From Chitinivibrio alkaliphilus ACht1 (GTDB lineage Bacteria; Fibrobacterota; Chitinivibrionia; Chitinivibrionales; Chitinivibrionaceae), in NCBI RefSeq assembly GCF_000474745.1, contig NZ_ASJR01000003.1:1-64000 (forward strand): DNA of 64,000 bases, read 5' to 3'. The notes under the pieces are model-generated. The model searched no databases, was not told the DNA's origin, and was given only the letters and a program-made list of their open reading frames with translations. The position numbers were made by a program, and so were the translations under genes. This document shows positions 1 to 64,000 of this stretch, piece after piece. The stretch's first letter is position 1, and every line of letters starts with the position of its first letter.

Positions 1-1
1 C

Positions 2-160
2 CATGCAAGCTATAAGCTATTGGTACAACGAATTAATCAGTTTCGGAAAGAGCTGCTTAACCTTGCAGAAGATGATGATCGATCGGATCGTGTATACAAT
101 GTGAATTTTCTTGTGGTGCCTGTTTCTGAACAGGTTCAGAGGGGAGATACAGGTTCATGA
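2..160 (+). CDS. C-terminal end of a TIGR02147/DUF4423-like protein (5' truncated by window)
   Basis: Only the last 52 codons are in the window, read in frame from base 2 to the TGA at 158-160. The visible residues (QFRKELLNLAEDD, then DRVYNVNFLVVPVS) resemble the conserved tail of the TIGR02147/DUF4423 family, which is expanded in Fibrobacter and its relatives and has no settled function. The N-terminal part, which carries a helix-turn-helix-like region in that family, is not visible. The stop overlaps the ATG of the following lipoprotein gene (ATGA), so the two are probably translationally coupled. The assignment rests on a short tail and family memory, so confidence is moderate. Confidence 0.55.
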   Translation, partial: HASYKLLVQRINQFRKELLNLAEDDDRSDRVYNVNFLVVPVSEQVQRGDTGS

Positions 161-1347
161 GACTCTCTTTCTGCCTGCTTCTGCTGATACTGTGTTCCTG
201 TTCTGTTGATCTGGCTGGCCCAGGATCTGAGACGGGGAATCCGAAAGTGGCCGGTGTTATTATGCATGAGGACGAACCGGTAGAGCACGGGAGTGTCTCC
301 TTTTTCCCTGAAACCCCTTCCCACGGTATTGAAGGGGGAGAAGAAATTCGGACAGAGAGCAATGATAAGGGAGTTTTCTCCGTCTCTCTTCCTGAGGGTG
401 GACGGTACCGGGCCTTGGCATGGAGCACGGATTCATCCTTTGGGGTGACCATGCCCCTTGATGATATTCAGGAGGATATCGAATTTTCCCCGTGGCACAT
501 GGATACTACAAGTAGCGTACAAATATACCGCGGAAATTTCGGGGCGGATTCCCTGGATGTTCATATGGTGGCAACCCCTTTTTCTGCAAAGGTTGCTCCG
601 GAAAAAGAGTTTGTCGACTTCGATCACGTACCCCCGGGAAATTATGCCCTTTCTTTTGGTACGGAGGATACCCTTTCCAAGGACTCTCTTACCGTGTATT
701 CGGGCGAATCGGGTATCTATATTATCGAGGCATCCACGGTGGTTGTTTTGGGTGATCCCGATGATACGGTTTTAGTAGAGTTACTGCAGTATCTACACGG
801 AGCAACAGGGCTTCAATATGGTATTGTTTCGTGTCTGGAAGAGGCCCCCGAAGTGTTGACAGAGGCAGAACTTGTATACATTACTCCCGACTTTGCCTTC
901 TCACAAACGGTGGCAGATCAAATCCGTAAGCAGGCTTTCCCCGTATTGTCCGGGCATGGAGAATATCACCACGCCCTTGGATTTGGTACGGATGGGTCTT
1001 CCTCATTGTATCGGGAAACCACGTCCATCCAAATTACCGAAGAAGGCCTTTCGCATCCTCTTGCAGCATTTCTCAATGCGGTGACAGTACAGCATATGCC
1101 GCTCTATGCCGATACCACTGCTCTTGCCTGGACCCATGTCGGCCCTGATGCTAAGATAATCGGACAGGGTATTACGGATCAGCAGGAAAGTTACGTTTTT
1201 CTCTATTCCATGGGATCTCTTCTGGCCGATGGAACCCTGGCTCATGGACATCGAATGGGATTTCCTCTCTCTTCCTCCCCGCTACTACACAACGGTGATG
1301 CACGTAGATTGCTTGCAGAGATGATCCTCTGGGCGGTTTTGTCGTAG
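157..1347 (+). CDS. Secreted lipoprotein of unknown function paired with TIGR02147 gene
   Basis: The 396-residue product starts with a hydrophobic signal ending in L-C-S-C, so Cys15 is the likely lipidated residue (position -2 is atypical). The mature start carries G-S-E-T-G-N-P, a motif I associate with lipoproteins encoded next to TIGR02147 genes in Fibrobacterota. Residues about 30-90 look like a carboxypeptidase-regulatory-like beta domain (V-A-G-V-I, then E-G-G-R-Y-R-A-L-A-W). I recognise no enzyme motif in the rest. The ATG overlaps the upstream stop, and a GGGGAG sequence lies about 10 bases upstream. It is probably anchored in the inner or outer membrane facing the periplasm or surface. 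The function is unknown. Confidence 0.75.
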   Translation: MRLSFCLLLLILCSCSVDLAGPGSETGNPKVAGVIMHEDEPVEHGSVSFFPETPSHGIEGGEEIRTESNDKGVFSVSLPEGGRYRALAWSTDSSFGVTMPLDDIQEDIEFSPWHMDTTSSVQIYRGNFGADSLDVHMVATPFSAKVAPEKEFVDFDHVPPGNYALSFGTEDTLSKDSLTVYSGESGIYIIEASTVVVLGDPDDTVLVELLQYLHGATGLQYGIVSCLEEAPEVLTEAELVYITPDFAFSQTVADQIRKQAFPVLSGHGEYHHALGFGTDGSSSLYRETTSIQITEEGLSHPLAAFLNAVTVQHMPLYADTTALAWTHVGPDAKIIGQGITDQQESYVFLYSMGSLLADGTLAHGHRMGFPLSSSPLLHNGDARRLLAEMILWAVLS

Positions 1348-1363
1348 GCAACCGGTGGAGTAA

Positions 1364-2473
1364 TTACAAGTCAATTAAGAAGTTTCCTGCCTCGTAGATA
1401 CATTGATTGTCTGCAAAGATTTTTCCCTCTGTGCGCATATCACAAATCATATCCCAGTGGAGCGCTGATTCGTTTGAGCCCCCCGTTTCCGCGTAGGCTG
1501 AGCCGAGAGCAAGATGTACGGTTCCTCCCATTTTCTCATCGAAGAGGATGTTCCCCGTGCAGCGGGTGATATTCTCATTGGTTCCAAGGGCTACCTCACC
1601 TACGTACGATGCATTTGCATCTGTGGCAATCATTTCGTGAAGAAAGGATTCGCCCCGGGCGGCCCGCGCCTCCACAACCGCTCCTTTTTTAAAGGTAAGA
1701 CGTACATCTTCCACAATATTTCCTGCGTACACTGCGGGAAAGGAGTAGCGAATTGTTCCATTTACGGAGTATTTATGGGGTGCCGTAAAAACTTCTCCGT
1801 CAGGAAAATTGCGCTTGCCATGGCTGTTTATCCACGTTCTTCCCGCAATAGAGAAGGAGATATCCGTGTCGGGTGCGACATAGCGCAGGGTCGATTTTGT
1901 TTCGAGAAATCGACAAAGTCTTTCCTGTGTGCGTCCTCTTTTTTCCCATATCCCAACCGGATCGGGATGGGAAAGAAAGCCAGCGGAAAAGACAAAATCT
2001 TCGTACTCGCGCAGTGACATGGAGGCTTCCTGCGCATCGAGGGCTGTAGGGTATTGGGTTCCCACCCATGCGAGTTTTTTCTCTGCAGCCCGTTGTGAAA
2101 AGCGTTTCATCCAGTCACGACGAGAACGCTTCCGTAGGGCAATTTTCTCACTGGGAATGTGAGATAACTCCCGGGTGTTGGTGCCGCCCCACACCATCAG
2201 CAGGGCGTCGTACGTATCGGGAATACACGCTTCCCGTGGGCTTATATCGGTAATCTGTGTAGATGATCCTTCGCTCAGCAAAATTTCCTGTAGTCCTGTC
2301 AGAGAGACATCAACTTCGGGCAGCCCTCCCCGGGCAAGCACCTTGGCATAGCACTCATGGATAAGTGGGAGAGTGTGCTCATTTCCGCGAATCAGTACGC
2401 GCTGTCCTTTCTGTATATTGAGTGAGTGCGTGGTGAGTACATGGGCGAGACGTTCAAGGCGAATATCTTTCAA
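1364..2473 (-). CDS. Aminopeptidase, peptidase family M29 (AmpS/aminopeptidase T type)
   Basis: This metal-dependent exo-aminopeptidase removes N-terminal residues from cytosolic peptides. The C-terminal half carries the family's metal-site blocks: G-E-V-A-L-G, D-E-K-M-G-G-T-V-H-L-A-L-G, and the terminal H-W-D-M-I. I place the start at the TTG at 2473 (L-K-D-I-R-L...), because an AGGAGAG ribosome site lies six bases upstream and the homologous part begins there. The longer open frame to 2635 lies inside xerD and has no counterpart in the family. The chosen start gives 369 residues, typical of the shorter M29 members. It overlaps the end of xerD by 20 bases and is the last gene of a minus-strand run. 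Confidence 0.85.
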   Translation of the reverse strand: MKDIRLERLAHVLTTHSLNIQKGQRVLIRGNEHTLPLIHECYAKVLARGGLPEVDVSLTGLQEILLSEGSSTQITDISPREACIPDTYDALLMVWGGTNTRELSHIPSEKIALRKRSRRDWMKRFSQRAAEKKLAWVGTQYPTALDAQEASMSLREYEDFVFSAGFLSHPDPVGIWEKRGRTQERLCRFLETKSTLRYVAPDTDISFSIAGRTWINSHGKRNFPDGEVFTAPHKYSVNGTIRYSFPAVYAGNIVEDVRLTFKKGAVVEARAARGESFLHEMIATDANASYVGEVALGTNENITRCTGNILFDEKMGGTVHLALGSAYAETGGSNESALHWDMICDMRTEGKIFADNQCIYEAGNFLIDL

Positions 2474-3380
2474 GGGATCTCTCCTGTTTTGATCGTGGGT
2501 GGAAGGATCGATGTACCTCCATAAGATGGGTACGGTCGATGTGGGTATAAATTTCGGTGGTGCTGATATTACGGTGTCCGAGCAGTTCCTGTACGACACG
2601 AAGGTCTGCCCCTCCTTCGAGCAGATGTGTGGCATAGGAATGACGAAAGGTGTGGGGAGAAACCGACTTTTCTATTCCTGCCTGAATACAGAGGGTCTGT
2701 ACTATTTTCCACACCCCCATGCGTGAAAGCTTTGTCCCGCGATTATTGAGGAAGATCTCCGGTGCGGAGGGACTTTTTTTTCGTAGGCGGGGGCGTTCTT
2801 CTTCCATATAGCGTTTCAGGGTGCGACGACCATAGGCTCCCAGGGGAACCAGACGTTGTGTGTTTCCTTTCCCGGTAATATGAAGAAAGGTATCGTCCTC
2901 AATGCAGGCTCCGGGGGTGAGGTTTATGAGCTCTGAAACCCGCAGACCGCACCCGTAGAGTAATTCTATTATGGCTGTGTTGCGAAGCGAGAGTTTGGCA
3001 GAGGCAGGAATATGAGAAAGAATACGCTCTATTTCATCGACGGAAAGCACTTGGGGAAGATCTCGCGTTTTCCGTGGGGGTCGGAGCTGTTTGGTGGGGT
3101 TGCTTTCCACCACTTCTTCTGCGGTAAGAAAGGTGTAATAACTTCTGAGAGTACTGATTGTACGAATGATGGAGGCACGGGCAAAGCCTAAATCTGCAAG
3201 AAGATCCAGATACTGGGCAATTTCCTTGTGGCCTACGGAGGTATCAGTACGGCCATGGTCGTGCAAAAAGGCGGCAAAACGGTGCAGGTCGAAGGTGTAT
3301 GAGGAATAGCTATTTTCGCTCAGCCCTTTTTCTGCGCTCAGCCAGCTTTGATACGCCGTAAGATGGGAAACCTCCTTCAC
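2454..3380 (-). CDS. xerD: Tyrosine recombinase XerD/XerC
   Basis: This site-specific recombinase would resolve chromosome dimers at dif during division. The 308-residue product has the N-terminal SAM-like core-binding domain (about residues 5-90) and a C-terminal catalytic domain. Visible catalytic residues are Arg in GCGLRVSEL, the H-x-x-R box in HTFRHSYATHLL, His in LLGHRNISTT, and Tyr in IYTHI. Length and motifs are those of the housekeeping Xer proteins rather than a phage integrase, and no attachment site or other mobile gene is nearby. It overlaps the acetyltransferase stop by 4 bases and the aminopeptidase start by 20. XerC versus XerD cannot be settled from one gene; the protein looks closer to XerD. 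Confidence 0.85.
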   Translation of the reverse strand: MKEVSHLTAYQSWLSAEKGLSENSYSSYTFDLHRFAAFLHDHGRTDTSVGHKEIAQYLDLLADLGFARASIIRTISTLRSYYTFLTAEEVVESNPTKQLRPPRKTRDLPQVLSVDEIERILSHIPASAKLSLRNTAIIELLYGCGLRVSELINLTPGACIEDDTFLHITGKGNTQRLVPLGAYGRRTLKRYMEEERPRLRKKSPSAPEIFLNNRGTKLSRMGVWKIVQTLCIQAGIEKSVSPHTFRHSYATHLLEGGADLRVVQELLGHRNISTTEIYTHIDRTHLMEVHRSFHPRSKQERSLERYSP

Positions 3381-3856
3381 GGTTTCAGCTCTTTTTCCAT
3401 AATGACAATCTCTTTCTGCGGGGTTGCAATCCGTTCATGTACGGAGTAGCCCAGTTTTGCATAGAGGCCTTCGGCAGAACCTGTGTACAAATAGACGCGA
3501 GGGATATTAAAATCTTCCCACAGGAGTTTTTCAGCGTGGGTAATCAATTTCTCCGATATTTTTTGTCCCCGGAATTGAGGACATACAAATACTCCGGCAA
3601 TCCATGGAGAGAGGTCGGGGCGCGTGGCGAAGTCGTTTTCCTTGAGGGTGATTGAACCGGCAAGGACCGAATCAACTACGGCTATGATCGTACAGGGGAT
3701 CTTTCCTTCGACAGCGCGTTGGCGTACCTTGGTGATAACTTGCTCCTGCGATTCTCCCCGTTCGGTGTACATGGTTTCCCACTGGCGATAAATTTCTTCT
3801 CCCAGGGGAATAATATGGTGTGGATGACGGGCTAAATAGGTAATTGTAATATTCAT
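3377..3856 (-). CDS. GNAT-family N-acetyltransferase
   Basis: This 159-residue protein probably transfers an acetyl group from acetyl-CoA to an unknown small-molecule or protein amine. The GNAT core is visible: the beta4 strand region W-I-A-G-V-F-V-C-P-Q, followed by the pyrophosphate-binding loop F-R-G-Q-K-I-S-E-K-L (Q/RxxGxG/A type), and a late segment L-Y-A-K-L-G-Y as in many family members. It sits between the flavoprotein and xerD with 4-base overlaps on both sides, so all three are probably translated from one message. The substrate cannot be read from the sequence. Confidence 0.8.
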   Translation of the reverse strand: MNITITYLARHPHHIIPLGEEIYRQWETMYTERGESQEQVITKVRQRAVEGKIPCTIIAVVDSVLAGSITLKENDFATRPDLSPWIAGVFVCPQFRGQKISEKLITHAEKLLWEDFNIPRVYLYTGSAEGLYAKLGYSVHERIATPQKEIVIMEKELKP

Positions 3857-5031
3857 TCATCCTCCGATACAGGCGTAATGCCGGTGGTATATGCCGTTGC
3901 TATATGAACGTGCACGGCAATGGATTCATGGAGCTGTATTCCCAGGCACGGGCCAGCGAAAAAGAGCCCTTCACAGCGAGTAGATTCTCCTGTTTTTTCA
4001 TGGCGATCATGGATGTCAACGACCCAGGAGGGCTCACGGGAAGGCCCTGTACTTTCGGGAATACAGGGGAATTGTTTGAGTGTAAAGAGTATTTCTCTTC
4101 GTTCTTTTTTTCGGAGGTTCGGCACCGAAGAGGTGCAGCCCCGAGCATGGAGATGGTTTTCACAAGAAGGTATGAGTGCTGGGGGAATAAAGCAGGCGAG
4201 TAACTCGGCGTAGGTTTTATGTCCTCCCTGTTCTATTTCCCGGTTTAGGGCTTTCTTTACTTCTCCCTCGTCTAATTGAGGAAGAAAGTCGATGGTGAGT
4301 GAATCGTCCTCCTTGTGTACGAAGGGGGTAATACGACGAACTGCTGGTCCATCGATGGTTGTACCGGAAAAGAGAATCTCCCCATCGGTGTGGGTGATCT
4401 TTTTTCCGGTGGAAGACCACAGCACAATACGGCCCTTAACCCTGCACGGTTTTTCCAGATTTTGCGTGGTAGAGAGGGGCCTGGGAAGGGGGGGAGCGGC
4501 TGTGAGGGTATGCCCCATTGCTCGAATAAAGGCGGTACAAGGGGCGTTGTCTTCAAGGGGGCTGGTGGCTACTATTAAACGATGGGATTTTTCGGTTTTT
4601 CCCCGCTCTAACTGGACCACAAACTCTTTTATGCCGTACTCTATCTTTTTGATAGGTTCATGGATGACGGATACTCCAAGACGATCTGCCCAGGAGGAGA
4701 ACGCCTCTGCCATATCCTGTGATGTGTTCCCTGAGATGCTGCACTGTCCCGCTGTATTTGTGGTCAGGGCTACGCCCATTCCAGCCAAGAGTGTTCGGAG
4801 CGTTCGTGCAGAACAGGTGCGAAGAGATTCTTGGAGGTGGTTTTTCCCTGAGATGATGTCATGTCCCACGGCATGGCGAGACCACGCACCGAAAAGATAC
4901 CCCTTTTCGTCATAGGAATGGCTTTTGGGGAGATCCTGGGTAATTAGCTGTACCGTGTCACCCCGTAGTTTCGCTGCACAGGCAGCGGTGTAGCCGTAAA
5001 TACCACTGCCGATAACAATGGTCTGTATCAT
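3853..5031 (-). CDS. FAD-dependent oxidoreductase, divergent BaiN/HI0933-like flavoprotein
   Basis: The N-terminus carries the dinucleotide-binding motif V-I-G-S-G-I-Y-G-Y (GxGxxG-like), marking a Rossmann FAD domain. The middle resembles the HI0933/BaiN family: a G-V-A-L-T-x(5)-G segment, then an A-F-S-S-W-A-D-R-L-G-V block, and later R-A-M-G-H-T. The C-terminal E-G-L-F-F-A-G-P fits the family's final FAD-contacting strand. The GGGRCN motif that usually follows the first strand is absent, so this is a divergent member and the electron acceptor and substrate are unknown. It lies 69 bases downstream of the histidine kinase and overlaps the acetyltransferase start by 4 bases. An alternative is a related FAD-binding family such as fumarate reductase-like proteins. 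Confidence 0.65.
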   Translation of the reverse strand: MIQTIVIGSGIYGYTAACAAKLRGDTVQLITQDLPKSHSYDEKGYLFGAWSRHAVGHDIISGKNHLQESLRTCSARTLRTLLAGMGVALTTNTAGQCSISGNTSQDMAEAFSSWADRLGVSVIHEPIKKIEYGIKEFVVQLERGKTEKSHRLIVATSPLEDNAPCTAFIRAMGHTLTAAPPLPRPLSTTQNLEKPCRVKGRIVLWSSTGKKITHTDGEILFSGTTIDGPAVRRITPFVHKEDDSLTIDFLPQLDEGEVKKALNREIEQGGHKTYAELLACFIPPALIPSCENHLHARGCTSSVPNLRKKERREILFTLKQFPCIPESTGPSREPSWVVDIHDRHEKTGESTRCEGLFFAGPCLGIQLHESIAVHVHIATAYTTGITPVSEDE

Positions 5032-5100
5032 AGTTCACCTTTTTGAAAGAGTCTCTAGAGAAAATATATTTTTCTCACGATTGGAGGGACACTGGAGCGC

Positions 5101-6768
5101 TTAGGAGAGTACTCGGGAAATCTCAGCGGTGATCGTGGCAAGAGAGAAGGGTTTAGCAAGAAACCCCTGGGCGCCCATATCATTAATATGTTTTCGCTGT
5201 TGTTCCTCCGAAAAACCTGAGATAAAGATAATCTTCATATTCGGTTGAATTTTCCGTAACTCCTGAGCAGCACTTACCCCATCCATTTCCGGCATGATAA
5301 TATCAAGAATTGCCAAGTCAATGGGAGAAGATTCCCCTTCAGCATACTCTACGGCTTCAATACCATTGGAACAGCAGTGAACGGAGTGGTGAAGCCGTTG
5401 TGCAATAATTTTTGCAAGAATTCGTTGTACCGCCGGTTCATCATCGGCAATGAGAATTCTTTTTCGGGGAGTGTTTTTTGAAGAAAGAGTGTATTCTTCC
5501 TCGGCAGGGATGTCTTCTTTTTTATCTGTACGGGGAAGCGTGATTTTGAACACACTGCCCCTCTCCGGACTACTCTCAATTTCAATTGTTCCCCCATGTT
5601 TTTCAAGGGTCGTGTAGGCCGATGCAAGGCCCATACCCAAGCCATGGCCCGGGTCTTTTGTGGTGAAGAATGGCTCAAAGATACGATCTTGAATGGCTTC
5701 GGGAATGCCGCATCCTGTATCTGAAATTGTCAAGAGCAGTGACGTGGGGCCATCTTTTGTAAGGCGTATTGCGAGAGTTCCCCCCTCTGGCATGGCGTCT
5801 CGGGCGTTAAGAACAATGTTTAAAAGTGCATTTTGTAAGGCTGATTTATTTCCATGTACAAAGATATCTTCTTTGGGAAGGGTGTGTGTTACGTGTATAT
5901 CTTTATTGAAGGTTCGTTCACAGATAGTGCTAATAGTACGAAGGAGGTGGGTGAAATGTACTGGTGTAAATTCGGGGACATCTTTACGGGAGAAGCTAGA
6001 TAGTTTTTCTGTTAAGGTGGCAGCGTGATGTGTCGCAGCAAGAATAATATCAAGATTTTCACGACCGTCTTTTGAAAGGCTTTTGTCTTCTTTGAGAAGT
6101 TCTGCAACGCCATGTATGGCTGAGAGTTGATTGTTGAAATCATGGGAGATGCCCCCGGCTAATTCTCCCAGGGCACGCATTTTTTCCGAGAGAGCTATGG
6201 CCTGTTTCTGTGCAAGTTGCTCAGTAATATCTTTGAAAAGAAGGAGTGTTTTTTCTCCCTGTTGCAAAGAAAAAAGTTGTACGTGATGGATCGTACCATG
6301 AAGATCTCGAACATCGTAGGAAATCCCCTTTTCTGGGACATCTTGGTGCTCGGAAGAGGGGGTACGCACGGCCTTTGTACACCAGGAGGAATAGTTTGGT
6401 AGTTCTTCCCGGGTGTAGCCGAAGGTTTCCGTAAATGCCGGGTTCAGAAAGGTAATTTTGTCTTGAGATGAATACTCCATAATAGGGTGGGGAATGTCTG
6501 TAATTAGTTGGTACTTCTTATGAATTGTCTCTATGTTTTTATTGAGCATGGTGCGAATTAAGGCATAGAGAAAAATTGTGGTTGCTGTGACAAAGAAGAA
6601 CCCCTTCCACGTTTGTAAGAAGGTAAGCTGTCCTGTGTCATGGGTTATGCGTTCAAGGGCGGCATCGGAAAAGGCAATCCACGTAATGCTGATACAAAAA
6701 TAGAGTAGAATAATGCAAAAGGGGCTTTGAAGACATCGGCTGATACCCCTTTTGAGTAGTGCTCCCAT
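5101..6768 (-). CDS. Membrane hybrid sensor histidine kinase (PAS-HisKA-HATPase-receiver)
   Basis: From the chosen ATG the protein has about 555 residues. Two N-terminal membrane segments flank a short periplasmic loop. They are followed by a PAS domain (F-L-N-P-A-F-T-E-T-F-G-Y), a HisKA domain with phospho-acceptor His in G-G-I-S-H-D-F-N-N, and a HATPase domain (N-A-R-D-A-M-P-E-G-G, then D-T-G-C-G-I-P). A C-terminal receiver follows (I-A-D-D-E, phospho-acceptor Asp in L-A-I-L-D-I-I-M-P, Lys in L-A-K-P-F). I prefer the ATG at 6768, preceded by GAGG, over an upstream ATG at 6819 that lacks a ribosome site. There is no separate response regulator nearby, so its output partner is unknown. It lies downstream of the giant activase on the same strand. 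Confidence 0.85.
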   Translation of the reverse strand: MGALLKRGISRCLQSPFCIILLYFCISITWIAFSDAALERITHDTGQLTFLQTWKGFFFVTATTIFLYALIRTMLNKNIETIHKKYQLITDIPHPIMEYSSQDKITFLNPAFTETFGYTREELPNYSSWCTKAVRTPSSEHQDVPEKGISYDVRDLHGTIHHVQLFSLQQGEKTLLLFKDITEQLAQKQAIALSEKMRALGELAGGISHDFNNQLSAIHGVAELLKEDKSLSKDGRENLDIILAATHHAATLTEKLSSFSRKDVPEFTPVHFTHLLRTISTICERTFNKDIHVTHTLPKEDIFVHGNKSALQNALLNIVLNARDAMPEGGTLAIRLTKDGPTSLLLTISDTGCGIPEAIQDRIFEPFFTTKDPGHGLGMGLASAYTTLEKHGGTIEIESSPERGSVFKITLPRTDKKEDIPAEEEYTLSSKNTPRKRILIADDEPAVQRILAKIIAQRLHHSVHCCSNGIEAVEYAEGESSPIDLAILDIIMPEMDGVSAAQELRKIQPNMKIIFISGFSEEQQRKHINDMGAQGFLAKPFSLATITAEISRVLS

Positions 6769-6851
6769 GATGAACCTCGTACAGACAAACTGTTTGGAAA
6801 AAGTATACCATAGATACACTGTCCTGTCTATGATTTTATACAGGTGTGGTC

Positions 6852-9800
6852 TTAACTGTTGAGAATAAGCATTTGCAACCTGTTATGAATATTGGCAATA
6901 CTGCTGTCGGGATCAAAGTCAAGAGAAAGAATTGTACTGTGTGGAGCGCGTTTTTTCAGTCGCTGAATTAAGCCCTTCCCCGTGATATGATTGGGAAGAC
7001 AGCCAAAGGGCTGCAGTATAAGAAATGAACCAATACCGGCATCCATCCACGAGAGAATCTCTCCGGGCATAAGCCACCCTTCTCCCGTGCGATAGGAGAT
7101 ATCCATAACCTGTGCGGCCCGTGCAGCAATGTCCCGAATGTCGCTGTGTGGTTCATAGTATTTAAAAGAGCGCATCTGTTTCTCAACGCGACCAATGACA
7201 TGACCAAACATACCTTCGTAGAGTGAGCCTTGGAGTGCCTTCAGTTTTCCTGCACGGGTATGACCCCGTTCAGCCATGGTTTTCCAGTTTATCGCATCTT
7301 GCCGCCAGAATTCTATGAGAGACGGCAGTACCACTTCTAAATTATTTTCTTCCAGATAAGGTACAATTCCATAATTACTGGCTGGGTGAAAATTAACCAG
7401 AATTTCTCCAATAATTCCCACTCGCTTTTTACGAACTCTTCTATCCGTAGCAAGATCATTGAAGGCGGAAACGGCTGTGGCAAGTTTTTTGAGTGCAGGG
7501 GAAAACCCCCGTGTGCGGAGAGTGGTGACACAAGTGGTGAGCATCCTGTCATGGAGGTTATCTACCTCTGAAGGAGATGCCGCATAGGGACGACATTTAT
7601 AGAGCATATCATCAAGGGCATCAATCAGAGCGAGGCCATGCAAGGTGAAGAGATTAAACTGGAGGGTATTGACGCGAAATCCAGGATTTATCTTGGTATC
7701 GGAAAACTCCGTGGTTGCAACGGGAGTGTGGGAAAACCCCGCCTCATCAAAGGCTTTTCTTCCGAGGGCAGCGTAATGACCGGCGCGACAGTCTTGACAG
7801 TTTTTTGCAAATACTGCTGCTACGCGATGAGCCTCATGGGGATTGGTCTCAAGCCAGTGGAGGTGTTCGCCGATATTAATTTGAGCAGGAAAACAGATAT
7901 CGTTATGAACATACTTTTTTCCCAGGTCAATGGCACGGCGGGTCGCCATGGGAACAATTTCAGGGGTGTACCCCTGTTTCCGAATTGCTTCACTGAGCAG
8001 GTATGAGAATGATTTTGACAAGTTGGGGATAAGAATTTTCCTGTCTCTATCCTTTTTGGTAAACAGTGGAGAGAAGGGGTGTGGCAAGGCGATATGTTGT
8101 GAAGGGGTGAGCTGTTTTCGTGCACGAAGTGATTCGATAAATGAGGTAATCCGTATTTTGAGAGGACCGTGAGCATCGCTTTCGTCAATTTTTAAAATGA
8201 GGGGTGTCTTCTGTGCTCCCGCAAAGAGAATTCGCTGGAGCTCATCACTGTAGATCGCATCGTGTCCGCACCCGAAACTCACCAGTTGCACCAATTCTGT
8301 GCGGGGGGTCGTAATGGTGTAGTGTGCCGCGTGGAAGAGGCGGGTGTGATAGTTGTTTGTAAGATCAATGCGAAGTGTACTTGGCTCAAGGGGTTGTCGC
8401 GGAAGATTCTCCGGTATCAATACGGCAATCCCCATGGCGGTAAATAAATCGGCTACACGATGGTTTACCAATTGATCTCCATGGTAGGGGCGACCAGCCA
8501 TAACAATGGAGGTGGTACCGGTCTCTTCTGCATATTTCTCCACGTCATGGGCGAACTCCCGGAGACGCTTTTCGTAGTTTTTACGGGCATCCTCTGCTGC
8601 TGAGAGGGCTTGTAAAACGGCCTTTTTAGGTTCGCCGAAAGTCTCTTTGAAAAAGCGGATAATCTGGGTGCGGTAGAGCCGTTTGTTGGTCCATTTAAAG
8701 GCGGGAGAAATGAGGGGGACTTCTTTTGTGTCTCCTGTGGTTAGTCGGGTCGTTTTCACCAGTTCAGGATATCCCTGCAGCACGGCACAATTCCAAGAAG
8801 CTTTGTTTTCTGTGTAAGCGGGAAGGTTTTTTAACATGCGCGGTAAAAAGATGCAGTCAACCCCTTTTTCGGCAAGCCGATGGAGGTGGCCGTGTACAAG
8901 TTTTGCGGGGAAGCAGGCCGTGTCAGAGGGGATGTCTTGTAATCCCTTTTCGAAAAGTGGGTAGGAACTTCTACCGGATACATGAACGGCATAGCCTAAA
9001 CGAGTAAAGAGAGTCTCCCAAAAGGGAAGGGTTTCATAGAAATCGAGTACCAGGGGAATACCCACATGTTTTTTCGGTTTTGCCGGTGGTGTGCGGCGTT
9101 TGAGAAGAAGTTTTTCGCGGAAATTCATGCCGTTGGGAACGCGGCGTTTTTCCTGTTTTGTTGGGGTGATTTCTTCGCCCCGCGGGCATCTATTTCCCTT
9201 GATAAAGGTTGTGCCATCGCAAAAGGTTATTATGGTTCGCAGGCAGGCGTTACTACACAAGCCACAGCGGTTTTCTTCTGATTGACGCCAGGTGAGTTTG
9301 CGCACTGCGTGTTCTCCAATAAAGTGCGACGAGGGCTTTCCCCTTTGCGCCTTGCGTGTGAGGAGGGCAATACCAAGAGCACCCATTTCACCTGGAAGGG
9401 GAGGTCGAATCACCTCTACATCATGACCCACATAGTCAATAAACGCCTTGAGTACCGCATCGTTTTTAAACGTGCCCCCTTGGACAACGATTTTCTTTCC
9501 CAAGGTGTTGGTATTTGAAAGACGTATTACCTTAGTAAAGAGATTTTCAATGATGGATCGGCATAATCCTCCAAGAATTTCACCCCGACTATGTCCCCGT
9601 TTTTGTTCTGAAATAATTGAACTGTTCATAAAGACCGTACATCGAGAGCCCAACTGGGGCGGATCTGCTGCGGTAAAGGCGTGATGGGCAATTTCTTGAG
9701 CAGGGATTCCCACGGAAGAGGAATAGGACTCTATAAAGGAGCCGCATCCAGCACTGCATGCTTCATTGAGCACCATGTTGGTAATTACGCCGTCCCGTAA

Positions 9801-11129
9801 GAACAGAGCTTTCATGTCCTGTCCACCCAGATCTAGTATAAAGGAGGTCTCGGGTTCATAAAAACAGGCTGCCTCCTTATGCGCCATGGTTTCTACGGTA
9901 TGGATGTCTGCCCCAAAGGCTTTTGCAAACAATTCTTCTCCATATCCTGTGGTCCCCACACCCGCAATGTGGCAGGTTTTTCCTGCCTCTCTCATGCGAT
10001 TAAAAAAAGAGATCAATCCCTTTTGTGCTGTACGTAGTGGTTCCCCGCTGTTACTTGCATAAAAGGTGTGAATAAGCTCTCTATCTTCTGTGATCACAAC
10101 AAATTTGGTGGTTGTTGATCCTCCATCAATCCCAAGGTATACTCTCAGGGTGTCTGGAAGTTCTGTCAGATCTTTACATGGGAGCGATGAGGTGTAACGG
10201 TTTTGAAATTCTATTTGTTCTGCTGTTTTTGCGAAAAAGGGCCGCGGGGGGGCCTGTCTTTTCCGCGTGTGTTCTTGTGTATAGTGTTCCAGGGTTGTGA
10301 GCATTTCCTCTTTGTGCAGGGGCGTGGTGGTGTGGTTGAGCTGTGTGGAAAGGCAAAGAGCCGCGCCTTGTGCAATGAGTGTTTGCCCGTTGGGAGGAAG
10401 AGAGATATCTTCATCGGAGAGCTTGAGTCGTCTTTGAAATATCTCTTTAAGGAGCGGAATAAAATGAAAGGGACCACCGGAAAGAAGGAGTGGAGCATTG
10501 ATCTCCATTCCTTGCGCTAAGCCGCCAATGGTTTGCTTTGCCAGTGCGTGGAGGCATGAGTAGGCGATATCCTCCCGGGGAATGCCTTGATTGAGGAGTG
10601 GTTGAATATCGGTTTTTGCAAAAACCCCACATCGGCCGGATATTTCATAGTGCCGTGTTCCCTTTGCGGCATACTCTTGAAATTGTTCCACAGGAATTGC
10701 AAGCAGAGAGGCTATTTGATCAATGAAGGCCCCCGTGCCACCGGCGCATACTCCGTTCATGCGCATATCATGAATATCTCCTGGCTGTTCCGTGGAGAAA
10801 AAGAGCATTTTTGCATCTTGTCCGCCCAGTTCAATTGCAGTTTGTATGGTCGGGTAGAGTTTTTGAATAGCCACGGCTCCGGCTATAACCTCCTGAACGT
10901 GCATGCAGGATAATGCCTGAGCGTATTCGGAACTTTGCGACCCCGTTAAGGCAAGATAACACCAGGGGGTAGTGAAGGTGGTGATGGCCTTTCGTAGCAG
11001 GCTAATTAAGGTTTCGAGGGGAGAGCCATCGTGTCGTTGATATACTTCAAAAAGAGGGGTCATTTCACGAAGGACCACTACCTTGACGGTGGTGGATCCT
11101 ACGTCTGCGCCGATATGTACGGTATCCAT
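6852..11129 (-). CDS. Giant acyl-CoA dehydratase activase-related protein (two ASKHA domains, DUF2229)
   Basis: The 1425-residue protein belongs to the long BadF/BadG/HgdC-type family, ATPases with a [4Fe-4S] cluster that inject electrons into 2-hydroxyacyl-CoA dehydratases or related reductases. There are two ASKHA nucleotide-binding modules: the first begins I-G-A-D-V-G-S-T-T-V-K, the second L-G-I-D-G-G-S-T-T-T-K at about residue 320. Cluster cysteines are visible in N-G-V-C-A-G-G-T-G and S-G-R-C-G-V-F in the first, and in E-A-C-S-A-G-C-G and S-R-C-T-V-F in the second. A Cys-rich segment near residue 630 (C-G-L-C-x(3)-C) precedes a DUF2229 domain and a C-terminal HgdB-like region (G-C-L-P-N-H near the end). 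No classical dehydratase subunits lie beside it. The physiological substrate is unknown. Confidence 0.85.
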   Translation of the reverse strand: MDTVHIGADVGSTTVKVVVLREMTPLFEVYQRHDGSPLETLISLLRKAITTFTTPWCYLALTGSQSSEYAQALSCMHVQEVIAGAVAIQKLYPTIQTAIELGGQDAKMLFFSTEQPGDIHDMRMNGVCAGGTGAFIDQIASLLAIPVEQFQEYAAKGTRHYEISGRCGVFAKTDIQPLLNQGIPREDIAYSCLHALAKQTIGGLAQGMEINAPLLLSGGPFHFIPLLKEIFQRRLKLSDEDISLPPNGQTLIAQGAALCLSTQLNHTTTPLHKEEMLTTLEHYTQEHTRKRQAPPRPFFAKTAEQIEFQNRYTSSLPCKDLTELPDTLRVYLGIDGGSTTTKFVVITEDRELIHTFYASNSGEPLRTAQKGLISFFNRMREAGKTCHIAGVGTTGYGEELFAKAFGADIHTVETMAHKEAACFYEPETSFILDLGGQDMKALFLRDGVITNMVLNEACSAGCGSFIESYSSSVGIPAQEIAHHAFTAADPPQLGSRCTVFMNSSIISEQKRGHSRGEILGGLCRSIIENLFTKVIRLSNTNTLGKKIVVQGGTFKNDAVLKAFIDYVGHDVEVIRPPLPGEMGALGIALLTRKAQRGKPSSHFIGEHAVRKLTWRQSEENRCGLCSNACLRTIITFCDGTTFIKGNRCPRGEEITPTKQEKRRVPNGMNFREKLLLKRRTPPAKPKKHVGIPLVLDFYETLPFWETLFTRLGYAVHVSGRSSYPLFEKGLQDIPSDTACFPAKLVHGHLHRLAEKGVDCIFLPRMLKNLPAYTENKASWNCAVLQGYPELVKTTRLTTGDTKEVPLISPAFKWTNKRLYRTQIIRFFKETFGEPKKAVLQALSAAEDARKNYEKRLREFAHDVEKYAEETGTTSIVMAGRPYHGDQLVNHRVADLFTAMGIAVLIPENLPRQPLEPSTLRIDLTNNYHTRLFHAAHYTITTPRTELVQLVSFGCGHDAIYSDELQRILFAGAQKTPLILKIDESDAHGPLKIRITSFIESLRARKQLTPSQHIALPHPFSPLFTKKDRDRKILIPNLSKSFSYLLSEAIRKQGYTPEIVPMATRRAIDLGKKYVHNDICFPAQINIGEHLHWLETNPHEAHRVAAVFAKNCQDCRAGHYAALGRKAFDEAGFSHTPVATTEFSDTKINPGFRVNTLQFNLFTLHGLALIDALDDMLYKCRPYAASPSEVDNLHDRMLTTCVTTLRTRGFSPALKKLATAVSAFNDLATDRRVRKKRVGIIGEILVNFHPASNYGIVPYLEENNLEVVLPSLIEFWRQDAINWKTMAERGHTRAGKLKALQGSLYEGMFGHVIGRVEKQMRSFKYYEPHSDIRDIAARAAQVMDISYRTGEGWLMPGEILSWMDAGIGSFLILQPFGCLPNHITGKGLIQRLKKRAPHSTILSLDFDPDSSIANIHNRLQMLILNS

Positions 11130-11183
11130 GGCTACCTATGGGAGGAAAGAGTGATTGCACATACCTCAATATAAAACACGGTA

Positions 11184-11211
11184 AAAGCCCTCCGCCATGA
11201 AAAGCGGAGGG
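11184..11211 (-). terminator. Hairpin terminator after the sigma/Spy operon
   Basis: A perfect 8-base stem (CCCTCCGC at 11188-11195, GCGGAGGG at 11204-11211) encloses an 8-base loop. Read on the minus strand it follows the Spy-like gene stop and is trailed by CTTTTA, a short U-rich tail. It separates the stress operon from the activase gene downstream. The tail is weak, so partial read-through is possible. Confidence 0.6.
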
Positions 11212-11259
11212 GATGGGTGGGGAATATCCCGGCTGTCCCCAATGCCGTAGGAATGTTCC

Positions 11260-11721
11260 TTAGTTTCTTCGAGGTTTTTTTCGTGTTTCTCCGCGTTTTT
11301 CTCGTGGAGCTCTTTCTTTTTGTCGCTCTAAGAGGGTGGTAAATTGTTCCGGGGTAAGGATCTCCTTGACAGCGAGAAGGTAGTCTGTCATGGCACGGGT
11401 ACGTCGGGCATGGGCTGCTCCGATTTCTTCGCTAAAGGCATGTATTCGTGCAGTATCGGGGGTGTCTTTTTGTAGTTCCATGCGAATACTGTCACGGTAG
11501 GCATACATGGGAGAGGTTTCTCGGCCTGCCAGGGAAGCATGATTTCTCCGTTCTTCGCGGAGGGAGAGCCATGCCTCTTTTTGTTCCTTTGAGAGGTCTA
11601 ATTCTTCATAGAAGGCTTCTCTTCTTTGAGTTGCTCTACCTTGGGAGCGACGGGGAGGCTGCGCAAAGAGAGAGCCGGTTGCCACCAGCAGTACAATAGA
11701 TGATAGGGAAAGTAGGTTCAT
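11260..11721 (-). CDS. Spy/CpxP-like periplasmic LTxxQ protein
   Basis: The 153-residue product has a signal peptide ending near S-L-F-A-Q. Its mature part is helical and very charged, with two Spy/CpxP-type repeats: L-D-L-S-K-E-Q near residue 45 and I-L-T-P-E-Q near residue 125. Known members are periplasmic chaperones or metal-stress accessory proteins that damp envelope stress signalling. The tail is basic (K-R-G-E-T-R-K-K-P-R-R-N). It overlaps the small membrane gene by 4 bases in an operon headed by an ECF sigma factor, so an envelope-stress role is likely. The ligand or client cannot be told. Confidence 0.7.
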   Translation of the reverse strand: MNLLSLSSIVLLVATGSLFAQPPRRSQGRATQRREAFYEELDLSKEQKEAWLSLREERRNHASLAGRETSPMYAYRDSIRMELQKDTPDTARIHAFSEEIGAAHARRTRAMTDYLLAVKEILTPEQFTTLLERQKERAPREKRGETRKKPRRN

Positions 11722-12005
11722 GGTTCCTCCGTAAAAGGGTCGGTAAAATAGTTATACTCGTTGGAAAAAAACGTATGAATGAGAACAATCTCTTCTTCTA
11801 TGTGCCCCCTGTGTTCGGAGAATGTGCTCGGTCGGTGCAGGGAGAGGAATGTTGCGATTCCCATACTGAAAATAAGGGTTGCCGCTATACCGGTAAGAAA
11901 CGGGCGAAGACGATGCTCCTTTGCATATTCTTCATAGATGGGGGTAAATAGGTCATCCCGTACAGGCGGTATGTACCCAAAGGTCGTATCAGGCATCTCT
12001 TTCAT
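11718..12005 (-). CDS. Small single-pass membrane protein, candidate anti-sigma factor
   Basis: This 95-residue protein has an acidic and basic cytosolic N-terminal part of about 33 residues, one membrane helix (F-L-T-G-I-A-A-T-L-I-F-S at about 35-55), and a C-terminal part of about 40 residues. I recognise no zinc-binding anti-sigma motif. Its position directly after the ECF sigma gene, with a 17-base overlap, is where anti-sigma factors usually sit. The size and topology fit a minimal one. This is inference from context rather than homology. Confidence 0.55.
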   Translation of the reverse strand: MKEMPDTTFGYIPPVRDDLFTPIYEEYAKEHRLRPFLTGIAATLIFSMGIATFLSLHRPSTFSEHRGHIEEEIVLIHTFFSNEYNYFTDPFTEEP

Positions 12006-12519
12006 GGGAGTACTCCTGTTTTAGTTTTTCCTTTACTCGATGGAGCCGGGTTCGCAAGGCACCACTGGTTTTTCCCGTTATGAGCGCAAGCTCCGCAAAA
12101 CTCATTCCCTGGAGCTCGCGCGCAGTGATGAGGTATCGGTCAAAGGGAGAAAGCCCGGTTAACACATCTTCCAAGATCTCTTTGGTATGGGGAGAGTCAG
12201 TTCTATCGCAGGGGTCATGGACGAGGGGTGACTCGCGGAGTTGTTTTTTTTGTTCTTTGCGGAGCCGATCCATGGTGGTGGTATAGGTAATACGATAAAT
12301 CCATGTCGAAAGTTGCGCCTTATGGTTAAACCGGTGAAGTGAGCGGAATATTTTTACAAACACTTCTTGAAATACATCTTCTGCGACTGTTACGTCTCTG
12401 TGTACTGTGCGGTATACTAAGGCCCATACAAAATCTTTATACACCGTAAAGAGGTGGTTACACGCCTGTTTGTCTTTTTGTACTACCGCAGAGATTGTTT
12501 CACGACTTACTTCGTTCAT
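11989..12519 (-). CDS. ECF RNA polymerase sigma factor (RpoE/SigW type)
   Basis: The 176-residue protein has the two-domain ECF layout. Region 2 is at about residues 15-85 (A-E-D-V-F-Q-E-V-F-V-K-I-F, then L-S-T-W-I-Y-R-I-T-Y, the -10 recognition and melting helices). Region 4 is at about 115-170 (L-S-P-F-D-R-Y-L, then a helix-turn-helix with T-S-G-A-L-R-T-R-L-H-R). It would direct polymerase to an envelope-stress regulon. The operon continues with a small membrane protein and a Spy-like chaperone, a typical sigma/anti-sigma/effector order. A promoter of the type such factors read lies just upstream, which suggests autoregulation. Confidence 0.9.
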   Translation of the reverse strand: MNEVSRETISAVVQKDKQACNHLFTVYKDFVWALVYRTVHRDVTVAEDVFQEVFVKIFRSLHRFNHKAQLSTWIYRITYTTTMDRLRKEQKKQLRESPLVHDPCDRTDSPHTKEILEDVLTGLSPFDRYLITARELQGMSFAELALITGKTSGALRTRLHRVKEKLKQEYSHERDA

Positions 12520-12546
12520 AGTATCCTATACAGGTGAATATGCCCC

Positions 12547-12576
12547 TTAGACGTGGAATATATGTATGCTGTTACA
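12547..12576 (-). promoter_or_regulatory. Candidate ECF-type autoregulatory promoter of the sigma operon
   Basis: On the minus strand TGTAAC (12571-12576) is followed, 17 bases after its AAC, by CGTCTAA (12547-12553). AAC at -35 and CGTCTA at -10 are typical of ECF-type promoters. Initiation just downstream would leave a leader of roughly 20 bases before the sigma ATG at 12519, with AGGA in place as ribosome site. Confidence 0.4.
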
Positions 12577-12637
12577 CAAAAATGAGGTTATTTTAATATA
12601 CTTCGGGTTTTTTTGTAACTTCAGAGTCAGAAAAGTG

Positions 12638-12666
12638 TTGACTGGTTAATAAATATGAATTACATT
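12638..12666 (+). promoter_or_regulatory. Sigma-70-type promoter of the TolC-adaptor-RND operon
   Basis: TTGACT (12638-12643) and TACATT (12661-12666) are separated by 17 bases, close to consensus. The TolC-like gene starts 30 bases downstream after TGGAGG. An AT-rich inverted repeat, TAATAA...TTATTA (12647-12652 and 12665-12670), overlaps the spacer and -10 box. It could be the operator for the TetR-type repressor encoded at the end of the operon. Confidence 0.5.
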
Positions 12667-12695
12667 ATTACTACCTTTCTCACAATGGAGGTTGT

Positions 12696-14153
12696 ATGAA
12701 GCGAGTCTGTACAGTAGTTCTTGTATCGGTAATGTTCTCTGTTGCTCTTGGGCAGGAACAAGTAACCCTTACAGATCTCTTATCCCACGCCTTTTCTCAT
12801 TCGGAGGAATTGGCCCTGTTACGTAAGGAGCGGGAGCATGTGGCTCTGCAGGAAAAGGAGCATCGGGCTTCCGGGCTTCCTCAAATAAATGCATCCATGG
12901 CATATATCCACGCACCGAGATCGTATAACCCCTATGACCTATCCATGGATATAGAGGGGAGTCTTGCGGAGGAACTGGGAAATCCTGAAGAGGTTTTTCT
13001 GCAAAATCCCGACTATACTGTAACTCCCGGGGATATCCTTGCCTATGAGAATGCAATGGGAATTGCCCAAACCTTTGATGGAGTGCTTGCAGAGCTTGGG
13101 GGATTCGATTTAAGCCCTCCCAAGAACACCTTGAACTGGGAAGTAAAGCTTGAGCAGGTGATTTTTGCACAGGGGAAAATTAAAACAGCAGTAGAGATTG
13201 CCCGTATTGCATACGAAAATATTGATATGCAAATAGAGGCTGAAAAACTTGCCATCGCAAAGGATGTGCGGGAAAAACATCATACGTATCTTGTTGCACA
13301 GAGTAATTATGAGGTTCGACAAAGTGATGTAAAACTTTCCCGGAGAACCCATGAGATTTCCCGTATTCGCTTTGATACAGGTCACGGTACGGAGCTTGAT
13401 ACATTAAATAGTAAGTATCGCCTGAAGCAGTCTGAATCATCCCTCCGGGAAGCTGCCATGAATAAGCGGTTAGCAAAAAAAGATCTGCTCACCCGCGTCT
13501 CCATGGATTATGCTGATGATGAGGTGGTGATTCTGGGGCAGCTCACGGAGCCGGAATTTTCCCTCGATGTGAAAACCGCCCGAGGACGGATGAAGGAGGG
13601 TAATCGCACCCTCAAAGTATTGGATGTACTTGCTGAGATGCGAGACAAACAGGTAGATATGAGCCGGACGGACTTTTTTCCTTCCGTGGGAGCTTTTGCT
13701 TCGGCAGGACAGACATCGCTCTATGATGGAGTGGATGATATTGATTTTGGATGGAATGTTGAGCTTGGGGTTGGAGTACAGATCCCAATTTTCCATGGGG
13801 GGCAGCGTCGTCATCGCATGGAGCAATCACGAGTGAAGCGCCGGAAAGTGACAAGCCAGTACGATCAGGTGCTTCGCCAGCTTACCTTAGCTCTTGAGGC
13901 GGCCTATGAAACCTATGAACTTGCTCAGGAAGAGTTAGTTGAAGCACGGGATATGATTCGTCTTACCGAGCGAAGTGTCTCTGTGTCGGAAGTTGCCTAT
14001 GAGATGGGGCAGATCAGCCAGTTGGAGCTTGATCAAACAAAACAGCAGTACCGTATGTCCCGTCTTGCAGAAAATGCCGCCCTTGGAAAGCTGAACGCGG
14101 CGGTTGCACAAATAGAAAGCCTAATTGGCGATACAACCCTTATCGAATTATAA
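12696..14153 (+). CDS. TolC-family outer membrane efflux protein
   Basis: This is the outer-membrane channel of a tripartite efflux pump, extending through the periplasm to meet the inner-membrane RND transporter. The 485-residue product has a signal peptide ending near V-A-L-G-Q and two OEP-type helical/strand repeats rich in coiled-coil sequence. Examples are L-R-K-E-R-E-H-V-A-L-Q-E-K near residue 45 and the long helix around E-A-A-Y-E-T-Y-E-L-A-Q-E-E-L near 405. No lipobox is evident. It is the first gene of the operon, 12 bases before the adaptor. Substrates cannot be inferred. Confidence 0.85.
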   Translation: MKRVCTVVLVSVMFSVALGQEQVTLTDLLSHAFSHSEELALLRKEREHVALQEKEHRASGLPQINASMAYIHAPRSYNPYDLSMDIEGSLAEELGNPEEVFLQNPDYTVTPGDILAYENAMGIAQTFDGVLAELGGFDLSPPKNTLNWEVKLEQVIFAQGKIKTAVEIARIAYENIDMQIEAEKLAIAKDVREKHHTYLVAQSNYEVRQSDVKLSRRTHEISRIRFDTGHGTELDTLNSKYRLKQSESSLREAAMNKRLAKKDLLTRVSMDYADDEVVILGQLTEPEFSLDVKTARGRMKEGNRTLKVLDVLAEMRDKQVDMSRTDFFPSVGAFASAGQTSLYDGVDDIDFGWNVELGVGVQIPIFHGGQRRHRMEQSRVKRRKVTSQYDQVLRQLTLALEAAYETYELAQEELVEARDMIRLTERSVSVSEVAYEMGQISQLELDQTKQQYRMSRLAENAALGKLNAAVAQIESLIGDTTLIEL

Positions 14154-14165
14154 GAGAGGTTTATT

Positions 14166-15197
14166 ATGAAAAGATATCTTTGCGTGTATATGGTTATTGT
14201 ATTGAGTATGCTTGGTTGTTCTTCTCAAGAAGGGCAGGAAGAGTTTCGCAGTATTCAAGATATTCAGGATGAACAGGGGATCCCCGTAAGTGTTTCTGAA
14301 GTAGAGCGGACATCCTTGAAGCAGGTTGAAGAGATAGGCGGTACTGTAAAGGGGCATCGTCAAACGTATATTTCCACTGCTGCAGCGGGCATTGTAAACC
14401 GAATCTCCGTCTCCCCCGGTGATTATGTACAAAATGGGCAAGTGGTTGCCTCAATGCGGTTTGAACAGGGGTCTCCCATAGCTGTTGCGCAATCTGCGTA
14501 TGATCATGCAAAACGCTCCTATGAGCGGGTGCAGCGTCTGCAGAAAGAGGGGGCAGCTTCATCCTCAGAGCTTGAAGCGGTACGCGCCCAATATGAAAAT
14601 GCAAAACATTCACTGGGGCAGGCACGGGTAGCACAGTATCTTCGTGCGTCTTTTAATGGTACTGTGGTGGATGTCCTTGAAAAAGAGGGCTCAAAAGTTG
14701 ATACTCGGACCCCCGTAGTGCTCATGGCTGATATGTCACGTGCAAAGATTGAGTTGCAAGCGAGTGAGCGAACCTATGAACGTCTTCAAAAAGGACAACG
14801 CGCCTTTTTGTTTCATGGAGAAGACACTCTCTGGGGGGAAGTAACGGATCTTTCTTTGAGCGCCCATCCCTTAACACATAATTTTACGGTTACAACTCAT
14901 TTTGATAATGAAGAAGACAATCTTCGTTCCGGTATGTATAAACAGGTGCGTCTTGTGGTCCATCAGAAAGATGATGTTATTACCATGCCCTTTGACCTTA
15001 TCCAATACGATTTAATGGGGAACCCCTATGCGTATGTTATTGAAAATGGACGCGCCAAAAAACGAGATTTAACTCTCGGTGTAAGCGATGGGATGTATTA
15101 TGAAGTTGTCTCAGGATTATCAGAGGGAGATCAACTTGTCGTGGCGGGAAACAGTCGCCTGTTTTCTGATGCAGCTGTAAATGTAGTGAACCAGTAA
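14166..15197 (+). CDS. RND efflux periplasmic adaptor (membrane fusion) lipoprotein
   Basis: The 343-residue product begins with a lipoprotein signal (L-S-M-L-G-C, Cys18 lipidated) followed by the adaptor layout. A barrel-sandwich half begins G-G-T-V-K-G-H-R-Q-T-Y-I. A helical hairpin follows (A-Y-D-H-A-K-R-S-Y-E-R-V, then E-L-E-A-V-R-A-Q-Y-E-N-A), then the second lipoyl half with A-S-F-N-G-T-V-V-D-V, and a beta-barrel plus membrane-proximal domain. It bridges the TolC-like channel and the RND transporter encoded on either side, 12 bases from each. Confidence 0.9.
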   Translation: MKRYLCVYMVIVLSMLGCSSQEGQEEFRSIQDIQDEQGIPVSVSEVERTSLKQVEEIGGTVKGHRQTYISTAAAGIVNRISVSPGDYVQNGQVVASMRFEQGSPIAVAQSAYDHAKRSYERVQRLQKEGAASSSELEAVRAQYENAKHSLGQARVAQYLRASFNGTVVDVLEKEGSKVDTRTPVVLMADMSRAKIELQASERTYERLQKGQRAFLFHGEDTLWGEVTDLSLSAHPLTHNFTVTTHFDNEEDNLRSGMYKQVRLVVHQKDDVITMPFDLIQYDLMGNPYAYVIENGRAKKRDLTLGVSDGMYYEVVSGLSEGDQLVVAGNSRLFSDAAVNVVNQ

Positions 15198-15209
15198 GAG
15201 GAGCAAAGA

Positions 15210-18200
15210 ATGGATATCATAAAAGCGAGTATACAACGACCATTGATGATGAGCATGGTCATTCTTGCCCTGTCCATGTTTGGCTACGTGGCATGGAGTG
15301 ATCTTGCCATCGACCGTATGCCGGAAATGGATCTTCCCTACGTTACCGTGCGGGCTGTGTATCCCGGGGCAACCCCCCAGGAAGTGGAAGACAACATTCT
15401 GCGGCCCATGGAAGATCAGCTGAGTACCATTGGCGGTATTCGTCATATTACTTCCTACGGTATGGAAAATGCGGGGTTCATTGTACTTCAATTTGAAGAT
15501 GAGATAAATGAAGATGATGCAGCAAATGAAGTGAAAGATAATCTTGATCTGATTATGAATGATTTTCCCGACGACATGGAATCGCCCATTGTGACAAAAT
15601 TTGACCCCAATGACGTTCCCATTGTTACCCTTGCTGTGACGGGCGATGTCGATATGGAAACCTTGCGTCGCTATGTTGACCAGAATATTGGAGACCGTTT
15701 TGGACGTATCAACGGTGTGGCCAATGTAGAAGTTACGGGGGGGCTTGAACGGGAGATATTGGTAGATCTTGATAAGGAAAAGATGGCCGCTCATAATCTC
15801 TCCATATTTCAAGTGATGCCGCTTTTGGAAATGCAAAACTTTTCTCTGCCTGCTGGGCGGATTATTGGAGAGCGAAAAGAGTATTCTGTACGAACTGATG
15901 GGCGATTTCAGAATCTTCGTGAAATTGAAGATATTCGTATTCCCATACATAAGAGCCTTGGAGATCATGAAGCCTCCTATCATATTCGCCTTCGGGATAT
16001 TGCCACTGTAAGTGATTCCACAGCCTTAGTTCGTGATGGAGTGCGTTTTCAAGGGCAGGATGCGGTGCAGGTAGCTATTAATAAAAGCTCCGACGGAAAT
16101 ACTGTGGAAATAGCCGATGGGATCCTTGCCCTTGTTGAAGAGATTCGTCACGAACTTCCTTCCGGTATGGATATGGTGGTTGTTGAAGATAAGTCTGATT
16201 TTATTCGTGATACCATTGCTGGTACCTACGAAAATATTCTCATGGGTATTGTTCTTACTGGAGCCATCCTCTTTCTCTTTCTTTTCGATTGGCGTTTAAC
16301 CCTCATTGTGGGTATCACCATGCCGGTCTCCTTGATTATGGCGATGATCGGGGTGGGAGCCATGGGATTTACCCTCAATACGGTTGTTATGATGGCTCTT
16401 ACAATCTCCGTGGGTGTTTTGGTTACCAACTCCATTGTGGTGATTGAAAATATTGTACGACATAGAAATACCGGACAGGATGTGCGTCTTGCCTCTGAAG
16501 AGGGAGCTCGGGAGATCTTTACCTCCGTATTGGCATCAACGCTCACAAATCTGGCTGTGTTTATTCCCATTGCTAATACCACGGGGATTGTAGGGAACGT
16601 TTTCCAATCACTTGGTCTCACCATTGTTTTTGCAACCCTTGCCTCCCTATTTCTTTCATTTACCTTGGTGCCCATGCTTTCTTCACGCATGTTGAAGCCG
16701 AAGGATAAGACAAATCATGACGAGCTGCACATGGTGGATAAGGTATTACTCTATGTGGATCGTTTTTATGGAAATTTTCTCAACACGCTTTTGGAGCACT
16801 CATGGAGTAAGATTGGGGTGGTTCTTGGTACAATCCTCTTCTTCTTTTTCACCATGACTCGTATTGCTCCACAGTTGGGTAATGAATTTATGGAGTCGGT
16901 GGATCAAGGATATATTTCCATAAATATAGAGCTTCCTCCAGGTACTCCCTACGCAGTAACCGAGTCTGTTGTCGCAGATATTGAGCAACGTTCTCAGGAT
17001 GTTCCTCATTTGCGTGAGATTTCTTCAAGTATTGGAGGCGGGGGTACAGAAACAGGGGTACAGTATGCAGAAGTGCGTCTTCGGCTTACGCCCGAAACAG
17101 AGCGAGATAAATCTGCCTTTGATATTGTTAATATGATTCGTCCGCAGTATGCCGATTTCCCCGACGCGCAAATCACCATTGCTGTAACAGACGATATGGG
17201 CGGCGGAGGTGGCGGTGATATTGTATTGGAGCTCTATGGTGACAATATGGATGAACTGCTAGCCTACTATGAAGAGGTAACACACCGTATGGAACATGAG
17301 ATTGGGGGGTTGACAGATTTTGGAAGCTCCTGGAAAGGTGAGCAGCCGGAGATCTTTATCCGCCCCAAACGTGATATGCTTGAACATTACGGTCTTCAGA
17401 GAGATTTATCAGCCTCCATGGCCGTTCAAAATACGGCAGCTCTTCTTCGCTTTAACATCACCGGTAATGATGATGCGGTATTTACTGAGGACAACGAAGA
17501 GTATCCCATACGCATACAGCTTCAAGAACGCTATCGAAAGAATATTCATGATATTCAGACCATGGATGTTCTGACGCCGCGGGGCTATGTGCAGTTGCAA
17601 GAATTATTCCATATTGAAACAACTCAGGCGGTATCAAATATTACGCGAAAAAATCGTCAACGAATGATCCAGGTTACGTGCAATATTATTGAAGGTGATC
17701 TTGGGGGAAAAGTTGGGGAGATTGAAAATATGCTTGAGACCATAGAGGGGTTTGAAAACCTTTCCTATGCCTTTGGTGGGTATCAAGAGTTGAATGAAGA
17801 AACCAATGAGCAGCTTCTTTTTGCAGGTACCCTGGCGATTATTCTGACCCTGATGGTTTTGATTGGGATTCTTGAGTCTGTAAAAATGGGGGTTGTCATA
17901 TTTCTCACCATTCCCCTTGGGTTCATTGGAGTTGTCTGGGCGCTCTTTCTTACGGGTAATAATATCTCCATGATCTCAAGTCTCTCCATGATTATGCTCA
18001 TTGGTATTGTGGTGAATAATGCGATACTCCTTATCGATTATGCGCGGATTCAGCGGGTAAAACGAGGAATTACCGCTCGACGTGCCATTGTGGAGGCTGC
18101 GGAAATGAAACTAAAACCGATTTTAATGGCAAACCTTGCTATCATTATTTCCATGGTTCCCATGGCCCTTGCCATGGGTGCTGGAGGAAGTTTTCGTGCT

Positions 18201-18314
18201 CCCTTTGCAGTTACAGCCATCGGTGGTATTATCGTTTCAACGGCCTTGACCTTTTTTGTCATACCCATTCTCTATGTTGCGACAGCTTCTAAGGAGGTTG
18301 TCCCGCAGGAGTAG
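15210..18314 (+). CDS. RND-family inner membrane efflux transporter (AcrB/HAE1 type)
   Basis: The 1034-residue transporter has 12 predicted membrane helices in the 1+5+1+5 pattern, with two large periplasmic loops. The N-terminal I-K-A-S-I-Q-R-P is the usual HAE-type start. The first loop contains the family signature V-R-A-V-Y-P-G-A-T-P-Q-E-V-E. The proton-relay helix 4 region reads T-I-S-V-G-V-L-V-T-N-S-I-V-V-I-E-N. Normal HAE1 proteins have an Asp-Asp pair there (G-L-V-V-D-D-A-I-V), and here the positions read V-T-N. Residue use in the proton path may therefore differ. A glycine-rich stretch (M-G-G-G-G-G-G-D) lies near residue 670. It forms a pump with the two preceding genes. Confidence 0.9.
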   Translation: MDIIKASIQRPLMMSMVILALSMFGYVAWSDLAIDRMPEMDLPYVTVRAVYPGATPQEVEDNILRPMEDQLSTIGGIRHITSYGMENAGFIVLQFEDEINEDDAANEVKDNLDLIMNDFPDDMESPIVTKFDPNDVPIVTLAVTGDVDMETLRRYVDQNIGDRFGRINGVANVEVTGGLEREILVDLDKEKMAAHNLSIFQVMPLLEMQNFSLPAGRIIGERKEYSVRTDGRFQNLREIEDIRIPIHKSLGDHEASYHIRLRDIATVSDSTALVRDGVRFQGQDAVQVAINKSSDGNTVEIADGILALVEEIRHELPSGMDMVVVEDKSDFIRDTIAGTYENILMGIVLTGAILFLFLFDWRLTLIVGITMPVSLIMAMIGVGAMGFTLNTVVMMALTISVGVLVTNSIVVIENIVRHRNTGQDVRLASEEGAREIFTSVLASTLTNLAVFIPIANTTGIVGNVFQSLGLTIVFATLASLFLSFTLVPMLSSRMLKPKDKTNHDELHMVDKVLLYVDRFYGNFLNTLLEHSWSKIGVVLGTILFFFFTMTRIAPQLGNEFMESVDQGYISINIELPPGTPYAVTESVVADIEQRSQDVPHLREISSSIGGGGTETGVQYAEVRLRLTPETERDKSAFDIVNMIRPQYADFPDAQITIAVTDDMGGGGGGDIVLELYGDNMDELLAYYEEVTHRMEHEIGGLTDFGSSWKGEQPEIFIRPKRDMLEHYGLQRDLSASMAVQNTAALLRFNITGNDDAVFTEDNEEYPIRIQLQERYRKNIHDIQTMDVLTPRGYVQLQELFHIETTQAVSNITRKNRQRMIQVTCNIIEGDLGGKVGEIENMLETIEGFENLSYAFGGYQELNEETNEQLLFAGTLAIILTLMVLIGILESVKMGVVIFLTIPLGFIGVVWALFLTGNNISMISSLSMIMLIGIVVNNAILLIDYARIQRVKRGITARRAIVEAAEMKLKPILMANLAIIISMVPMALAMGAGGSFRAPFAVTAIGGIIVSTALTFFVIPILYVATASKEVVPQE

Positions 18315-18324
18315 TGTAGTAGTG

Positions 18325-18349
18325 CGGCGGAGAGGACACCTCTCCGCCG
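18325..18349 (+). terminator. Strong GC-rich hairpin between pump operon and TetR gene
   Basis: A perfect 11-base stem (18325-18335 with 18339-18349) and a 3-base loop follow the RND stop by 10 bases. No run of T follows (GTATATAATATT), so it may act as a partial terminator, a 3'-end stabiliser or an attenuator that lowers regulator expression. The AT-rich sequence after it could also supply a promoter for the TetR gene. Confidence 0.45.
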
Positions 18350-18393
18350 GTATATAATATTAATGTCTATAACTTTTTATTGAGGTATGGGTA

Positions 18394-19059
18394 ATGGAAA
18401 GACGAAAGAAACGGATCTCAAAAGTCCGGGATATGAAAATAAATCTTATTCTCGATGCTGCCTTAAAGGTGTTTTCAGAATGTGGGTTTCATGATACCCG
18501 CCTTGAAGACATTGCCCTGGAGGCAGGGTTTTCAAAGGCGTCATTGTATAATTACTATGAGGATAAGGAGTCAATATTTCTCAATGTGGCCATACGTGAA
18601 TATGATATGCTCTTTGATAAAATCGGGTGTGGCCATCTTGCTCTTGATAAAGGTGCGCCCATAGAGGAAAATCTCCGTCGATTTTTTACCACGGTGTTTC
18701 GTTCCTTTGGAGAGCATTTTGCTTTCATCCTCGCCATGGAAGAGTTTCATGTGTTTAAACTAATGAGTTCGTATTTTGCTCGGGATAGTGAAAAGCAGAT
18801 GAAAGACGCATACTTGAAGTCAAAACAAGATTTTAACAATCTGCTTCTTGATATCATATCTCATGCACAGCAGAATGGTGAAATTGGGTCTTCCCTGCCA
18901 CCGGAGCGACTCACATCTCTTATTCAAACGCTCGTTTTAGGAACCTTAAAGGTGTGGAAAGAAGATCGTGTTATAGAACGTGAGATTCCTGAAACGGTGG
19001 AGGAGCTTCTTATATTTATCCGTGAAGGATTTATTATAGAAAAAAAGGTGCAGGAGTAA
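18394..19059 (+). CDS. TetR/AcrR-family regulator of the RND pump
   Basis: The 221-residue protein has an N-terminal TetR helix-turn-helix at about residues 20-65 (L-E-D-I-A-L-E-A-G-F-S-K-A-S-L-Y-N-Y-Y). A basic tail precedes it (E-R-R-K-K-R-I-S-K). The C-terminal ligand-binding domain is helical and unassigned. It is the last gene of the pump cluster, 79 bases after the RND gene and past a hairpin, so it most likely represses the upstream pump promoter and is relieved by pump substrates. A terminator overlaps its stop codon. Confidence 0.85.
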   Translation: MERRKKRISKVRDMKINLILDAALKVFSECGFHDTRLEDIALEAGFSKASLYNYYEDKESIFLNVAIREYDMLFDKIGCGHLALDKGAPIEENLRRFFTTVFRSFGEHFAFILAMEEFHVFKLMSSYFARDSEKQMKDAYLKSKQDFNNLLLDIISHAQQNGEIGSSLPPERLTSLIQTLVLGTLKVWKEDRVIEREIPETVEELLIFIREGFIIEKKVQE

Positions 19060-19074
19060 ACTGCACCTTTTAAT
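19043..19074 (+). terminator. Rho-independent terminator overlapping the TetR stop codon
   Basis: AAAAGGTGCAG (19043-19053) pairs with CTGCACCTTTT (19061-19071) around a 7-base loop containing the TAA stop. The 3' arm ends in a T run, so the hairpin ends the RND/TetR transcript. Confidence 0.75.
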
Positions 19075-19094
19075 GATAAAGAACGAAGAGAATT

Positions 19095-19307
19095 TTAGAA
19101 TTCAAATTCTTCTTCTTCACCAAGATCATCATCGCCCTCTTCTTCAATACCGAAATCATCTTCCGGGGTTGGCTCTACTTCAGGGGCTGGAGCTGGCTCT
19201 TCAATTTGCTGAATCTGATCATCAACAGGGGGCTCCATATCGCCACCGCATCCAACAAAGGCTACCAATAGAGCAAATAGGGCTGTTAGCATAAGGCACT
19301 TTTTCAT
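19095..19307 (-). CDS. Small acidic, proline-rich lipoprotein
   Basis: The 70-residue product starts with a clear lipoprotein signal (L-V-A-F-V-G-C-G-G, Cys20). The mature 51 residues are almost all Glu, Asp, Pro and Gly, with P-A-P-A-P-E-V-E-P-T-P in the middle and an acidic end (E-G-D-D-D-L-G-E-E-E-E-F-E-F). Such chains are disordered and could bind cations or act as a spacer. An AAGGAG ribosome site lies upstream. It is monocistronic as far as I can see, convergent with the TetR gene. The function is unknown. Confidence 0.7.
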   Translation of the reverse strand: MKKCLMLTALFALLVAFVGCGGDMEPPVDDQIQQIEEPAPAPEVEPTPEDDFGIEEEGDDDLGEEEEFEF

Positions 19308-19340
19308 ACATACACTCCTTAATTAAAGTTAGTACTTGTC

Positions 19341-19359
19341 ATACTATGGAATATAGTAT
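19341..19359. promoter_or_regulatory. Inverted repeat in the promoter region of the small lipoprotein
   Basis: ATACTAT (19341-19347) and ATAGTAT (19353-19359) form an inverted repeat with a 5-base spacer, 34 bases upstream of the lipoprotein start. On the minus strand it overlaps a possible -10 box (TAGTAT) that lies 17 bases from TTTCAT. This could be an operator or a coincidence of AT-rich sequence. Confidence 0.3.
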
Positions 19360-19518
19360 TCGTATGAAATGATGCGGTAGATGAGCAAGGATTGCGTAAG
19401 ATTTTTATGAGTGAGGGGTGTTTTTTTAAGATTATTCCCTTCATTCCATTCTCAATCCTCATAATATGCGTTGTTTGAAGAATCACCTACACCACAGCAG
19501 GAGAACTTTTCTGCTCTT

Positions 19519-20703
19519 TCACGAATGAGTCGCGATTCGGGTCACTTCTCGAAAAACGCAAAAACGCACAGCGAGAAAGGCCGTACAGAAAAGAAGTATT
19601 ACCAAAATGTATACGGTTGGGTGAATGAGTGGAGTGGAAAGAGTAAAGGCTTCTAAATATGGACGAAGTACGGTGTTTACCATTCCCACAATGATAAGGG
19701 CGGCTCCGCAGATTGGAAGAAAGAGGAGGGTAAAGGTTCGCACATAAAAGCGAGAAAGGGTCTGCGGGGCATACCCTAAGAGAATGAGAGTGCGAATGCT
19801 ATTTTCAGAACGGTCAATAATGTATTGGTAAGTTAGAACAAATATAAAGAGTGCTAAGAGGATAATTCCAAGAGCAAGAAGCCCCATCACAGAAAATAGA
19901 AACGACGCAATTTGGGAAATCCGACGGGCATTAAATAGCGGTTGTTCTGTCTCATAGCCCGCTGATTCTAAAAAATCGTGGAGGGTCGTACTTGTTGGAT
20001 CTGGCGTTATAAGGAGGAGTCGGGTTGCCTCCACCTCTTTTTGAGAACCGTAGGTTGCATTTGCCCAGCGCAGAAACGATTCCGGTACGAGAAGGGTATT
20101 AAATGAGTCGGTAAAACCTCGAATGCGACCGTGAAAAGAGTCGCTTTTACCTGCACCGCGTAGACGGATTCGAAAGGGGATCTGGGTGACAAGATCGGGA
20201 GGCAGTTGTGGGAGTCCCTGTCCCTGTGAGAACCCAAAATTGTACAGGTTAAGATATTGTCGCGGCAGAAGAATATCAATGGTGTCACCGGCCTCTTTCC
20301 ACTCCCAGTTGTTCGGTGTGTTGGGGAGCACTGAATCTGGGAGGGATTCAAAGAAGAGTTTTGTTGACATAGTTGGAAGGAGATCTCCAAGGCCGGTAAA
20401 GGCGGTTACCTCAAAGAGATTTCTCCGAAAGGGAGCTGCGGCGTTCACTGCTTCGTGGTCCTTTAAAGCCCGTTGTTCTTCCGGGGAAAAAGCTGTATTC
20501 ATAACATCAGACACAGCGAGGGTTGCTGCAGGTTTGTGGATGACCAGAGTTTCCTGTTGCTCCTGTGGTATGTCAAAGGCTTTTTGAATATCAAGATAGA
20601 GCTGTAGGGTAAGAAGGAGCAGTACTATTCCCGTAAGGGTTCCCACGGATGCTGCGGTAAAATGGACGAGACGAATTTCTCGAAACAGAAGGGTACGTAT
20701 CAT
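19519..20703 (-). CDS. FtsX/MacB-type ABC permease
   Basis: The 394-residue protein has one membrane helix near the N-terminus (about residues 14-36), a large periplasmic domain (about 40-260), and three membrane helices toward the C-terminus (about 265-290, 315-340, 360-385). This is the FtsX-like topology of mechanotransmission ABC proteins rather than an import channel. It overlaps the ATPase gene by 4 bases, and the ATPase overlaps a ZnuA-like binding protein by 4 bases, so the three are one unit. MacB/LolC-type proteins couple ATP hydrolysis to periplasmic conformational change; the cargo here is not known. Confidence 0.75.
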   Translation of the reverse strand: MIRTLLFREIRLVHFTAASVGTLTGIVLLLLTLQLYLDIQKAFDIPQEQQETLVIHKPAATLAVSDVMNTAFSPEEQRALKDHEAVNAAAPFRRNLFEVTAFTGLGDLLPTMSTKLFFESLPDSVLPNTPNNWEWKEAGDTIDILLPRQYLNLYNFGFSQGQGLPQLPPDLVTQIPFRIRLRGAGKSDSFHGRIRGFTDSFNTLLVPESFLRWANATYGSQKEVEATRLLLITPDPTSTTLHDFLESAGYETEQPLFNARRISQIASFLFSVMGLLALGIILLALFIFVLTYQYIIDRSENSIRTLILLGYAPQTLSRFYVRTFTLLFLPICGAALIIVGMVNTVLRPYLEAFTLSTPLIHPTVYILVILLFCTAFLAVRFCVFREVTRIATHS

Positions 20704-21341
20704 AGGGTAAGAACCTTTGCGCTGTCTGTATAGGAGGATTCATCGAGACTGGTAAGAATGAAGTTTGCTCCGTTTTTCTCACATACATGAATAATAAGAT
20801 CAAGGGCCGTGTTCGTATTTGCCTGATCAATATGGCTAAAGGGTTCATCGAGAAGGAGTGTGGAGAAGGGTTGACAAAGTGCTCGACAAATTGCACAGCG
20901 CTGCTTCTGTCCAAAGGAGAGTGTTCGTACCGGTGCGTCAAGAAGAGATGCTATGTGTAATTGGTGTGCATATTGCTCTATCTCTTCTTGTGAACAAGTG
21001 TCCGTAAGGCGGTTCTTGATGATGATATTTTCACGTACCGTGAGAGAGTCAAAGAGGCGGAGCCCCTGAAATACACAGGAGATCTGAGTTTGTCGAAGGG
21101 GCGCCCACTCTTGGGGCGTAATGGTACGAATGTCATGATCATCCATGGTAACTTTTCCGCTATAGTCGTGGCGTACACCGTAGAGGATAGAGAGAAGGGT
21201 CGTTTTTCCTGTTCCTGAAGCAGCACGAATTATGTAGTTGTGATCCCCGTGGAGAGTACACGTTTTGCCCCAGATAGAACTTTCTTGAACGGCTATCTCA
21301 CGCAGAGGGTCAGGAAGGACATTTGACAAGCAGATGTTCAC
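20700..21341 (-). CDS. ABC transporter ATP-binding protein (LolD/MacB-like)
   Basis: The 213-residue ATPase shows Walker A (A-A-S-G-T-G-K-T-T), Q-loop (C-V-F-Q-G-L-R-L-F), signature (L-S-F-G-Q-K-Q-R, with F-G-Q-K in place of the usual G-G-Q-Q), Walker B (L-L-L-D-E-P-F-S-H-I-D) and a short C-terminal part. The position equivalent to the H-loop reads T-S-L-D-E, without His. That could reduce hydrolysis or reflect divergence. It sits between and overlaps the FtsX-type permease and the ZnuA-like gene. Confidence 0.8.
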   Translation of the reverse strand: MNICLSNVLPDPLREIAVQESSIWGKTCTLHGDHNYIIRAASGTGKTTLLSILYGVRHDYSGKVTMDDHDIRTITPQEWAPLRQTQISCVFQGLRLFDSLTVRENIIIKNRLTDTCSQEEIEQYAHQLHIASLLDAPVRTLSFGQKQRCAICRALCQPFSTLLLDEPFSHIDQANTNTALDLIIHVCEKNGANFILTSLDESSYTDSAKVLTL

Positions 21342-22243
21342 TGCGTCTGCCCTTTTAAGCCGGTATAAACACTTTTATACAGATGCTCATAAAAGGGGAT
21401 AATCCCATTTTGAAACCCTTCCGCAGCGGGAACTCCCAGGGGCGGCGTAATAAGCGAAACACCATGGGCCGTACAGAGAGAGTCTATTGTTCCTCCGGGG
21501 TTCCATCGATGCATGACAAGGGAGAATTCACCTGCCGTAAGGCCCGTGATAAAACGGCTGCTATCGGCACTGTCCCAGTCTGATTCATGAGGAAAACGAT
21601 GGGTAATGAAGAGGTTGATGTCTTCAGCAAGATAGGCGTACGCAGGATCCATGAGAGCTGTTTCAAAACGGGCCAGCTGTGCGTACTTTGTTCCAAACGT
21701 TCTTTGCAGGGCACGCATCTCTTGTCGAAATGATTGAAAATTTTGGGAAATTGTTTCTGCATATGCAGGGTAGAGTCGTTTGAGGTCCCTCTGAAGTGTG
21801 TATGCCATGGCAAGAATATTTTGTGGAGAAAGCCAGATGTAGGGGTTGGCAGAGCCAGCAGTGTCGCGTAATACCGCCGGCGAAGGAGCTCCTTCGTAGT
21901 AAGAGCGTGAGATATCAATTTCGACGGCGTGGAGGTTGTGGCGACGAACATGCGTAAAGAGTTGGTCTTCAGGTATGAGGCGTGCAAGGGTGATGACTGC
22001 ATCACTGTGCGGAGCCTTTCCAGCAATCCACTCTTTTTTTGTGCGAAGCTCTTCCGCTAAGGTTTCAATCGTTGTATAGTCATCGGCGGGAGAGGATACT
22101 TCAACGGGCGTGCGTTCTGTGAGTTCTTCCGCAAGGTGTGCTATAAATATATGATGGGTGAGCAGTTGCTTTGGAGCACCAGCCTCGTGAGCTCTATCTG
22201 AACAGCCAATACATAAAAGGAGAAGGATAAGTATATATCGCAT
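21338..22243 (-). CDS. ZnuA-like (cluster 9) metal-binding lipoprotein
   Basis: The 301-residue product has a lipoprotein signal (L-L-L-C-I-G-C, Cys14) and resembles the ZnuA/TroA cluster 9 substrate-binding family. The block N-P-Y-I-W-L-S-P-Q-N matches the conserved N-P-H-x-W-x-D-P region, with Y where the metal-binding His normally is. The backbone helix after it is typical (A-Y-T-L-Q-R-D-L-K). A histidine pair (L-T-H-H-I-F-I-A-H) occurs near residue 30. Several canonical ligands appear changed, so the bound ion, or whether one is bound at all, is uncertain. It heads an operon with an ATPase and an FtsX-type permease, not a ZnuB channel, which is unusual. Confidence 0.65.
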   Translation of the reverse strand: MRYILILLLLCIGCSDRAHEAGAPKQLLTHHIFIAHLAEELTERTPVEVSSPADDYTTIETLAEELRTKKEWIAGKAPHSDAVITLARLIPEDQLFTHVRRHNLHAVEIDISRSYYEGAPSPAVLRDTAGSANPYIWLSPQNILAMAYTLQRDLKRLYPAYAETISQNFQSFRQEMRALQRTFGTKYAQLARFETALMDPAYAYLAEDINLFITHRFPHESDWDSADSSRFITGLTAGEFSLVMHRWNPGGTIDSLCTAHGVSLITPPLGVPAAEGFQNGIIPFYEHLYKSVYTGLKGQTQ

Positions 22244-22338
22244 AATACCCTCAAAGTAACTTTTTTAAACAAACGTTCTTAAAAATAGTATATTGTTAGT
22301 GTAGGTTTACCAGACCAAGGCAAAATAATTGGATTTCT

Positions 22339-24084
22339 ATGAACCGCAAAAAACATAAAACGGGTGTGTATCGGACAGAGTATGATGAGGTTGTGTCCCT
22401 GCCGGACGGAAATAGCCCGGTTCTTCTTGGTTCCGGTGTTATTACGGGTATTCTCGGGCAGGGTGGATCAGCTGTGGTGTATCGCATCTGGAATGAACAA
22501 TTGGGTATTTACCGTGCGGTAAAACTTCTGCGTCCCACCGCTAGTATGGATAGCCGGGAACGCTTTGCCCGAGAAATAAAAATTCTTGCACAGCTTAATC
22601 ATCCGAACATTATCAATGTGCACTCTGTGGGTGAGTGGAAGGGGTTGCCCTACATTGAGATGGATTATGTTGACGGTGCATCCTTAGAACAGCTTATTCA
22701 AGAAATGGGGCCCTTTCCTCTGAATGTTGTTCTTGCCATGGCTCTCTTTATTGCTCGTGCCCTTGATTATACCCATAGCCATAAGTATAAAATTCGAAAT
22801 GTCGAGTATATCGGCTTGTTACATCGTGATTTGAAACCGGCTAATGTGCTCTTACCAAAACACGACGTGCTTCGACTTACTGATTTCGGTGTTGCTTCTT
22901 TTAATACCGTGACTATTACAAGCACAAGTCAAACGGGGCGTGTCACCGGTTCTATGCAGTATCTTGCACCGGAGCAATTGGGTGACGGCATTGTAGACCA
23001 CCGTTCTGATATTTATTCTTTTGGATGTATTTTATATGAAATGGTCACAGGGGAGAAAGCCTTTCCCGAGCGGCACGTGGCTAAGCTGGTGAAGCAGCGG
23101 GTACAAAATAATTATGTTCGGCTTTCAAAAAAGACAAAGAAAACCCCCCGTGTACTGACCAATCTTATTGAGTCGTGTATGAGTCTTAACCCGTCGGGCC
23201 GACCATCCTCCATGAAGACCATTCTTTCATATTTGGAAACCATGTATCGCCGGGTGGAAGATCGACGCCCAGAGTCTATTATTCGAAGCTTTATAAATGG
23301 AGAAGCCATTTCAAGCAAATCGAAAATTAGTGGCATCCATCAAAAAATAAGTCATGGAAGCCGTTTTTTCACCACGGTGCAAGGGTTTTTCTTTGGTGCG
23401 GTGAGTATTGCCTTTCTTGCCAGTCTTCTCGTTATCTTTTTACATTCACCGCGATCTTCCCAGCATGATGAGGACTCTTTTTCCATGGCAGAATTTCGCC
23501 GCCAGTCGGGTGGGGGGGCATCGGCGCAGCCTCGTGAAAACCCTATTTTAGATAGTCTCATGAGTCGTTTTGATACCCGTGATACCGTTGCGGTAATCTC
23601 AAAACTTGATAGTGACGGCCATTATGAGGAGTTGCGGGAGGTGTTGCAGCGCCTGCCCCTCGAACTTCGGGCACGTACGGGAATGCGTGTTCGAAACCAC
23701 CGGGCCATTATCGCCTTGGGGGGAGAGAGTTACTCTTATTACAGTAATAATTTTATCAGTGATGGAGAGTACATTTATGATAAGGGAACCTTTCTCTTTG
23801 AACAAGGAGAGTATCAGCGTGCGCTTTGGGTTCTTCGCGATGCCTTAACTACTCCCGCCCTGTTACAGAATGAACAGGAGTTTGTGATTAATGTTCGGCA
23901 TCAAATGTCTCGGGCTAGTACGAAAATAGCCCAGCGCACGGGGCTTGAACGGGATTATCGGACTGCCTATGATCAATGGGATACCTTAGCACAGCTGATG
24001 AGTGAACGACCGTATCTCCCTCTTTATGAAGAAGCGCAGGAGCGCAAAGACAATGTATTACAAGAACTCGAGGAGCTTTTTTGA
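22339..24084 (+). CDS. Membrane-anchored Hanks-type Ser/Thr protein kinase
   Basis: The 581-residue protein has a kinase domain at about residues 30-300, with glycine loop G-I-L-G-Q-G-G-S-A-V-V (37-47), Lys62 in A-V-K, catalytic H-R-D-L-K-P-A-N (162-169), D-F-G (182-184) and A-P-E (210-212). All key residues are present, so activity is expected. One membrane helix (about 348-369) follows, then a C-terminal extracytoplasmic part of about 210 residues, helical, with no PASTA repeats and possibly TPR-like. Its ligand is unknown. It is the first gene of a plus-strand run and overlaps the RNase D start by 4 bases. Confidence 0.9.
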   Translation: MNRKKHKTGVYRTEYDEVVSLPDGNSPVLLGSGVITGILGQGGSAVVYRIWNEQLGIYRAVKLLRPTASMDSRERFAREIKILAQLNHPNIINVHSVGEWKGLPYIEMDYVDGASLEQLIQEMGPFPLNVVLAMALFIARALDYTHSHKYKIRNVEYIGLLHRDLKPANVLLPKHDVLRLTDFGVASFNTVTITSTSQTGRVTGSMQYLAPEQLGDGIVDHRSDIYSFGCILYEMVTGEKAFPERHVAKLVKQRVQNNYVRLSKKTKKTPRVLTNLIESCMSLNPSGRPSSMKTILSYLETMYRRVEDRRPESIIRSFINGEAISSKSKISGIHQKISHGSRFFTTVQGFFFGAVSIAFLASLLVIFLHSPRSSQHDEDSFSMAEFRRQSGGGASAQPRENPILDSLMSRFDTRDTVAVISKLDSDGHYEELREVLQRLPLELRARTGMRVRNHRAIIALGGESYSYYSNNFISDGEYIYDKGTFLFEQGEYQRALWVLRDALTTPALLQNEQEFVINVRHQMSRASTKIAQRTGLERDYRTAYDQWDTLAQLMSERPYLPLYEEAQERKDNVLQELEELF

Positions 24085-25265
24085 CCAAGTATATCAATGA
24101 TGATGCATCCCTTGAACAGATGTGTCGTCTCCTTCTTTCCCACAAACGCATTGCTGTTGACACCGAGTTTATCTGGACAAAAACGTATTTTCCCCTTCTT
24201 GGAATTATTCAAATAGGGACAGAAGATGAAACCTTCGTGGTTGATTATCCGGCGATTACCTCTTGGGAGCCCTTTGCCGAAGTATTGCAGAAGAAATCTG
24301 TTTGTAAGATTTTCCACGATGCTCCACAGGATATTTCTATTCTTAAAGAGTATGTGTCACCAGATATTACAGGTATCTTTGATACACAGCGAGCCGGAGC
24401 TATGCTTGGTGAAGGGGAGGCCGTATCCCTGGAGAATCTTGTTGCGGCATATACGGGTATTCGCCTTGCAAAGACAGAAACACGTACGGACTGGTTAAAG
24501 CGTCCCTTGGATCCGGCTCAATTAGCCTATGCACGGGATGACGTAAAATATCTTGTTTCTATTACGGAGCAATTGCTCTCTCGTGCTCATGACCATGGCA
24601 TAGAAACGTGGGTGTATAATGAAATGGAATCACTCGAAGATGTGTATCTCTTTGCCTATGAATCAAATGTTGAGCGACAATTTCTCAAACAGGCATCGCG
24701 TCTTGCTCCGCGCTATCACGAGCGATTGTACCGTCTTATATCATTTATGGAAAACACCGCACGGAAAGAGAATGTTACCCGTACACGAGTATTACGTCGA
24801 CAGATAATTCCACGATTAGTAAAGGGATGGTTTTCCTCACTTGAAGAGCTTCGAAAAAGCAAAATTCTCTCTCCGCGTATGACAAATCGCTATGGTTCCG
24901 ATATTATTACAGCGCTTCATGGAGATACTCCCCGTCTGCCCGCTGAGATGAAGGAGCATCTTCGCAGTATCACCAAGCGGACAGCTCGTGAAAGTAGCCT
25001 CTCACGCTTGCTTCTCACTCTTATCACTGATCTTGCTCAGAGAAAAGAGATCGCACCGTCACTTGTATGCACTAAGCGTGAGTGTGACATGCGGGCAGCC
25101 CGATATTATCGAAAAGGGGAAATCCCCCTGTTTTCCGGATGGCGGGGAGATTTTTTAAACCCCTTTCTTCATGATTTTTTTACATATGGGCGGGAAGAGG
25201 GATTTACCGAAAAAACAGTTTCAACAACAGTATCCGCAGGAGGTTCTCATGCGAAAACTCTTTGA
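24081..25265 (+). CDS. rnd: Ribonuclease D
   Basis: This 3'-5' exoribonuclease trims tRNA and other small RNA 3' ends. The DEDDy exonuclease domain is visible: Asp27 and Glu29 in A-V-D-T-E-F, H-D-A-P-Q-D near residue 85, and Y-A-R-D-D-V-K-Y-L near 155. A helical region with an HRDC-like domain follows, giving 394 residues in all. The start is a TTG overlapping the kinase stop (TTGA) with GGAG six bases upstream, implying translational coupling. I see no alternative ATG before the first catalytic motif. Confidence 0.85.
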   Translation: MTKYINDDASLEQMCRLLLSHKRIAVDTEFIWTKTYFPLLGIIQIGTEDETFVVDYPAITSWEPFAEVLQKKSVCKIFHDAPQDISILKEYVSPDITGIFDTQRAGAMLGEGEAVSLENLVAAYTGIRLAKTETRTDWLKRPLDPAQLAYARDDVKYLVSITEQLLSRAHDHGIETWVYNEMESLEDVYLFAYESNVERQFLKQASRLAPRYHERLYRLISFMENTARKENVTRTRVLRRQIIPRLVKGWFSSLEELRKSKILSPRMTNRYGSDIITALHGDTPRLPAEMKEHLRSITKRTARESSLSRLLLTLITDLAQRKEIAPSLVCTKRECDMRAARYYRKGEIPLFSGWRGDFLNPFLHDFFTYGREEGFTEKTVSTTVSAGGSHAKTL

Positions 25266-25443
25266 AAAACATGCGCATCTTTGTATGCTCATAGGAATGC
25301 TTATTATTGGTGGAGTGCTTATTTTTTCCTTTGGCAGAGTTGTTGGTCCCTTACAGTGGATCATTGCCGGTGTCGGTGTCACCATTTACATCATTGGACG
25401 TATTTTTGCGGGATTGCAAAAATCGAGGCAACGGCGTGGGTGA
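25249..25443 (+). CDS. Small two-helix membrane protein
   Basis: The 64-residue product starts at an ATG with AGGAGG six bases upstream, inside the last codons of rnd (17-base overlap). It holds two hydrophobic helices (L-C-M-L-I-G-M-L-I-I-G-G near 10-28 and W-I-I-A-G-V-G-V-T-I-Y near 36-55) and a basic tail ending S-R-Q-R-R-G. It resembles many small inner-membrane proteins without known function. A longer reading from 25171 would lie wholly within rnd and is not supported. Confidence 0.55.
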   Translation: MRKLFEKHAHLCMLIGMLIIGGVLIFSFGRVVGPLQWIIAGVGVTIYIIGRIFAGLQKSRQRRG

Positions 25444-25566
25444 GATGTAGCTCTTTCCTTGCATTGCTGCAGCACCATGGTATAATTCTAACTAATTTTG
25501 AAAAATATAGAACGGTCATGAGACCATTTTATATTTTCATCCCCGTGCTGCAAAAAGGATATGTAC

Positions 25567-26382
25567 ATGAAATTTCTGATACCACTGTTAGTTCTTGTTG
25601 TACTTGGGTGTCGTCGTGAAAATCAGCCCCCTTCAGGAGCTGTTGTCGCTCGTGTGGGAGACACCTATCTCTATGAAGAAGATCTTCATCGTAATGTCTC
25701 TGATGATGCGACTGTAGAAGAGTTAGTAAGTCATGTAGAAGAGTGGGTAAACAGGGAGCTTCTTGCCCACCAGGCAAAACGTGAAGGTATCCACCGTGAA
25801 GAAGAGTATCGTCGCCGGAAAGAGCAGGTGAAAACAAGCCTTTTAGCATCGATGTATCTCAATCGAACTCTCAATCATGGGGAACCTGTTCTTGAGGAAC
25901 GGCATATTCAAGCATATTACGATAATTATCGCAATGAGTTTCTTCGCCCAGAACCGTATATTGAATACGAAATGATCTCTTTCTCAAATGCACGACGTGC
26001 GTGGGATCTTCGCTCTTCCTTGCGCAGTGGCAATTTTCGTGAGCACATACGCCGCGGACACGGAGATTCTACCTATATCTCTCCAGAGCCAGAACCAGTA
26101 CGTGTCCTTGAGGATCGTGGCTGTTCTTTTGTAGCATCAATCCGTGAAGGCGGAATTGCAAATCCGCAAAATGTGGGCGGACAAATTCATATTTATCATG
26201 TTGTAGCGAAATATGATTCAGGAAGTGTGTACAGTCTTGAAGAGGTTCGTCCTCAGGTAGAACGACGAGCTCGGCATCGGTTGCATACTGCCCGTATAGA
26301 TAGTTTTATGCAGGAGTTACGAAAAAGTTCCGATTACTTTTTTGACACTGAGTATTTTACACAAAAAGAGGAACGTGAATAA
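25567..26382 (+). CDS. PpiC/SurA-like periplasmic chaperone lipoprotein
   Basis: The product is 271 residues from the ATG at 25567, which has AAGGA seven bases upstream. An ATG two codons earlier sits too close to that site. The signal ends in V-V-L-G-C, so it is a lipoprotein. A SurA-N-like helical region follows (V-N-R-E-L-L-A-H-Q-A-K-R-E-G), then a degenerate parvulin-like region at about 115-215 (E-Y-E-M-I-S-F-S, then G-G-I-A-N-P). Since the parvulin active site is poorly conserved, it may be a chaperone rather than an isomerase. It precedes a fuller SurA-like gene, presumably acting with it on outer-membrane or secreted proteins. Confidence 0.7.
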   Translation: MKFLIPLLVLVVLGCRRENQPPSGAVVARVGDTYLYEEDLHRNVSDDATVEELVSHVEEWVNRELLAHQAKREGIHREEEYRRRKEQVKTSLLASMYLNRTLNHGEPVLEERHIQAYYDNYRNEFLRPEPYIEYEMISFSNARRAWDLRSSLRSGNFREHIRRGHGDSTYISPEPEPVRVLEDRGCSFVASIREGGIANPQNVGGQIHIYHVVAKYDSGSVYSLEEVRPQVERRARHRLHTARIDSFMQELRKSSDYFFDTEYFTQKEERE

Positions 26383-26396
26383 CATTTGAGGTGTGT

Positions 26397-27680
26397 ATGG
26401 TAAAGCAAGGTCTTATCTCTTTCATATGTATTATGTTGTGTGCCGGATATGCTCTGGGAAGCGATGGTATTGCGGCGATTGTGGGAGATTCTATAATTTT
26501 ACGTTCGGAAGTTGAAGAGATGGTCGCCTTGGAAATGGAGTCAATGGGGGCTCAGCGCGACCTCATGATGGAAAACATTACCTATGAACAGGTTTTAGAA
26601 GAGATGGTTGAGAACATGGTTATTGCCGTGCACGCAGAGCGTGATTCTCTTATTGCAGTGCCTCATGACCGGGTTTCTGCTGCGGTAGAAGAGCGTATCC
26701 AAGCGTTACTTCGGGAGAATAACATGACTCGGACAGATCTCGAACGAGAACTGATTGATGGATATGGTATCTCCTTTGATGAGTATGAAGAGCGTCTATT
26801 TACTCAGATGCAGAGCCAGATGATTATGCAGAATATTCAGCAGGTGTATCTTAAAACCTCCCTTACTCGCGGTGAGGTGCGAGAAATATTTGAGGAGTAT
26901 CGCGATAGTATTCCCGGTGTCGGGGAAAGCTACCGCTTTCAAGAAATCAAGATCTCTGTTCAGGCAGATAGTTCTTTGCGGCAAGATTTATACAGTAAAT
27001 TGATCAATCTTCGCGAGGACATTATTGCTGGAACCCTCACTTTTCCTGAAGCTGCAAAGAAATATTCCGAGGGCCCAAATGCAGCACGGGGGGGGCGTTT
27101 AGGGTTTATCTCCAAGGGGGACTTAGCGCTTCGAAATCTTGAGCGTCAAATCTTCTGGTATTCTCCCGGTGATATCTCACCGCCCATTGAAACAAGCATG
27201 GGGTTTCACTTGGTCCGAATCACAGGACGGCGTGGAAGTTCCTTAGAGGTTGAGCAGATATTTCTTCCGCTTCCACAAAACACTCAGGCTATTGCTGATG
27301 CCCAATTTCTCCTCGACTCTATTGCCTCCCATAGTACCGCTCCGGAGGAGTTTGCCCAAGCCGCTCGAAAGTTTAGTGAAGATCCGATTAGTAAATCCTA
27401 CGACGGATATACCTCCTGGATGTCAGCTCGGGAGTTACGCGGTACCCTTCGGGAAAAAGTTCGCTCCGAGTCCTATTCTCCTGGCGATATGATTGGCCCA
27501 TTTCAAGAACGGGATGCTCTATATCTTTATCGTTTTCATGAGTATGAAGCAGATAGGAAGCTCTCTTTTGAACATGATTATCATCGGATAAAAGAGATTG
27601 CGGAGAGTATTGCATCGCAGCGAAAAATCTCTGATCTTGCGCGTACGTGGCGGCGAGATATTCTTGTTACGGTGTACTAA
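26397..27680 (+). CDS. surA: SurA-like peptidyl-prolyl isomerase/chaperone
   Basis: The 427-residue periplasmic protein (signal ending near G-Y-A-L-G) has the SurA layout. An N-terminal chaperone helix domain begins I-A-A-I-V-G-D-S-I-I-L-R-S-E-V. A first parvulin domain lies at about 165-270, with R-F-Q-E-I-K-I-S, then A-K-K-Y-S-E-G-P and G-G-R-L-G-F-I and the end M-G-F-H-L-V-R-I-T-G. A second, weaker one follows at about 275-385. It would escort outer-membrane proteins across the periplasm. I use the ATG at 26397 preceded by GAGG; a GTG two codons earlier is also open. It joins the methyltransferase gene by a TAATG stop-start overlap. Confidence 0.85.
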   Translation: MVKQGLISFICIMLCAGYALGSDGIAAIVGDSIILRSEVEEMVALEMESMGAQRDLMMENITYEQVLEEMVENMVIAVHAERDSLIAVPHDRVSAAVEERIQALLRENNMTRTDLERELIDGYGISFDEYEERLFTQMQSQMIMQNIQQVYLKTSLTRGEVREIFEEYRDSIPGVGESYRFQEIKISVQADSSLRQDLYSKLINLREDIIAGTLTFPEAAKKYSEGPNAARGGRLGFISKGDLALRNLERQIFWYSPGDISPPIETSMGFHLVRITGRRGSSLEVEQIFLPLPQNTQAIADAQFLLDSIASHSTAPEEFAQAARKFSEDPISKSYDGYTSWMSARELRGTLREKVRSESYSPGDMIGPFQERDALYLYRFHEYEADRKLSFEHDYHRIKEIAESIASQRKISDLARTWRRDILVTVY

Positions 27681-28426
27681 TGACTGTGGCACAACAGGAG
27701 TGTTATGGGCGACTGGCCTCGTTTTATGACACCATGATGTCTCATGTTCCGTATAGCAACTGGGTACATCTTATCAAGGATATTCTGGCTGATTACTGCG
27801 AAAAAGAGGATCCTCGGTTGTTTGAAATTGGCGGGGGCACGGGTACCTTAGGGTCAATCCTCGTCTATGAAGGCTTCGCGTATCAAGGGTCTGATTACTC
27901 TTTTGATATGTGTCAAGCTGCGTGGAAAAAGGGGCTTGACTATCTCTGTTGTGACTGTAGACACATACCGATTCAGTCTATCTATGATCTCGTCTTTTTC
28001 TGTTTTGACGGTATAAATTATCTCCACTCTCTTGATGACTATGCCATGACATTTCTTGAAGTTCACCGTGTGCTTGCACCAGGCGGACTCTTCCTCTTTG
28101 ATATTACCACGGAGCGCTCATCACGCCTCTTTTTTAACGACTACACAGAGGCAGAGTCCTTTCCCCATGGTGCCTATATTCGCTACTGTACATATGATGT
28201 TCCAGAGCGAAAACAGTATAATACCTTTGATATCTTTTATGAGACCGATACAGACCGGTATTGTCGTCAACGTGAAGAGCATGTCCAAACGGTTTTTCCG
28301 ACTCAGGAAGTATCTGGAGCAATTCCTGAAGACCTATTCCGTATTGTCGGAATGTGGGAAGACTTTGATAGAAGCAATGCAGGCCCACTGGCTGAACGGG
28401 TTCATTTCCTTTTACAAAAACGATAA
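27680..28426 (+). CDS. Class I SAM-dependent methyltransferase
   Basis: The 248-residue protein has SAM-binding motif I (L-F-E-I-G-G-G-T-G-T-L-G near residue 45), an acidic strand-2 end (G-S-D-Y-S-F-D-M), and motif post-I/II residues (D-L-V-F-F-C-F-D-G-I-N-Y-L). After that comes a long L-A-P-G-G-L-F-L-F-D-I-T block. This resembles the small-molecule or protein methyltransferase group with the D-x-x-N-Y-L segment. The start shares a base with the SurA stop (TAATG). The acceptor is unknown; its place between a chaperone and FtsE does not settle it. Confidence 0.8.
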   Translation: MTVAQQECYGRLASFYDTMMSHVPYSNWVHLIKDILADYCEKEDPRLFEIGGGTGTLGSILVYEGFAYQGSDYSFDMCQAAWKKGLDYLCCDCRHIPIQSIYDLVFFCFDGINYLHSLDDYAMTFLEVHRVLAPGGLFLFDITTERSSRLFFNDYTEAESFPHGAYIRYCTYDVPERKQYNTFDIFYETDTDRYCRQREEHVQTVFPTQEVSGAIPEDLFRIVGMWEDFDRSNAGPLAERVHFLLQKR

Positions 28427-28429
28427 TTC

Positions 28430-29146
28430 ATGATAGAGTTTCTCCACGTACAGAAAGTGTATGAAAATGGGTATCCTGCCCTTCGGGATATCTCCTTACA
28501 CATTGATAAGGGCGAATTTGTATTTCTAACGGGAGAAAGTGGGGCGGGGAAAACGACCCTTCTTAAGCATATTTTTATGGATCTTTTCCCCGATCAGGGG
28601 CATGTTTCTGTTGCAGGAATGACATCGGGCGGAAGTTCGCGCCATATGCCCTCGCGTCGGCAGGTACAGCTGTTGCGGAGAAAGATCGGTATCGTATTTC
28701 AGGATATCCGGTTGCTCCATGATCGTTCTGTCCTGGAAAATATCACCTTTGCAGCACGAATTGGCCGCAGCCGCGAGCGGGCCGTTCGGAAGAAATCATA
28801 CGATGTTCTTGCCCGGGTTGGTCTCTCCCATAAATGTGGGAATTACCCGCATCAACTTTCGGGGGGGGAGCAGCAACGAGTTGCCATTGCCCGAGCCTTA
28901 GTAAATGATCCACGTATCTTTATTGCTGACGAACCAACGGGTAATCTTGATTATCGAATTTCACGGGAGATTTTTGCTCTGCTTCAAGATATTCACAACA
29001 ACGGAACAACCGTAGTAATGGCAACCCACGAGCGAAGTTTTATTGAAACAACCCACTATCGTGAAATAGTCCTTCATGACGGCCTACTCCGTTCGGGCGG
29101 AGAGGGACGCCGGTTTCAATGTAGTGTGCCCCTTATGGGGGGGTGA
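28430..29146 (+). CDS. ftsE: FtsE-like cell-division ABC ATPase
   Basis: The 238-residue ATPase matches FtsE in its opening ([10 protein letters not shown]-x-N-G). It has Walker A (G-E-S-G-A-G-K-T-T), Q-loop (I-V-F-Q-D-I-R-L-L), signature (L-S-G-G-E-Q-Q-R), Walker B ([12 protein letters not shown]) and the H-loop (M-A-T-H-E). FtsE normally works with the membrane protein FtsX to activate peptidoglycan hydrolases at the septum. No ftsX follows: the next gene is convergent and overlaps it by 14 bases. The C-terminal tail beyond the H-loop is about 40 residues. Confidence 0.8.
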
Positions 29147-30029
29147 CTTTTCGTATCTTCGGTTCTACCCGTAGATTTTCAATGCCGCGGAACAATTTTT
29201 GGTGATCCCGGTGTTCGCGGATAGTGTCGGAACTAAACTGTTCTTCAAATTTATTCTCTGAGTCAAGGGCGTAGTAAATCTTTCGTTGCCCGCGGATAAA
29301 CTGCTGGATATACGGGTTTCGTGATGCGCGGATTTCTGCCGGGCTTCCATGAAAAATAATCTTTCCGTTATAGAGCATGGCAATGGAGTCTGCAATTTTA
29401 TAGGCTGAAGACATATCGTGAGTAATGACGATGGACGTCATGTTCAGCCGGTCCCTCAGGGAGAGTATGAGATCATTGATTTTATCAGACATGATGGGAT
29501 CAAGGGCTGAGGTGGGTTCATCATAGAGCATTATCTCAGGCTCTAAGGCAACCGCTCGGGCTAGGCCAACACGGCTCTTCATACCTCCGGATAACTCAGC
29601 GGGCATAAGATCTTGGATATTCTCAAGACCAACCATTTCAAGACCCAGGGATATTTTTTCTTCAATCGCCTCTTCAGAAAGCGAGGTCCGTTCTCGCAGG
29701 CTGAATCCGATATTTTCTCCAACCGTCATTGAATCAAACAGAGCTGCGCCTTGGAAAAGCAGTCCGAACTTTTGCCGGACTTCATCATAGGTTGATGAGT
29801 CGGTTGTTGGTGAGGCGATAACACGATTTTTAAAGAGAATCTGACCACCGTCAGGCTTCATCAGTCCCATGATATTTTTCATAATCACACTTTTGCCGTG
29901 TCCTGATTGTCCGATAACGCAGAGTATTTCTCCCTGTTGTGCAGAGAATGATACATCTTTTAGTACCACCTTCGGGCCGAAATGTTTCCGTAAATGCCGT
30001 ACTTCAAGAATGGGGTTTTTGGATTTCAT
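29133..30029 (-). CDS. mlaF: MlaF-like phospholipid ABC ATPase
   Basis: This is the ATPase of an Mla/MCE-type lipid transporter. From the ATG at 30029 (AGAGG upstream) the product has 298 residues. It carries Walker A (G-Q-S-G-H-G-K-S), Q-loop (L-F-Q-G-A-A-L-F-D-S, typical of MlaF), signature (L-S-G-G-M-K-S-R), Walker B (I-M-L-Y-D-E-P-T-S-A-L-D-P) and H-loop (V-I-T-H-D-M). A C-terminal extension of about 60 residues follows. It lies 10 bases after the permease gene in the same operon and ends in a 14-base convergent overlap with ftsE. No MlaD/MCE gene is adjacent. Confidence 0.85.
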   Translation of the reverse strand: MKSKNPILEVRHLRKHFGPKVVLKDVSFSAQQGEILCVIGQSGHGKSVIMKNIMGLMKPDGGQILFKNRVIASPTTDSSTYDEVRQKFGLLFQGAALFDSMTVGENIGFSLRERTSLSEEAIEEKISLGLEMVGLENIQDLMPAELSGGMKSRVGLARAVALEPEIMLYDEPTSALDPIMSDKINDLILSLRDRLNMTSIVITHDMSSAYKIADSIAMLYNGKIIFHGSPAEIRASRNPYIQQFIRGQRKIYYALDSENKFEEQFSSDTIREHRDHQKLFRGIENLRVEPKIRKVTPP

Positions 30030-30039
30030 GAGACCTCTA

Positions 30040-30795
30040 TTAGAGAAAAAGAAAGGCAACAAAAAAGTCAATTATTAATATAAGAATGGCGGAGAGCATA
30101 AAGGCGCGGGTGGTTGCATTTCCGATGCCTTCGGCGCCCTTTTCGCAGGAAAGACCGAAGTAGGCTCCAGAAAGAGCAATAGCTCCACCAAAGAAGGTGG
30201 TCTTAAAAATGCCGAGGAACATATCAAAGGGGTTGAAAAAAAGCTTCAGTCCTGCAACATATTCGTAGAGAGTTACATTTGTTACCAGTAAGGCCGTAAC
30301 CGTTGAAGAGGCAAAGGCGATTAATTCGCAGAAGATCACCAAGACCGGTAACATGAGCACGGAGGCGACAAATTTGGGGACTACCACATAGCGTAGGTGG
30401 TCTAGGGAAAGGCAGTGCAGAGCATCAATTTGTTCTGTTGTTTTCATACTGCCGATTTCAGCTGCGATGGCTGTTGAAATGCGGCTTGCAACAACGAAGG
30501 CCGTGAGGACCGGGCCAAGTTCAGTTACAATACTTTTACTTACGGCAAAGCCGAGGTAGGAGAGGGGTATAAACCCCTGAAACTGCATATGTGCTTGAAT
30601 AACCGTGGCAGCACCGACAAAAAGGGCGGTGATTATCACCAGGGGGAGGGATTCAAGGCCAATGGTTTTCATTTGAGTATGGGTGAGATTCCAGTTTTTA
30701 CGTATCAGGGGTACACGCCAGAGGGTTGCCGCGGTAAGACGAGAAAAGAGGGCTATATTTTCAACCCATCTGATGATAAACATGCGCCCTGTCAC
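30040..30795 (-). CDS. mlaE: MlaE-like phospholipid ABC permease
   Basis: The 251-residue membrane protein has the MlaE/YrbE architecture: an N-terminal interface helix and five membrane segments. The conserved motif block V-T-E-L-G-P-V-L-T-A-F-V-V-A-S-R-I-S lies near residue 90, followed by the E-I-G-S-M-K-T-T-E-Q-I-D-A-L segment that docks the ATPase. It works with MlaF to move phospholipid between the membranes. Its start shares a base with the dnaB stop. Confidence 0.9.
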   Translation of the reverse strand: MTGRMFIIRWVENIALFSRLTAATLWRVPLIRKNWNLTHTQMKTIGLESLPLVIITALFVGAATVIQAHMQFQGFIPLSYLGFAVSKSIVTELGPVLTAFVVASRISTAIAAEIGSMKTTEQIDALHCLSLDHLRYVVVPKFVASVLMLPVLVIFCELIAFASSTVTALLVTNVTLYEYVAGLKLFFNPFDMFLGIFKTTFFGGAIALSGAYFGLSCEKGAEGIGNATTRAFMLSAILILIIDFFVAFLFL

Positions 30796-32216
30796 TAGAA
30801 ACCCTCCGGTTCTTCATGGTGCGTTTTATCAAGATTGTCAAAACGGGTGTATTTTCCAATAAAGGAAAGCTCTACGGTTTCAAGGGGGCCGTTTCGTTGT
30901 TTACCGATAATAACCTCAGCGACGTTTTGCAGGTTTTGGTATTCCTCACTGGCTCGGCCTTCAGGCGATTTTCCGAGATAATACGCTTCCCGATATAAGA
31001 AGAGTACCAAGTCAGCATCTTGCTCAATAGCGCCAGATTCGCGAAGGTCTGCCAGTTGTGGACGGTTGCTTCCGGTGCGGTTCTCAACGGAGCGATTCAG
31101 CTGTGAAAGCGCAATAACAGGAACCTTGAGTTCCTTTGATATTTCCTTAAGAGTTCGTGAAATAGATGATATCTCCAATTGTCTGCTCTCTTCTTTGTCA
31201 GTTGATTTCATCAGCTGGAGATAGTCAATAATAATGACTCCCAGATCTTTCTCCTGGGCTTTGATGCGGCGGCATTTTGAGCGAAGTTCCATAGGGTTTA
31301 AACTTCCTGAATCATCAATATAGACAGGGGCTTTATACATTTTTCCCGCGGCATTTCCCAAGGCGGCAAAGTCTTTCTTGCTGAGAAACCCACCGCGGAG
31401 TTTGTTCATCTCTACCGATGCTTCAGAGCAGAGCATCCGATGCATGAGCTGTTCCCGGGGCATCTCGAGGGAGAACAGAGCTACGGGACGTCGCTCACCG
31501 CCTTGGATACCGATATTTGATGCTAAGGAAAGGACGAAGGCGGTTTTCCCCATACCGGGTCGTGCTGCAATGATAATCAGTTCCCCCGGGTGAAGTCCCG
31601 TGGTAAAACGATCTAAATCATGAAATCCGGTTTTTAAGCCGGTTACCCCTCCGTTGTTCGAGATCTGTTCAAGTTTGGTAAAGGTATCTTTTAAAAGCTC
31701 TCCCATGAGCACAGGGCGATTGCTGATATTCTCGTCGGAGATACGAAATATTTTCTGTTCAGCCTGATCCAAAAGTTCACGTGCATTGATATCATTTTCA
31801 AAGCATCCCGTGGCAATATCGGTGCTTTCGTGAATAAGACGCCGGAGAATTTTTTTCTGGTGTAGAATTTCAATATACTTATCGATATTGGTTGAGGTCG
31901 CTGTTGTTGTGACCAGTTGTGAGAGATACACCTCTCCACCCACAAGATCGAGTTTTTCCAGAGAACGGAGCTTTTCAGCTAATAGGGCGACATCAACCGT
32001 ATGTTCTTCGTTTGCAAGGGTTCGCATGGCAGAAAAGATTGTTCGGTGTTCCCGAAGGTAGAAATCGTCCTCTGAAAGACTCTCCATGGCAGTATCAAGA
32101 ACCGACTCATCTATAAGGGCCGATGCGAGAACACATTTTTCCATGTCTGACGAATGAGGGGGTACACGAAGTGCTCCACCTGATTCGCGGGAGGAAGACG
32201 GGGCTGTTGAATTCAT
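30795..32216 (-). CDS. dnaB: Replicative DNA helicase DnaB
   Basis: The 473-residue protein is a full-length DnaB. The N-terminal helical collar begins about residue 20 (P-P-H-S-S-D-M-E-K-C-V-L-A-S-A) and the RecA-like motor domain follows. The motor shows Walker A (A-R-P-G-M-G-K-T-A-F), Walker B (L-G-V-I-I-I-D-Y-L-Q-L-M), the H4 motif (A-L-S-Q-L-N-R-S-V-E-N-R) and the conserved D-L-R-E-S-G-A-I-E-Q-D-A-D. It unwinds DNA at the fork. There is no intein. Its ATG overlaps the frame-restored stop of the glycosylase gene (ATGA) and its stop touches mlaE. Confidence 0.95.
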   Translation of the reverse strand: MNSTAPSSSRESGGALRVPPHSSDMEKCVLASALIDESVLDTAMESLSEDDFYLREHRTIFSAMRTLANEEHTVDVALLAEKLRSLEKLDLVGGEVYLSQLVTTTATSTNIDKYIEILHQKKILRRLIHESTDIATGCFENDINARELLDQAEQKIFRISDENISNRPVLMGELLKDTFTKLEQISNNGGVTGLKTGFHDLDRFTTGLHPGELIIIAARPGMGKTAFVLSLASNIGIQGGERRPVALFSLEMPREQLMHRMLCSEASVEMNKLRGGFLSKKDFAALGNAAGKMYKAPVYIDDSGSLNPMELRSKCRRIKAQEKDLGVIIIDYLQLMKSTDKEESRQLEISSISRTLKEISKELKVPVIALSQLNRSVENRTGSNRPQLADLRESGAIEQDADLVLFLYREAYYLGKSPEGRASEEYQNLQNVAEVIIGKQRNGPLETVELSFIGKYTRFDNLDKTHHEEPEGF

Positions 32217-32931
32217 TCACTGCTCTCCTTTTGTGCATGAGAACTTTCTAACAGGGCACGAAATCGCTGCAGGGTTTCCCAGGTACTTTTTTTAGGCTGG
32301 CATTTCGTAAGAGGGCCGCTGGGTGGTATGTTACCATAAGGGGGATATTCTTGTAGTGAAATACGTGATTTTGTAATGATTTTATACTGTCGGTTTCTTG
32401 CAAGAGGGTGTGAGCGGCCACACGCCCCAAGAGAAGTATTGCCCGTGGTTGTACAATTGAGATTTGTTTTTCTAAGTAGGGAAGACAGGTTTGGGCCTCA
32501 TCGGTTGCGGGATCACGGTTTTCCGGCGGGCGGCATTTAACAATATTTGAAATAAAAAGATCTTCGTGGCGACTAAGAGATATGGCCTGCATCATTTTTG
32601 TGAGTAGTTCTCCTGCTTTACCTACAAAGGGAAGTCCTTTTTGATCTTCCGAAAACCCCGGTGCTTCGCCAATAACAAAGACTGAAGCATCGACATTTCC
32701 TGCGCCAAAAACTGCCTTATGTCTCCCTGTGTGCAGGGGACAACGTTGACACACCGCAACCTCCCGAAACAGCTCTATGAACAAGCTCCGTTTTTCTTCA
32801 CGGGAGAGACGCGTTTTTGTTCCTTTTTTCTGAGGCGCATGTTGCAGGCAAGAGGGCACAAGGATTTCTCCAGGCAATCCCTGCTCCCGCACGTGTTGAC
32901 AGTATTGTGCATAGGCGTCATTCATTTTCAT
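32213..32931 (-). CDS. Family 4 Fe-S uracil-DNA glycosylase with apparent C-terminal frameshift
   Basis: This protein removes uracil from DNA. Family 4 features are visible: cysteines in V-C-Q-R-C-P-L-H and N-I-V-K-C-R-P-P-E-N, with another in T-C-L-P-Y for the 4Fe-4S cluster, the motif G-E-A-P-G near residue 88, and V-T-Y-H-P-A-A-L-L-R-N near the end. In the straight frame the protein ends early at 32248 with an odd tail. At seven consecutive A residues (32287-32293, read as CTA AAA AAA) the -1 frame continues with S-T-W-E-T-L-Q-R-F-R-A-L-L, the expected family ending. It stops at a TGA overlapping the dnaB ATG. The coordinates given are for the restored gene (about 239 residues). Read straight, it is 32248-32931 (227 residues). 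Confidence 0.85.
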
Positions 32932-33052
32932 TTACCGGTTGAAGTGTTCACCACTCTGGAAAATATACTATGGAGAAATAGCGTGGGTCTTTTCCGTGTT
33001 GTCTCAATGCTGTTGTTCCATGGATATATATTTATTTTTTTTAGGGAGATGT

Positions 33053-34093
33053 ATGGATATTCCACGTATTCTTCGCTCGGCAATACAACAAAGAATGTTT
33101 CCCGGAGCAGTTGTGGGGACGGTTGATTCGAAGGGGGTAGAGCGAATCTACTGTTGCGGAAAATCGCAATACATAGAAGGTGAACCGCTCACGGCTTGTT
33201 CAATTTTTGATGCTGCGTCTTTAACGAAGGTCTTGCCCACCTCTGTTCTTGCATTGATGGCCATAGACCAGCAGGCCTGTTCCCTCACCACTCCCGTTCA
33301 TACGATTCTGCCACGTTTTACGGGGCCACATAGCAGGGGTGTGACAGTGCAGCACCTGCTTACGCATACGGTTCCTTATGAGATTCCGCTCTCAAAGCTG
33401 AAAAATCGCAGTGCTGAAGAGATCTTTAATACTATCGTTACAACGGGGTTTTCCCGCTCTCCCGGTCGTGACTACGCCTACTGTAATGCCACAAGCATTG
33501 TCTTAGGACGAGTGGTGGAGGCTCTTTGGGGACAACCTCTTGATGTGCTCGGGCAGACCCGCCTTTTTAGCCCCTTAGGAATGAAAGATACCACCCTCCA
33601 TACCCCGCGCAGTATGGGGCGTGTGGTACCCACAGAGGTTGATACATGGCGCGGTCGTGTGATACGGGGAGAGGTTCATGATGAAAGTGCATGGGTACTG
33701 CAAGATCTGCTCACTCCCGGTTCTGCCGGTCTTTTTACTACGGCTCCCGATATTCTCCGGTTTCTACAAGTTCTTTTACACGCACCGCAACAGTTGTTTT
33801 CTGAGGCAATGTGTGACCTAATTGTGCAAAATTATGGAGAGCCTCTGGGCAAGTCTATTGGTTTGGGATTCGAGAGAAATCAACCGCGGTATATGGGCTC
33901 TTATGTGTCTCCGGGTACGGTGGGTAAGACCGGTTTTACGGGGTGTCATTTTGTTGCCGATCGTACCAAAGGAAAGGGGCTTGTGCTTCTTTCAAACAGC
34001 ACCTACCCTCGTCGTAAATACGATGCACGCCGCATAGATCGAGTACGGCGTGCCGTGACAGATTCTTTTTTTCTTAAGAGATTTTTGTTATAA
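33053..34093 (+). CDS. Serine hydrolase of the beta-lactamase (class C)/penicillin-binding family
   Basis: The 346-residue protein shows the class C serine-hydrolase motifs: S-L-T-K (S-x-x-K) near residue 60, H-L-L-T-H-T near 100, Y-C-N (Y-x-N) near 143, and a K-T-G-F-T-G segment near 305 (K/H-T-G). It most likely acts on peptides, esters or cell-wall fragments rather than as a dedicated resistance enzyme. I use the ATG at 33053, with AGGGAG four bases upstream, because homologues begin with the R-I-L-R-S-A-I region. There is no signal peptide, so it is probably cytosolic. It overlaps the convergent aroK-like gene by 20 bases. Confidence 0.75.
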   Translation: MDIPRILRSAIQQRMFPGAVVGTVDSKGVERIYCCGKSQYIEGEPLTACSIFDAASLTKVLPTSVLALMAIDQQACSLTTPVHTILPRFTGPHSRGVTVQHLLTHTVPYEIPLSKLKNRSAEEIFNTIVTTGFSRSPGRDYAYCNATSIVLGRVVEALWGQPLDVLGQTRLFSPLGMKDTTLHTPRSMGRVVPTEVDTWRGRVIRGEVHDESAWVLQDLLTPGSAGLFTTAPDILRFLQVLLHAPQQLFSEAMCDLIVQNYGEPLGKSIGLGFERNQPRYMGSYVSPGTVGKTGFTGCHFVADRTKGKGLVLLSNSTYPRRKYDARRIDRVRRAVTDSFFLKRFLL

Positions 34094-34571
34094 TCTCTTC
34101 TGCGATGGAATCCAGCTGTTTGCCTTCAGTGTCAATGGTTACATGGGCATATTGCCTGTAGAGGTCAGTACGTTCTTGGAAAAGTGCGTCTAGACTCTGA
34201 TCTGGTCGTCGTGCAATGCCCCGTGTATCAAAATTGGGTATGCGTCGGCGAATTTCCTCAAGGGACGCTTCGAGATACACAAGGGTAGAACCCTTTTGGA
34301 GATGCTCCATGGCCCGTGCTCCGTATACGGCGCTGCCACCGGTGGCGATAACGTGGTTATCTACATTAAGCTTGCATATTTCCTGTTCTTCTATGTCGCG
34401 CAGGTGCAAATGTCCCCGTGTATCGATGATTGATTGCAGACTCTCCTGATGATTAATCTGTATGAGGATATCTGTGTCAATAAAACCTTTGGCAGAAAGC
34501 TTTGCCAGAATAATTCCAACGGTACTTTTTCCTGCGCCTGGCATGCCGATTAGGGTGATATTATTGTTCAT
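34074..34571 (-). CDS. aroK: Shikimate kinase
   Basis: This enzyme phosphorylates shikimate at the 3-position in the aromatic amino acid pathway. The 165-residue protein has Walker A (G-M-P-G-A-G-K-S-T near residue 9), the shikimate-binding D-T-D near 34, an R-D-I-E-E-Q-E segment near 58, A-T-G-G-S-A-V near 78 (family G-G-G), and the lid region R-R-P-D-Q-S near 120. The usual third Gly of the G-G-G motif reads Ser. No other aro gene is nearby. Confidence 0.85.
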   Translation of the reverse strand: MNNNITLIGMPGAGKSTVGIILAKLSAKGFIDTDILIQINHQESLQSIIDTRGHLHLRDIEEQEICKLNVDNHVIATGGSAVYGARAMEHLQKGSTLVYLEASLEEIRRRIPNFDTRGIARRPDQSLDALFQERTDLYRQYAHVTIDTEGKQLDSIAEEIITKIS

Positions 34572-34685
34572 TCGTTCCCCGTATGAGAAAAGATCTCAAA
34601 GATTTTGTCCTTAGTCGGTTTGAATATAAATTACTTTATACTCAAGTAAGATTCTTTTTGGAAAGTATGCTTGGGGAGGTTTTTT

Positions 34686-35408
34686 TTGAGTGAACATAAG
34701 ATCGTTGTTATCGTACCAACCTACAATGAGAAAGAGAATATTGTACTTCTTATTCCAGAAATAAAAAAACATCTTCCTCAAGCAGATATTTTGGTGGTGG
34801 ATGATAACTCTCCCGATAAAACATCCATGGCTGCGAAAGAGGTTGGAGAAAAGTACTCCGGTGTATATGTTCTGGATCGTGAAGCAAAGGAAGGCCTTGG
34901 AAAAGCATACGTAAGCGGATTTCGTTGGGCGCTTCAAAAGGGATACGATCTCATTTTTGAAATGGATGCAGATTTCTCTCATGACCCGGCATACTTACCT
35001 GATTTTGTTGCCGCTGCACAGGAACATGATCTTGTGATCGGCTCTCGGTACATTACGGGGGTAAACGTTGTTAATTGGCCTTTGAGTAGGCTTCTCCTAA
35101 GTTATTTTGGAAATGTTGCAGCTCGATGTATTGCCGGATTACAGATCCGTGACTGTACGGGGGGATTCAAATGTTTTCATGCCCATACCTTGCGTGCCAT
35201 TGATCTTTCTAAAGTAACCTCTTCGGGATACTCGTTTCAGGTAGAAGTAAATTATTACGTTCAGGAACAGGGGCTGAGTATACATGAGATTCCGATCATA
35301 TTCAAAGATCGAGTCCACGGGGTTTCAAAAATGTCAACAGCTATTATTCGTGAGGCCGTGGCACTTCTCTGGAAACTACGACTAAAAAAGATTCTCTCCT
35401 TTTCTTAA
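34686..35408 (+). CDS. Dolichol/polyprenol-phosphate mannosyltransferase-like GT2
   Basis: This enzyme probably moves a sugar from a nucleotide sugar to polyprenyl phosphate, making a lipid-linked donor for surface glycans. The 240-residue GT2 shows V-P-T-Y-N-E near residue 9, V-V-D-D-N-S-P-D near 38, the metal-binding D-A-D near 95 (F-E-M-D-A-D-F-S-H-D-P), and G-S-R-Y near 118. The C-terminus lacks the membrane helices of some DPM synthases. The start is TTG at 34686 with GGGGAGG six bases upstream; there is no in-frame ATG before the first motif. It begins a small surface-glycan group. Confidence 0.8.
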   Translation: MSEHKIVVIVPTYNEKENIVLLIPEIKKHLPQADILVVDDNSPDKTSMAAKEVGEKYSGVYVLDREAKEGLGKAYVSGFRWALQKGYDLIFEMDADFSHDPAYLPDFVAAAQEHDLVIGSRYITGVNVVNWPLSRLLLSYFGNVAARCIAGLQIRDCTGGFKCFHAHTLRAIDLSKVTSSGYSFQVEVNYYVQEQGLSIHEIPIIFKDRVHGVSKMSTAIIREAVALLWKLRLKKILSFS

Positions 35409-35496
35409 GAGCGTAATATCGCCTTTGTTTGAAAGGTATAGTAATACTTATGGAGCGGTTTTACGTGGAAGGGTTTCTGCGTGAGCGGGAGAAAAA

Positions 35497-36363
35497 ATGA
35501 TTTCAGTACTCATTGTTCATTATAAAACAGAGGCTTTGTCTCGAGCGACGCTCAATGCGGTGTATGCGTCAAATCCGTGCCCCCCTCTTGAAGTAATTCT
35601 TGTGGATAATAACTCCCAGGATGGGTCTGCGCAAGGGCTTTCGCGGGAGTTTCCGCAGTTACGCGTCTTGTACATGGAAGAGAATCTTGGTTTTGCTCGA
35701 GCCAATAATGTAGCCCTTGCAGAAGCGACAGGAGATGTGCTACTCCTTCTTAATTCAGATGTTGTTCTCGAAAAAGACGCCTTGTCACGGGCCTATGAAC
35801 TCCTGATGTCTCACAAGGATATCGGCTGTGTGGGAGCACGGCTTACTCTGCCTGATGGCTCGTTAGATCACGCATGTCATCGGGGGCGGGTAACACCCTT
35901 GAGTGCCCTCTATTATTTTACGGGGCTTGCAAAGCGGTTTCCCAACTCACGTCGATTCGGCCAGTATACACTCTCCTGGATGCCCTTGGAGAGTCCACAC
36001 GATATCGATGCACTTTCCGGTGCGTTTTGCTGTATTCGTCGTGAGGTCTATGCACGCATTGGTCCCCTTGATGCGCAGTATTTTATGTACGGCGAAGATT
36101 TGGATTGGTGTGCAAGGATACGCCAAGCTGGATGGCGTATCTATTACGATTCACGCATAAAAGGAATTCATTATAAAGGGGGAAGTAGCGGAAAACGTCC
36201 TTGGTGGCTTGTCTATGAGTTTTATCGGGCCATGTGGATTTATTACGATACGCATCATGCTCCTGCGGCATCTTTGCTTGAAAAGATTTGTGCAAAGGGG
36301 GGCATCGCTCTTCTCTGCGGGATTGCTCTTTTACGAAATTGTATAAAGAGGAGAATACGGTGA
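35497..36363 (+). CDS. Glycosyltransferase family 2 (rhamnosyltransferase-like)
   Basis: The 288-residue protein is a WbbL/rhamnosyltransferase-type GT2. It opens with S-V-L-I-V-H-Y-K-T, followed by V-D-N-N-S-Q-D-G-S near residue 37, the D-x-D-like L-L-N-S-D-V near 85, and the late G-E-D-L-D-W-C-A-R-I-R-Q-A-G-W region that closes over the acceptor. It adds a sugar to a growing lipid-linked or surface polysaccharide. Its TGA overlaps the GTG start of the next gene (GTGA), so the two are coupled. Confidence 0.85.
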   Translation: MISVLIVHYKTEALSRATLNAVYASNPCPPLEVILVDNNSQDGSAQGLSREFPQLRVLYMEENLGFARANNVALAEATGDVLLLLNSDVVLEKDALSRAYELLMSHKDIGCVGARLTLPDGSLDHACHRGRVTPLSALYYFTGLAKRFPNSRRFGQYTLSWMPLESPHDIDALSGAFCCIRREVYARIGPLDAQYFMYGEDLDWCARIRQAGWRIYYDSRIKGIHYKGGSSGKRPWWLVYEFYRAMWIYYDTHHAPAASLLEKICAKGGIALLCGIALLRNCIKRRIR

Positions 36364-37757
36364 TACAAGCAACATTTCGCTGGCTCTCCCTGCTGAAGCT
36401 AGGGGTTGATACTGTGGCGATTTCCCTCAGCTTGGTTTTGGCGTATCACATCCGTTTTTCTTCCTTTTTTCATGATCAACTTCAGGCGCATAAACCGTTT
36501 TATGAACACTTCATCGGCCTCATATTTATCTTGCCCTTGTTTCTTTTTCTTTCTTTCTTGTCAGGTCTCTATAGAAGTAGGAGCCACTATTTCCGTCGCG
36601 AGCTCTTTCTTCGTATTATTCGAGCTCATGTAACTGGTACGTTGGGGGTATTGTCCCTTCTTTTTGTGCTGCGTACTATTCACTATTCTCGATGGATGAT
36701 TGTTGCCTTTGCCCTTTTGTCCCCCCTTTGTACGTATGGTGGCCGTTCTTTCCTCTCTTTGTATCTCAAGAGGTTGCGAAAGCGTGGTATCCTTACTATA
36801 CAGGCAGCACTGGTAGGTTCTCCCGATGAAATGCGTTTTTGTGCAGAAAAAATTCTCGCGCACCCCCAGACAGGATATACACTTGTCGGAGCATTTACGG
36901 AAGAACAAGGGGCAGAGATTCCACTTGTGTATCTTGGGGGATATAATGATCTTGAGAATGTTGTTATAGAGCGGGGTATTGAAGAAGTTCTTATTACCCT
37001 GCCCTTATCTGAGTGGGAAACCATAGGGAGGCTTGTGAAGGAGTGTGACTATATTGGCGTGAAGTCCCATATTGTGCCGGGCTTAACCCCCTTTCTTTCA
37101 TCAAAGCCTTCTGTTGATATTCTTGAAGGGATGCCGCTTATATCAATCCACCATGTTCCTTTGGATGATCCCTTTAATAATATGATTAAACGTTTTTTCG
37201 ATATTCTGTTTTCAATTTCATCCTTAGTGGTACTTTCCCCGGTTCTTTTACTCGTTGCTCTTCTGATAAAATTGACCTCACGAGGGCCAGTTATCTATGC
37301 GCAAAAACGGGTGGGCTTAAATCGACGTGAATTTAATATGTATAAGTTCCGTACCATGACGCACTGCCCAGGGCAGCAGGATGAACAGCCGGGATGGACT
37401 GTTAAAAATGATCCGCGGAGAACTCCCATTGGCGCTGTGTTGCGGGCGGGGAGTATTGATGAGTTTCCCCAATTTTTCAATGTCCTTAAGGGAGATATGT
37501 CTGTTGTGGGGCCACGTCCTGAGCGCCCTTATTTTGTCGAAGAATTTCGTAAAACTGTTCCTGATTACATGATAAAGCATCATGTGCGCCCCGGAATTAC
37601 GGGGTGGGCCCAGATTTGTGGATGGCGTGGAGATACCGATATTGAAGAACGTATTCGCCATGACTTGTTCTACATAGAAAATTGGAGTATTTCCTTAGAT
37701 CTTCTTATTATTTTAAAAACTCCATTTTGCGGTATGATTAACCCCAATGCTTACTGA
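36360..37757 (+). CDS. Polyprenyl glycosylphosphotransferase (initiating sugar-1-P transferase, WcaJ/WbaP type)
   Basis: This enzyme starts polysaccharide synthesis by moving a sugar-1-phosphate to undecaprenyl phosphate. From the GTG at 36360 (GAGGAGA upstream) the protein has 465 residues. Four to five N-terminal membrane helices come first, then a Rossmann-like middle (A-A-L-V-G-S-P-D-E near residue 150), a further helix, and the catalytic C-terminus. The catalytic part contains Y-K-F-R-T-M, D-E-F-P-Q-F-F-N-V-L-K-G-D-M-S, V-V-G-P-R-P-E-R-P and R-P-G-I-T-G-W-A-Q. A longer open frame upstream lies inside the preceding gene and is not used. Which sugar it moves cannot be decided. Confidence 0.85.
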   Translation: MIQATFRWLSLLKLGVDTVAISLSLVLAYHIRFSSFFHDQLQAHKPFYEHFIGLIFILPLFLFLSFLSGLYRSRSHYFRRELFLRIIRAHVTGTLGVLSLLFVLRTIHYSRWMIVAFALLSPLCTYGGRSFLSLYLKRLRKRGILTIQAALVGSPDEMRFCAEKILAHPQTGYTLVGAFTEEQGAEIPLVYLGGYNDLENVVIERGIEEVLITLPLSEWETIGRLVKECDYIGVKSHIVPGLTPFLSSKPSVDILEGMPLISIHHVPLDDPFNNMIKRFFDILFSISSLVVLSPVLLLVALLIKLTSRGPVIYAQKRVGLNRREFNMYKFRTMTHCPGQQDEQPGWTVKNDPRRTPIGAVLRAGSIDEFPQFFNVLKGDMSVVGPRPERPYFVEEFRKTVPDYMIKHHVRPGITGWAQICGWRGDTDIEERIRHDLFYIENWSISLDLLIILKTPFCGMINPNAY

Positions 37758-37814
37758 TGCTGTTCCAGCCGTAGGTTTTCTATGAGGAATAATGGGGTGC
37801 TCTTTTGCGGGATG

Positions 37815-37830
37815 AAACCACGTGGTTTTT
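37815..37830 (+). terminator. Short palindrome after the glycosylphosphotransferase gene
   Basis: AAACCACGTGGTTT (37815-37828) is a perfect palindrome followed by two more T residues. As RNA it makes only a 5-base stem with a 4-base loop, so it is either a weak terminator or a dimeric protein binding site. It stands 57 bases past the stop, before the division genes. Confidence 0.3.
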
Positions 37831-37945
37831 ACGGTATCTCTTTTTCTAAGACTCTTTCTTCTGCGGCTATTATTTTATTGTATATGCCTAGGGTATATAC
37901 TATTTTATGGGGAACGAAGTGCAGAATTGCCGAGAGGAGCCTTTT

Positions 37946-38209
37946 ATGATAGAACTGATTAATGAACTTGAAAATAAAGTGAATGAATTATTGGGTGCCG
38001 TGGACGAAAAGAAGCGTCATATAGAGCATCTCAATGGTGAGATTCATGAGAAAAACGAGTATATTCATGAGGTAGAAGAGCAGAATAATCGCCTTGAACA
38101 GGAGCTGCAACAGATTCGTGAAGATGCAGGGCAACGACAGGACTCCCTCAATCAAGCGGGAGAACGGCTAAGATCGATCATCAACAGGATCAATGAAACA
38201 CCTCAATAA
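37946..38209 (+). CDS. ZapB-like coiled-coil protein
   Basis: The 87-residue product is almost entirely coiled coil (L-I-N-E-L-E-N-K-V-N-E-L, then a heptad-rich middle with many E/K/Q residues and few breaks). This size and character match ZapB-type division proteins that crosslink FtsZ-ring components. The ATG at 37946 is preceded by GAGAGGAG; an upstream in-frame GTG is not supported by a ribosome site. It lies 14 bases before zapA, which supports a division role. Coiled coils are easy to over-assign, so the name is tentative. Confidence 0.6.
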   Translation: MIELINELENKVNELLGAVDEKKRHIEHLNGEIHEKNEYIHEVEEQNNRLEQELQQIREDAGQRQDSLNQAGERLRSIINRINETPQ

Positions 38210-38223
38210 TCCTAGGCACCCCT

Positions 38224-38516
38224 TTGCAGAACACAAATGTAACCATACGTATCGATAATAAAGAGTACACTATTCGCGGTGACATTGATGCGGAGCGTTT
38301 GAAGGCCGCCGTGGAACTTTTAAACAATCGGATTGATGCGTATAAAAAAAGAGCAATCGCGATGAGTTGCGTTCCATCGTCATGGCTGCTCTTAGTATTG
38401 CCATGGAACGAAATGATGGAGCAGAGTCTTCGGCCCATTTAGATGCAACCTTTGGAGAGTGTCGGGGAAGACTTGAAGATTTGATTAAAAAACTACGAGA
38501 AATAGATACTGAGTAG
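38224..38516 (+). CDS. zapA: Cell division protein ZapA with apparent frameshift
   Basis: ZapA binds FtsZ and stabilises the Z-ring. The start (TTG at 38224, AGG seven bases upstream) gives N-V-T-I-R-I-D-N-K-E-Y, then L-L-N-N-R-I-D-A-Y-K-K, as expected for the N-terminal domain. The straight frame then leaves the family pattern and ends at 38442. At seven A residues (38344-38350, read TAT AAA AAA A) the -1 frame continues K-S-N-R-D-E-L-R-S-I-V-M-A-A-L-S-I-A-M-E-R-N, the ZapA coiled-coil region, and ends at TAG 38514-38516 (about 97 residues in all). Coordinates span the restored gene. It precedes rny by 34 bases. Confidence 0.75.
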
Positions 38517-38550
38517 AGTGAAATAAATTAAAGAATTATCAGGAGAAAAG

Positions 38551-40119
38551 ATGGAAATGAATTCGATTATACTAGTAATTTTTGTAGCCCTCTCCTTTGG
38601 GTTTGGATTTTTCTGGAGAATCTTAGTTGATAAGAAATATTTGGAAAAACGTCGTAAAGAGGGTGAACAGGAAAAGAATATGCTTATTACCAAGGGACGC
38701 GATGCGGCAGAACTGGTAAAAAAAGAAGCGTACCTTGCAGGTCGGGATGAGTGGTATGCAGAAAAGGAAAAGCATGATAAAGAGCTTGAGGAGCGTAAAG
38801 AGGCTGTTCGTGCTGAAGAGGTGGAACTCCGCGATGAAAAAAATCAGCTTCAACTCGAGCAGGAGCGTCTTGAAACACAGCTGGAAGATCTTACTGCTCG
38901 GACCAAGTTTATCGAAACCCGGGAAAAAAGTGTGAGCTCGAAAGAGAAAGAGCTGAGTTCTTTGATTAAAAGTCAGAATGATAAGTTAACGCGTATTGCT
39001 CATATGACTCAGGAAGAAGCACGTAAAACCTTATTAGATAATTTAGAGCACCAGATTCGTACCGAGAATGCTGAGTTGATCAAGGAGCGTCATGATGAAG
39101 CGGTTGAAAAAGCAGAAGAAGAAGCCCGGGAGATTGTTCTTCAGGCAATTCAGCGTTCTGCCGCGGATACTACGGCAGAGTCAACAGTATCAGTTGTTAC
39201 CCTTCCCAATGATGATATGAAAGGGCGGATTATTGGTCGTGAAGGCCGTAATATTCGAACCTTTGAAGAGCTGACGGGGATCGATGTTATTGTTGATGAT
39301 ACACCGGAAGCAGTTATACTTTCTAGCTTTGATCCGGTACGGAGAGAGGTAGGACGCCTTGCGCTACAGGAATTGGTTCAGGATGGTCGGATTCATCCGG
39401 GGCGCATAGAAGAGATGATAAAAAAGTCAGAGCAGAAGCTTGATAAAAAGATGAAAAAAGCGGTGGAAGATATGATGTTGGAATTGAATGTACACCGCTT
39501 GAAACCGAAGATGATAGAGTTGATGGGGAAATTGAAGTATCGAACATCGTACGGACAAAATGTTTTGCAGCACTCCTATGAAGTTGCAATCTTTGCTGAA
39601 CTTATTGCCGCTGAAATGGGTTTTGATCCAAAGCCAGCCGTTCGAGCGGGGTTTCTCCATGATATTGGAAAGGCTATCGATCGCGAAGTTGATGGGACGC
39701 ATTCTGAAATCGGTGCGGAACTTGCCCGAAAATATGGCGAAAACGACATTATTTGTAATGCCATTGCGGCTCACCATGAAGATGTGACTCCCATTTCAGT
39801 ATATCCGGTTATCGTACAGGCTGCCGATTCTATTTCATCAAGTCGTCCCGGAGTGCGTAAGGAGACCCTTGAGAAATATGTTAATCGCCTAACAAAGCTG
39901 GAGGAGATTTCTGACTCCTTCACAGGGGTGAAAAAGGCTTATGTGATACAGGCGGGACGTGAAATACGTATTATCGTTGAGCCTGAAGCAATATCCGATG
40001 CACAAGCTGAAGAGCTGGCTCGAAATGTGGCGAAGAAAATTGAGCGTGAAATGGAATATCCGGGGCAAATTAAGGTGACCATTATTCGTGAGATTCGCCA
40101 CTCAGAGTTTGCTAAATAG
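38551..40119 (+). CDS. rny: Ribonuclease Y
   Basis: This membrane-tethered endoribonuclease initiates mRNA decay. The 522-residue protein has an N-terminal membrane helix (I-I-L-V-I-F-V-A-L-S near residue 10), a long coiled coil (about 30-205), and a KH domain (M-K-G-R-I-I-G-R-E-G-R-N-I-R near 225). The HD domain shows H-S-Y-E-V-A near 345 and A-G-F-L-H-D-I-G-K-A near 375, with a second H-H-E-D near 410. Length and domain order are canonical. It is followed by ymdB, as in many bacteria, which supports the name. Confidence 0.95.
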   Translation: MEMNSIILVIFVALSFGFGFFWRILVDKKYLEKRRKEGEQEKNMLITKGRDAAELVKKEAYLAGRDEWYAEKEKHDKELEERKEAVRAEEVELRDEKNQLQLEQERLETQLEDLTARTKFIETREKSVSSKEKELSSLIKSQNDKLTRIAHMTQEEARKTLLDNLEHQIRTENAELIKERHDEAVEKAEEEAREIVLQAIQRSAADTTAESTVSVVTLPNDDMKGRIIGREGRNIRTFEELTGIDVIVDDTPEAVILSSFDPVRREVGRLALQELVQDGRIHPGRIEEMIKKSEQKLDKKMKKAVEDMMLELNVHRLKPKMIELMGKLKYRTSYGQNVLQHSYEVAIFAELIAAEMGFDPKPAVRAGFLHDIGKAIDREVDGTHSEIGAELARKYGENDIICNAIAAHHEDVTPISVYPVIVQAADSISSSRPGVRKETLEKYVNRLTKLEEISDSFTGVKKAYVIQAGREIRIIVEPEAISDAQAEELARNVAKKIEREMEYPGQIKVTIIREIRHSEFAK

Positions 40120-40125
40120 GGCCGT

Positions 40126-40908
40126 ATGCGGATTCTCTTTGTAGGAGATGTTTTTGGTGATGTTGGGCGGCGGGTGTTATCAGAACATCTTCCGCGTATT
40201 AAAGATGAGTATTGTGTAGATATGGTGATTGCCAACGGAGAAAATTGTGCCGGTGGTCGCGGTATTACACCAAACTATGCGCGAAAATTCCGTAAATACG
40301 GTGTGGATATTATTACCGGTGGAAACCACTCTAAAGAGCAAGAGGCCGTTTTTTCTGATCCACGGTGTGCAACATATGTTCTCCGGCCTGCAAATAGCTC
40401 GTCCATTGCTGCAGGGGAGGGAGTACTTTCCTTTTCCTGTCTTGGTGAGTCTGTCATAGTAATTAATCTGTTGGGGCGGATCTTTCTTCGTGGTAAACGG
40501 ATGTGTCCCTTTGTGGCTGTGGACGGTATTCTGCAAAAGCTCTCCTCTGAAGAAAAGGTGATTCTTGTTGATTTTCATGCTGAGGCAACAAGCGAAAAGG
40601 TTTGTATGGCGCATTATTTAGACGGGCGGGTTTCTGCGGTGGTGGGGACACATACTCACGTACAAACCAACGATGCACGTATTTTTCCCCACGGAACGGC
40701 TTTTATTACTGATGCCGGCATGACTGGCCCCGAATTTTCAGCCATTGGAATGAAACATGAGCAGGTTCTTGACAAGATTCTCACCGGAACAAATGTGCCC
40801 TTTACGCAAGCTCATGCCGGGGCGATGTTTAATGGGGTTCTCTTTGATATTGATTCAAAGAATGGGCTGGCAACTTCCGTATTGCCCCTCTTTTTTCGGT
40901 ACTACTAA
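40126..40908 (+). CDS. ymdB: YmdB-like metallophosphoesterase (TIGR00282)
   Basis: The 260-residue phosphoesterase follows rny by 6 bases, the usual neighbour order. Metal-site residues are visible: F-V-G-D-V-F-G-D-V-G-R-R near residue 5, N-G-E-N-C-A-G-G-R-G-I-T near 35, G-G-N-H near 64, D-F-H-A-E-A-T near 148, and G-T-H-T-H-V-Q-T near 175. Family members hydrolyse 2',3'-cyclic nucleotides such as cAMP and act on RNA-related pathways. The GNH region is followed by S-K-E-Q rather than the commoner T-W-D. Confidence 0.9.
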   Translation: MRILFVGDVFGDVGRRVLSEHLPRIKDEYCVDMVIANGENCAGGRGITPNYARKFRKYGVDIITGGNHSKEQEAVFSDPRCATYVLRPANSSSIAAGEGVLSFSCLGESVIVINLLGRIFLRGKRMCPFVAVDGILQKLSSEEKVILVDFHAEATSEKVCMAHYLDGRVSAVVGTHTHVQTNDARIFPHGTAFITDAGMTGPEFSAIGMKHEQVLDKILTGTNVPFTQAHAGAMFNGVLFDIDSKNGLATSVLPLFFRYY

Positions 40909-40914
40909 AACAGT

Positions 40915-42141
40915 ATGAGTGAAGCATATTTTCAGTCCCCCCGAGAGCGAAGTGCTCCCTATACGGTTTCAGAAGTTAATGCAGGAATCTCTCATATTCT
41001 CAGCGACACGGTTGGAACGATGCTGTATGTTACAGGAGAAGTTCTTTCGTGCAAGCATGCCTTTTCCGGACACGTATATCTTACTCTCAGCGATGGGGTA
41101 TCAAAAATATCAGCAGTTCTGTGGAAATGGGCTGTTCCCTATGTAACAGTAATGCCGGTTGCGGGGGATGCCGTGTGTTGTATAGGGGGCGTGCGGGTCT
41201 ATGAAAAAGGGGGCGTGTATCAGCTTGATCTGCGTAATATCTGGAGTGTCGGCCTTGGAAATTATGAAGAAATGTTGGAGCAACGCTATCGTCTCTTGGC
41301 AAAGGAAGGGATATTTGCAGAGGAACGCAAACGCCCTTTACCGAAACGCATTCGTCGTATTGGGCTCATTACCGGTGAAGAGAGTGCTGCTTTGTACGAT
41401 ATGGTACGTACGATTCATACCACTGCGCCCTATCTCCATATACTTGTTGTTCCGGCTGTGGTACAAGGAAGCAAGGCGCCGGAGTCCTTGGTACGTGCTG
41501 TAGAGAGAATGAATGCACACGCTCAGGTGGATCTATGTATCCTCGGGCGCGGTGGTGGGGCGAAAGAAGATTTAAGTGCCTTTGATACAGAAGCAGTTGT
41601 TCGTGCCGTGGCTGCTTCTGAGATCCCTGTTGTGTGTGCCGTAGGACACCAGATTGATCGCAGTTTATGCGATCTTGCTGCAGATCTTTCCTGTTCCACC
41701 CCGACTGCCGCAGCGCAGGCCGTACTGCAACGCTGTGATGATACGGAGGGGGTGGTAGAAGAGCTTTCTCAGCGTCTTGTCTCCTCTATGGTGGCGCTTT
41801 GGCAGCAAAAAGAAGGAAAATATAGCGCCATGGTGGCGCGTACAACATTTTCGAAGTATATTAGAAACATTGCGCGGCGTGCGGAGTATGTGCACAGCCT
41901 TGAAGAACGCCTCAAGCGGTCTTGTGCAGCCCTTGTTGAGAAAAAGCATCACAGTATGCTTCTTGCCATGCATCGTCTGCATGGTGCAAGTCCCCATGCA
42001 ATATTGCGCCGCGGCTATGCAGCAGTATTGCGGGATGGAGCTCCCGTTACATCTCAAGCTGATACTGCAGCGGGTGAGCTCTTGCAAGTGCGTTTTTATG
42101 ATGGGACTGTTTTAGTACGGGTGGAGAAGGAGGATTCGTGA
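40915..42141 (+). CDS. xseA: Exodeoxyribonuclease VII large subunit
   Basis: This is the catalytic large subunit of exonuclease VII, which degrades single-stranded DNA in both directions with the small subunit. The 408-residue product has an N-terminal OB domain (Y-V-T-G-E-V-L-S-C near residue 38 in a family-typical block). The catalytic core has R-I-G-L-I-T-G near 145 and L-G-R-G-G-G-A-K-E-D-L near 205. It continues with A-V-G-H-Q-I-D-R-S near 240 and D-L-A-A-D-L-S-C-S-T-P-T-A-A near 255. It overlaps xseB by 4 bases (GTGA). Confidence 0.9.
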   Translation: MSEAYFQSPRERSAPYTVSEVNAGISHILSDTVGTMLYVTGEVLSCKHAFSGHVYLTLSDGVSKISAVLWKWAVPYVTVMPVAGDAVCCIGGVRVYEKGGVYQLDLRNIWSVGLGNYEEMLEQRYRLLAKEGIFAEERKRPLPKRIRRIGLITGEESAALYDMVRTIHTTAPYLHILVVPAVVQGSKAPESLVRAVERMNAHAQVDLCILGRGGGAKEDLSAFDTEAVVRAVAASEIPVVCAVGHQIDRSLCDLAADLSCSTPTAAAQAVLQRCDDTEGVVEELSQRLVSSMVALWQQKEGKYSAMVARTTFSKYIRNIARRAEYVHSLEERLKRSCAALVEKKHHSMLLAMHRLHGASPHAILRRGYAAVLRDGAPVTSQADTAAGELLQVRFYDGTVLVRVEKEDS

Positions 42142-42410
42142 CAGCAAAGAGAAAGAAATATACCTTCGAGGAGTCCTTGGAGGCCCTTGAACAGGCTGTT
42201 TCTGCCTTAGAGTCTGGTGATATGCCCTTAGACGCAGCTATCCAGGAGTTTGAATCGGGTATGAAAGCGGTAAAACGGTGTCGGACAGATCTTTCCCGGG
42301 CGGAAGGAAAAATACGCAAATTGGTTGAGCAGAGTGATGGCGAATATGTGGAAGAGTTGCTTGATTTAAAACTGGATACGTTAAACGAAGGAGAGGTTAC
42401 TTTTGAGTGA
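42138..42410 (+). CDS. xseB: Exodeoxyribonuclease VII small subunit
   Basis: This 90-residue helical protein has the family features: F-E-E-S-L-E-A-L-E-Q-A-V-S-A-L-E-S-G near the N-terminus and a G-M-K-A-V-K-R-C-R block at the middle. It assembles with XseA. The start is GTG overlapping the xseA stop with AAGGAGG upstream. It overlaps the polyprenyl synthase start by 8 bases. The C-terminal tail beyond residue 70 is a little longer than in E. coli. Confidence 0.9.
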   Translation: MTAKRKKYTFEESLEALEQAVSALESGDMPLDAAIQEFESGMKAVKRCRTDLSRAEGKIRKLVEQSDGEYVEELLDLKLDTLNEGEVTFE

Positions 42411-43275
42411 TTTACAAAGTTATTTACAATCCTGTACAGAAAAAATAGAAGAAACCCTTGATGAGTTGCTGCCTTCGAAAGAACTCTATCCCCAATCTAT
42501 TCATTCACTCATGCGGTACAGCATGTTTGCGGGGGGAAAAAGAATTCGTCCGGCCCTTTTAATAACAGCTCATGAATCCTGTGGAGGAGATTGCTTTGCT
42601 CGTAATGCCCTGTATACAGGGGCTGCAATTGAAATGCTTCATACTTTTTCCTTGATTCATGATGATCTTCCCTGTATGGATGATGATGATTTTCGTCGGG
42701 GAAAACCAACAGCACATAAGGCGTATTCTGAATCTTTGGCAGTGTTAGGAGGAGATGCTCTCTGTATCTTTGCCTATGAAGTCTTAAGTCGTACTGATAA
42801 TATGGCGGTTGTGGCAGAGGTATCACGTTGTTTAGGTACTGCGGGTATGATTGGTGGCCAAGTGGTTGATATTGAGTCTGAAGGTAAGGGTGTTACCTTA
42901 TCTACAGTTGAATATATACATAAGAATAAAACAGCAGCCCTTATTCGCTGCTCTCTTGTCTGTGGCGCCTTGCTTGCAGGAGCATCAAAGAAAGAGGTAG
43001 ATCTCCTTGGAGAGTATGGTGAGTCTCTGGGGGTTGCGTTTCAAGTAATTGATGATATCTTGGATTGTACCAGCTCTACGGATGTCTTGGGAAAGAATGT
43101 GGGGAGTGATTTAGAAAAGGGGAAAGCCACGTGGCCTGCCTTAACATCCCTGGAAGAATCGCGACGGTATGCTCATGAACTCACTGCGCAGGCAAAAGAG
43201 TGTGCTGCCCAGTTTGGGGCCGCCGGAGAACGGTTAATAGAAGTGGCGCACTATTTGGAAGAGCGCATACATTAA
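42403..43275 (+). CDS. ispA: Polyprenyl (farnesyl/geranylgeranyl) diphosphate synthase
   Basis: This enzyme condenses isopentenyl and allylic diphosphates to C15-C20 prenyl diphosphates that feed quinones and undecaprenyl carriers. The 290-residue protein has the first Asp-rich motif D-D-L-P-C-M-D-D-D-D near residue 87 (with the two-residue insert of bacterial FPP synthases), G-G-K-R-I-R-P near 45, and the second D-D-I-L-D near 210 (Q-V-I-D-D-I-L-D-C). The start is TTG within the end of xseB. The xse-ispA pairing is common. The exact chain length is not fixed by the sequence. Confidence 0.85.
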   Translation: MSDLQSYLQSCTEKIEETLDELLPSKELYPQSIHSLMRYSMFAGGKRIRPALLITAHESCGGDCFARNALYTGAAIEMLHTFSLIHDDLPCMDDDDFRRGKPTAHKAYSESLAVLGGDALCIFAYEVLSRTDNMAVVAEVSRCLGTAGMIGGQVVDIESEGKGVTLSTVEYIHKNKTAALIRCSLVCGALLAGASKKEVDLLGEYGESLGVAFQVIDDILDCTSSTDVLGKNVGSDLEKGKATWPALTSLEESRRYAHELTAQAKECAAQFGAAGERLIEVAHYLEERIH

Positions 43276-43279
43276 TACC

Positions 43280-43308
43280 TTGCACATCTGCGGAAGCAAT
43301 GGCATACT
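43280..43308 (+). promoter_or_regulatory. Candidate sigma-70 promoter of the universal stress protein gene
   Basis: TTGCAC (43280-43285) and CATACT (43303-43308) are 17 bases apart, followed by an AT-rich stretch and GGAGG before the ATG at 43340. It probably makes the stress-protein gene independent of the preceding rny-ispA operon. Confidence 0.4.
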
Positions 43309-43339
43309 GTAAAGAGATAATTATTTTTATGGAGGTTGT

Positions 43340-43783
43340 ATGAAAATCGTATTACCTGTTGATATGTCAGAGGTTACGGATTTTGTTGTGCAAGAGTCTA
43401 TTTCTGTGCTTAAGGCCATGGGAGGCAGTGTTGAGCTTGTCCATGTGCTCCAGTCTATTCCTGAAGCATTAATTTTTGATGAAAGCCTTTCTGTACTTCC
43501 TTATACCTATGGCATGGAAGAGATTGAGGCTGATCGAAAAAAACTTTTGGCGCGTATTAAGGAACGTTTTCTTCGTGAAGAGATTCCCTGCGATATTGTA
43601 TTACTTGATGGTGATCCAGCCGACGAAATACTCACATATATTTCACAGAGCAATTGTGACTGGGTTGTTATGGGGTCTCATGGGCATGGTGCATTGTACC
43701 ATCTCGTCTTGGGCAGTGTGAGTGAAAAGGTTATTGATAAGGCGTGTTGTCCTGTGTTGGTTGTGAAAAAACAGAAGAAATAA
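43340..43783 (+). CDS. UspA-family universal stress protein
   Basis: The 147-residue protein has the UspA alpha/beta fold. It opens K-I-V-L-P-V-D-M-S near residue 2, has the internal helix with V-V-Q-E-S-I-S-V-L-K, and carries the ATP-binding motif V-M-G-S-H-G-H-G-x(8)-G-S-V (G-2x-G-9x-G-S) near residues 110-130. It is therefore likely to bind ATP. GGAGG precedes the ATG by six bases. Such proteins accumulate under stress or growth arrest. The specific client is unknown. Confidence 0.85.
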   Translation: MKIVLPVDMSEVTDFVVQESISVLKAMGGSVELVHVLQSIPEALIFDESLSVLPYTYGMEEIEADRKKLLARIKERFLREEIPCDIVLLDGDPADEILTYISQSNCDWVVMGSHGHGALYHLVLGSVSEKVIDKACCPVLVVKKQKK

Positions 43784-43790
43784 GGTGGGT

Positions 43791-44531
43791 ATGGAAGAAC
43801 AGGTGCGGTTGAATAAGTATATGGCCTCATGTGGCATCGGATCTCGTCGGCACTGTGACACCTTGATTCGGGCCGGAAAAGTATGTGTTAATGGGCAGCA
43901 TCCAGAGTTGGGGCAGAAGATAACACCTGGGAAAGACACCGTAGAATATGAAGGGCGCCCCCTCGTTCCTTCTCCCGAAGATACACATTTGATTCTTCAT
44001 AAACCTCGCGGGGTCATTGTATCAGCCTATGACCCCCATAATCCCTACACTGTGTACGACCTTCTGAAAGAAAAGGGGATTACTGTGCCGGGGTTACAAT
44101 ATGTTGGCCGTTTGGATAAAGATTCTGAGGGGCTTCTTTTATTTACAACCCGGGGGGATCTCAATAATGCTTTAACGCATCCGCGGTTTGAAATAAAGAA
44201 AGAGTATTCGGTTCTTGTTGCGGATGAAATTCCTGATACGGTTATTGCAAGAGTGCTTTCAAGGGGAATTGTTTCAGAGGGAGAGCTCTTGCGTGCAGGA
44301 CGAATTCTTCGTCGTGATTCTACTTCAGAAGGGGTGTGGTATACCGTTACTTTGTATGAAGGAAAGAATCGACAAATACGGCGTATGGTGTCTACCATGG
44401 GAACACGGGTACTTCGTTTAATACGACACCAATTTGCGACGCTTCGCCTTGGTGACGTATCATACGGAGAGTATCGATATCTCACTGGTCGTGAGATCCG
44501 TGGGATATGTAGAAAAGTACATCTCTCGTAG
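43791..44531 (+). CDS. rRNA pseudouridine synthase, RsuA/RluB family
   Basis: This enzyme converts a uridine of rRNA to pseudouridine. The 246-residue product has an S4 RNA-binding domain (about residues 5-60: V-R-L-N-K-Y-M-A-S-C-G-I-G-S-R) and a catalytic domain with the active-site Asp in V-G-R-L-D-K-D-S-E-G-L-L. The late block G-K-N-R-Q-I-R-R-M follows. The ATG at 43791 has AAGG upstream and is preferred over a GTG two codons earlier. RsuA, RluB, RluE and RluF are not easily separated by eye; RluB is closest in general layout. Confidence 0.85.
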   Translation: MEEQVRLNKYMASCGIGSRRHCDTLIRAGKVCVNGQHPELGQKITPGKDTVEYEGRPLVPSPEDTHLILHKPRGVIVSAYDPHNPYTVYDLLKEKGITVPGLQYVGRLDKDSEGLLLFTTRGDLNNALTHPRFEIKKEYSVLVADEIPDTVIARVLSRGIVSEGELLRAGRILRRDSTSEGVWYTVTLYEGKNRQIRRMVSTMGTRVLRLIRHQFATLRLGDVSYGEYRYLTGREIRGICRKVHLS

Positions 44532-44535
44532 ACGG

Positions 44536-44865
44536 TTATCCGTCAAATACATTCGTAACGGGAGATTCTCCCAGAAGAGCCTTGTTTATTTTATCTTTTA
44601 GATTTCCTGAATACCGAAAGAGGGGAACCATTCGCTCCCGTAAGGGCACAACTTCCCCAGTATGAATATTTCGTGCCGGTCGCGGTTTCCTTTTTTTGGG
44701 ATAAAATGTTCCGAATCCTCGAATTTCAAAGGTTTGATTTGCTTCAAGGATCGAAGAAATTTCTTCGATAAATGCTTCAATAATATCCTTTACTTCAGTT
44801 TGGGTAAGACCTGTTTGATTTGCGATCTCAATAACAATCTCACGTTTCGTAACGGTGTTGGACAT
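44536..44865 (-). CDS. HU/IHF-family DNA-binding protein
   Basis: The 109-residue protein has the HU/IHF dimerisation helices (T-K-R-E-I-V-I-E-I-A-N-Q-T near the N-terminus) and the beta-arm region. The arm region is seen as F-E-I-R-G-F-G-T-F near residue 47 and P-R-P-A-R-N-I-H-T-G near 62. It is about 15-18 residues longer at the C-terminus than E. coli HU, with an extra basic and hydrophobic part. It would bend DNA and help organise the nucleoid. It converges with the pseudouridine synthase gene 4 bases away. Confidence 0.85.
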   Translation of the reverse strand: MSNTVTKREIVIEIANQTGLTQTEVKDIIEAFIEEISSILEANQTFEIRGFGTFYPKKRKPRPARNIHTGEVVPLRERMVPLFRYSGNLKDKINKALLGESPVTNVFDG

Positions 44866-44910
44866 ACATCCCCCTTTTTTTCTTGAGTATGTGATGATTT
44901 TTGTATGATG

Positions 44911-45696
44911 TCAACTAAAATTCGGTGCAGGAGTTCCAAAAAGTGAGCTAAATGTTTTTTGAAATATCTCTGCTGCTGTTTTCTCGGAGATGCCGAGTAC
45001 TGTAGCAATATATTTACCAATGAGATAGGCGTTTTGGGGTGTGTTTGCTTTTCCGCGGTATGGCTCAGGAGAAAGGTAGGGTGAATCTGTTTCTATAAGA
45101 ATCTTTGCAGGATCGCACGCCCTAATAACCGTATCAAAATGGGCATTTTTAAAGGTGATGATTCCAGAAAACGAGATATGGTATCCTGAATTGCAAATAC
45201 TGCGCGCTGTTTCAGCATCCCCGGTATAGCAATGAAATAGAGCACGGTGTATCTCTTCTTCTTGGAGAATGTTTAGGACATGCCGTTCTACCCCACGAGA
45301 GTGAAGAATGACGGGCAGGTCTTTTGTTTTCGCAAGGCGAAGTTGTCTTCGAAAGAGTTTTTCCTGTTGTGCCATGGGAGGGTATGCGTTTTGTATCCCA
45401 TCCATTCCAATTTCACCAATGGCAATAATTCCCGGTGTATCTACTAGGGAAGAGAGGGTTTCTATGTCCGCGGCGTGGGCTTCACGCAGGGCTGATTCGG
45501 GAGAAATTCCGCATGCCCCATAGAGCGAAAGTGTGGTGCTGCCCTGAAGCACTTGTTTCTGTACCTCCATACTGGTAGGTACATCAGTTGCCGTGGTGAC
45601 AAGGGTAGTAACACGGTGTCGTGCGGCCTGTTCATAGAGAGAGGCCAGTTCTGTTGATGAACAGTTGTAGAGGTGGCAGTGACTGTCTATCCACAT
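44911..45696 (-). CDS. tatD: TatD-family metal-dependent deoxyribonuclease
   Basis: The 261-residue amidohydrolase-fold protein has the TatD metal residues. They are the H-x-H in D-S-H-C-H-L near residue 5, the Glu in I-G-E-I-G-M-D near 90, His in V-I-L-H-S-R-G near 125, His in F-H-C-Y-T-G near 150, and Asp in I-E-T-D-S-P-Y near 200. I use the ATG at 45696, one base after the stop of the RodZ-like gene; a longer frame would run into that gene. It probably hydrolyses DNA or nucleotide fragments. Confidence 0.9.
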   Translation of the reverse strand: MWIDSHCHLYNCSSTELASLYEQAARHRVTTLVTTATDVPTSMEVQKQVLQGSTTLSLYGACGISPESALREAHAADIETLSSLVDTPGIIAIGEIGMDGIQNAYPPMAQQEKLFRRQLRLAKTKDLPVILHSRGVERHVLNILQEEEIHRALFHCYTGDAETARSICNSGYHISFSGIITFKNAHFDTVIRACDPAKILIETDSPYLSPEPYRGKANTPQNAYLIGKYIATVLGISEKTAAEIFQKTFSSLFGTPAPNFS

Positions 45697-45697
45697 A

Positions 45698-46618
45698 TTA
45701 TTGTCCGAAAACGGCGTTCCAGTCTGCACGAGAGAGCTCAGTAACCCCCTCTGGAGTTATACGGGTAAAGCGGATTCGCTGTCCGGAAAGATCTAAGGGT
45801 TCTCCATTGAGTGTATAGGTGACGGCACTATTATTGCCCACATTTATATGAATGCTGTCACTTGCTTCTAAGAGAATCGTCTGGTCGTAGTAGATACCAT
45901 TCTCAACCCTGCGTCCATCTGCATAAATTTGCATCCATGTAGAGTCTGAAGAGATGTCGAGGGATATTCTGAGAGCTTCTGAATCAGTGGTATTGCTGGT
46001 GTCGGCGGTGGGAGTATGGGTCGTGTCGTTATCATCCTGTGCAGGAACGGCGGGCTCTTCCGTGTCTTGAGGAAAGGGATCAGGATACGATTCGTGCTCC
46101 GGTTGGGGAGTCGAAGGTTCCTGTTGGAGGGTATCCGGTGTTTCCTCGATATCCTCCTGATTTTGTTGATGCAGGATGTAGGCAAAAATACCCACAAGAA
46201 CAAATATCACAGCAATGGGAAGGAGGTGGCTATGTTTTTTTTCGTCTTGTACGTTAATAGTAATGGTGTTTTGTCGTTCCCGTTGTGGGTCGGGGAGTAC
46301 ATTATTTGTTTCATCGGCATATTTTTTCAGCAGGCGGTCTACATCAAGGTCAAGATAGGTGGCAATAGTCTTGATATAGACTCGTCCGTAGGGGGGGGCG
46401 GGCAAAGTCTGATACTCTGATTTCTCCAGAGCTTCAATATAGACTTCGTTAATTTTTAGATCTTCCGCAATATGTGCTATGGAGATACGTCGTTTTACTC
46501 GTTCTCGTTTTAAGATTTCTCCCACACGCTCTTGTTTTGGTTGTTTGGAGGATTCTTCATTTTTCGAATGTTCGGGAGGGGTGTTTGGGTTGAACGAAGG
46601 GGTATCATTTGTATTCAT
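45698..46618 (-). CDS. RodZ-like helix-turn-helix membrane protein
   Basis: The 306-residue protein has an XRE-type helix-turn-helix (about 28-95: V-G-E-I-L-K-R-E-R, then E-K-S-E-Y-Q-T-L), a basic juxtamembrane segment and one membrane helix near residues 130-150 (H-L-L-P-I-A-V-I-F-V-L). An acidic Pro/Thr/Glu-rich linker follows, then a beta-rich C-terminal domain like DUF4115 (S-D-S-T-W-M-Q-I-Y-A-D-G near 230). RodZ ties MreB to the membrane and controls cell shape. The N-terminal 25 residues are low complexity. It overlaps maf by 14 bases. Confidence 0.8.
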   Translation of the reverse strand: MNTNDTPSFNPNTPPEHSKNEESSKQPKQERVGEILKRERVKRRISIAHIAEDLKINEVYIEALEKSEYQTLPAPPYGRVYIKTIATYLDLDVDRLLKKYADETNNVLPDPQRERQNTITINVQDEKKHSHLLPIAVIFVLVGIFAYILHQQNQEDIEETPDTLQQEPSTPQPEHESYPDPFPQDTEEPAVPAQDDNDTTHTPTADTSNTTDSEALRISLDISSDSTWMQIYADGRRVENGIYYDQTILLEASDSIHINVGNNSAVTYTLNGEPLDLSGQRIRFTRITPEGVTELSRADWNAVFGQ

Positions 46619-47252
46619 GGCGCGTATCCTGTTGTATGGTGTACTGTCGAAGCAGTTCGATGGTTTTTGCGGGGGGAAGGCCCATTACATTATAAAAGCA
46701 TCCTGAAATGGAGGCAACGAGCAGAGCGCCTGCTCCCTGTATTCCATATGCTCCTGCCTTATCACCGTAGAGGTTAAAAGAAAGATATCGTTCTATGTCA
46801 TATTCAGAGAGAGGCCGAAATGTGACCTCTGTTGATTCCGTTGTTACAAGTGAGATCCCGCGTTGCCGGTGGAGTACTGCCACAGCGGTTATTACGGTAT
46901 GAGATCTTCCCGAGAGCTGTTTGAGCATACGGCGGGCATGCTTTCTGTCATGAGGTTTTCCCAAGACTGTGCCATCAATCTCTACAACCGTGTCTGCAGC
47001 GAGGATTACCCTCTGTGCATACTGAGAGGGGAGTGAAGAGGCCTTGGCTGTAGCAAGGGTTGTAATGGCTTTCTCTACGGGTGCTGTTTCAAAATAGGTA
47101 TGCTCTGATTGAACAGTTCCGGGACAAACCTCTACGGTAATTCCCATGTAGTCTGAAAGTATTTCCTTACGTCTCGGCGACTGAGATGCAAGGACGAGGG
47201 GAGCTGATTCTTCTTTAAACCACGGAACTGCGGGAGCATTATATTCCGGCAA
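46605..47252 (-). CDS. maf: Maf-family nucleoside triphosphate pyrophosphatase
   Basis: The protein hydrolyses noncanonical or canonical nucleoside triphosphates to monophosphates, a house-cleaning role often linked to septum control. It shows the Maf start L-A-S-Q-S-P-R-R-K-E-I-L near residue 20 and the catalytic Asp in I-L-A-A-D-T-V-V near 85. I set the start at the TTG at 47252, five bases after GGGAGG, giving about 215 residues; an earlier TTG at 47270 has no ribosome site. It overlaps a possible 30-residue gene upstream by 14 bases. Confidence 0.85.
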   Translation of the reverse strand: MPEYNAPAVPWFKEESAPLVLASQSPRRKEILSDYMGITVEVCPGTVQSEHTYFETAPVEKAITTLATAKASSLPSQYAQRVILAADTVVEIDGTVLGKPHDRKHARRMLKQLSGRSHTVITAVAVLHRQRGISLVTTESTEVTFRPLSEYDIERYLSFNLYGDKAGAYGIQGAGALLVASISGCFYNVMGLPPAKTIELLRQYTIQQDTRHEYK

Positions 47253-47331
47253 TACGACCTCCCAAGGCAATAATAAGTACTATGCACGCAAGTAGGGCAA
47301 AGATTTTTACTGCTTTTTCTTGTAAATTCAT
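47239..47331 (-). CDS. Possible 30-residue single-pass membrane protein
   Basis: An ATG at 47331 opens 30 codons ending at TAA 47239-47241. The product is one hydrophobic helix (I-F-A-L-L-A-C-I-V-L-I-I-A-L-G-G) behind a charged start (N-L-Q-E-K-A-V-K) with a basic end (G-G-R-I-A-G-I). Its stop lies just beyond the maf start region, the geometry of coupled small genes. No strong ribosome site is seen (a weak GGA about 11 bases upstream). It may be a real small regulator or a chance open frame. Confidence 0.4.
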   Translation of the reverse strand: MNLQEKAVKIFALLACIVLIIALGGRIAGI

Positions 47332-47489
47332 TGGTGTATCCGGATAAATTTCATCTAGAAATATACGTGATCGGTGATATGAAAGGGTACTATCACGGAA
47401 AATTTAATCTGGATACCCCTGGATGTTTAAAACCAAGAATTATTACTGTGCAATATGGGAGATCTTCCCCCTGTTTTTCGTAGACTAAC

Positions 47490-47519
47490 TTGACAATGGA
47501 TATGATCGAAGTCTATATT
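47490..47519 (+). promoter_or_regulatory. Near-consensus sigma-70 promoter for the PHP/manC operon
   Basis: TTGACA (47490-47495) and TATATT (47514-47519) are 18 bases apart. Transcription would start near 47526, giving a short leader to the ATG at 47550. The preceding 160 bases hold nothing else I recognise. Confidence 0.55.
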
Positions 47520-47549
47520 GTGGGTTACTAAAAATAAGAAGAATCATGA

Positions 47550-48401
47550 ATGAAGCTAAAAAAAGACAGGCCTGACGGAGTTGATCTGCATATCCATAGT
47601 GTCCACTCAGATGGAGCAAATACGGTGGACGAATTGATCGGTATTGCCCGGGAGCGGGGTCTTGCCGCCATATCTATAACAGATCACGATACCTTGGATG
47701 CGTATCCCTATGCTATCGAAGAAGGAAAACGGTGGGGGATTGAAGTTATTCCCGGTACAGAGCTTTCCTGTGAGTATAAGGGAACGGACATTCATATTCT
47801 CAGTTATTTTCTCGACTATGAAAATACGGAACTGAGACAGATGTTGAAGAACATGCGCGATGCGCGGTATTTTCGTGCTAAGAAGATGGTTACAACCTTA
47901 AATAGTCTTGGGGTTGACCTTCGTTTTGAAACGGTTTTGCGTTTTTCCCGTGGAGGGGCTATTGGACGCCCGCATATTGCAACTGCGCTTCTGCATGAGG
48001 AGTTTGTCTATTCATTTCGAGAGGCCTTTGATAAATATATTGGTTACGATTCTCCTGCTTATGTCGAAAAAATGCACGTGACTCCCGAAGAGATCTTTTC
48101 TCTTGTTCGTCGTGCCGGCGGTGTACCCATTCTTGCTCATCCTGGTGTGACCGCTGTGGATGATTTTTTGCCTGAGTTGGTGCAGCAGGGGCTTGCAGGA
48201 CTTGAGGTCTACCACTCTGACCATGGAAAGGCAACTCGTAAGCGGTATGCCGCTTTTTGCAAAAAGCACCGTTTGTTATTTACGGGTGGGTCGGATTTTC
48301 ATTGTGATATGCATCGCCCCGGACAAAGCATTGTTGGTGACCCGTATATTCGGTACAGCTTGCTTGCGGGACTGAAAAAAAGATATGCGAGTTTTTTATA
48401 A
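47550..48401 (+). CDS. PHP-domain phosphoesterase (RNase AM/TrpH-like)
   Basis: The 283-residue protein has a PHP metal-binding fold. Visible ligands are D-L-H-I-H-S near residue 13, S-I-T-D-H-D-T near 40, E-V-I-P-G-T-E-L near 67, I-L-A-H-P-G near 195, and G-G-S-D-F-H near 250. Relatives hydrolyse 3',5'-nucleoside bisphosphates or trim short 5' RNA ends. It starts the operon with manC 10 bases downstream. Confidence 0.85.
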   Translation: MKLKKDRPDGVDLHIHSVHSDGANTVDELIGIARERGLAAISITDHDTLDAYPYAIEEGKRWGIEVIPGTELSCEYKGTDIHILSYFLDYENTELRQMLKNMRDARYFRAKKMVTTLNSLGVDLRFETVLRFSRGGAIGRPHIATALLHEEFVYSFREAFDKYIGYDSPAYVEKMHVTPEEIFSLVRRAGGVPILAHPGVTAVDDFLPELVQQGLAGLEVYHSDHGKATRKRYAAFCKKHRLLFTGGSDFHCDMHRPGQSIVGDPYIRYSLLAGLKKRYASFL

Positions 48402-48410
48402 GAGGTCTCC

Positions 48411-49493
48411 ATGAATATTGTGCCTGTAATTCTTGCTGGTGGTATTGGTGAGCGATTTTGGCCGGCGAGTCGTTCTTCCCGTCCCAAACAGCTTCTTTCT
48501 CTTGCCAGTGATGCCCCCCTCATTGTTGATACCTTGAGACGGGTTGTGCCACTTTGTGAAGGTGGTGTTCGTCCCGTAATTCTTACTTCGCGTACCTTAG
48601 CACCTCTGTTCCGCACGTCCCTGCTAAAAGAGTACTCCTTTGATATTTTGGCTGAGCCCGTAGGAAAAAACACTGCTCCTGCCATAGCTGCTGCAGCATT
48701 TTTTTGCCGTCAGACATATGGAGATGCAGCAGTCATGGCAGTTGTTTCTGCAGATCATGCTATTTCTCCCGTACAAGGGTTTCTTGATACGGCCAAATAC
48801 GGAGCAGAACTTGCACATCAATTGAAACGGTTAGTGGTGTATGGTATTCCACCAACACGCCCTGAGACAGGGTATGGGTACTTGGAGCTGGGTGAGCTAC
48901 GGGAAGAGCGTGGTGCGTGTCGTTCCTATGAGTTGCGTCGCTTTGTCGAAAAGCCGTCCATGGCTACGGCACAGCAGTATGTTTCTTCAGGGGAATATCT
49001 CTGGAATTCCGGTATGTTTTTGTGGCGAACGGACGTTATTATTGACCAGTTTCGGCGTATTATGCCTGCGCTCTATTCCGCGGCCTGTGCCTTAGCAGAA
49101 GCCGAATTTTCTCCTCATGCTATGGAAACCTTTTTCCATGAAGCCCCCAGTGAGTCAATAGACTATGGTATTTTAGAGAAGACAGACACTATTTGTGCAA
49201 TTTCCGGTTGCTTTTCTTGGGATGACCTTGGCTCATGGACTGCCTTGGAACGTATCTTGCCCCAAGATGCGCACGGGAATGTGCAAGATGGGGATACCGT
49301 GTTTATGGATGGATGTACAAACACCCTTGTGTCAAATAGCTCTTCCCATCCCGTTGCTGTGATTGGCATGGAGGACGTAACAGTGGTAACGGAAGGTGAT
49401 GCGGTTATGGTTATTGCCAAAAAGGAACTACCGCGTTTGAAGGAGTATCTTCGAAAAATGAAAGATGCAGGGTTTCCCCGGGAGGTGTTTTAA
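48411..49493 (+). CDS. manC: Mannose-1-phosphate guanylyltransferase
   Basis: This enzyme makes GDP-mannose from mannose-1-phosphate and GTP, supplying mannosyl and fucosyl sugars for surface glycans. The 360-residue product has the nucleotide-binding start V-I-L-A-G-G-I-G-E-R-F-W-P near residue 7 and S-R-P-K-Q-L-L. Later it has F-V-E-K-P and the metal-binding D-D-L-G-S-W near 265. It lacks the C-terminal isomerase domain of bifunctional proteins. A GGTCTC-type spacer and GAGG precede the ATG, and the DUF151 gene follows with no gap. Confidence 0.85.
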   Translation: MNIVPVILAGGIGERFWPASRSSRPKQLLSLASDAPLIVDTLRRVVPLCEGGVRPVILTSRTLAPLFRTSLLKEYSFDILAEPVGKNTAPAIAAAAFFCRQTYGDAAVMAVVSADHAISPVQGFLDTAKYGAELAHQLKRLVVYGIPPTRPETGYGYLELGELREERGACRSYELRRFVEKPSMATAQQYVSSGEYLWNSGMFLWRTDVIIDQFRRIMPALYSAACALAEAEFSPHAMETFFHEAPSESIDYGILEKTDTICAISGCFSWDDLGSWTALERILPQDAHGNVQDGDTVFMDGCTNTLVSNSSSHPVAVIGMEDVTVVTEGDAVMVIAKKELPRLKEYLRKMKDAGFPREVF

Positions 49494-49955
49494 ATGAAGC
49501 AGCTCGTAGATCTCCGTTTTACCGGTATTAAGTCGAAAGAGCTTTCGCATCCTGTTATGGTCCTAGAGTCGGCGTTTTCTCAGACACAATTGTATATAGC
49601 CGTAAACCCTTTCGATGCAAATCGGCTGGGTTTGTCAATTCTGAGATTTCTCAATTATTCTGCAGATAATACCTTGCACCGTCTTATGACTGCCTTGGGT
49701 GGTCGTCTGTATATGGTAACCTTGGAACAGGAGAAAGAAGTTGTTGCGTGTTTTCTTCATGTTCGCACATCGTATGGGGTTGAAAAAATAGAAGCTCGTC
49801 CTGGTGAAGGAGTGTACATGGCTCTGGAAGAACAGGTGCCCTTACGGGGTGAAGAGTCTTTATTTGCCTTAGGAAAAACGCAGAAAAAACGATCCTTAGC
49901 TGAGCGGATTCGGCGCAAACAAACTGAAGAACTCGCAACATATCACCTACAGTAA
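49494..49955 (+). CDS. Divergent bifunctional nuclease-domain (DUF151) protein
   Basis: The 153-residue protein fits the DUF151/BFN fold: V-M-V-L-E-S near residue 22, Q-L-Y-I-A-V near 32, T-L-H-R-L-M-T-A-L-G-G near 60, and E-A-R-P-G-E-G near 100, where most family members have A-R-P-S-D-A. Family proteins are reported to have nuclease activity in a few organisms. Whether this variant does is unknown. The ATG is the base right after the manC stop, so the two are co-translated. The basic tail (K-T-Q-K-K-R-S-L-A-E-R-I-R-R-K) suggests nucleic acid contact. Confidence 0.6.
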   Translation: MKQLVDLRFTGIKSKELSHPVMVLESAFSQTQLYIAVNPFDANRLGLSILRFLNYSADNTLHRLMTALGGRLYMVTLEQEKEVVACFLHVRTSYGVEKIEARPGEGVYMALEEQVPLRGEESLFALGKTQKKRSLAERIRRKQTEELATYHLQ

Positions 49956-51104
49956 GCGCAGAGCTATTCCATCAGCCCGAAGCATTCCGGCTCTGGTGGG
50001 ATAGACGCGTTGAGGCTCTTCCCGAAGAAAACCGGCTGCACAAAGATCTGAAATAACCTCTTTTCGTATCCCTGTAAAAAGGGGCTCCTTGAATTGATGA
50101 AGAAACTCTTGTTTTAGAATGCCCCGCCGTGTTCGCAGAGACAGAAAGAGATATTCCTCACGGTGTTCTTCCCTTGACAATTGGTGCACAGAAAGGTTTG
50201 AAAAATAGCCCTTGGCTGTCTCTTTTGTATAGCCAGATAGATCTGCTGGACGAGACAGTCGGTAAGATCCATCATAGGAATGTGCCCCCGGGCCCAAGCC
50301 GAGATAGGGACGACGCTCCCAGTAGGCTTTGTTGTGGCACGATTCATCACTCACAGTTCGTGCAAAATTTGATATCTCATACGGATAGAATTGAGCTTGT
50401 TCGATGGTGTCATGACATATTTCCGTGAGTTTTTCGAGTTCCTCCTCTGTAGGAAAGGGGATGCTGGGGTCTTTCCCAAAGGGAGTGGTTGGGTAGCGGG
50501 TGAGTTCGTAGGCAGAGATATGGCCTATTGAGGAATGTTTTGTCAGTTTTTCAATGGTGTCAATGAGACCTTTTTCTGTTTGTCCGGGAAGACCGTAGAT
50601 AATATCACAACTGATGGAATGAAATTGTTTTATGGATGCGTTTGCGAAGATACGTTCAATATCATCTGGGGTATGGTTGCGGCCAATATGACGAAGCTCT
50701 TTTGCTTGGAGCGTTTGTACGCCAAGGGAAATTCGTGTTACCCCCTGTGAGCACCAAAGATCTGCCATGGATGAGGAGAAATGTTCCGGATTTACCTCTA
50801 AGGTCCATTCCATATCCGCTGTATGGGTAAAGCGATGCACGATCTCAGCAAGGAGGAGAAAAGACTCTTGTCCAAATAGAGAGGGGGTTCCTCCACCGAT
50901 AAACACGCTCCGAAGGGGCGTGTGTTCCAGATGCGGTGCTTCTGTAAACAGACCGTCAACTTCCTGAGAAAGAGCTTTGATATAGGAATTGATATCATGG
51001 GGAGGGCATGAGTAAAAGTCGCAGTATGGACATTTTTTTGCACAAAAGGGAACGTGAATATAGAGGGAAAGATCTTTTGTCGTTGAAAATATACGTGGGG
51101 GCAT
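49947..51104 (-). CDS. hemW: HemW-like radical SAM protein
   Basis: This oxygen-independent coproporphyrinogen III oxidase-like protein is a heme chaperone in many bacteria. From the ATG at 51104 (AGGAGAG upstream) it has 385 residues. The radical SAM cluster motif is C-A-K-K-C-P-Y-C-D near residue 22, followed by F-I-G-G-G-T-P-S near 70 and the conserved E-V-N-P-E-H near 110. HemN differs by an extra N-terminal region and a distinct second SAM site, which are not seen. It overlaps the DUF151 gene end by 9 bases. Confidence 0.85.
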   Translation of the reverse strand: MPPRIFSTTKDLSLYIHVPFCAKKCPYCDFYSCPPHDINSYIKALSQEVDGLFTEAPHLEHTPLRSVFIGGGTPSLFGQESFLLLAEIVHRFTHTADMEWTLEVNPEHFSSSMADLWCSQGVTRISLGVQTLQAKELRHIGRNHTPDDIERIFANASIKQFHSISCDIIYGLPGQTEKGLIDTIEKLTKHSSIGHISAYELTRYPTTPFGKDPSIPFPTEEELEKLTEICHDTIEQAQFYPYEISNFARTVSDESCHNKAYWERRPYLGLGPGAHSYDGSYRLSRPADLSGYTKETAKGYFSNLSVHQLSREEHREEYLFLSLRTRRGILKQEFLHQFKEPLFTGIRKEVISDLCAAGFLREEPQRVYPTRAGMLRADGIALRLL

Positions 51105-51133
51105 AACTCTCCTATACAATGTATATACAAGGT

Positions 51134-51159
51134 CCTCCTGCCGTATCTACAGCAGGGGG
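51134..51159 (-). terminator. Hairpin between the DUF4139 and hemW genes
   Basis: CCTCCTGC (51134-51141) pairs with GCAGGGGG (51152-51159), 8 base pairs including one wobble, around a 10-base loop. On the minus strand it is just past the DUF4139 stop and has no T run after it, so it is at best a weak terminator. Confidence 0.35.
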
Positions 51160-51163
51160 AGTA

Positions 51164-52540
51164 TTATCGTACCCGCTCCCGTACTCCATAGGTGAGCGTT
51201 TTTTCCTCACTTGGTTGTACCGACAGGGTGAATTTTACCCGATGGGCGGAGAGACGGGTGTAATCAGGAGCATCAAAGAGCGTCCACTCTCCACTGAGGG
51301 GCACTATGATATCCACGGATACGGGAGAATCTTTTTCATTTCTCAGGAGTAGCTCATAGGTACTTTCAGCGCGTCTATTTGAAACCCGTTCATACTCAGT
51401 TTGTCGAAATTGCGCTGTTACATCAAAAGCAGTGCCTGTCCTTAGGGAAACCTCGTGGTTCTTAGGAGTATGGGGGAGGCGGTTTTCTCCTGAAAAAATG
51501 CTGAGTCCCGACTCCATCTCTTTATAAATACGTAGGGTACCACCCGGCAAAGGTTCCTTGATTCGGTGTTCCTCTTTTGTAGTAAAGCGAAGGATATTTT
51601 TCACAGGAAGGTCATTGATATGGGTATTTCGTGCGGTGTAAAACTGTGGTGCTGTGATTTGATATGATTGGGTAACTGGTAGGGAGTCAACGTGTATCAG
51701 GCGAAGTTGTTTTTGTTGGTCATTTCTCAGGGTGGTTGGAAAAGGAAGGGTGTAGCGATGCATGTCGCCAAGGGATTCCCGGGACATTTCTCTGTCCCCA
51801 GAGGGAGGCGAAGCCTGTGCTCCCATGGGTGCACCACGATGGCGGCTGGAGTGGTCTTGCACGGTATGTACATCCCCAGCTATGAGACTTATTTTTGTCG
51901 TATCAAAGGATATGCCGGAGTTGTTTTGTACAGTAGCCCATCCGGTAAGATGTGCTGTGGTTTCATCTGGTGCTATGGTGAGGACGTAGTCGGCTGTCCA
52001 GCTCATTCCACGGGTAAGGTAACGAACATCAAGGGCGTGTTGCCCCTCTTGGCGTGTCTCTACGTCCCAGGTTAGTTTCGGTACTGCGGAGAAATGGGGC
52101 GGAAGTTGTGGAAGTAGCACCGTGCCGGGATGCCCAATATGGACCTCTTCATCTATCTTAAATATGGGGTCCCCGTCAGCTGACAAAAGAGTTGCTGTTT
52201 TTTCCGTTCCGTCCTCTAAACGAAGAGAAACGTCTTTTCCTACATAATGAGAAAGAAGCCGTTGCCGACGTATATTAGCAACGTCATAGTTTTGTTCGCG
52301 TACGGTAATTACAGGATCACTGTGCACGGATACGGTTTGAGGAATGATTTGTGTTGCCACATCTTCATAGCGTATTCGCGTATTTCCAGGGGAGAGTTGT
52401 ACGTGACGTCTTTCATAGATCATACCTCTATCAGAGTTGTAGATTGCCACATGCGAGCATTGTCTATCCTCCACAGTCGAAATTGTCTCTGCGCCGTATA
52501 AAAAAGCTGTCATGGCATAGATAAATATGTATGGTTTCAC
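51164..52540 (-). CDS. DUF4139-domain (mucoidy inhibitor MuiA-like) protein
   Basis: The 458-residue protein has a signal-like N-terminus (I-F-I-Y-A-M-T-A-F-L) and an extended beta-rich body. The DUF4139 region has Y-L-T-R-G-M-S-W-T-A-D-Y near residue 170 and the strand block N-N-S-G-I-S-F-D-T near 205, both typical of the family. The domain occurs in extracytoplasmic proteins with no fixed function. It lacks the long N-terminal coiled coil seen in larger MuiA relatives. It lies between hemW and the hybrid kinase on the same strand. Confidence 0.75.
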   Translation of the reverse strand: MKPYIFIYAMTAFLYGAETISTVEDRQCSHVAIYNSDRGMIYERRHVQLSPGNTRIRYEDVATQIIPQTVSVHSDPVITVREQNYDVANIRRQRLLSHYVGKDVSLRLEDGTEKTATLLSADGDPIFKIDEEVHIGHPGTVLLPQLPPHFSAVPKLTWDVETRQEGQHALDVRYLTRGMSWTADYVLTIAPDETTAHLTGWATVQNNSGISFDTTKISLIAGDVHTVQDHSSRHRGAPMGAQASPPSGDREMSRESLGDMHRYTLPFPTTLRNDQQKQLRLIHVDSLPVTQSYQITAPQFYTARNTHINDLPVKNILRFTTKEEHRIKEPLPGGTLRIYKEMESGLSIFSGENRLPHTPKNHEVSLRTGTAFDVTAQFRQTEYERVSNRRAESTYELLLRNEKDSPVSVDIIVPLSGEWTLFDAPDYTRLSAHRVKFTLSVQPSEEKTLTYGVRERVR

Positions 52541-52647
52541 GAAGAACTCCTTATGTAGGTAGAGGTATATAAAGATATGTTTTTCTTCTTAGAGAAGGGA
52601 GATCTTTCTGTGTTTGTAAGGTAAGGATATACACATCATGAACGGAT

Positions 52648-54933
52648 CTATTTTGAATTTTTGCGGGGCGGTTGAGTATTTCTTCGTATCTTTTGTAGTA
52701 CCGTAGCAACTGTTGCGTAGAGTTCCTGGCGACGAAAGGGCTTTTGAAGAAAGGCGGTATAGGATTCTTCTTGTATTGTCGTAACGTATGCTGAATGAGA
52801 AAAACCGGAAGAAATAAGTACGGGAACCTGTGGAGAGATTGTACGAATTTCCTCAAAGGTTTCCCTGCCACTCATGACAGGCATATTCATGTCAAGAATA
52901 ATAAGATCGATCTCTTTTTTCTTTTTGCGAAAGAGAGTTACTCCACTGGGACCATCTGAAGCCGTATACGCATGATACCCCTTTTTTTGTAGGATGGTTT
53001 GGGCGGTGTGTCGAATGAGTTCTTCATCATCAATGATAAGTATTGTCCCCGCTTCAGTTTGGGTTACAACCCTTTCCTGAGGAAAGGAGGATCGTGTATC
53101 TTTTGTTACTGGTAGATAGATGTGAAATACTGTTCCGACTCCTTCTTCAGAAGAGAGGGTTATGGCACCACCGTGGTCCTGAACCGTTCCGTAGACAGTT
53201 GCCATGCCAAGGCCAGTCCCTTTACCCACTTCTTTTGTGGTGAAAAAGGGGTCAAATATTTTATCCGCCACTTCCTTTGGCATTCCGCAGCCCGTGTCTT
53301 CCACCATAATATCGATATAAAGGCCTTCTTCCAAGGAAAAGGGAGAATTTTTGCAATATTCAGCATCGAGAGTGACAGTATGGGTGGAAATAGTAATACG
53401 ACCACCTTCTTTCATGGCGTGAGATGCATTAATTCCCATATTCATTATGGCGTTTTGAAGAAGGGCTGCATCTCCAATGAGCTTACTTTCGGTGGCGTGT
53501 AGTTCTACGGAGAGGGTAATTTTTTTATCAAGAGAGTGCTTGAGAAGACTGGCTGTTTCAGTTAGTATCGCATGACAGTCTATACAGGTATTTGTTTTCT
53601 TGCCAGATCGTGCAAAGGAGAGCATTTTTCGTGTGAGACTGCCTGCGCGTTCCGCTGCAGTAATAATTAATCGAGTATACTCCCGCTGTTCTTGGGTTGT
53701 GTGGGTGGTTTGGAGTAGTTCTGAGGCGCCAATAATACCACTGAGGGCGTTGTTAAAGTCGTGTGCAATGCCACCGGCAAGTTGACCAAGGGCTTCCATC
53801 TTTTGTGTTTGATGAATTTGTTCTTGTAAGGCTTGTTCTTTTTCTTCTGCTCGACGTCTTTGTGTTATATCTCTGATATTTATTAAAACTCCTGCCACGG
53901 CTGGTTCGTTGAGGAGATTGCAACCGATACTTTCTAGTATAATCCATGCCCCGTCCTTATGTCTCACTCGAAATTCTCCACGGAAATTAGTATTAGGGTG
54001 TGCGAGAATTTCACGGAACAAAAGGGCCGCATCCTTCCGATCATGGGGGTGAACTTTTTCAAGATAGAGTTTCTTTTGCAGCTCTTGGGGGGTATAGCCT
54101 AAAATGCGAGAGACGGAATCACTTATAAAAGAGATGTGTCCGTTTTGGTCGGTTATTTGAAAAATATCATTAGAATTACTCAACATGAGATGCATACTTT
54201 TTGCGTGTTTTTCTGCGTCTTTCCTCGTGGCACGAAGGGCGGTATTCTTCTCTTCAATGGCAATACGCATGGTATCAAGGGTTGTGGCAAGGGTGCCGAT
54301 CTCGTCATTTTGACTTAAGGCAACAGGATGAGAGAAATCTCCCTGTGATAGTTGTTTCACAGCCGTGGTTACTGTTTCAAGGGGAGCTAAGATTGTCGCG
54401 TATATACCATGATACAATATGCTTATTATGGCCGTTAAGAGTATGAGGTTTGAGATGATAAGAACGAATGCTTGAGAGCGCAACTCGTCACGTAAAGGAA
54501 CACCTGAAAATGCCATATATACCGTCCCAATGGGTGTTCCTTCATGGTAGACGGTGAAGCTTTTTTGCATTGCATCTTTGGAAAATTCATCTTTGGTGCA
54601 GGTACTGAGGGTTCCGTCTTTTCTTCGATATACACAAATATGAATATCCGTATCTGTATCAATAACAGCAAGTGCATGAATATTTTGATCACTCATGGTT
54701 GCTTTTAAAATGTTCTCTATGGCACTGGCATTAAAATCCCATACGGGAATGGAAAGGACATTCCGCAGATGACGTCCTGTTGTTGTTGCATGAGTTGTTA
54801 ATTGCTGTTCTATAGAGTGTTTTGTCCGAATGAGAGTATACACGGTATAGGTTGTGGCGATACATACTGATACAGAAAGGATGAGTAGGGTGAGTTTCTT
54901 TTGTATGGAGAGATTCTGTAAAAAATTATTCAT
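52648..54933 (-). CDS. Hybrid sensor histidine kinase with periplasmic sensor, HAMP, PAS and receiver
   Basis: The 761-residue protein has an N-terminal membrane helix (L-L-I-L-S-V-S-V-C-I-A-T near residue 18), a periplasmic sensor (about 40-165) and a second helix near 170-192. The cytosolic part follows: HAMP (about 190-245), PAS/PAC (about 255-375), HisKA with phospho-acceptor His in G-G-I-A-H-D-F-N-N, HATPase with M-N-M-G-I-N-A-S-H-A-M and D-T-G-C-G-M-P, and a receiver at about 635-750 (I-I-D-D-E-E, phospho-acceptor Asp in L-I-I-L-D-M-N-M-P). Its start overlaps an 88-residue exported protein gene by 8 bases, suggesting the two sense together. No target regulator is nearby. Confidence 0.9.
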   Translation of the reverse strand: MNNFLQNLSIQKKLTLLILSVSVCIATTYTVYTLIRTKHSIEQQLTTHATTTGRHLRNVLSIPVWDFNASAIENILKATMSDQNIHALAVIDTDTDIHICVYRRKDGTLSTCTKDEFSKDAMQKSFTVYHEGTPIGTVYMAFSGVPLRDELRSQAFVLIISNLILLTAIISILYHGIYATILAPLETVTTAVKQLSQGDFSHPVALSQNDEIGTLATTLDTMRIAIEEKNTALRATRKDAEKHAKSMHLMLSNSNDIFQITDQNGHISFISDSVSRILGYTPQELQKKLYLEKVHPHDRKDAALLFREILAHPNTNFRGEFRVRHKDGAWIILESIGCNLLNEPAVAGVLINIRDITQRRRAEEKEQALQEQIHQTQKMEALGQLAGGIAHDFNNALSGIIGASELLQTTHTTQEQREYTRLIITAAERAGSLTRKMLSFARSGKKTNTCIDCHAILTETASLLKHSLDKKITLSVELHATESKLIGDAALLQNAIMNMGINASHAMKEGGRITISTHTVTLDAEYCKNSPFSLEEGLYIDIMVEDTGCGMPKEVADKIFDPFFTTKEVGKGTGLGMATVYGTVQDHGGAITLSSEEGVGTVFHIYLPVTKDTRSSFPQERVVTQTEAGTILIIDDEELIRHTAQTILQKKGYHAYTASDGPSGVTLFRKKKKEIDLIILDMNMPVMSGRETFEEIRTISPQVPVLISSGFSHSAYVTTIQEESYTAFLQKPFRRQELYATVATVLQKIRRNTQPPRKNSK

Positions 54934-55192
54934 ACATCTTCTGTCCTGTAAGGGATGGGTATGCCTTTATAACGTGATAGGCTATTCTTTGACTCTTTCC
55001 TCCAATTAGCGAGGCCGTTGAAGGGATGATTTTCATAATGGGCGGCCACTTATGAATGTACCAAAGGAGTGTCTCCTCTATGTTCCATGGGGAGGTTTCT
55101 AGATTTTCTGAGGGGAGCTTCTCGGTGTATGTAGTGTTAGCGGCGCAGGCATGAAGGAGTAGGTAGAGTATGGAAAAGAGGTACAGGGTCAT
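54926..55192 (-). CDS. Small exported protein coupled to the hybrid kinase
   Basis: The 88-residue product has a hydrophobic N-terminus (L-Y-L-F-S-I-L-Y-L-L-L-H-A-C) that could be a lipoprotein signal with Cys16, though the His at -2 is unusual. The mature part contains W-N-I-E-E-T-L-L-W-Y-I-H-K-W-P and no known motif. GGAGG sits seven bases upstream of the ATG. It overlaps the kinase start by 8 bases, so it is probably translated with it and may be a periplasmic partner. No homology is claimed. Confidence 0.55.
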   Translation of the reverse strand: MTLYLFSILYLLLHACAANTTYTEKLPSENLETSPWNIEETLLWYIHKWPPIMKIIPSTASLIGGKSQRIAYHVIKAYPSLTGQKMYE

Positions 55193-55613
55193 ATGAAGGC
55201 CTCCAGTCTACTCGTAGTATACCATATATCTTGTTGCATGCAATTCTTTTATACCTGCCATGGTAATTCCTTTGAGAAAACAAGTATAAGGAGCAGAGGC
55301 GGTGAGTATTCAATACGATTAGATATACTGATGTTTCTGTCCATATACTATATTTGCTAAGATCGTATCAACATACACATCAGGTTATTATTGCAGCATA
55401 CTCACTAGGAGTTTTTCATGACGCTATGCAGGGAGTGTCCTTCGTTGTTTTTGTTTTCTAAAAGGTGCGTTTTTCTTCCTTTCTCAGCACACCTGCTGTC
55501 GTGCTTCAGTATGTTGCCATGGGTTGACGCATCCAGTACTGGGTGATCGATTATTTCAAGGGAATACTATAGAGATCGGTAATAGTAATATCTAACATAT
55601 ACGTGGAGGAATA
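55193..55613. other. 421-base intergenic region with one weak small ORF
   Basis: I see no RNA gene, repeat or strong promoter pair. A 42-codon open frame at 55418-55546 (+) starts ATG six bases after CTAGGAG and is Cys-rich (T-L-C-R-E-C-P near the start), but no feature of a known family is visible. A TTGACG at 55524-55529 has only a poor -10 (GATTAT, 19-base spacing). The barrel protein's own GGAGGA ribosome site ends the region. The length would allow a long regulated leader for that gene. Confidence 0.3.
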
Positions 55614-57071
55614 ATGAGGAGTAGTTTTCAGAGAATGATTTTATGTGCGGGGATTCTCTTTCTTACAGGAGGATATCTCTATGGTGCAGGGACCATGAAC
55701 ACCCGTGGGCTGGCAGGGGTAAGCCGAACCTTGTCAACTTATCCTCTTGGTCAGGGGTTGTATCATTTTGGCGGTTCGGCTAAGTTTGATATTGCTCCAG
55801 AGGGGGTAGAAACTGATGCTGGCACGGAGCGAGTCGTCTCCCTTTCTCAATCACTTTTTTGGGCGTATGGGCTCAACCCGTCCCTTGATGTAAGCATGGA
55901 ACTTCCTTTTTATCAAGACTTTTGGGATGGCCGTGAAGATGACCGGGCGGGTCTGGGAGATCTTGCCGTGGCGATGAAATTGCAACACCCCGGGTTTAAG
56001 GAAAATGCACCCTTTACCTTTGCTTATCACATGGTTGCTCATCTACCTACGGGAAGCAGTGATAAGGGGGTATTTCCACGGCATAGTTATTATACTACGA
56101 AGGATAGTGCCGCTGGAAATCAAGCGTTTACAGGAGAGGCATGGCGTCTTGCTCCATCTATGGTGTGGAGCATCGATCTTGCTCGTCGCTCTAATCCTCT
56201 TCCCATGCGTATTCATGGGAATTTGGGCGCTTCTGTTGCCGTACACACTCCCGATAAAAACAATCTCTATAACATGTATTCAGCGGCCATTGGAGCTGTA
56301 GCTCTAGAGTATGATATTGAGAAGGACCTTACTCTTTTCACAGAACTTTCGGGAGAGTTTCGTATTGGTCATTTTATTGAGGGGTTTAGTCTCACTGATT
56401 TCAATAACGATCGTGTCCTTTTCTCTCTTGGCGGTACGCGGTACTTTCCTCGCGGTATGTATCTTACCAGTTCTGCAGACATCGGCGTTTCAAGTAGACA
56501 ACACAGTACTCCCTGGGAAATTACGGATGATGCAGGTGCACCGCTTGTATATGAAACACGGGCAGTTCCTGAGATCGGTGTGAATTTCACCTTTGGTCGG
56601 TATGGGAGAAAAATGAAATCACCGGTAAAGACAGAATCACACCAAGAGAGACAGGATATACAGCCAATTCGCGAGGAGCCTCGGGAAAAAGAGCTCTTGT
56701 CCCCTGAAGAAAATTGGCAACGTCTTGAATCACATGAAGAAGAGATTGAGGAACAGGAAGAGCAGAAAGAAACAGAAGAGATCTCGCATGAGGTGTCTCT
56801 TGCAGATATAAACGAAACTTCAGAGGTGTACACTTCTCTTCTTGACAGGGTTGCCCAAAAACTTATTGAGGATGAGCTTCATCTTGTCATTATGGCCTAT
56901 CGTGATGGAGTTGTTACAGAGGAGCCGGCCGAATGGGCGCGAAGAGTTGGCCATGACTTAATTGATCGGGGGGTTGATGAAACTCACCTGATTCTTCGTG
57001 TGAGTACTGTGCGAGACAGGGAGGAGTCTGAGCAGACGAACCATCGCGTAATTTTAACATTTCAAGAATAG
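55614..57071 (+). CDS. Outer membrane beta-barrel protein with OmpA-like C-terminal domain
   Basis: The 485-residue product has a signal peptide (I-L-F-L-T-G-G-Y-L-Y-G-A-G). A region of amphipathic strands follows (about residues 50-345, with many aromatic strand ends), then an acidic linker at about 350-400 (E-E-I-E-E-Q-E-E-Q-K-E). The C-terminal domain (about 405-485) resembles OmpA-C (V-A-Q-K-L-I-E-D-E near the start and N-H-R-V-I-L-T-F at the end). The peptidoglycan-contacting T-D-x(2)-G and N-x(2)-L-S-x(2)-R-A block is not present in its usual form, so wall binding is uncertain. GGAGGA precedes the start, and a terminator follows the stop. Confidence 0.7.
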   Translation: MRSSFQRMILCAGILFLTGGYLYGAGTMNTRGLAGVSRTLSTYPLGQGLYHFGGSAKFDIAPEGVETDAGTERVVSLSQSLFWAYGLNPSLDVSMELPFYQDFWDGREDDRAGLGDLAVAMKLQHPGFKENAPFTFAYHMVAHLPTGSSDKGVFPRHSYYTTKDSAAGNQAFTGEAWRLAPSMVWSIDLARRSNPLPMRIHGNLGASVAVHTPDKNNLYNMYSAAIGAVALEYDIEKDLTLFTELSGEFRIGHFIEGFSLTDFNNDRVLFSLGGTRYFPRGMYLTSSADIGVSSRQHSTPWEITDDAGAPLVYETRAVPEIGVNFTFGRYGRKMKSPVKTESHQERQDIQPIREEPREKELLSPEENWQRLESHEEEIEEQEEQKETEEISHEVSLADINETSEVYTSLLDRVAQKLIEDELHLVIMAYRDGVVTEEPAEWARRVGHDLIDRGVDETHLILRVSTVRDREESEQTNHRVILTFQE

Positions 57072-57093
57072 GCCGTTCTTTTTCATCATGAGT

Positions 57094-57120
57094 GTGGAGC
57101 CTTTCGGCTCCACTTTTTTT
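57094..57120 (+). terminator. Rho-independent terminator of the barrel gene
   Basis: GTGGAGCC (57094-57101) pairs with GGCTCCAC (57106-57113) around a TTTC loop and is followed by seven T residues. It ends the barrel transcript; the T run overlaps the stop codon of the desaturase gene on the other strand. Confidence 0.85.
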
Positions 57121-58162
57121 ATGCCTGCGTGGCTTCCTTATAGGTACACCATTTTTCTGTAGATGGAGCATATAGTTTGCATTTCTTTGTGATTTTAAGA
57201 TAGTCACGAAAAAGACGGTTGCTCTCGTGCAGTGTTGGACCATAGACGTTTTTTAAGACCTTGTATGCTGCGGGGAGATGGTAGAACGGGATTTTCATAT
57301 GTATATGATGTGGGACGTGTACGTAGATATTATGGAGAAAAAAGTTATACCATGCAGGGACAATGTAGGTTGCAGTGCTTTCTATTTGCCCATGGAAGGA
57401 GGTCCATTTTTTTCCCGGACGCCACGCAATATTGGGATGTATATGTTGGACATAGACAGTTGCTCCCATAATATAGTTCCATATAATAAAGGGTATGGCA
57501 AAGACACGAAGAAATGTTGCTCCCCCCGCTGCAAGGGAGTATCCCTGTGCGGTATATCCTCCTCCCCACACAGAGATAGTAATCATACTGATCATTGCAA
57601 TAAGTACAATGGCTTTATCTCGTCGAACCCCTTTTCCTGGTGCTGTAAACAAGAGCATACCCTTGGCCCAAATTTCCCATAGATAGTATGGACCTGCCCC
57701 AAGGGGAGACCAATAGATTCGGTGTAAGACTTTTTTTACCGGAGAGTAGGATCGATATTCTTGCGGTGATACGGGTTGCCAAATAAAGTCTGCCCCAATC
57801 TTTGCTGTATGTCCATGGTGTACACGGTTGTGACCGTATACCCACTGTCCAAAGGCATGGAGAGATGGTATCATTGCAAGCTGGCCTGCGAGGTAATTCT
57901 TTCGTTTTCCCTGCAAAAAAGAGCCGTGAGCGGCATCATGACCCAGCACAAACAAACCGCTGATGGTAAGCCCCGTAAGAATCCATAGGGGGATGAGCAG
58001 AGCAATGTTTTCGGTGTTCCATAAGAGCACCACCAGAAGAATATAGAGACTGATATCACGAAGAAGATACGCAATGCTTATGTGCTCTCGGGGTTTTGTC
58101 AGATGTGCAGGAACATGGGTACGTGCTTCACGTAGTTTACTATGTCTACTCGTTTCAGTCAT
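57119..58162 (-). CDS. Di-iron fatty acid desaturase
   Basis: This integral membrane desaturase uses O2 and an electron donor to introduce a double bond into lipid acyl chains. The 347-residue protein has four membrane helices and the three His boxes: H-D-A-A-H near residue 75, H-N-R-V-H-H near 110, and H-V-P-H-H near 280. The order and spacing are those of the omega-6/omega-3 (DesA-type) group. The start at 58162 is preceded by GGAGG with five bases of spacing; the longer frame upstream has no ribosome site. It would alter membrane fluidity and needs oxygen, which is notable beside an anaerobic-type gene set. Confidence 0.85.
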   Translation of the reverse strand: MTETSRHSKLREARTHVPAHLTKPREHISIAYLLRDISLYILLVVLLWNTENIALLIPLWILTGLTISGLFVLGHDAAHGSFLQGKRKNYLAGQLAMIPSLHAFGQWVYGHNRVHHGHTAKIGADFIWQPVSPQEYRSYSPVKKVLHRIYWSPLGAGPYYLWEIWAKGMLLFTAPGKGVRRDKAIVLIAMISMITISVWGGGYTAQGYSLAAGGATFLRVFAIPFIIWNYIMGATVYVQHIHPNIAWRPGKKWTSFHGQIESTATYIVPAWYNFFLHNIYVHVPHHIHMKIPFYHLPAAYKVLKNVYGPTLHESNRLFRDYLKITKKCKLYAPSTEKWCTYKEATQA

Positions 58163-58273
58163 AGATCCTCCAAGGGGGTTTTTATATAAAATATATAGAG
58201 CGGAATCCATAGTCTACTTTTTTGGTAGTCTATAAAAAAATGGCTCTGCTTTGAACTGCAGCTGTGGGCGGTG

Positions 58274-58786
58274 TCAGGAAAAAAAACGCTGGAGTATTTC
58301 AGAAAGGGCGCGTGGGAAATTGGTATAGAGATCTCCCTGTGATACCACGGTGTGGTTGGTGGCAGCTTGAGAGATCATGAGATTTGCCGGCAGGGAAAAA
58401 TCTTCAATGAGAGCATCTTGTGCATCGCGGAGAGGGGAAGAAGAGCACCCCACAATCTCTTTCACGGTGTCTGCATAGGTGCCGGAACGGTTTGAGTAGG
58501 TATAGATATCCTTTTTCAAGGCTGCGGCTACGCCAATCTCAAAGGCGGTTCCGTCATCCACACAGGCTCCTCTGAATGGGGTGATGTCGGCAAGAATAAG
58601 GTCACATTGATAGAGGTGTGACATGTTCTCTGCAAAGATGCGTTTTGCCGTTGGTGAAGAAATGCTGCCGTCTCCGGGAATACGCGGATGGATGGAAAAG
58701 GAGGGGCAGAGCTCTTTGATTGTGACGACAAAGTTGTCATAGGAGGGGTGAAAGACCAAGGGACCGGCAAAATAGACTGATTTCAT
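58274..58786 (-). CDS. Nucleoside 2-deoxyribosyltransferase family protein
   Basis: Family enzymes exchange the base of 2'-deoxynucleosides by cleaving and re-forming the N-glycosidic bond. The 170-residue protein has the opening Y-F-A-G-P-L-V-F near residue 4, the strand-end Asp in L-I-L-A-D-I-T near 65, and the catalytic Glu block D-G-T-A-F-E-I-G near 80, all as in NDT and the TIR/SLOG-related Rossmannoid folds. A C-terminal region beyond residue 110 is less conserved. It overlaps the upstream cyclase/Nudix gene by 4 bases (ATGA), so the two form one unit. It may be a salvage enzyme or an effector that acts on nucleotides. Confidence 0.7.
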   Translation of the reverse strand: MKSVYFAGPLVFHPSYDNFVVTIKELCPSFSIHPRIPGDGSISSPTAKRIFAENMSHLYQCDLILADITPFRGACVDDGTAFEIGVAAALKKDIYTYSNRSGTYADTVKEIVGCSSSPLRDAQDALIEDFSLPANLMISQAATNHTVVSQGDLYTNFPRALSEILQRFFS

Positions 58787-60117
58787 AATACCTCTTTTGG
58801 ATATTTGATATGCGGCGAGGTACTCTTTTGGATTCGTTCATATTCTGCAAAAGCCTTTTCAGCACGACGATGAAATCCCGGTACGGCTTTTTGGGGAGAG
58901 ATGTCGTATATTTCAGATCTCTGAATCCATCGGTATGTTTCATAGGTGAATGGATCGAGTTTTTCCTGAGAAACCGCGTTTTTTTGCACCCGGGCAAGAA
59001 ACATCACTCCCGGAATTGTTTTTTGCTCCCGATCCATACTGAAGGAGTAGGTAGCCACGGGGGGGTATTCTCCGTGCAGGGGGACGAGGCTAATGCCGAA
59101 GTCGTCACGGTATCCTTCTTCAAGGGATTGCTCAATACTTTTATAGAGTTGTAGAGAGCTGCAACCAAAATCCCATTTTGCTTCTTGAATATTTTTTCCA
59201 ATGAGCAGCTGGTTGTCTTCATTGATACAGAGTGCAACCAGATGAAGTTCCGAGAGTCGTTCAAGGGAAAGGGAAAAATCTGACTCTTGGGGGTTATTGT
59301 TCCTGTATTCAGCAATACCCTCTGCCAACTGAGTCAGCTCATCAGTTTTATGAAGATCTGAAAATACTTTTTCCAAGTCGGCAATATTGTTTTTTTGCGG
59401 AATATCATGGCAGAGAATTTTCTGTGCCAGGGGAGAGGTGAATTGTTCATCATAGAGAAACATCTTGTCGAGTCGGTTCCACTCTTCGTGGTACCATACA
59501 ATCGGGTAGCGTCGGCCTTGCCAGACACCTTTTAAAGGTTCATAACTCACTATTTTCATATTATCTGCACAAAGAGCATTTTCCTTCTGACGCAACAAGA
59601 GCGCGGCAAGACTCGCTCCAACCACGAGCTTTCCTTGGTAGGCAAAGGTTGCCAGACGAAAGCCAATATCAATATGTGGTCCGAGAAAGTCCAGGGTTAT
59701 TTCGCCCCGTTTTACGTTTTTTATCAGATAATTTTCTTCACGGGTGGTAGAGTTAAAATCTCGCTGTTCGCGCATGCGGGCGGCCCACATGACGCTTTTG
59801 ACAGAGAGCACGCCGGCCGTGGTGCTGTGGGTATTGACAAAGGCAACAGATTTTTGTAAAATCGCATACACTTTTTGCGGTGCGTCATGGAGTAGCTCTT
59901 CATCGCGGAGGGGCAGATAAAATAAAATTTCATCTCCCACCATCTTCCAATCTCTGCACTGGGGAAAATATGCCTTTGTTTTCAGTCGGCAGTAATCAAA
60001 AAATTGATTAAACAAGGGAGGCCAGTGGGGGTCTTGTAGTTTGAATGCTGTGGAATTTACCAAATCAAAGGAGAAAAAGAGATAGGTTCCTCCAAGATTT
60101 TGATCAATGGGGTTCAT
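58783..60117 (-). CDS. Class III nucleotide cyclase-like domain fused to a degenerate Nudix domain
   Basis: The 444-residue protein has an N-terminal class III cyclase-like domain. Two metal-binding Asp residues are in place (Asp18 in F-F-S-F-D-L-V-N-S-T and Asp62 in M-V-G-D-E), and the later substrate helix reads I-D-I-G-F-R, keeping the Arg but with Asp where the transition-state Asn usually is. The C-terminal part (about residues 288-420) looks like a Nudix fold. Its box reads E-E-G-Y-R-D-D-F-G-I (333-342), so the catalytic R-E-U-x-E-E-x-G-U pattern is altered and hydrolysis is uncertain; it may bind a nucleotide. I use the ATG at 60117 after a GGAGG 10 bases upstream (GTG codons at 60123 and 60126 are alternatives). 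It is coupled to the deoxyribosyltransferase gene. Confidence 0.6.
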   Translation of the reverse strand: MNPIDQNLGGTYLFFSFDLVNSTAFKLQDPHWPPLFNQFFDYCRLKTKAYFPQCRDWKMVGDEILFYLPLRDEELLHDAPQKVYAILQKSVAFVNTHSTTAGVLSVKSVMWAARMREQRDFNSTTREENYLIKNVKRGEITLDFLGPHIDIGFRLATFAYQGKLVVGASLAALLLRQKENALCADNMKIVSYEPLKGVWQGRRYPIVWYHEEWNRLDKMFLYDEQFTSPLAQKILCHDIPQKNNIADLEKVFSDLHKTDELTQLAEGIAEYRNNNPQESDFSLSLERLSELHLVALCINEDNQLLIGKNIQEAKWDFGCSSLQLYKSIEQSLEEGYRDDFGISLVPLHGEYPPVATYSFSMDREQKTIPGVMFLARVQKNAVSQEKLDPFTYETYRWIQRSEIYDISPQKAVPGFHRRAEKAFAEYERIQKSTSPHIKYPKEVL

Positions 60118-60279
60118 CTGCACCACGCCTCCTTTATGAGTTCAAAGGGGTGCAAGTAAAATATATCGGTGGCGGAGTAAATAGACGGGGTTCTTTTTTT
60201 CTTGTGCATCAAGAATTTCTGCAGGTGCTGTTTTTTCCCAAAATATATTTTGATCATCTGTTTAACAGGTGATGGTCCT

Positions 60280-60897
60280 ATGAAAAACATGACTGCTGCA
60301 GCTATCTTTAGGGCGGGGAAGGATCTTTTTCTGTGTCAAGGGTATGAAAAGACCACTGTTCGTGAGGTGGCAAAACGTGCCGGGGTGAACCCTGCCTTAA
60401 TCAGTTACCACTTTGGATCTAAACGAAATCTCTTTAAACAAGTGTTAATAGAACAGTTTTATGATTTAAAACGGGATTTTCAGGATACCATTGTACAGGA
60501 AGATACAATTTACGGAAAACTTGAGGCCTTTATTCGGGTACATAATGCGCATTTGGAAAAAAATAGCGGTGGATACCGTTTTATGGTGCGTGAGTTGCAT
60601 TTCTCCCAAGATATTATGGAGGAGTGTCTTCGTAATGATTTGCGGGATGAGTCAGATTTTTTTCATACCTACCTTGTTACAGAAATAGAACATGCCATGG
60701 AAGCGGGGCAGATACGTTCACTGTCCCCCATACATCTTCTTCTTCACATTATTAGTATGAACGTTTTTTACTTTATCACGGGGAAACGGATCTTAGCCCG
60801 TTTGTGTAAAGTTGATACCGATATCGATCAGTATGAGGGCCAACGAGTTGATGAGATTGTTGACCTGATACTCTGTAGTCTTCGACCAGAAAAATAA
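60280..60897 (+). CDS. TetR/AcrR-family regulator of the second RND pump
   Basis: The 205-residue protein has a TetR helix-turn-helix near residues 25-55 (T-T-V-R-E-V-A-K-R-A-G-V-N-P-A-L-I-S-Y-H-F), followed by a helical ligand domain. The ATG at 60280 has AGGTGA seven bases upstream, and 205 residues is a usual length; the longer frame upstream is rejected for lack of a ribosome site. It is divergent from the cyclase gene and only 9 bases from the adaptor gene, so it probably represses its own operon. Confidence 0.85.
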   Translation: MKNMTAAAIFRAGKDLFLCQGYEKTTVREVAKRAGVNPALISYHFGSKRNLFKQVLIEQFYDLKRDFQDTIVQEDTIYGKLEAFIRVHNAHLEKNSGGYRFMVRELHFSQDIMEECLRNDLRDESDFFHTYLVTEIEHAMEAGQIRSLSPIHLLLHIISMNVFYFITGKRILARLCKVDTDIDQYEGQRVDEIVDLILCSLRPEK

Positions 60898-60906
60898 GGA
60901 TTTCCT

Positions 60907-62058
60907 ATGGAAAAAATACGTATTATTGTACAAAAATTGTGGAAAAATGCTATTCCCGTTCTGATTGTTCTTGGGGCAGTGGGTTTCTTTGTGCTCATGG
61001 TGGCAACGCGGAGAACACCGCCATCACGTGAAGAGCACCAGGAGTATCCTGAAGTTACGGTGCGTCGTTTTGAGAAAACACGCGATCCGATCCCGCTATC
61101 TACAGAGGGAGTCGTAGCGCCGAATCGGCGGGTTGATATTTCCCCCCGTGTGCCGGGAGAGATCTCCTATGTTGCTCCACAGTTGCGTACGGGAGAACCC
61201 CTTGAAAAGGGAGATGTCCTCTTTCGACTTGATCCGCGGGAGTATCACCTTGATCTTCGAGGAGCAGAGAGTCAGGTACAAACTGCCAAAACACAACTTG
61301 CCCGTGAGCAGGAAGAAGGGGAGATTGCCCGTGAGCAGTGGGAGCTTTTTCAAGAGCGTTATCCCGAGGCAGAAGCAGGAGGTTTGGCGCTTCGCCACCC
61401 TCAGATTGCTCAAGCTCAAGCGGATTTGAAAGCAGCAAAGGCAGCCCTTGATCGGGCTCGACTGAATCTTGAGTGGACCGTGATTCGTGCTCCTTTTCGG
61501 GGATTTGCCCAGGAGCTTCTCGTTCACGAGGGACAAGTTGTAAGCTCCACTCCAGTGGCAACTTTCTACGAGAGTGATACTGCTCGTGTTTCTGTTCGCC
61601 TCTCGTCTCGGCAGAAGGGGCTTCTCAACTTGAAGACAGGTGATTCTGTTGCAGTATACACGGATGATTCTGTTTTAGTGAATAGATCTGCCACGGTGGC
61701 AGGGTGGTCACGCTCCCTTGATCCCCGAAGCAGGTCTCTAACGGTTGATGTGGCTCTTCCCGATCCTTTGGGTATTGATGCCGAAGGCGAGATTCCCCTC
61801 GAATCATTTGTGCGGGTGGTTTTCTTTGCCGTGCAGGACGAAGGGTATTTCCGTATACCACGGGACGCACTTGTAGAGGGGAAGTATCTTCGTCGTGTGG
61901 TTGACTCAACCCTTGAGTTTGTTCCTGTTTCCGTAATACAGTGGGATAAAAATGACGCCCTTGTTCGAGGGGATTTTACCGAAAATGACCCGATTGTTGT
62001 TGGCTCTTTGGACTTTTCTCTTGAGGGCATGCGAGTAGAGGCGGTGGAGTATGAATAA
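60907..62058 (+). CDS. RND efflux periplasmic adaptor (membrane fusion protein)
   Basis: The 383-residue adaptor has one N-terminal membrane helix (V-L-I-V-L-G-A-V-G-F-F-V-L near residue 18) instead of a lipobox. The barrel-sandwich half begins L-S-T-E-G-V-V-A-P-N-R-R-V-D-I, then the coiled-coil hairpin (A-E-S-Q-V-Q-T-A-K-T-Q-L, then A-Q-A-Q-A-D-L-K-A-A-K-A-A-L), and the second half with V-I-R-A-P-F-R-G. It would link the downstream RND protein to an outer-membrane channel. No TolC gene is seen in this cluster within the window. Confidence 0.85.
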   Translation: MEKIRIIVQKLWKNAIPVLIVLGAVGFFVLMVATRRTPPSREEHQEYPEVTVRRFEKTRDPIPLSTEGVVAPNRRVDISPRVPGEISYVAPQLRTGEPLEKGDVLFRLDPREYHLDLRGAESQVQTAKTQLAREQEEGEIAREQWELFQERYPEAEAGGLALRHPQIAQAQADLKAAKAALDRARLNLEWTVIRAPFRGFAQELLVHEGQVVSSTPVATFYESDTARVSVRLSSRQKGLLNLKTGDSVAVYTDDSVLVNRSATVAGWSRSLDPRSRSLTVDVALPDPLGIDAEGEIPLESFVRVVFFAVQDEGYFRIPRDALVEGKYLRRVVDSTLEFVPVSVIQWDKNDALVRGDFTENDPIVVGSLDFSLEGMRVEAVEYE

Positions 62059-64000
62059 ATGGATTGACTGGATGGTAGAAAACCACGTCACCGTCAACTT
62101 ACTCATGCTTCTTATTATTGTTGGCGGGGCCTTATCGTATCTCACTCTCCCTCGGAAAATATTCCCTGATGCGGAGATTCCTGTTGTTACTGTTACCGTT
62201 CCCTACCCCGGAGCTTCACCAGATCAAATTGAGCAATCTGTTTTGACGGTTTTTGAAGATGCCTTTGTAGGTATTTCCGGGGTACGACGCATTAGCAGTA
62301 CTGCCTCAGAAGGCGTCGGTTCGATTTTTCTTGAAATAGAAGATAACGTTGAGAGTGATCAGGTGCGCACAGATGTTACTGCGGCCATCGATCGCATAGA
62401 AACGATACCCGAGGATAGCCGTGAACCTCGTATTTCGGTAATGGAGATAGAAATACCTGTTATGCAGCTGGGTATTTATGGTGATATGAGTGAGCAGGAG
62501 CTGGCTGCCTTTGGGGAACGGATGGTTCGTGATCTTCGTGGCCGTTCAGGCATATCCCGGGTTGATCTTTTTGGTGTGCGTGAGTATGAGATGAGTCTTG
62601 AAGTTACGCCACAGAAATTGGAGAAATACAATATCTCCTTTGAGGAGATTGAGCAGGCAGTACGTGGAGCAAGCCTTGATTTGCCCGGTGGGAAAATATC
62701 CTCATCCCACGGTGAAATAACGCTTCGAACACGTGATCTTTCCCAAACAGCCCGTGACTTTGAGCGTATTATCGTTCGTTCGTGGGATGACGGGTCACAT
62801 GTACGGGTTGAAGATCTGGGTACGGTCATTGACGGGTTTGCCGATGTGAACCTGTATACCGGATTTAATGGTAAGGATGGTGCCTTTGTGGTGGTTTCCC
62901 GTGTGGGTGATCAAAGTGCTCTTGATATTGCTCAGGAAGTGAATTCTTATGTTGAAGAAACACGGGCTCGCCTTCCCGAGGGAGTTGAACTTATTGTATG
63001 GGAAGATTTTGCTGAAGTATTGCAAGATCGTCTTGGCTTGCTCTTAAAAAACGGTGGTTTGGGCTTTATCCTCGTGCTTCTTGTGCTTGGCATATTTCTT
63101 GATATTCGTCTCGCCTTTTGGGTTGCCGTTGGCATGGCGATCTCTTTTATGGGGGGATTATGGGCCATGACGCTATTCGGGGTCTCCATAAATGTTATTT
63201 CCCTCTTCGGTTTTATTATGGTCTTAGGGATTGTGGTGGATGATGCCATTGTTATCGGGGAGAATATCTTCCAAGAGCGAGAGCGAGGTACGCCGCCTGT
63301 CCTAGCTTCAAAACGAGGAACAAAAAGTATTGCCATTCCGGTAGTATTTGCCGTACTTACCACGGCGGCAACTTTTTCTCCGCTACTTGCCGTGGAAGGG
63401 GTTACGGGACGTATTATGTATTCGGTTCCTGTGGTGGTGATTTCGGTACTCCTTTTCTCTCTGTTTGAGTCCTTATTCATTCTTCCCGCCCATCTGTCTA
63501 CTCTCCGTGAAGAGAGCACCCGCGGTATTTTTCGTATCTCGCAGGAGTTTAGTCGGAAGGCTGATCGAAACCTGCGTGGGTTTATAGAACGAATTTATGT
63601 GCCCCTTTTGCAAAAGTCAATGCGATGGCCTTCTCTGGTAATTGCCCTATCTGTAGCGATTCTTATATTTTTTATTGCCCTTATTGCAGGTGGGCGTGTT
63701 GCGGTGCAGCCAGGTATGGGAAACCGTGAAGGAGTGAGTTTACGCGTGTTTCTTACTATGCCCCAAGGAACCTCTTTGGAGGGAACCCGCGCAATGACAG
63801 ACACCTTGCTTGGGCGGTTTGATATCCTGCGGGAGGAGTTTCAAGATTCTCATGATCGGTATGCCTCCTTCGACGAACACATCTTGGTAAGTATCGGAGA
63901 ACAGCCCAGTCGCGGTTCCATGGGAGGGGATGATCCCACTATTGCGGAGATAAATATCTTGTTTCCAACGGGAGATGAGCGAGATTATTCTCTTGAGCCC
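62051..64000 (+). CDS. RND-family efflux transporter, 3' end beyond window
   Basis: The first 650 codons are in the window with no stop. It opens N-K-W-I-D-W-M-V-E-N-H-V-T-V-N-L-L-M, an RND start with helix 1. The first periplasmic loop carries V-T-V-P-Y-P-G-A-S-P-D-Q-I-E, and the helix 4 region reads I-V-V-D-D-A-I-V-I-G-E-N, with the proton-relay Asp-Asp pair intact. The ATG overlaps the adaptor stop by 8 bases. Typical full length is about 1030 residues, so roughly one third lies outside. Confidence 0.85.
   Translation, partial: MNKWIDWMVENHVTVNLLMLLIIVGGALSYLTLPRKIFPDAEIPVVTVTVPYPGASPDQIEQSVLTVFEDAFVGISGVRRISSTASEGVGSIFLEIEDNVESDQVRTDVTAAIDRIETIPEDSREPRISVMEIEIPVMQLGIYGDMSEQELAAFGERMVRDLRGRSGISRVDLFGVREYEMSLEVTPQKLEKYNISFEEIEQAVRGASLDLPGGKISSSHGEITLRTRDLSQTARDFERIIVRSWDDGSHVRVEDLGTVIDGFADVNLYTGFNGKDGAFVVVSRVGDQSALDIAQEVNSYVEETRARLPEGVELIVWEDFAEVLQDRLGLLLKNGGLGFILVLLVLGIFLDIRLAFWVAVGMAISFMGGLWAMTLFGVSINVISLFGFIMVLGIVVDDAIVIGENIFQERERGTPPVLASKRGTKSIAIPVVFAVLTTAATFSPLLAVEGVTGRIMYSVPVVVISVLLFSLFESLFILPAHLSTLREESTRGIFRISQEFSRKADRNLRGFIERIYVPLLQKSMRWPSLVIALSVAILIFFIALIAGGRVAVQPGMGNREGVSLRVFLTMPQGTSLEGTRAMTDTLLGRFDILREEFQDSHDRYASFDEHILVSIGEQPSRGSMGGDDPTIAEINILFPTGDERDYSLEP

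Follow-up and report, generated by a model that had tools for sequence, protein, structure and literature searches.

A ZnuA-like lipoprotein encoded with an ABC ATPase and an FtsX-type permease in Chitinivibrio alkaliphilus: a possible Type VII ABC system with an exchanged partner

Type VII ABC systems, the superfamily of MacB, LolCDE and FtsEX, are distinguished by their partner proteins. According to the available part of PMC12646458, these systems have a common fold and mechanotransmission as their mechanism, while a partner protein determines the function; several of them have been proposed to extract lipid-like substrates. The partner is MacA/TolC in the case of MacB and an esterase in the case of E. 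coli YbbAP-TesA. In Vibrio ZrgABCDE and Pseudomonas PA4063-PA4066, which are zinc-regulated, a separate ATPase and a 4-TM MacB-type permease are found with a periplasmic protein, and zinc import (ZrgA) and pyochelin-cobalt export (PA4063-66) were proposed as their roles (portions of PMC9820375 and PMC11481552). Another related system, on the side of the binding protein reported here, is the ZnuABC operon with a tandem second substrate-binding protein, arranged as DUF6162-SBP1-ATPase-ZnuB-SBP2. The literature search found no paper joining an FtsX-like permease, zinc, a substrate-binding protein and Zur, and none naming DUF6162 or DUF4836.

The window analysed, a 64,000-nucleotide stretch of DNA, belongs to contig C3 of the C. 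alkaliphilus ACht1 genome (2.59 Mb, 96.65% complete). A trio of genes occupies 19519-22243 on the minus strand in the order SBP-ATPase-FtsX. The three overlapping genes of the original prediction were confirmed with exact coordinates, both junctions being 4-base overlaps:

21338..22243, minus strand: lipoprotein resembling ZnuA (PF01297), from the SBP2 branch that lacks metal ligands, 301 aa, with a probable lipid-anchor Cys14 (LCIGC)
21338..21341, minus strand: GTGA, 4-base overlap of the lipoprotein stop and the ATPase start
20700..21341, minus strand: ABC ATPase, GTG start, 213 aa; Walker A AASGTGKT, signature SFGQ, Walker B LLLDEP, D-loop FSHID, H-loop His absent
20700..20703, minus strand: ATGA, 4-base overlap of the ATPase stop and the permease start
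19519..20703, minus strand: FtsX/LolCE-type permease, 394 aa, with 4 TM helices and a periplasmic domain in the predicted model; motif RQYLNLYNFGF, also present in Bacteroidales

Pfam analysis assigned the lipoprotein to ZnuA (2.2e-13, 50.7 bits against a cut-off of 29), the ATPase to ABC_tran (6.5e-26) and the permease to FtsX (PF02687; 5.2e-06, 27 bits against a cut-off of 25.5). The genome holds three further ZnuA matches, all stronger than that of the lipoprotein, and five more matches to the FtsX domain, of which one scores under the cut-off of the family.

The predicted structure of the permease was obtained from 42 sequences (the window permease and 41 others, thinned by similarity and length, L041 left out) with a pLDDT of 84. 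It revealed four TM helices, TM1 and TM2 being separated by a periplasmic domain. Comparison with LolCDE and MacB, proposed earlier for the whole trio, could be carried out with this permease model. The best PDB match was the LolE-type chain E of LolCDE (VIA-align Z 18.4, rmsd 8.0, 352 aligned), followed by LolCDE chain C (Z 14.9), M. tuberculosis FtsX (Z 14.8) and MacB (Z 14.5), with YtrF also among these following matches, and the high rmsd to chain E suggests that the domains are turned differently in the model. The predicted 4-TM FtsX fold with its periplasmic domain is that of the Type VII superfamily and agrees with the MacB/LolC topology proposed at the outset; the view that a ZnuA-like protein is encoded in one operon with a permease of the mechanotransmission type is supported.

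The trio resembles LolCDE in the predicted LolE/LolC fold of its permease and in its LolD-like ATPase, but it has one permease gene instead of two and its ATPase is missing the H-loop His. LolCDE as such was rejected because the ATPase reaches 87.4 of the 307.75 bits required for the LolD equivalog and the operon has a single permease gene, and FtsEX as such because it reaches 97.4 of the 264.85 bits required for the FtsE equivalog. The trio has the Type VII fold and the partner-protein logic in common with MacB and YbbAP-TesA; however, its partner is a ZnuA-like protein, and MacB as such, one fused chain, was rejected as ATPase and permease are separate genes here. An adaptor-like gene at 14166-15197, recognized by eye, is part of an RND set on the opposite strand to the trio.

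We interpret the trio, with moderate confidence, as a Type VII ABC system whose lipoprotein partner has been exchanged and which probably does not import metal. A sensing device appears highly improbable. In such a device, the lipoprotein would bind a ligand and the permease would relay the signal as BceAB does, with the product of the serine/threonine kinase gene at 22339-24084 as a possible receiver. This gene is adjacent to the trio and divergent from it, and BceAB permeases were among the structural matches of the permease model, two observations that would suit sensing; however, the kinase gene and the exonuclease gene that follows it are conserved as a pair in genomes G003 and G001, where a different gene precedes them and the trio is absent, so the neighbourhood is not obligatory. 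The same observation indicates that the trio is particular to the window lineage at the 19519-22243 site.

The lipoprotein could be aligned to YfeA and other metal substrate-binding proteins, the best stretch being residues 127-219. It has the N-P-x-x-W-L-S-P frame (NPYIWLSP) with the Tyr originally noticed at the His-ligand position, and the alignment revealed that the remaining metal-ligand positions are lost too. Alignment with six canonical rows showed Tyr (NPYIW) in place of the second ligand His and Asp (MDPAY) in place of the third ligand, and the fourth site reads HRW; the first-ligand region aligned poorly, but it contains no His in an HxY context. The ligand positions were those that we take from ZnuA-type structures. 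Thus, as a candidate metal-binding protein of cluster A-I (cluster 9), the lipoprotein reaches the Pfam ZnuA score but does not have the His/Glu/Asp ligands. The SBP2 proteins form a side branch of ZnuA in which the metal ligands are absent from every aligned member (n = 10, one row a fragment), although all ten match Pfam ZnuA at E ≤ 0.001; D93, R100, E108, D110, W137, D153, P159, I165 and N168 are invariant among them. The branch consists of ZnuA-like proteins that are annotated as zinc-binding though the ligands are gone.

Searching with the lipoprotein gave matches at E ≤ 0.001 in 17 of 60 related genomes, and only G001, G002, G003, G004 and G008 matched beyond E 1e-30. Further matches were present in Azospirillum, Vibrio and Fusobacterium records (16 plasmid records matched, four of which were opened), and none was found in viral contigs. 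Phylogenetic analysis placed the lipoprotein in a clade (100/98) with five other Fibrobacterota SBP2 proteins, where its end branch of 1.5 is the longest (0.32-1.01 for the others). Its signal ends in LCIGC, which is lipobox-like with Cys at -3 in place of the usual Leu and was not flagged by the scripted lipobox pattern; a lipid anchor at Cys14 is probable from these residues. Inspection by eye of the N-termini of nine SBP2 relatives showed seven without a lipobox-like motif, an ambiguous FCAC in L030 and a missing N-terminus in L032. As the L030 signal also has a Cys pair, the lipid anchor may predate the window lineage.

Sequence context was available for nine SBP2 relatives. Six of them (G001, G003, Azospirillum, two Vibrio and Fusobacterium) encode SBP2 directly after a ZnuB-type permease, in operons which also encode SBP1, an ATPase and a DUF6162-type protein. 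Five of these permeases were called by PF00950, and the sixth (L027) was judged by eye because it resembles L025; the DUF6162 protein is annotated in Azospirillum, matches the profile in L035 of the window genome and was recognized elsewhere by eye. In G002 and G004, SBP1-SBP2 was found with neither ATPase nor ZnuB within the fetched stretch, and in G008 the stretch begins at a contig edge. The window genome carries its own znu-like operon on contig C7 (L035, 4018-7601) with DUF6162, SBP1, ATPase and ZnuB, where ZnuB is followed by a hisB-like gene at the place in which the sister genomes G001 and G003 have SBP2; the sole SBP2 of this genome is the lipoprotein at 21338..22243. The lipoprotein is the orthologue of SBP2 in the tandem ZnuABC operons, whereas its own operon has no ZnuB channel and it is probably lipid-anchored. 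This arrangement indicates that SBP2 was displaced from the ZnuB operon and then diverged. An ordinary ZnuABC importer was rejected since the ABC-3 (PF00950) channel is absent from the operon, the permease matching FtsX only, and the ligands are gone.

A ZnuB-like channel elsewhere that pairs with the lipoprotein had been named as a finding that would speak against the original prediction, and it was partly encountered: such a channel exists at L035 4018-4902, and SBP2 orthologues follow ZnuB in the six relatives above. It is conceivable, although rather unlikely, that the lipoprotein still works in trans for the ancestral C7 ZnuB, either as an additional binding protein or in an accessory role, and that its position before the ATPase and permease genes is an accident of rearrangement. 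The retention of SBP1, ATPase, ZnuB and DUF6162 on C7 and the absence of ligands from the SBP2 branch even beside ZnuB would be consistent with such a role. However, the two 4-base overlaps, the probable lipid anchor and the long branch would suit a new partner, and the kinase-exonuclease pair of G001 and G003 stands without the trio.

The core to which this partner would have been recruited belongs to a family of other bacteria. Within its own phylum, the permease profile matched 1 of 167 genomes, the window's own, and the single-protein search added one degenerate match (G026, E 8e-4, 5 internal stops). Plasmid records contained one profile match, in Bacteroides finegoldii, annotated as DUF4836-ATPase-permease. 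The genome scan yielded 230 relatives; the best 80, which were retained, are Bacteroidales and other Bacteroidia by their titles. In the 81 loci formed by these best 80 of 230 and the plasmid record, the order DUF4836-ATPase-permease was called in 60; among the other 21, 19 differ in one called ORF (the plasmid record included; edges, overlapping reading frames and true differences pooled) and two are without a called permease ORF. A match to the window SBP or to SBP1 was present in none of the 81. The window permease is 28-31% identical to those of the Bacteroidales pairs and has unusual motifs in common with them, including YLNLYN, and its ATPase is 41% identical to the Bacteroides ATPase over 200 aa.

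An even sample of Bacteroidota gave matches in 11 of 395 genomes; eight regions were fetched, of which seven have DUF4836 beside the pair and one is cut off by a contig edge. The order of G299 gave matches in 41 of 198 genomes. Of 26 short loci from this order, 12 have DUF4836 upstream, and 13 of the other 14 were fetched as wider regions. None of these 13 has a DUF4836 neighbour, unlike a fourteenth wider region (G601); four of the 13 are without a called ATPase (L174, L175, L178 and L179) and the rest consist of the ATPase-permease core, with the ATPases of L174 and L175 being found in the short loci L159 and L161. As the pair is widespread and DUF4836 is often but not always adjoining, the pair represents the core and DUF4836 its commonest partner; an adjoining partner gene is not obligatory. 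What emerges from the search is a family of ATPase-permease pairs present in gut Bacteroides and elsewhere in the Bacteroidota.

The window operon has the ATPase-permease order, the homologous proteins and the motifs of this family. In both, the ATPase has a Walker A without the first Gly, a D-loop His and no H-loop His. The first gene differs, encoding a DUF4836 lipoprotein in Bacteroidota and a ZnuA-like lipoprotein in the window. DUF4836 (PF16120) is absent from the window genome and 40 relatives (41 genomes searched). The lipobox pattern was present in 41 of 43 DUF4836 proteins, and a model built from 43 DUF4836 proteins (thinned by similarity and length, L041 left out) reached a pLDDT of 89. 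This model is closest to Treponema TP0453 (mentioned in PMC7521688), with a Foldseek E of 4e-06, Z 10.1, rmsd 5.1 and 6% identity over 222 of 510 residues, a match which spans less than half of DUF4836; weaker matches to TiME, RseB and DcrB (Z 6-7) were near background. Profile comparison of DUF4836 with SBP2 gave no homology, so any common role would be by position only.

Zrg and PA4063-PA4066 have a separate ATPase, a MacB-type permease and a periplasmic protein in common with the trio, but the accounts available describe ZrgA/PA4063 as a zinc-binding protein of ferredoxin-like fold, whereas the trio has a ligand-less ZnuA-like protein. A role in handling zinc or a metallophore, as proposed for these systems, would have their zinc-regulated, split ATPase and 4-TM permease as a precedent (PMC9820375 and PMC11481552, in part) and the origin of SBP2 from a znu-like operon in its favour. 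We nevertheless consider it improbable, as the metal ligands of the lipoprotein are all gone and Pfam returned only ZnuA above the cut-off for this protein, with no ZrgA-like domain match. A scan of the window with what we take to be the E. coli Zur box consensus, a weak test for this phylum, gave no Zur-like box even when three mismatches were allowed. Moreover, the Bacteroidota core pairs with DUF4836, and the annotated Bacteroides locus showed no metal gene other than that of a TonB-plug protein.

These observations return us to the Type VII envelope machine with an exchanged partner as the best reading. Its basis is the homology, the gene order, the ligand loss, the displacement of SBP2 and the LolE-like predicted fold, from which we infer a physical complex working by mechanotransmission. 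The core would consist of two ATPases and two permeases, in which ATP binding and hydrolysis would drive the periplasmic domains without pumping into the cytoplasm. This core belongs to the Bacteroidota-type family, and in the place of DUF4836 stands a ZnuA-type protein, metal-blind and probably lipid-anchored, which was displaced from the znu-like operon. The original suggestion that the set senses a ligand or moves a substrate instead of importing metal holds in that metal import is unlikely because ligands and channel are both missing, while sensing gained no particular support. The recurrence of the gene order, whose absence would have weakened that suggestion, was found in part: SBP-ATPase-FtsX occurs in one genome only among all searched, whereas the ATPase-permease pair recurs, mostly with DUF4836 first. 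As the pair recurs so widely, the order in the window suggests that a partner was exchanged, rather than an annotation accident, and since Type VII systems take their function from the partner (PMC12646458, in part), an envelope machine is the reading preferred here. The single occurrence limits the weight of the SBP-containing trio. A membrane lipid or a lipoprotein would be our guess for the cargo. If true, this natural replacement of DUF4836 by a ZnuA fold would illustrate how Type VII machines gain partners.

The H-loop-less ATPase family in Bacteroidota is a more robust and more general result than the SBP-containing trio. The H-loop His is generally regarded as an element of the switch for ATP hydrolysis, and the original observation that it is missing from the window ATPase was upheld, TSLDE being at the expected site. 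The alignment comprised 97 ATPases, namely 67 from Bacteroidales (6 of 73 Bacteroidales ORFs outside 196-239 aa were left out), 29 others and that of the window. None of the 97 has His at the H-loop column or at either adjoining column, the first Walker A Gly was replaced by Ala or Ser in 97/97, and a D-loop His was present in 97/97. All 97 retain the Lys of Walker A, the Gln of the Q-loop, the Ser and Gly of the signature, the Asp of Walker B and the catalytic Glu. Since the catalytic Glu is kept, the ATPase is expected to hydrolyse ATP and not to be a dead enzyme, and the need for the H-loop becomes directly testable through this family.

A tentative and more specific proposal may be made from these features, in which a metal-blind ZnuA-type protein was captured as the lipid-anchored Type VII partner in place of DUF4836, serving as client or carrier in mechanotransmission, while the ATPase family runs without the H-loop switch His and its invariant D-loop His, expected to face the ATP site of the other subunit, may substitute in trans. 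Phylogenetic analysis set the ATPase family apart from two outgroup ATPases (100/98) and placed the window ATPase at an open fork within it, so both direct descent and transfer from Bacteroidota are compatible with this tree. As a control, 145 ABC-like ORFs were collected by pattern from all loci, 115 with a D-loop His and 30 others. Among the 30 others, the H-loop His was recognized by pattern in 25 and by eye in 5; 6 of the 115 were flagged by the H-loop pattern, of which two (L147 and L080) were by-eye chance matches outside the H-loop. The remaining four, presumably ABC-F-like by their PTNHLD motif, have a D-loop His together with a normal H-loop His, and a D-loop His by itself is not unusual.

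Among the Bacteroidales loci L042–L121, a conserved operon was found to encode an ATPase lacking the H-loop together with an FtsX permease, and no paper could be found in a literature search for the word DUF4836.
L108 5825–9194 (example; Bacteroidales genomes): DUF4836 lipoprotein, ATPase, FtsX permease
L041 9064–11724, 3' of the ATPase-permease pair of a Bacteroides finegoldii plasmid record: protein with a TonB plug and an MG2 macroglobulin-type domain, annotated as a TonB-dependent receptor plug protein

The second binding protein, a ZnuA side branch without metal ligands that includes the window lipoprotein, was also present in znu-like operons, which recurred in Fibrobacterota, Vibrio, and Fusobacterium, and also in Azospirillum (L024), accompanied by DUF6162-type and DUF4198-type proteins.
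L028 1423–6845; L025 1008–6795; L026 1669–8338: znu-like operon, ligand-less second binding protein 3' of ZnuB

Around the trio, and beside the exonuclease gene in G002 and G004, the following genes were observed.
Window 12696–19059 (+): RND efflux genes for an outer membrane protein, an adaptor-like protein and an AcrB-type pump, then a TetR regulator
Window 19095–19307 (−): 70-aa small acidic lipoprotein-like gene, VGC motif
L194 7522–9444 (G002) and L195 2145–4066 (G004): exonuclease gene, then lolC-like and lolD-like genes

The 70-aa gene lies 211 bases 3' of the trio permease, in the same orientation, and the two are possibly co-transcribed. The exonuclease gene is a neighbour of the trio in the window; in the relatives G002 and G004, apparent lolC and lolD genes could be seen by eye 3' of it.
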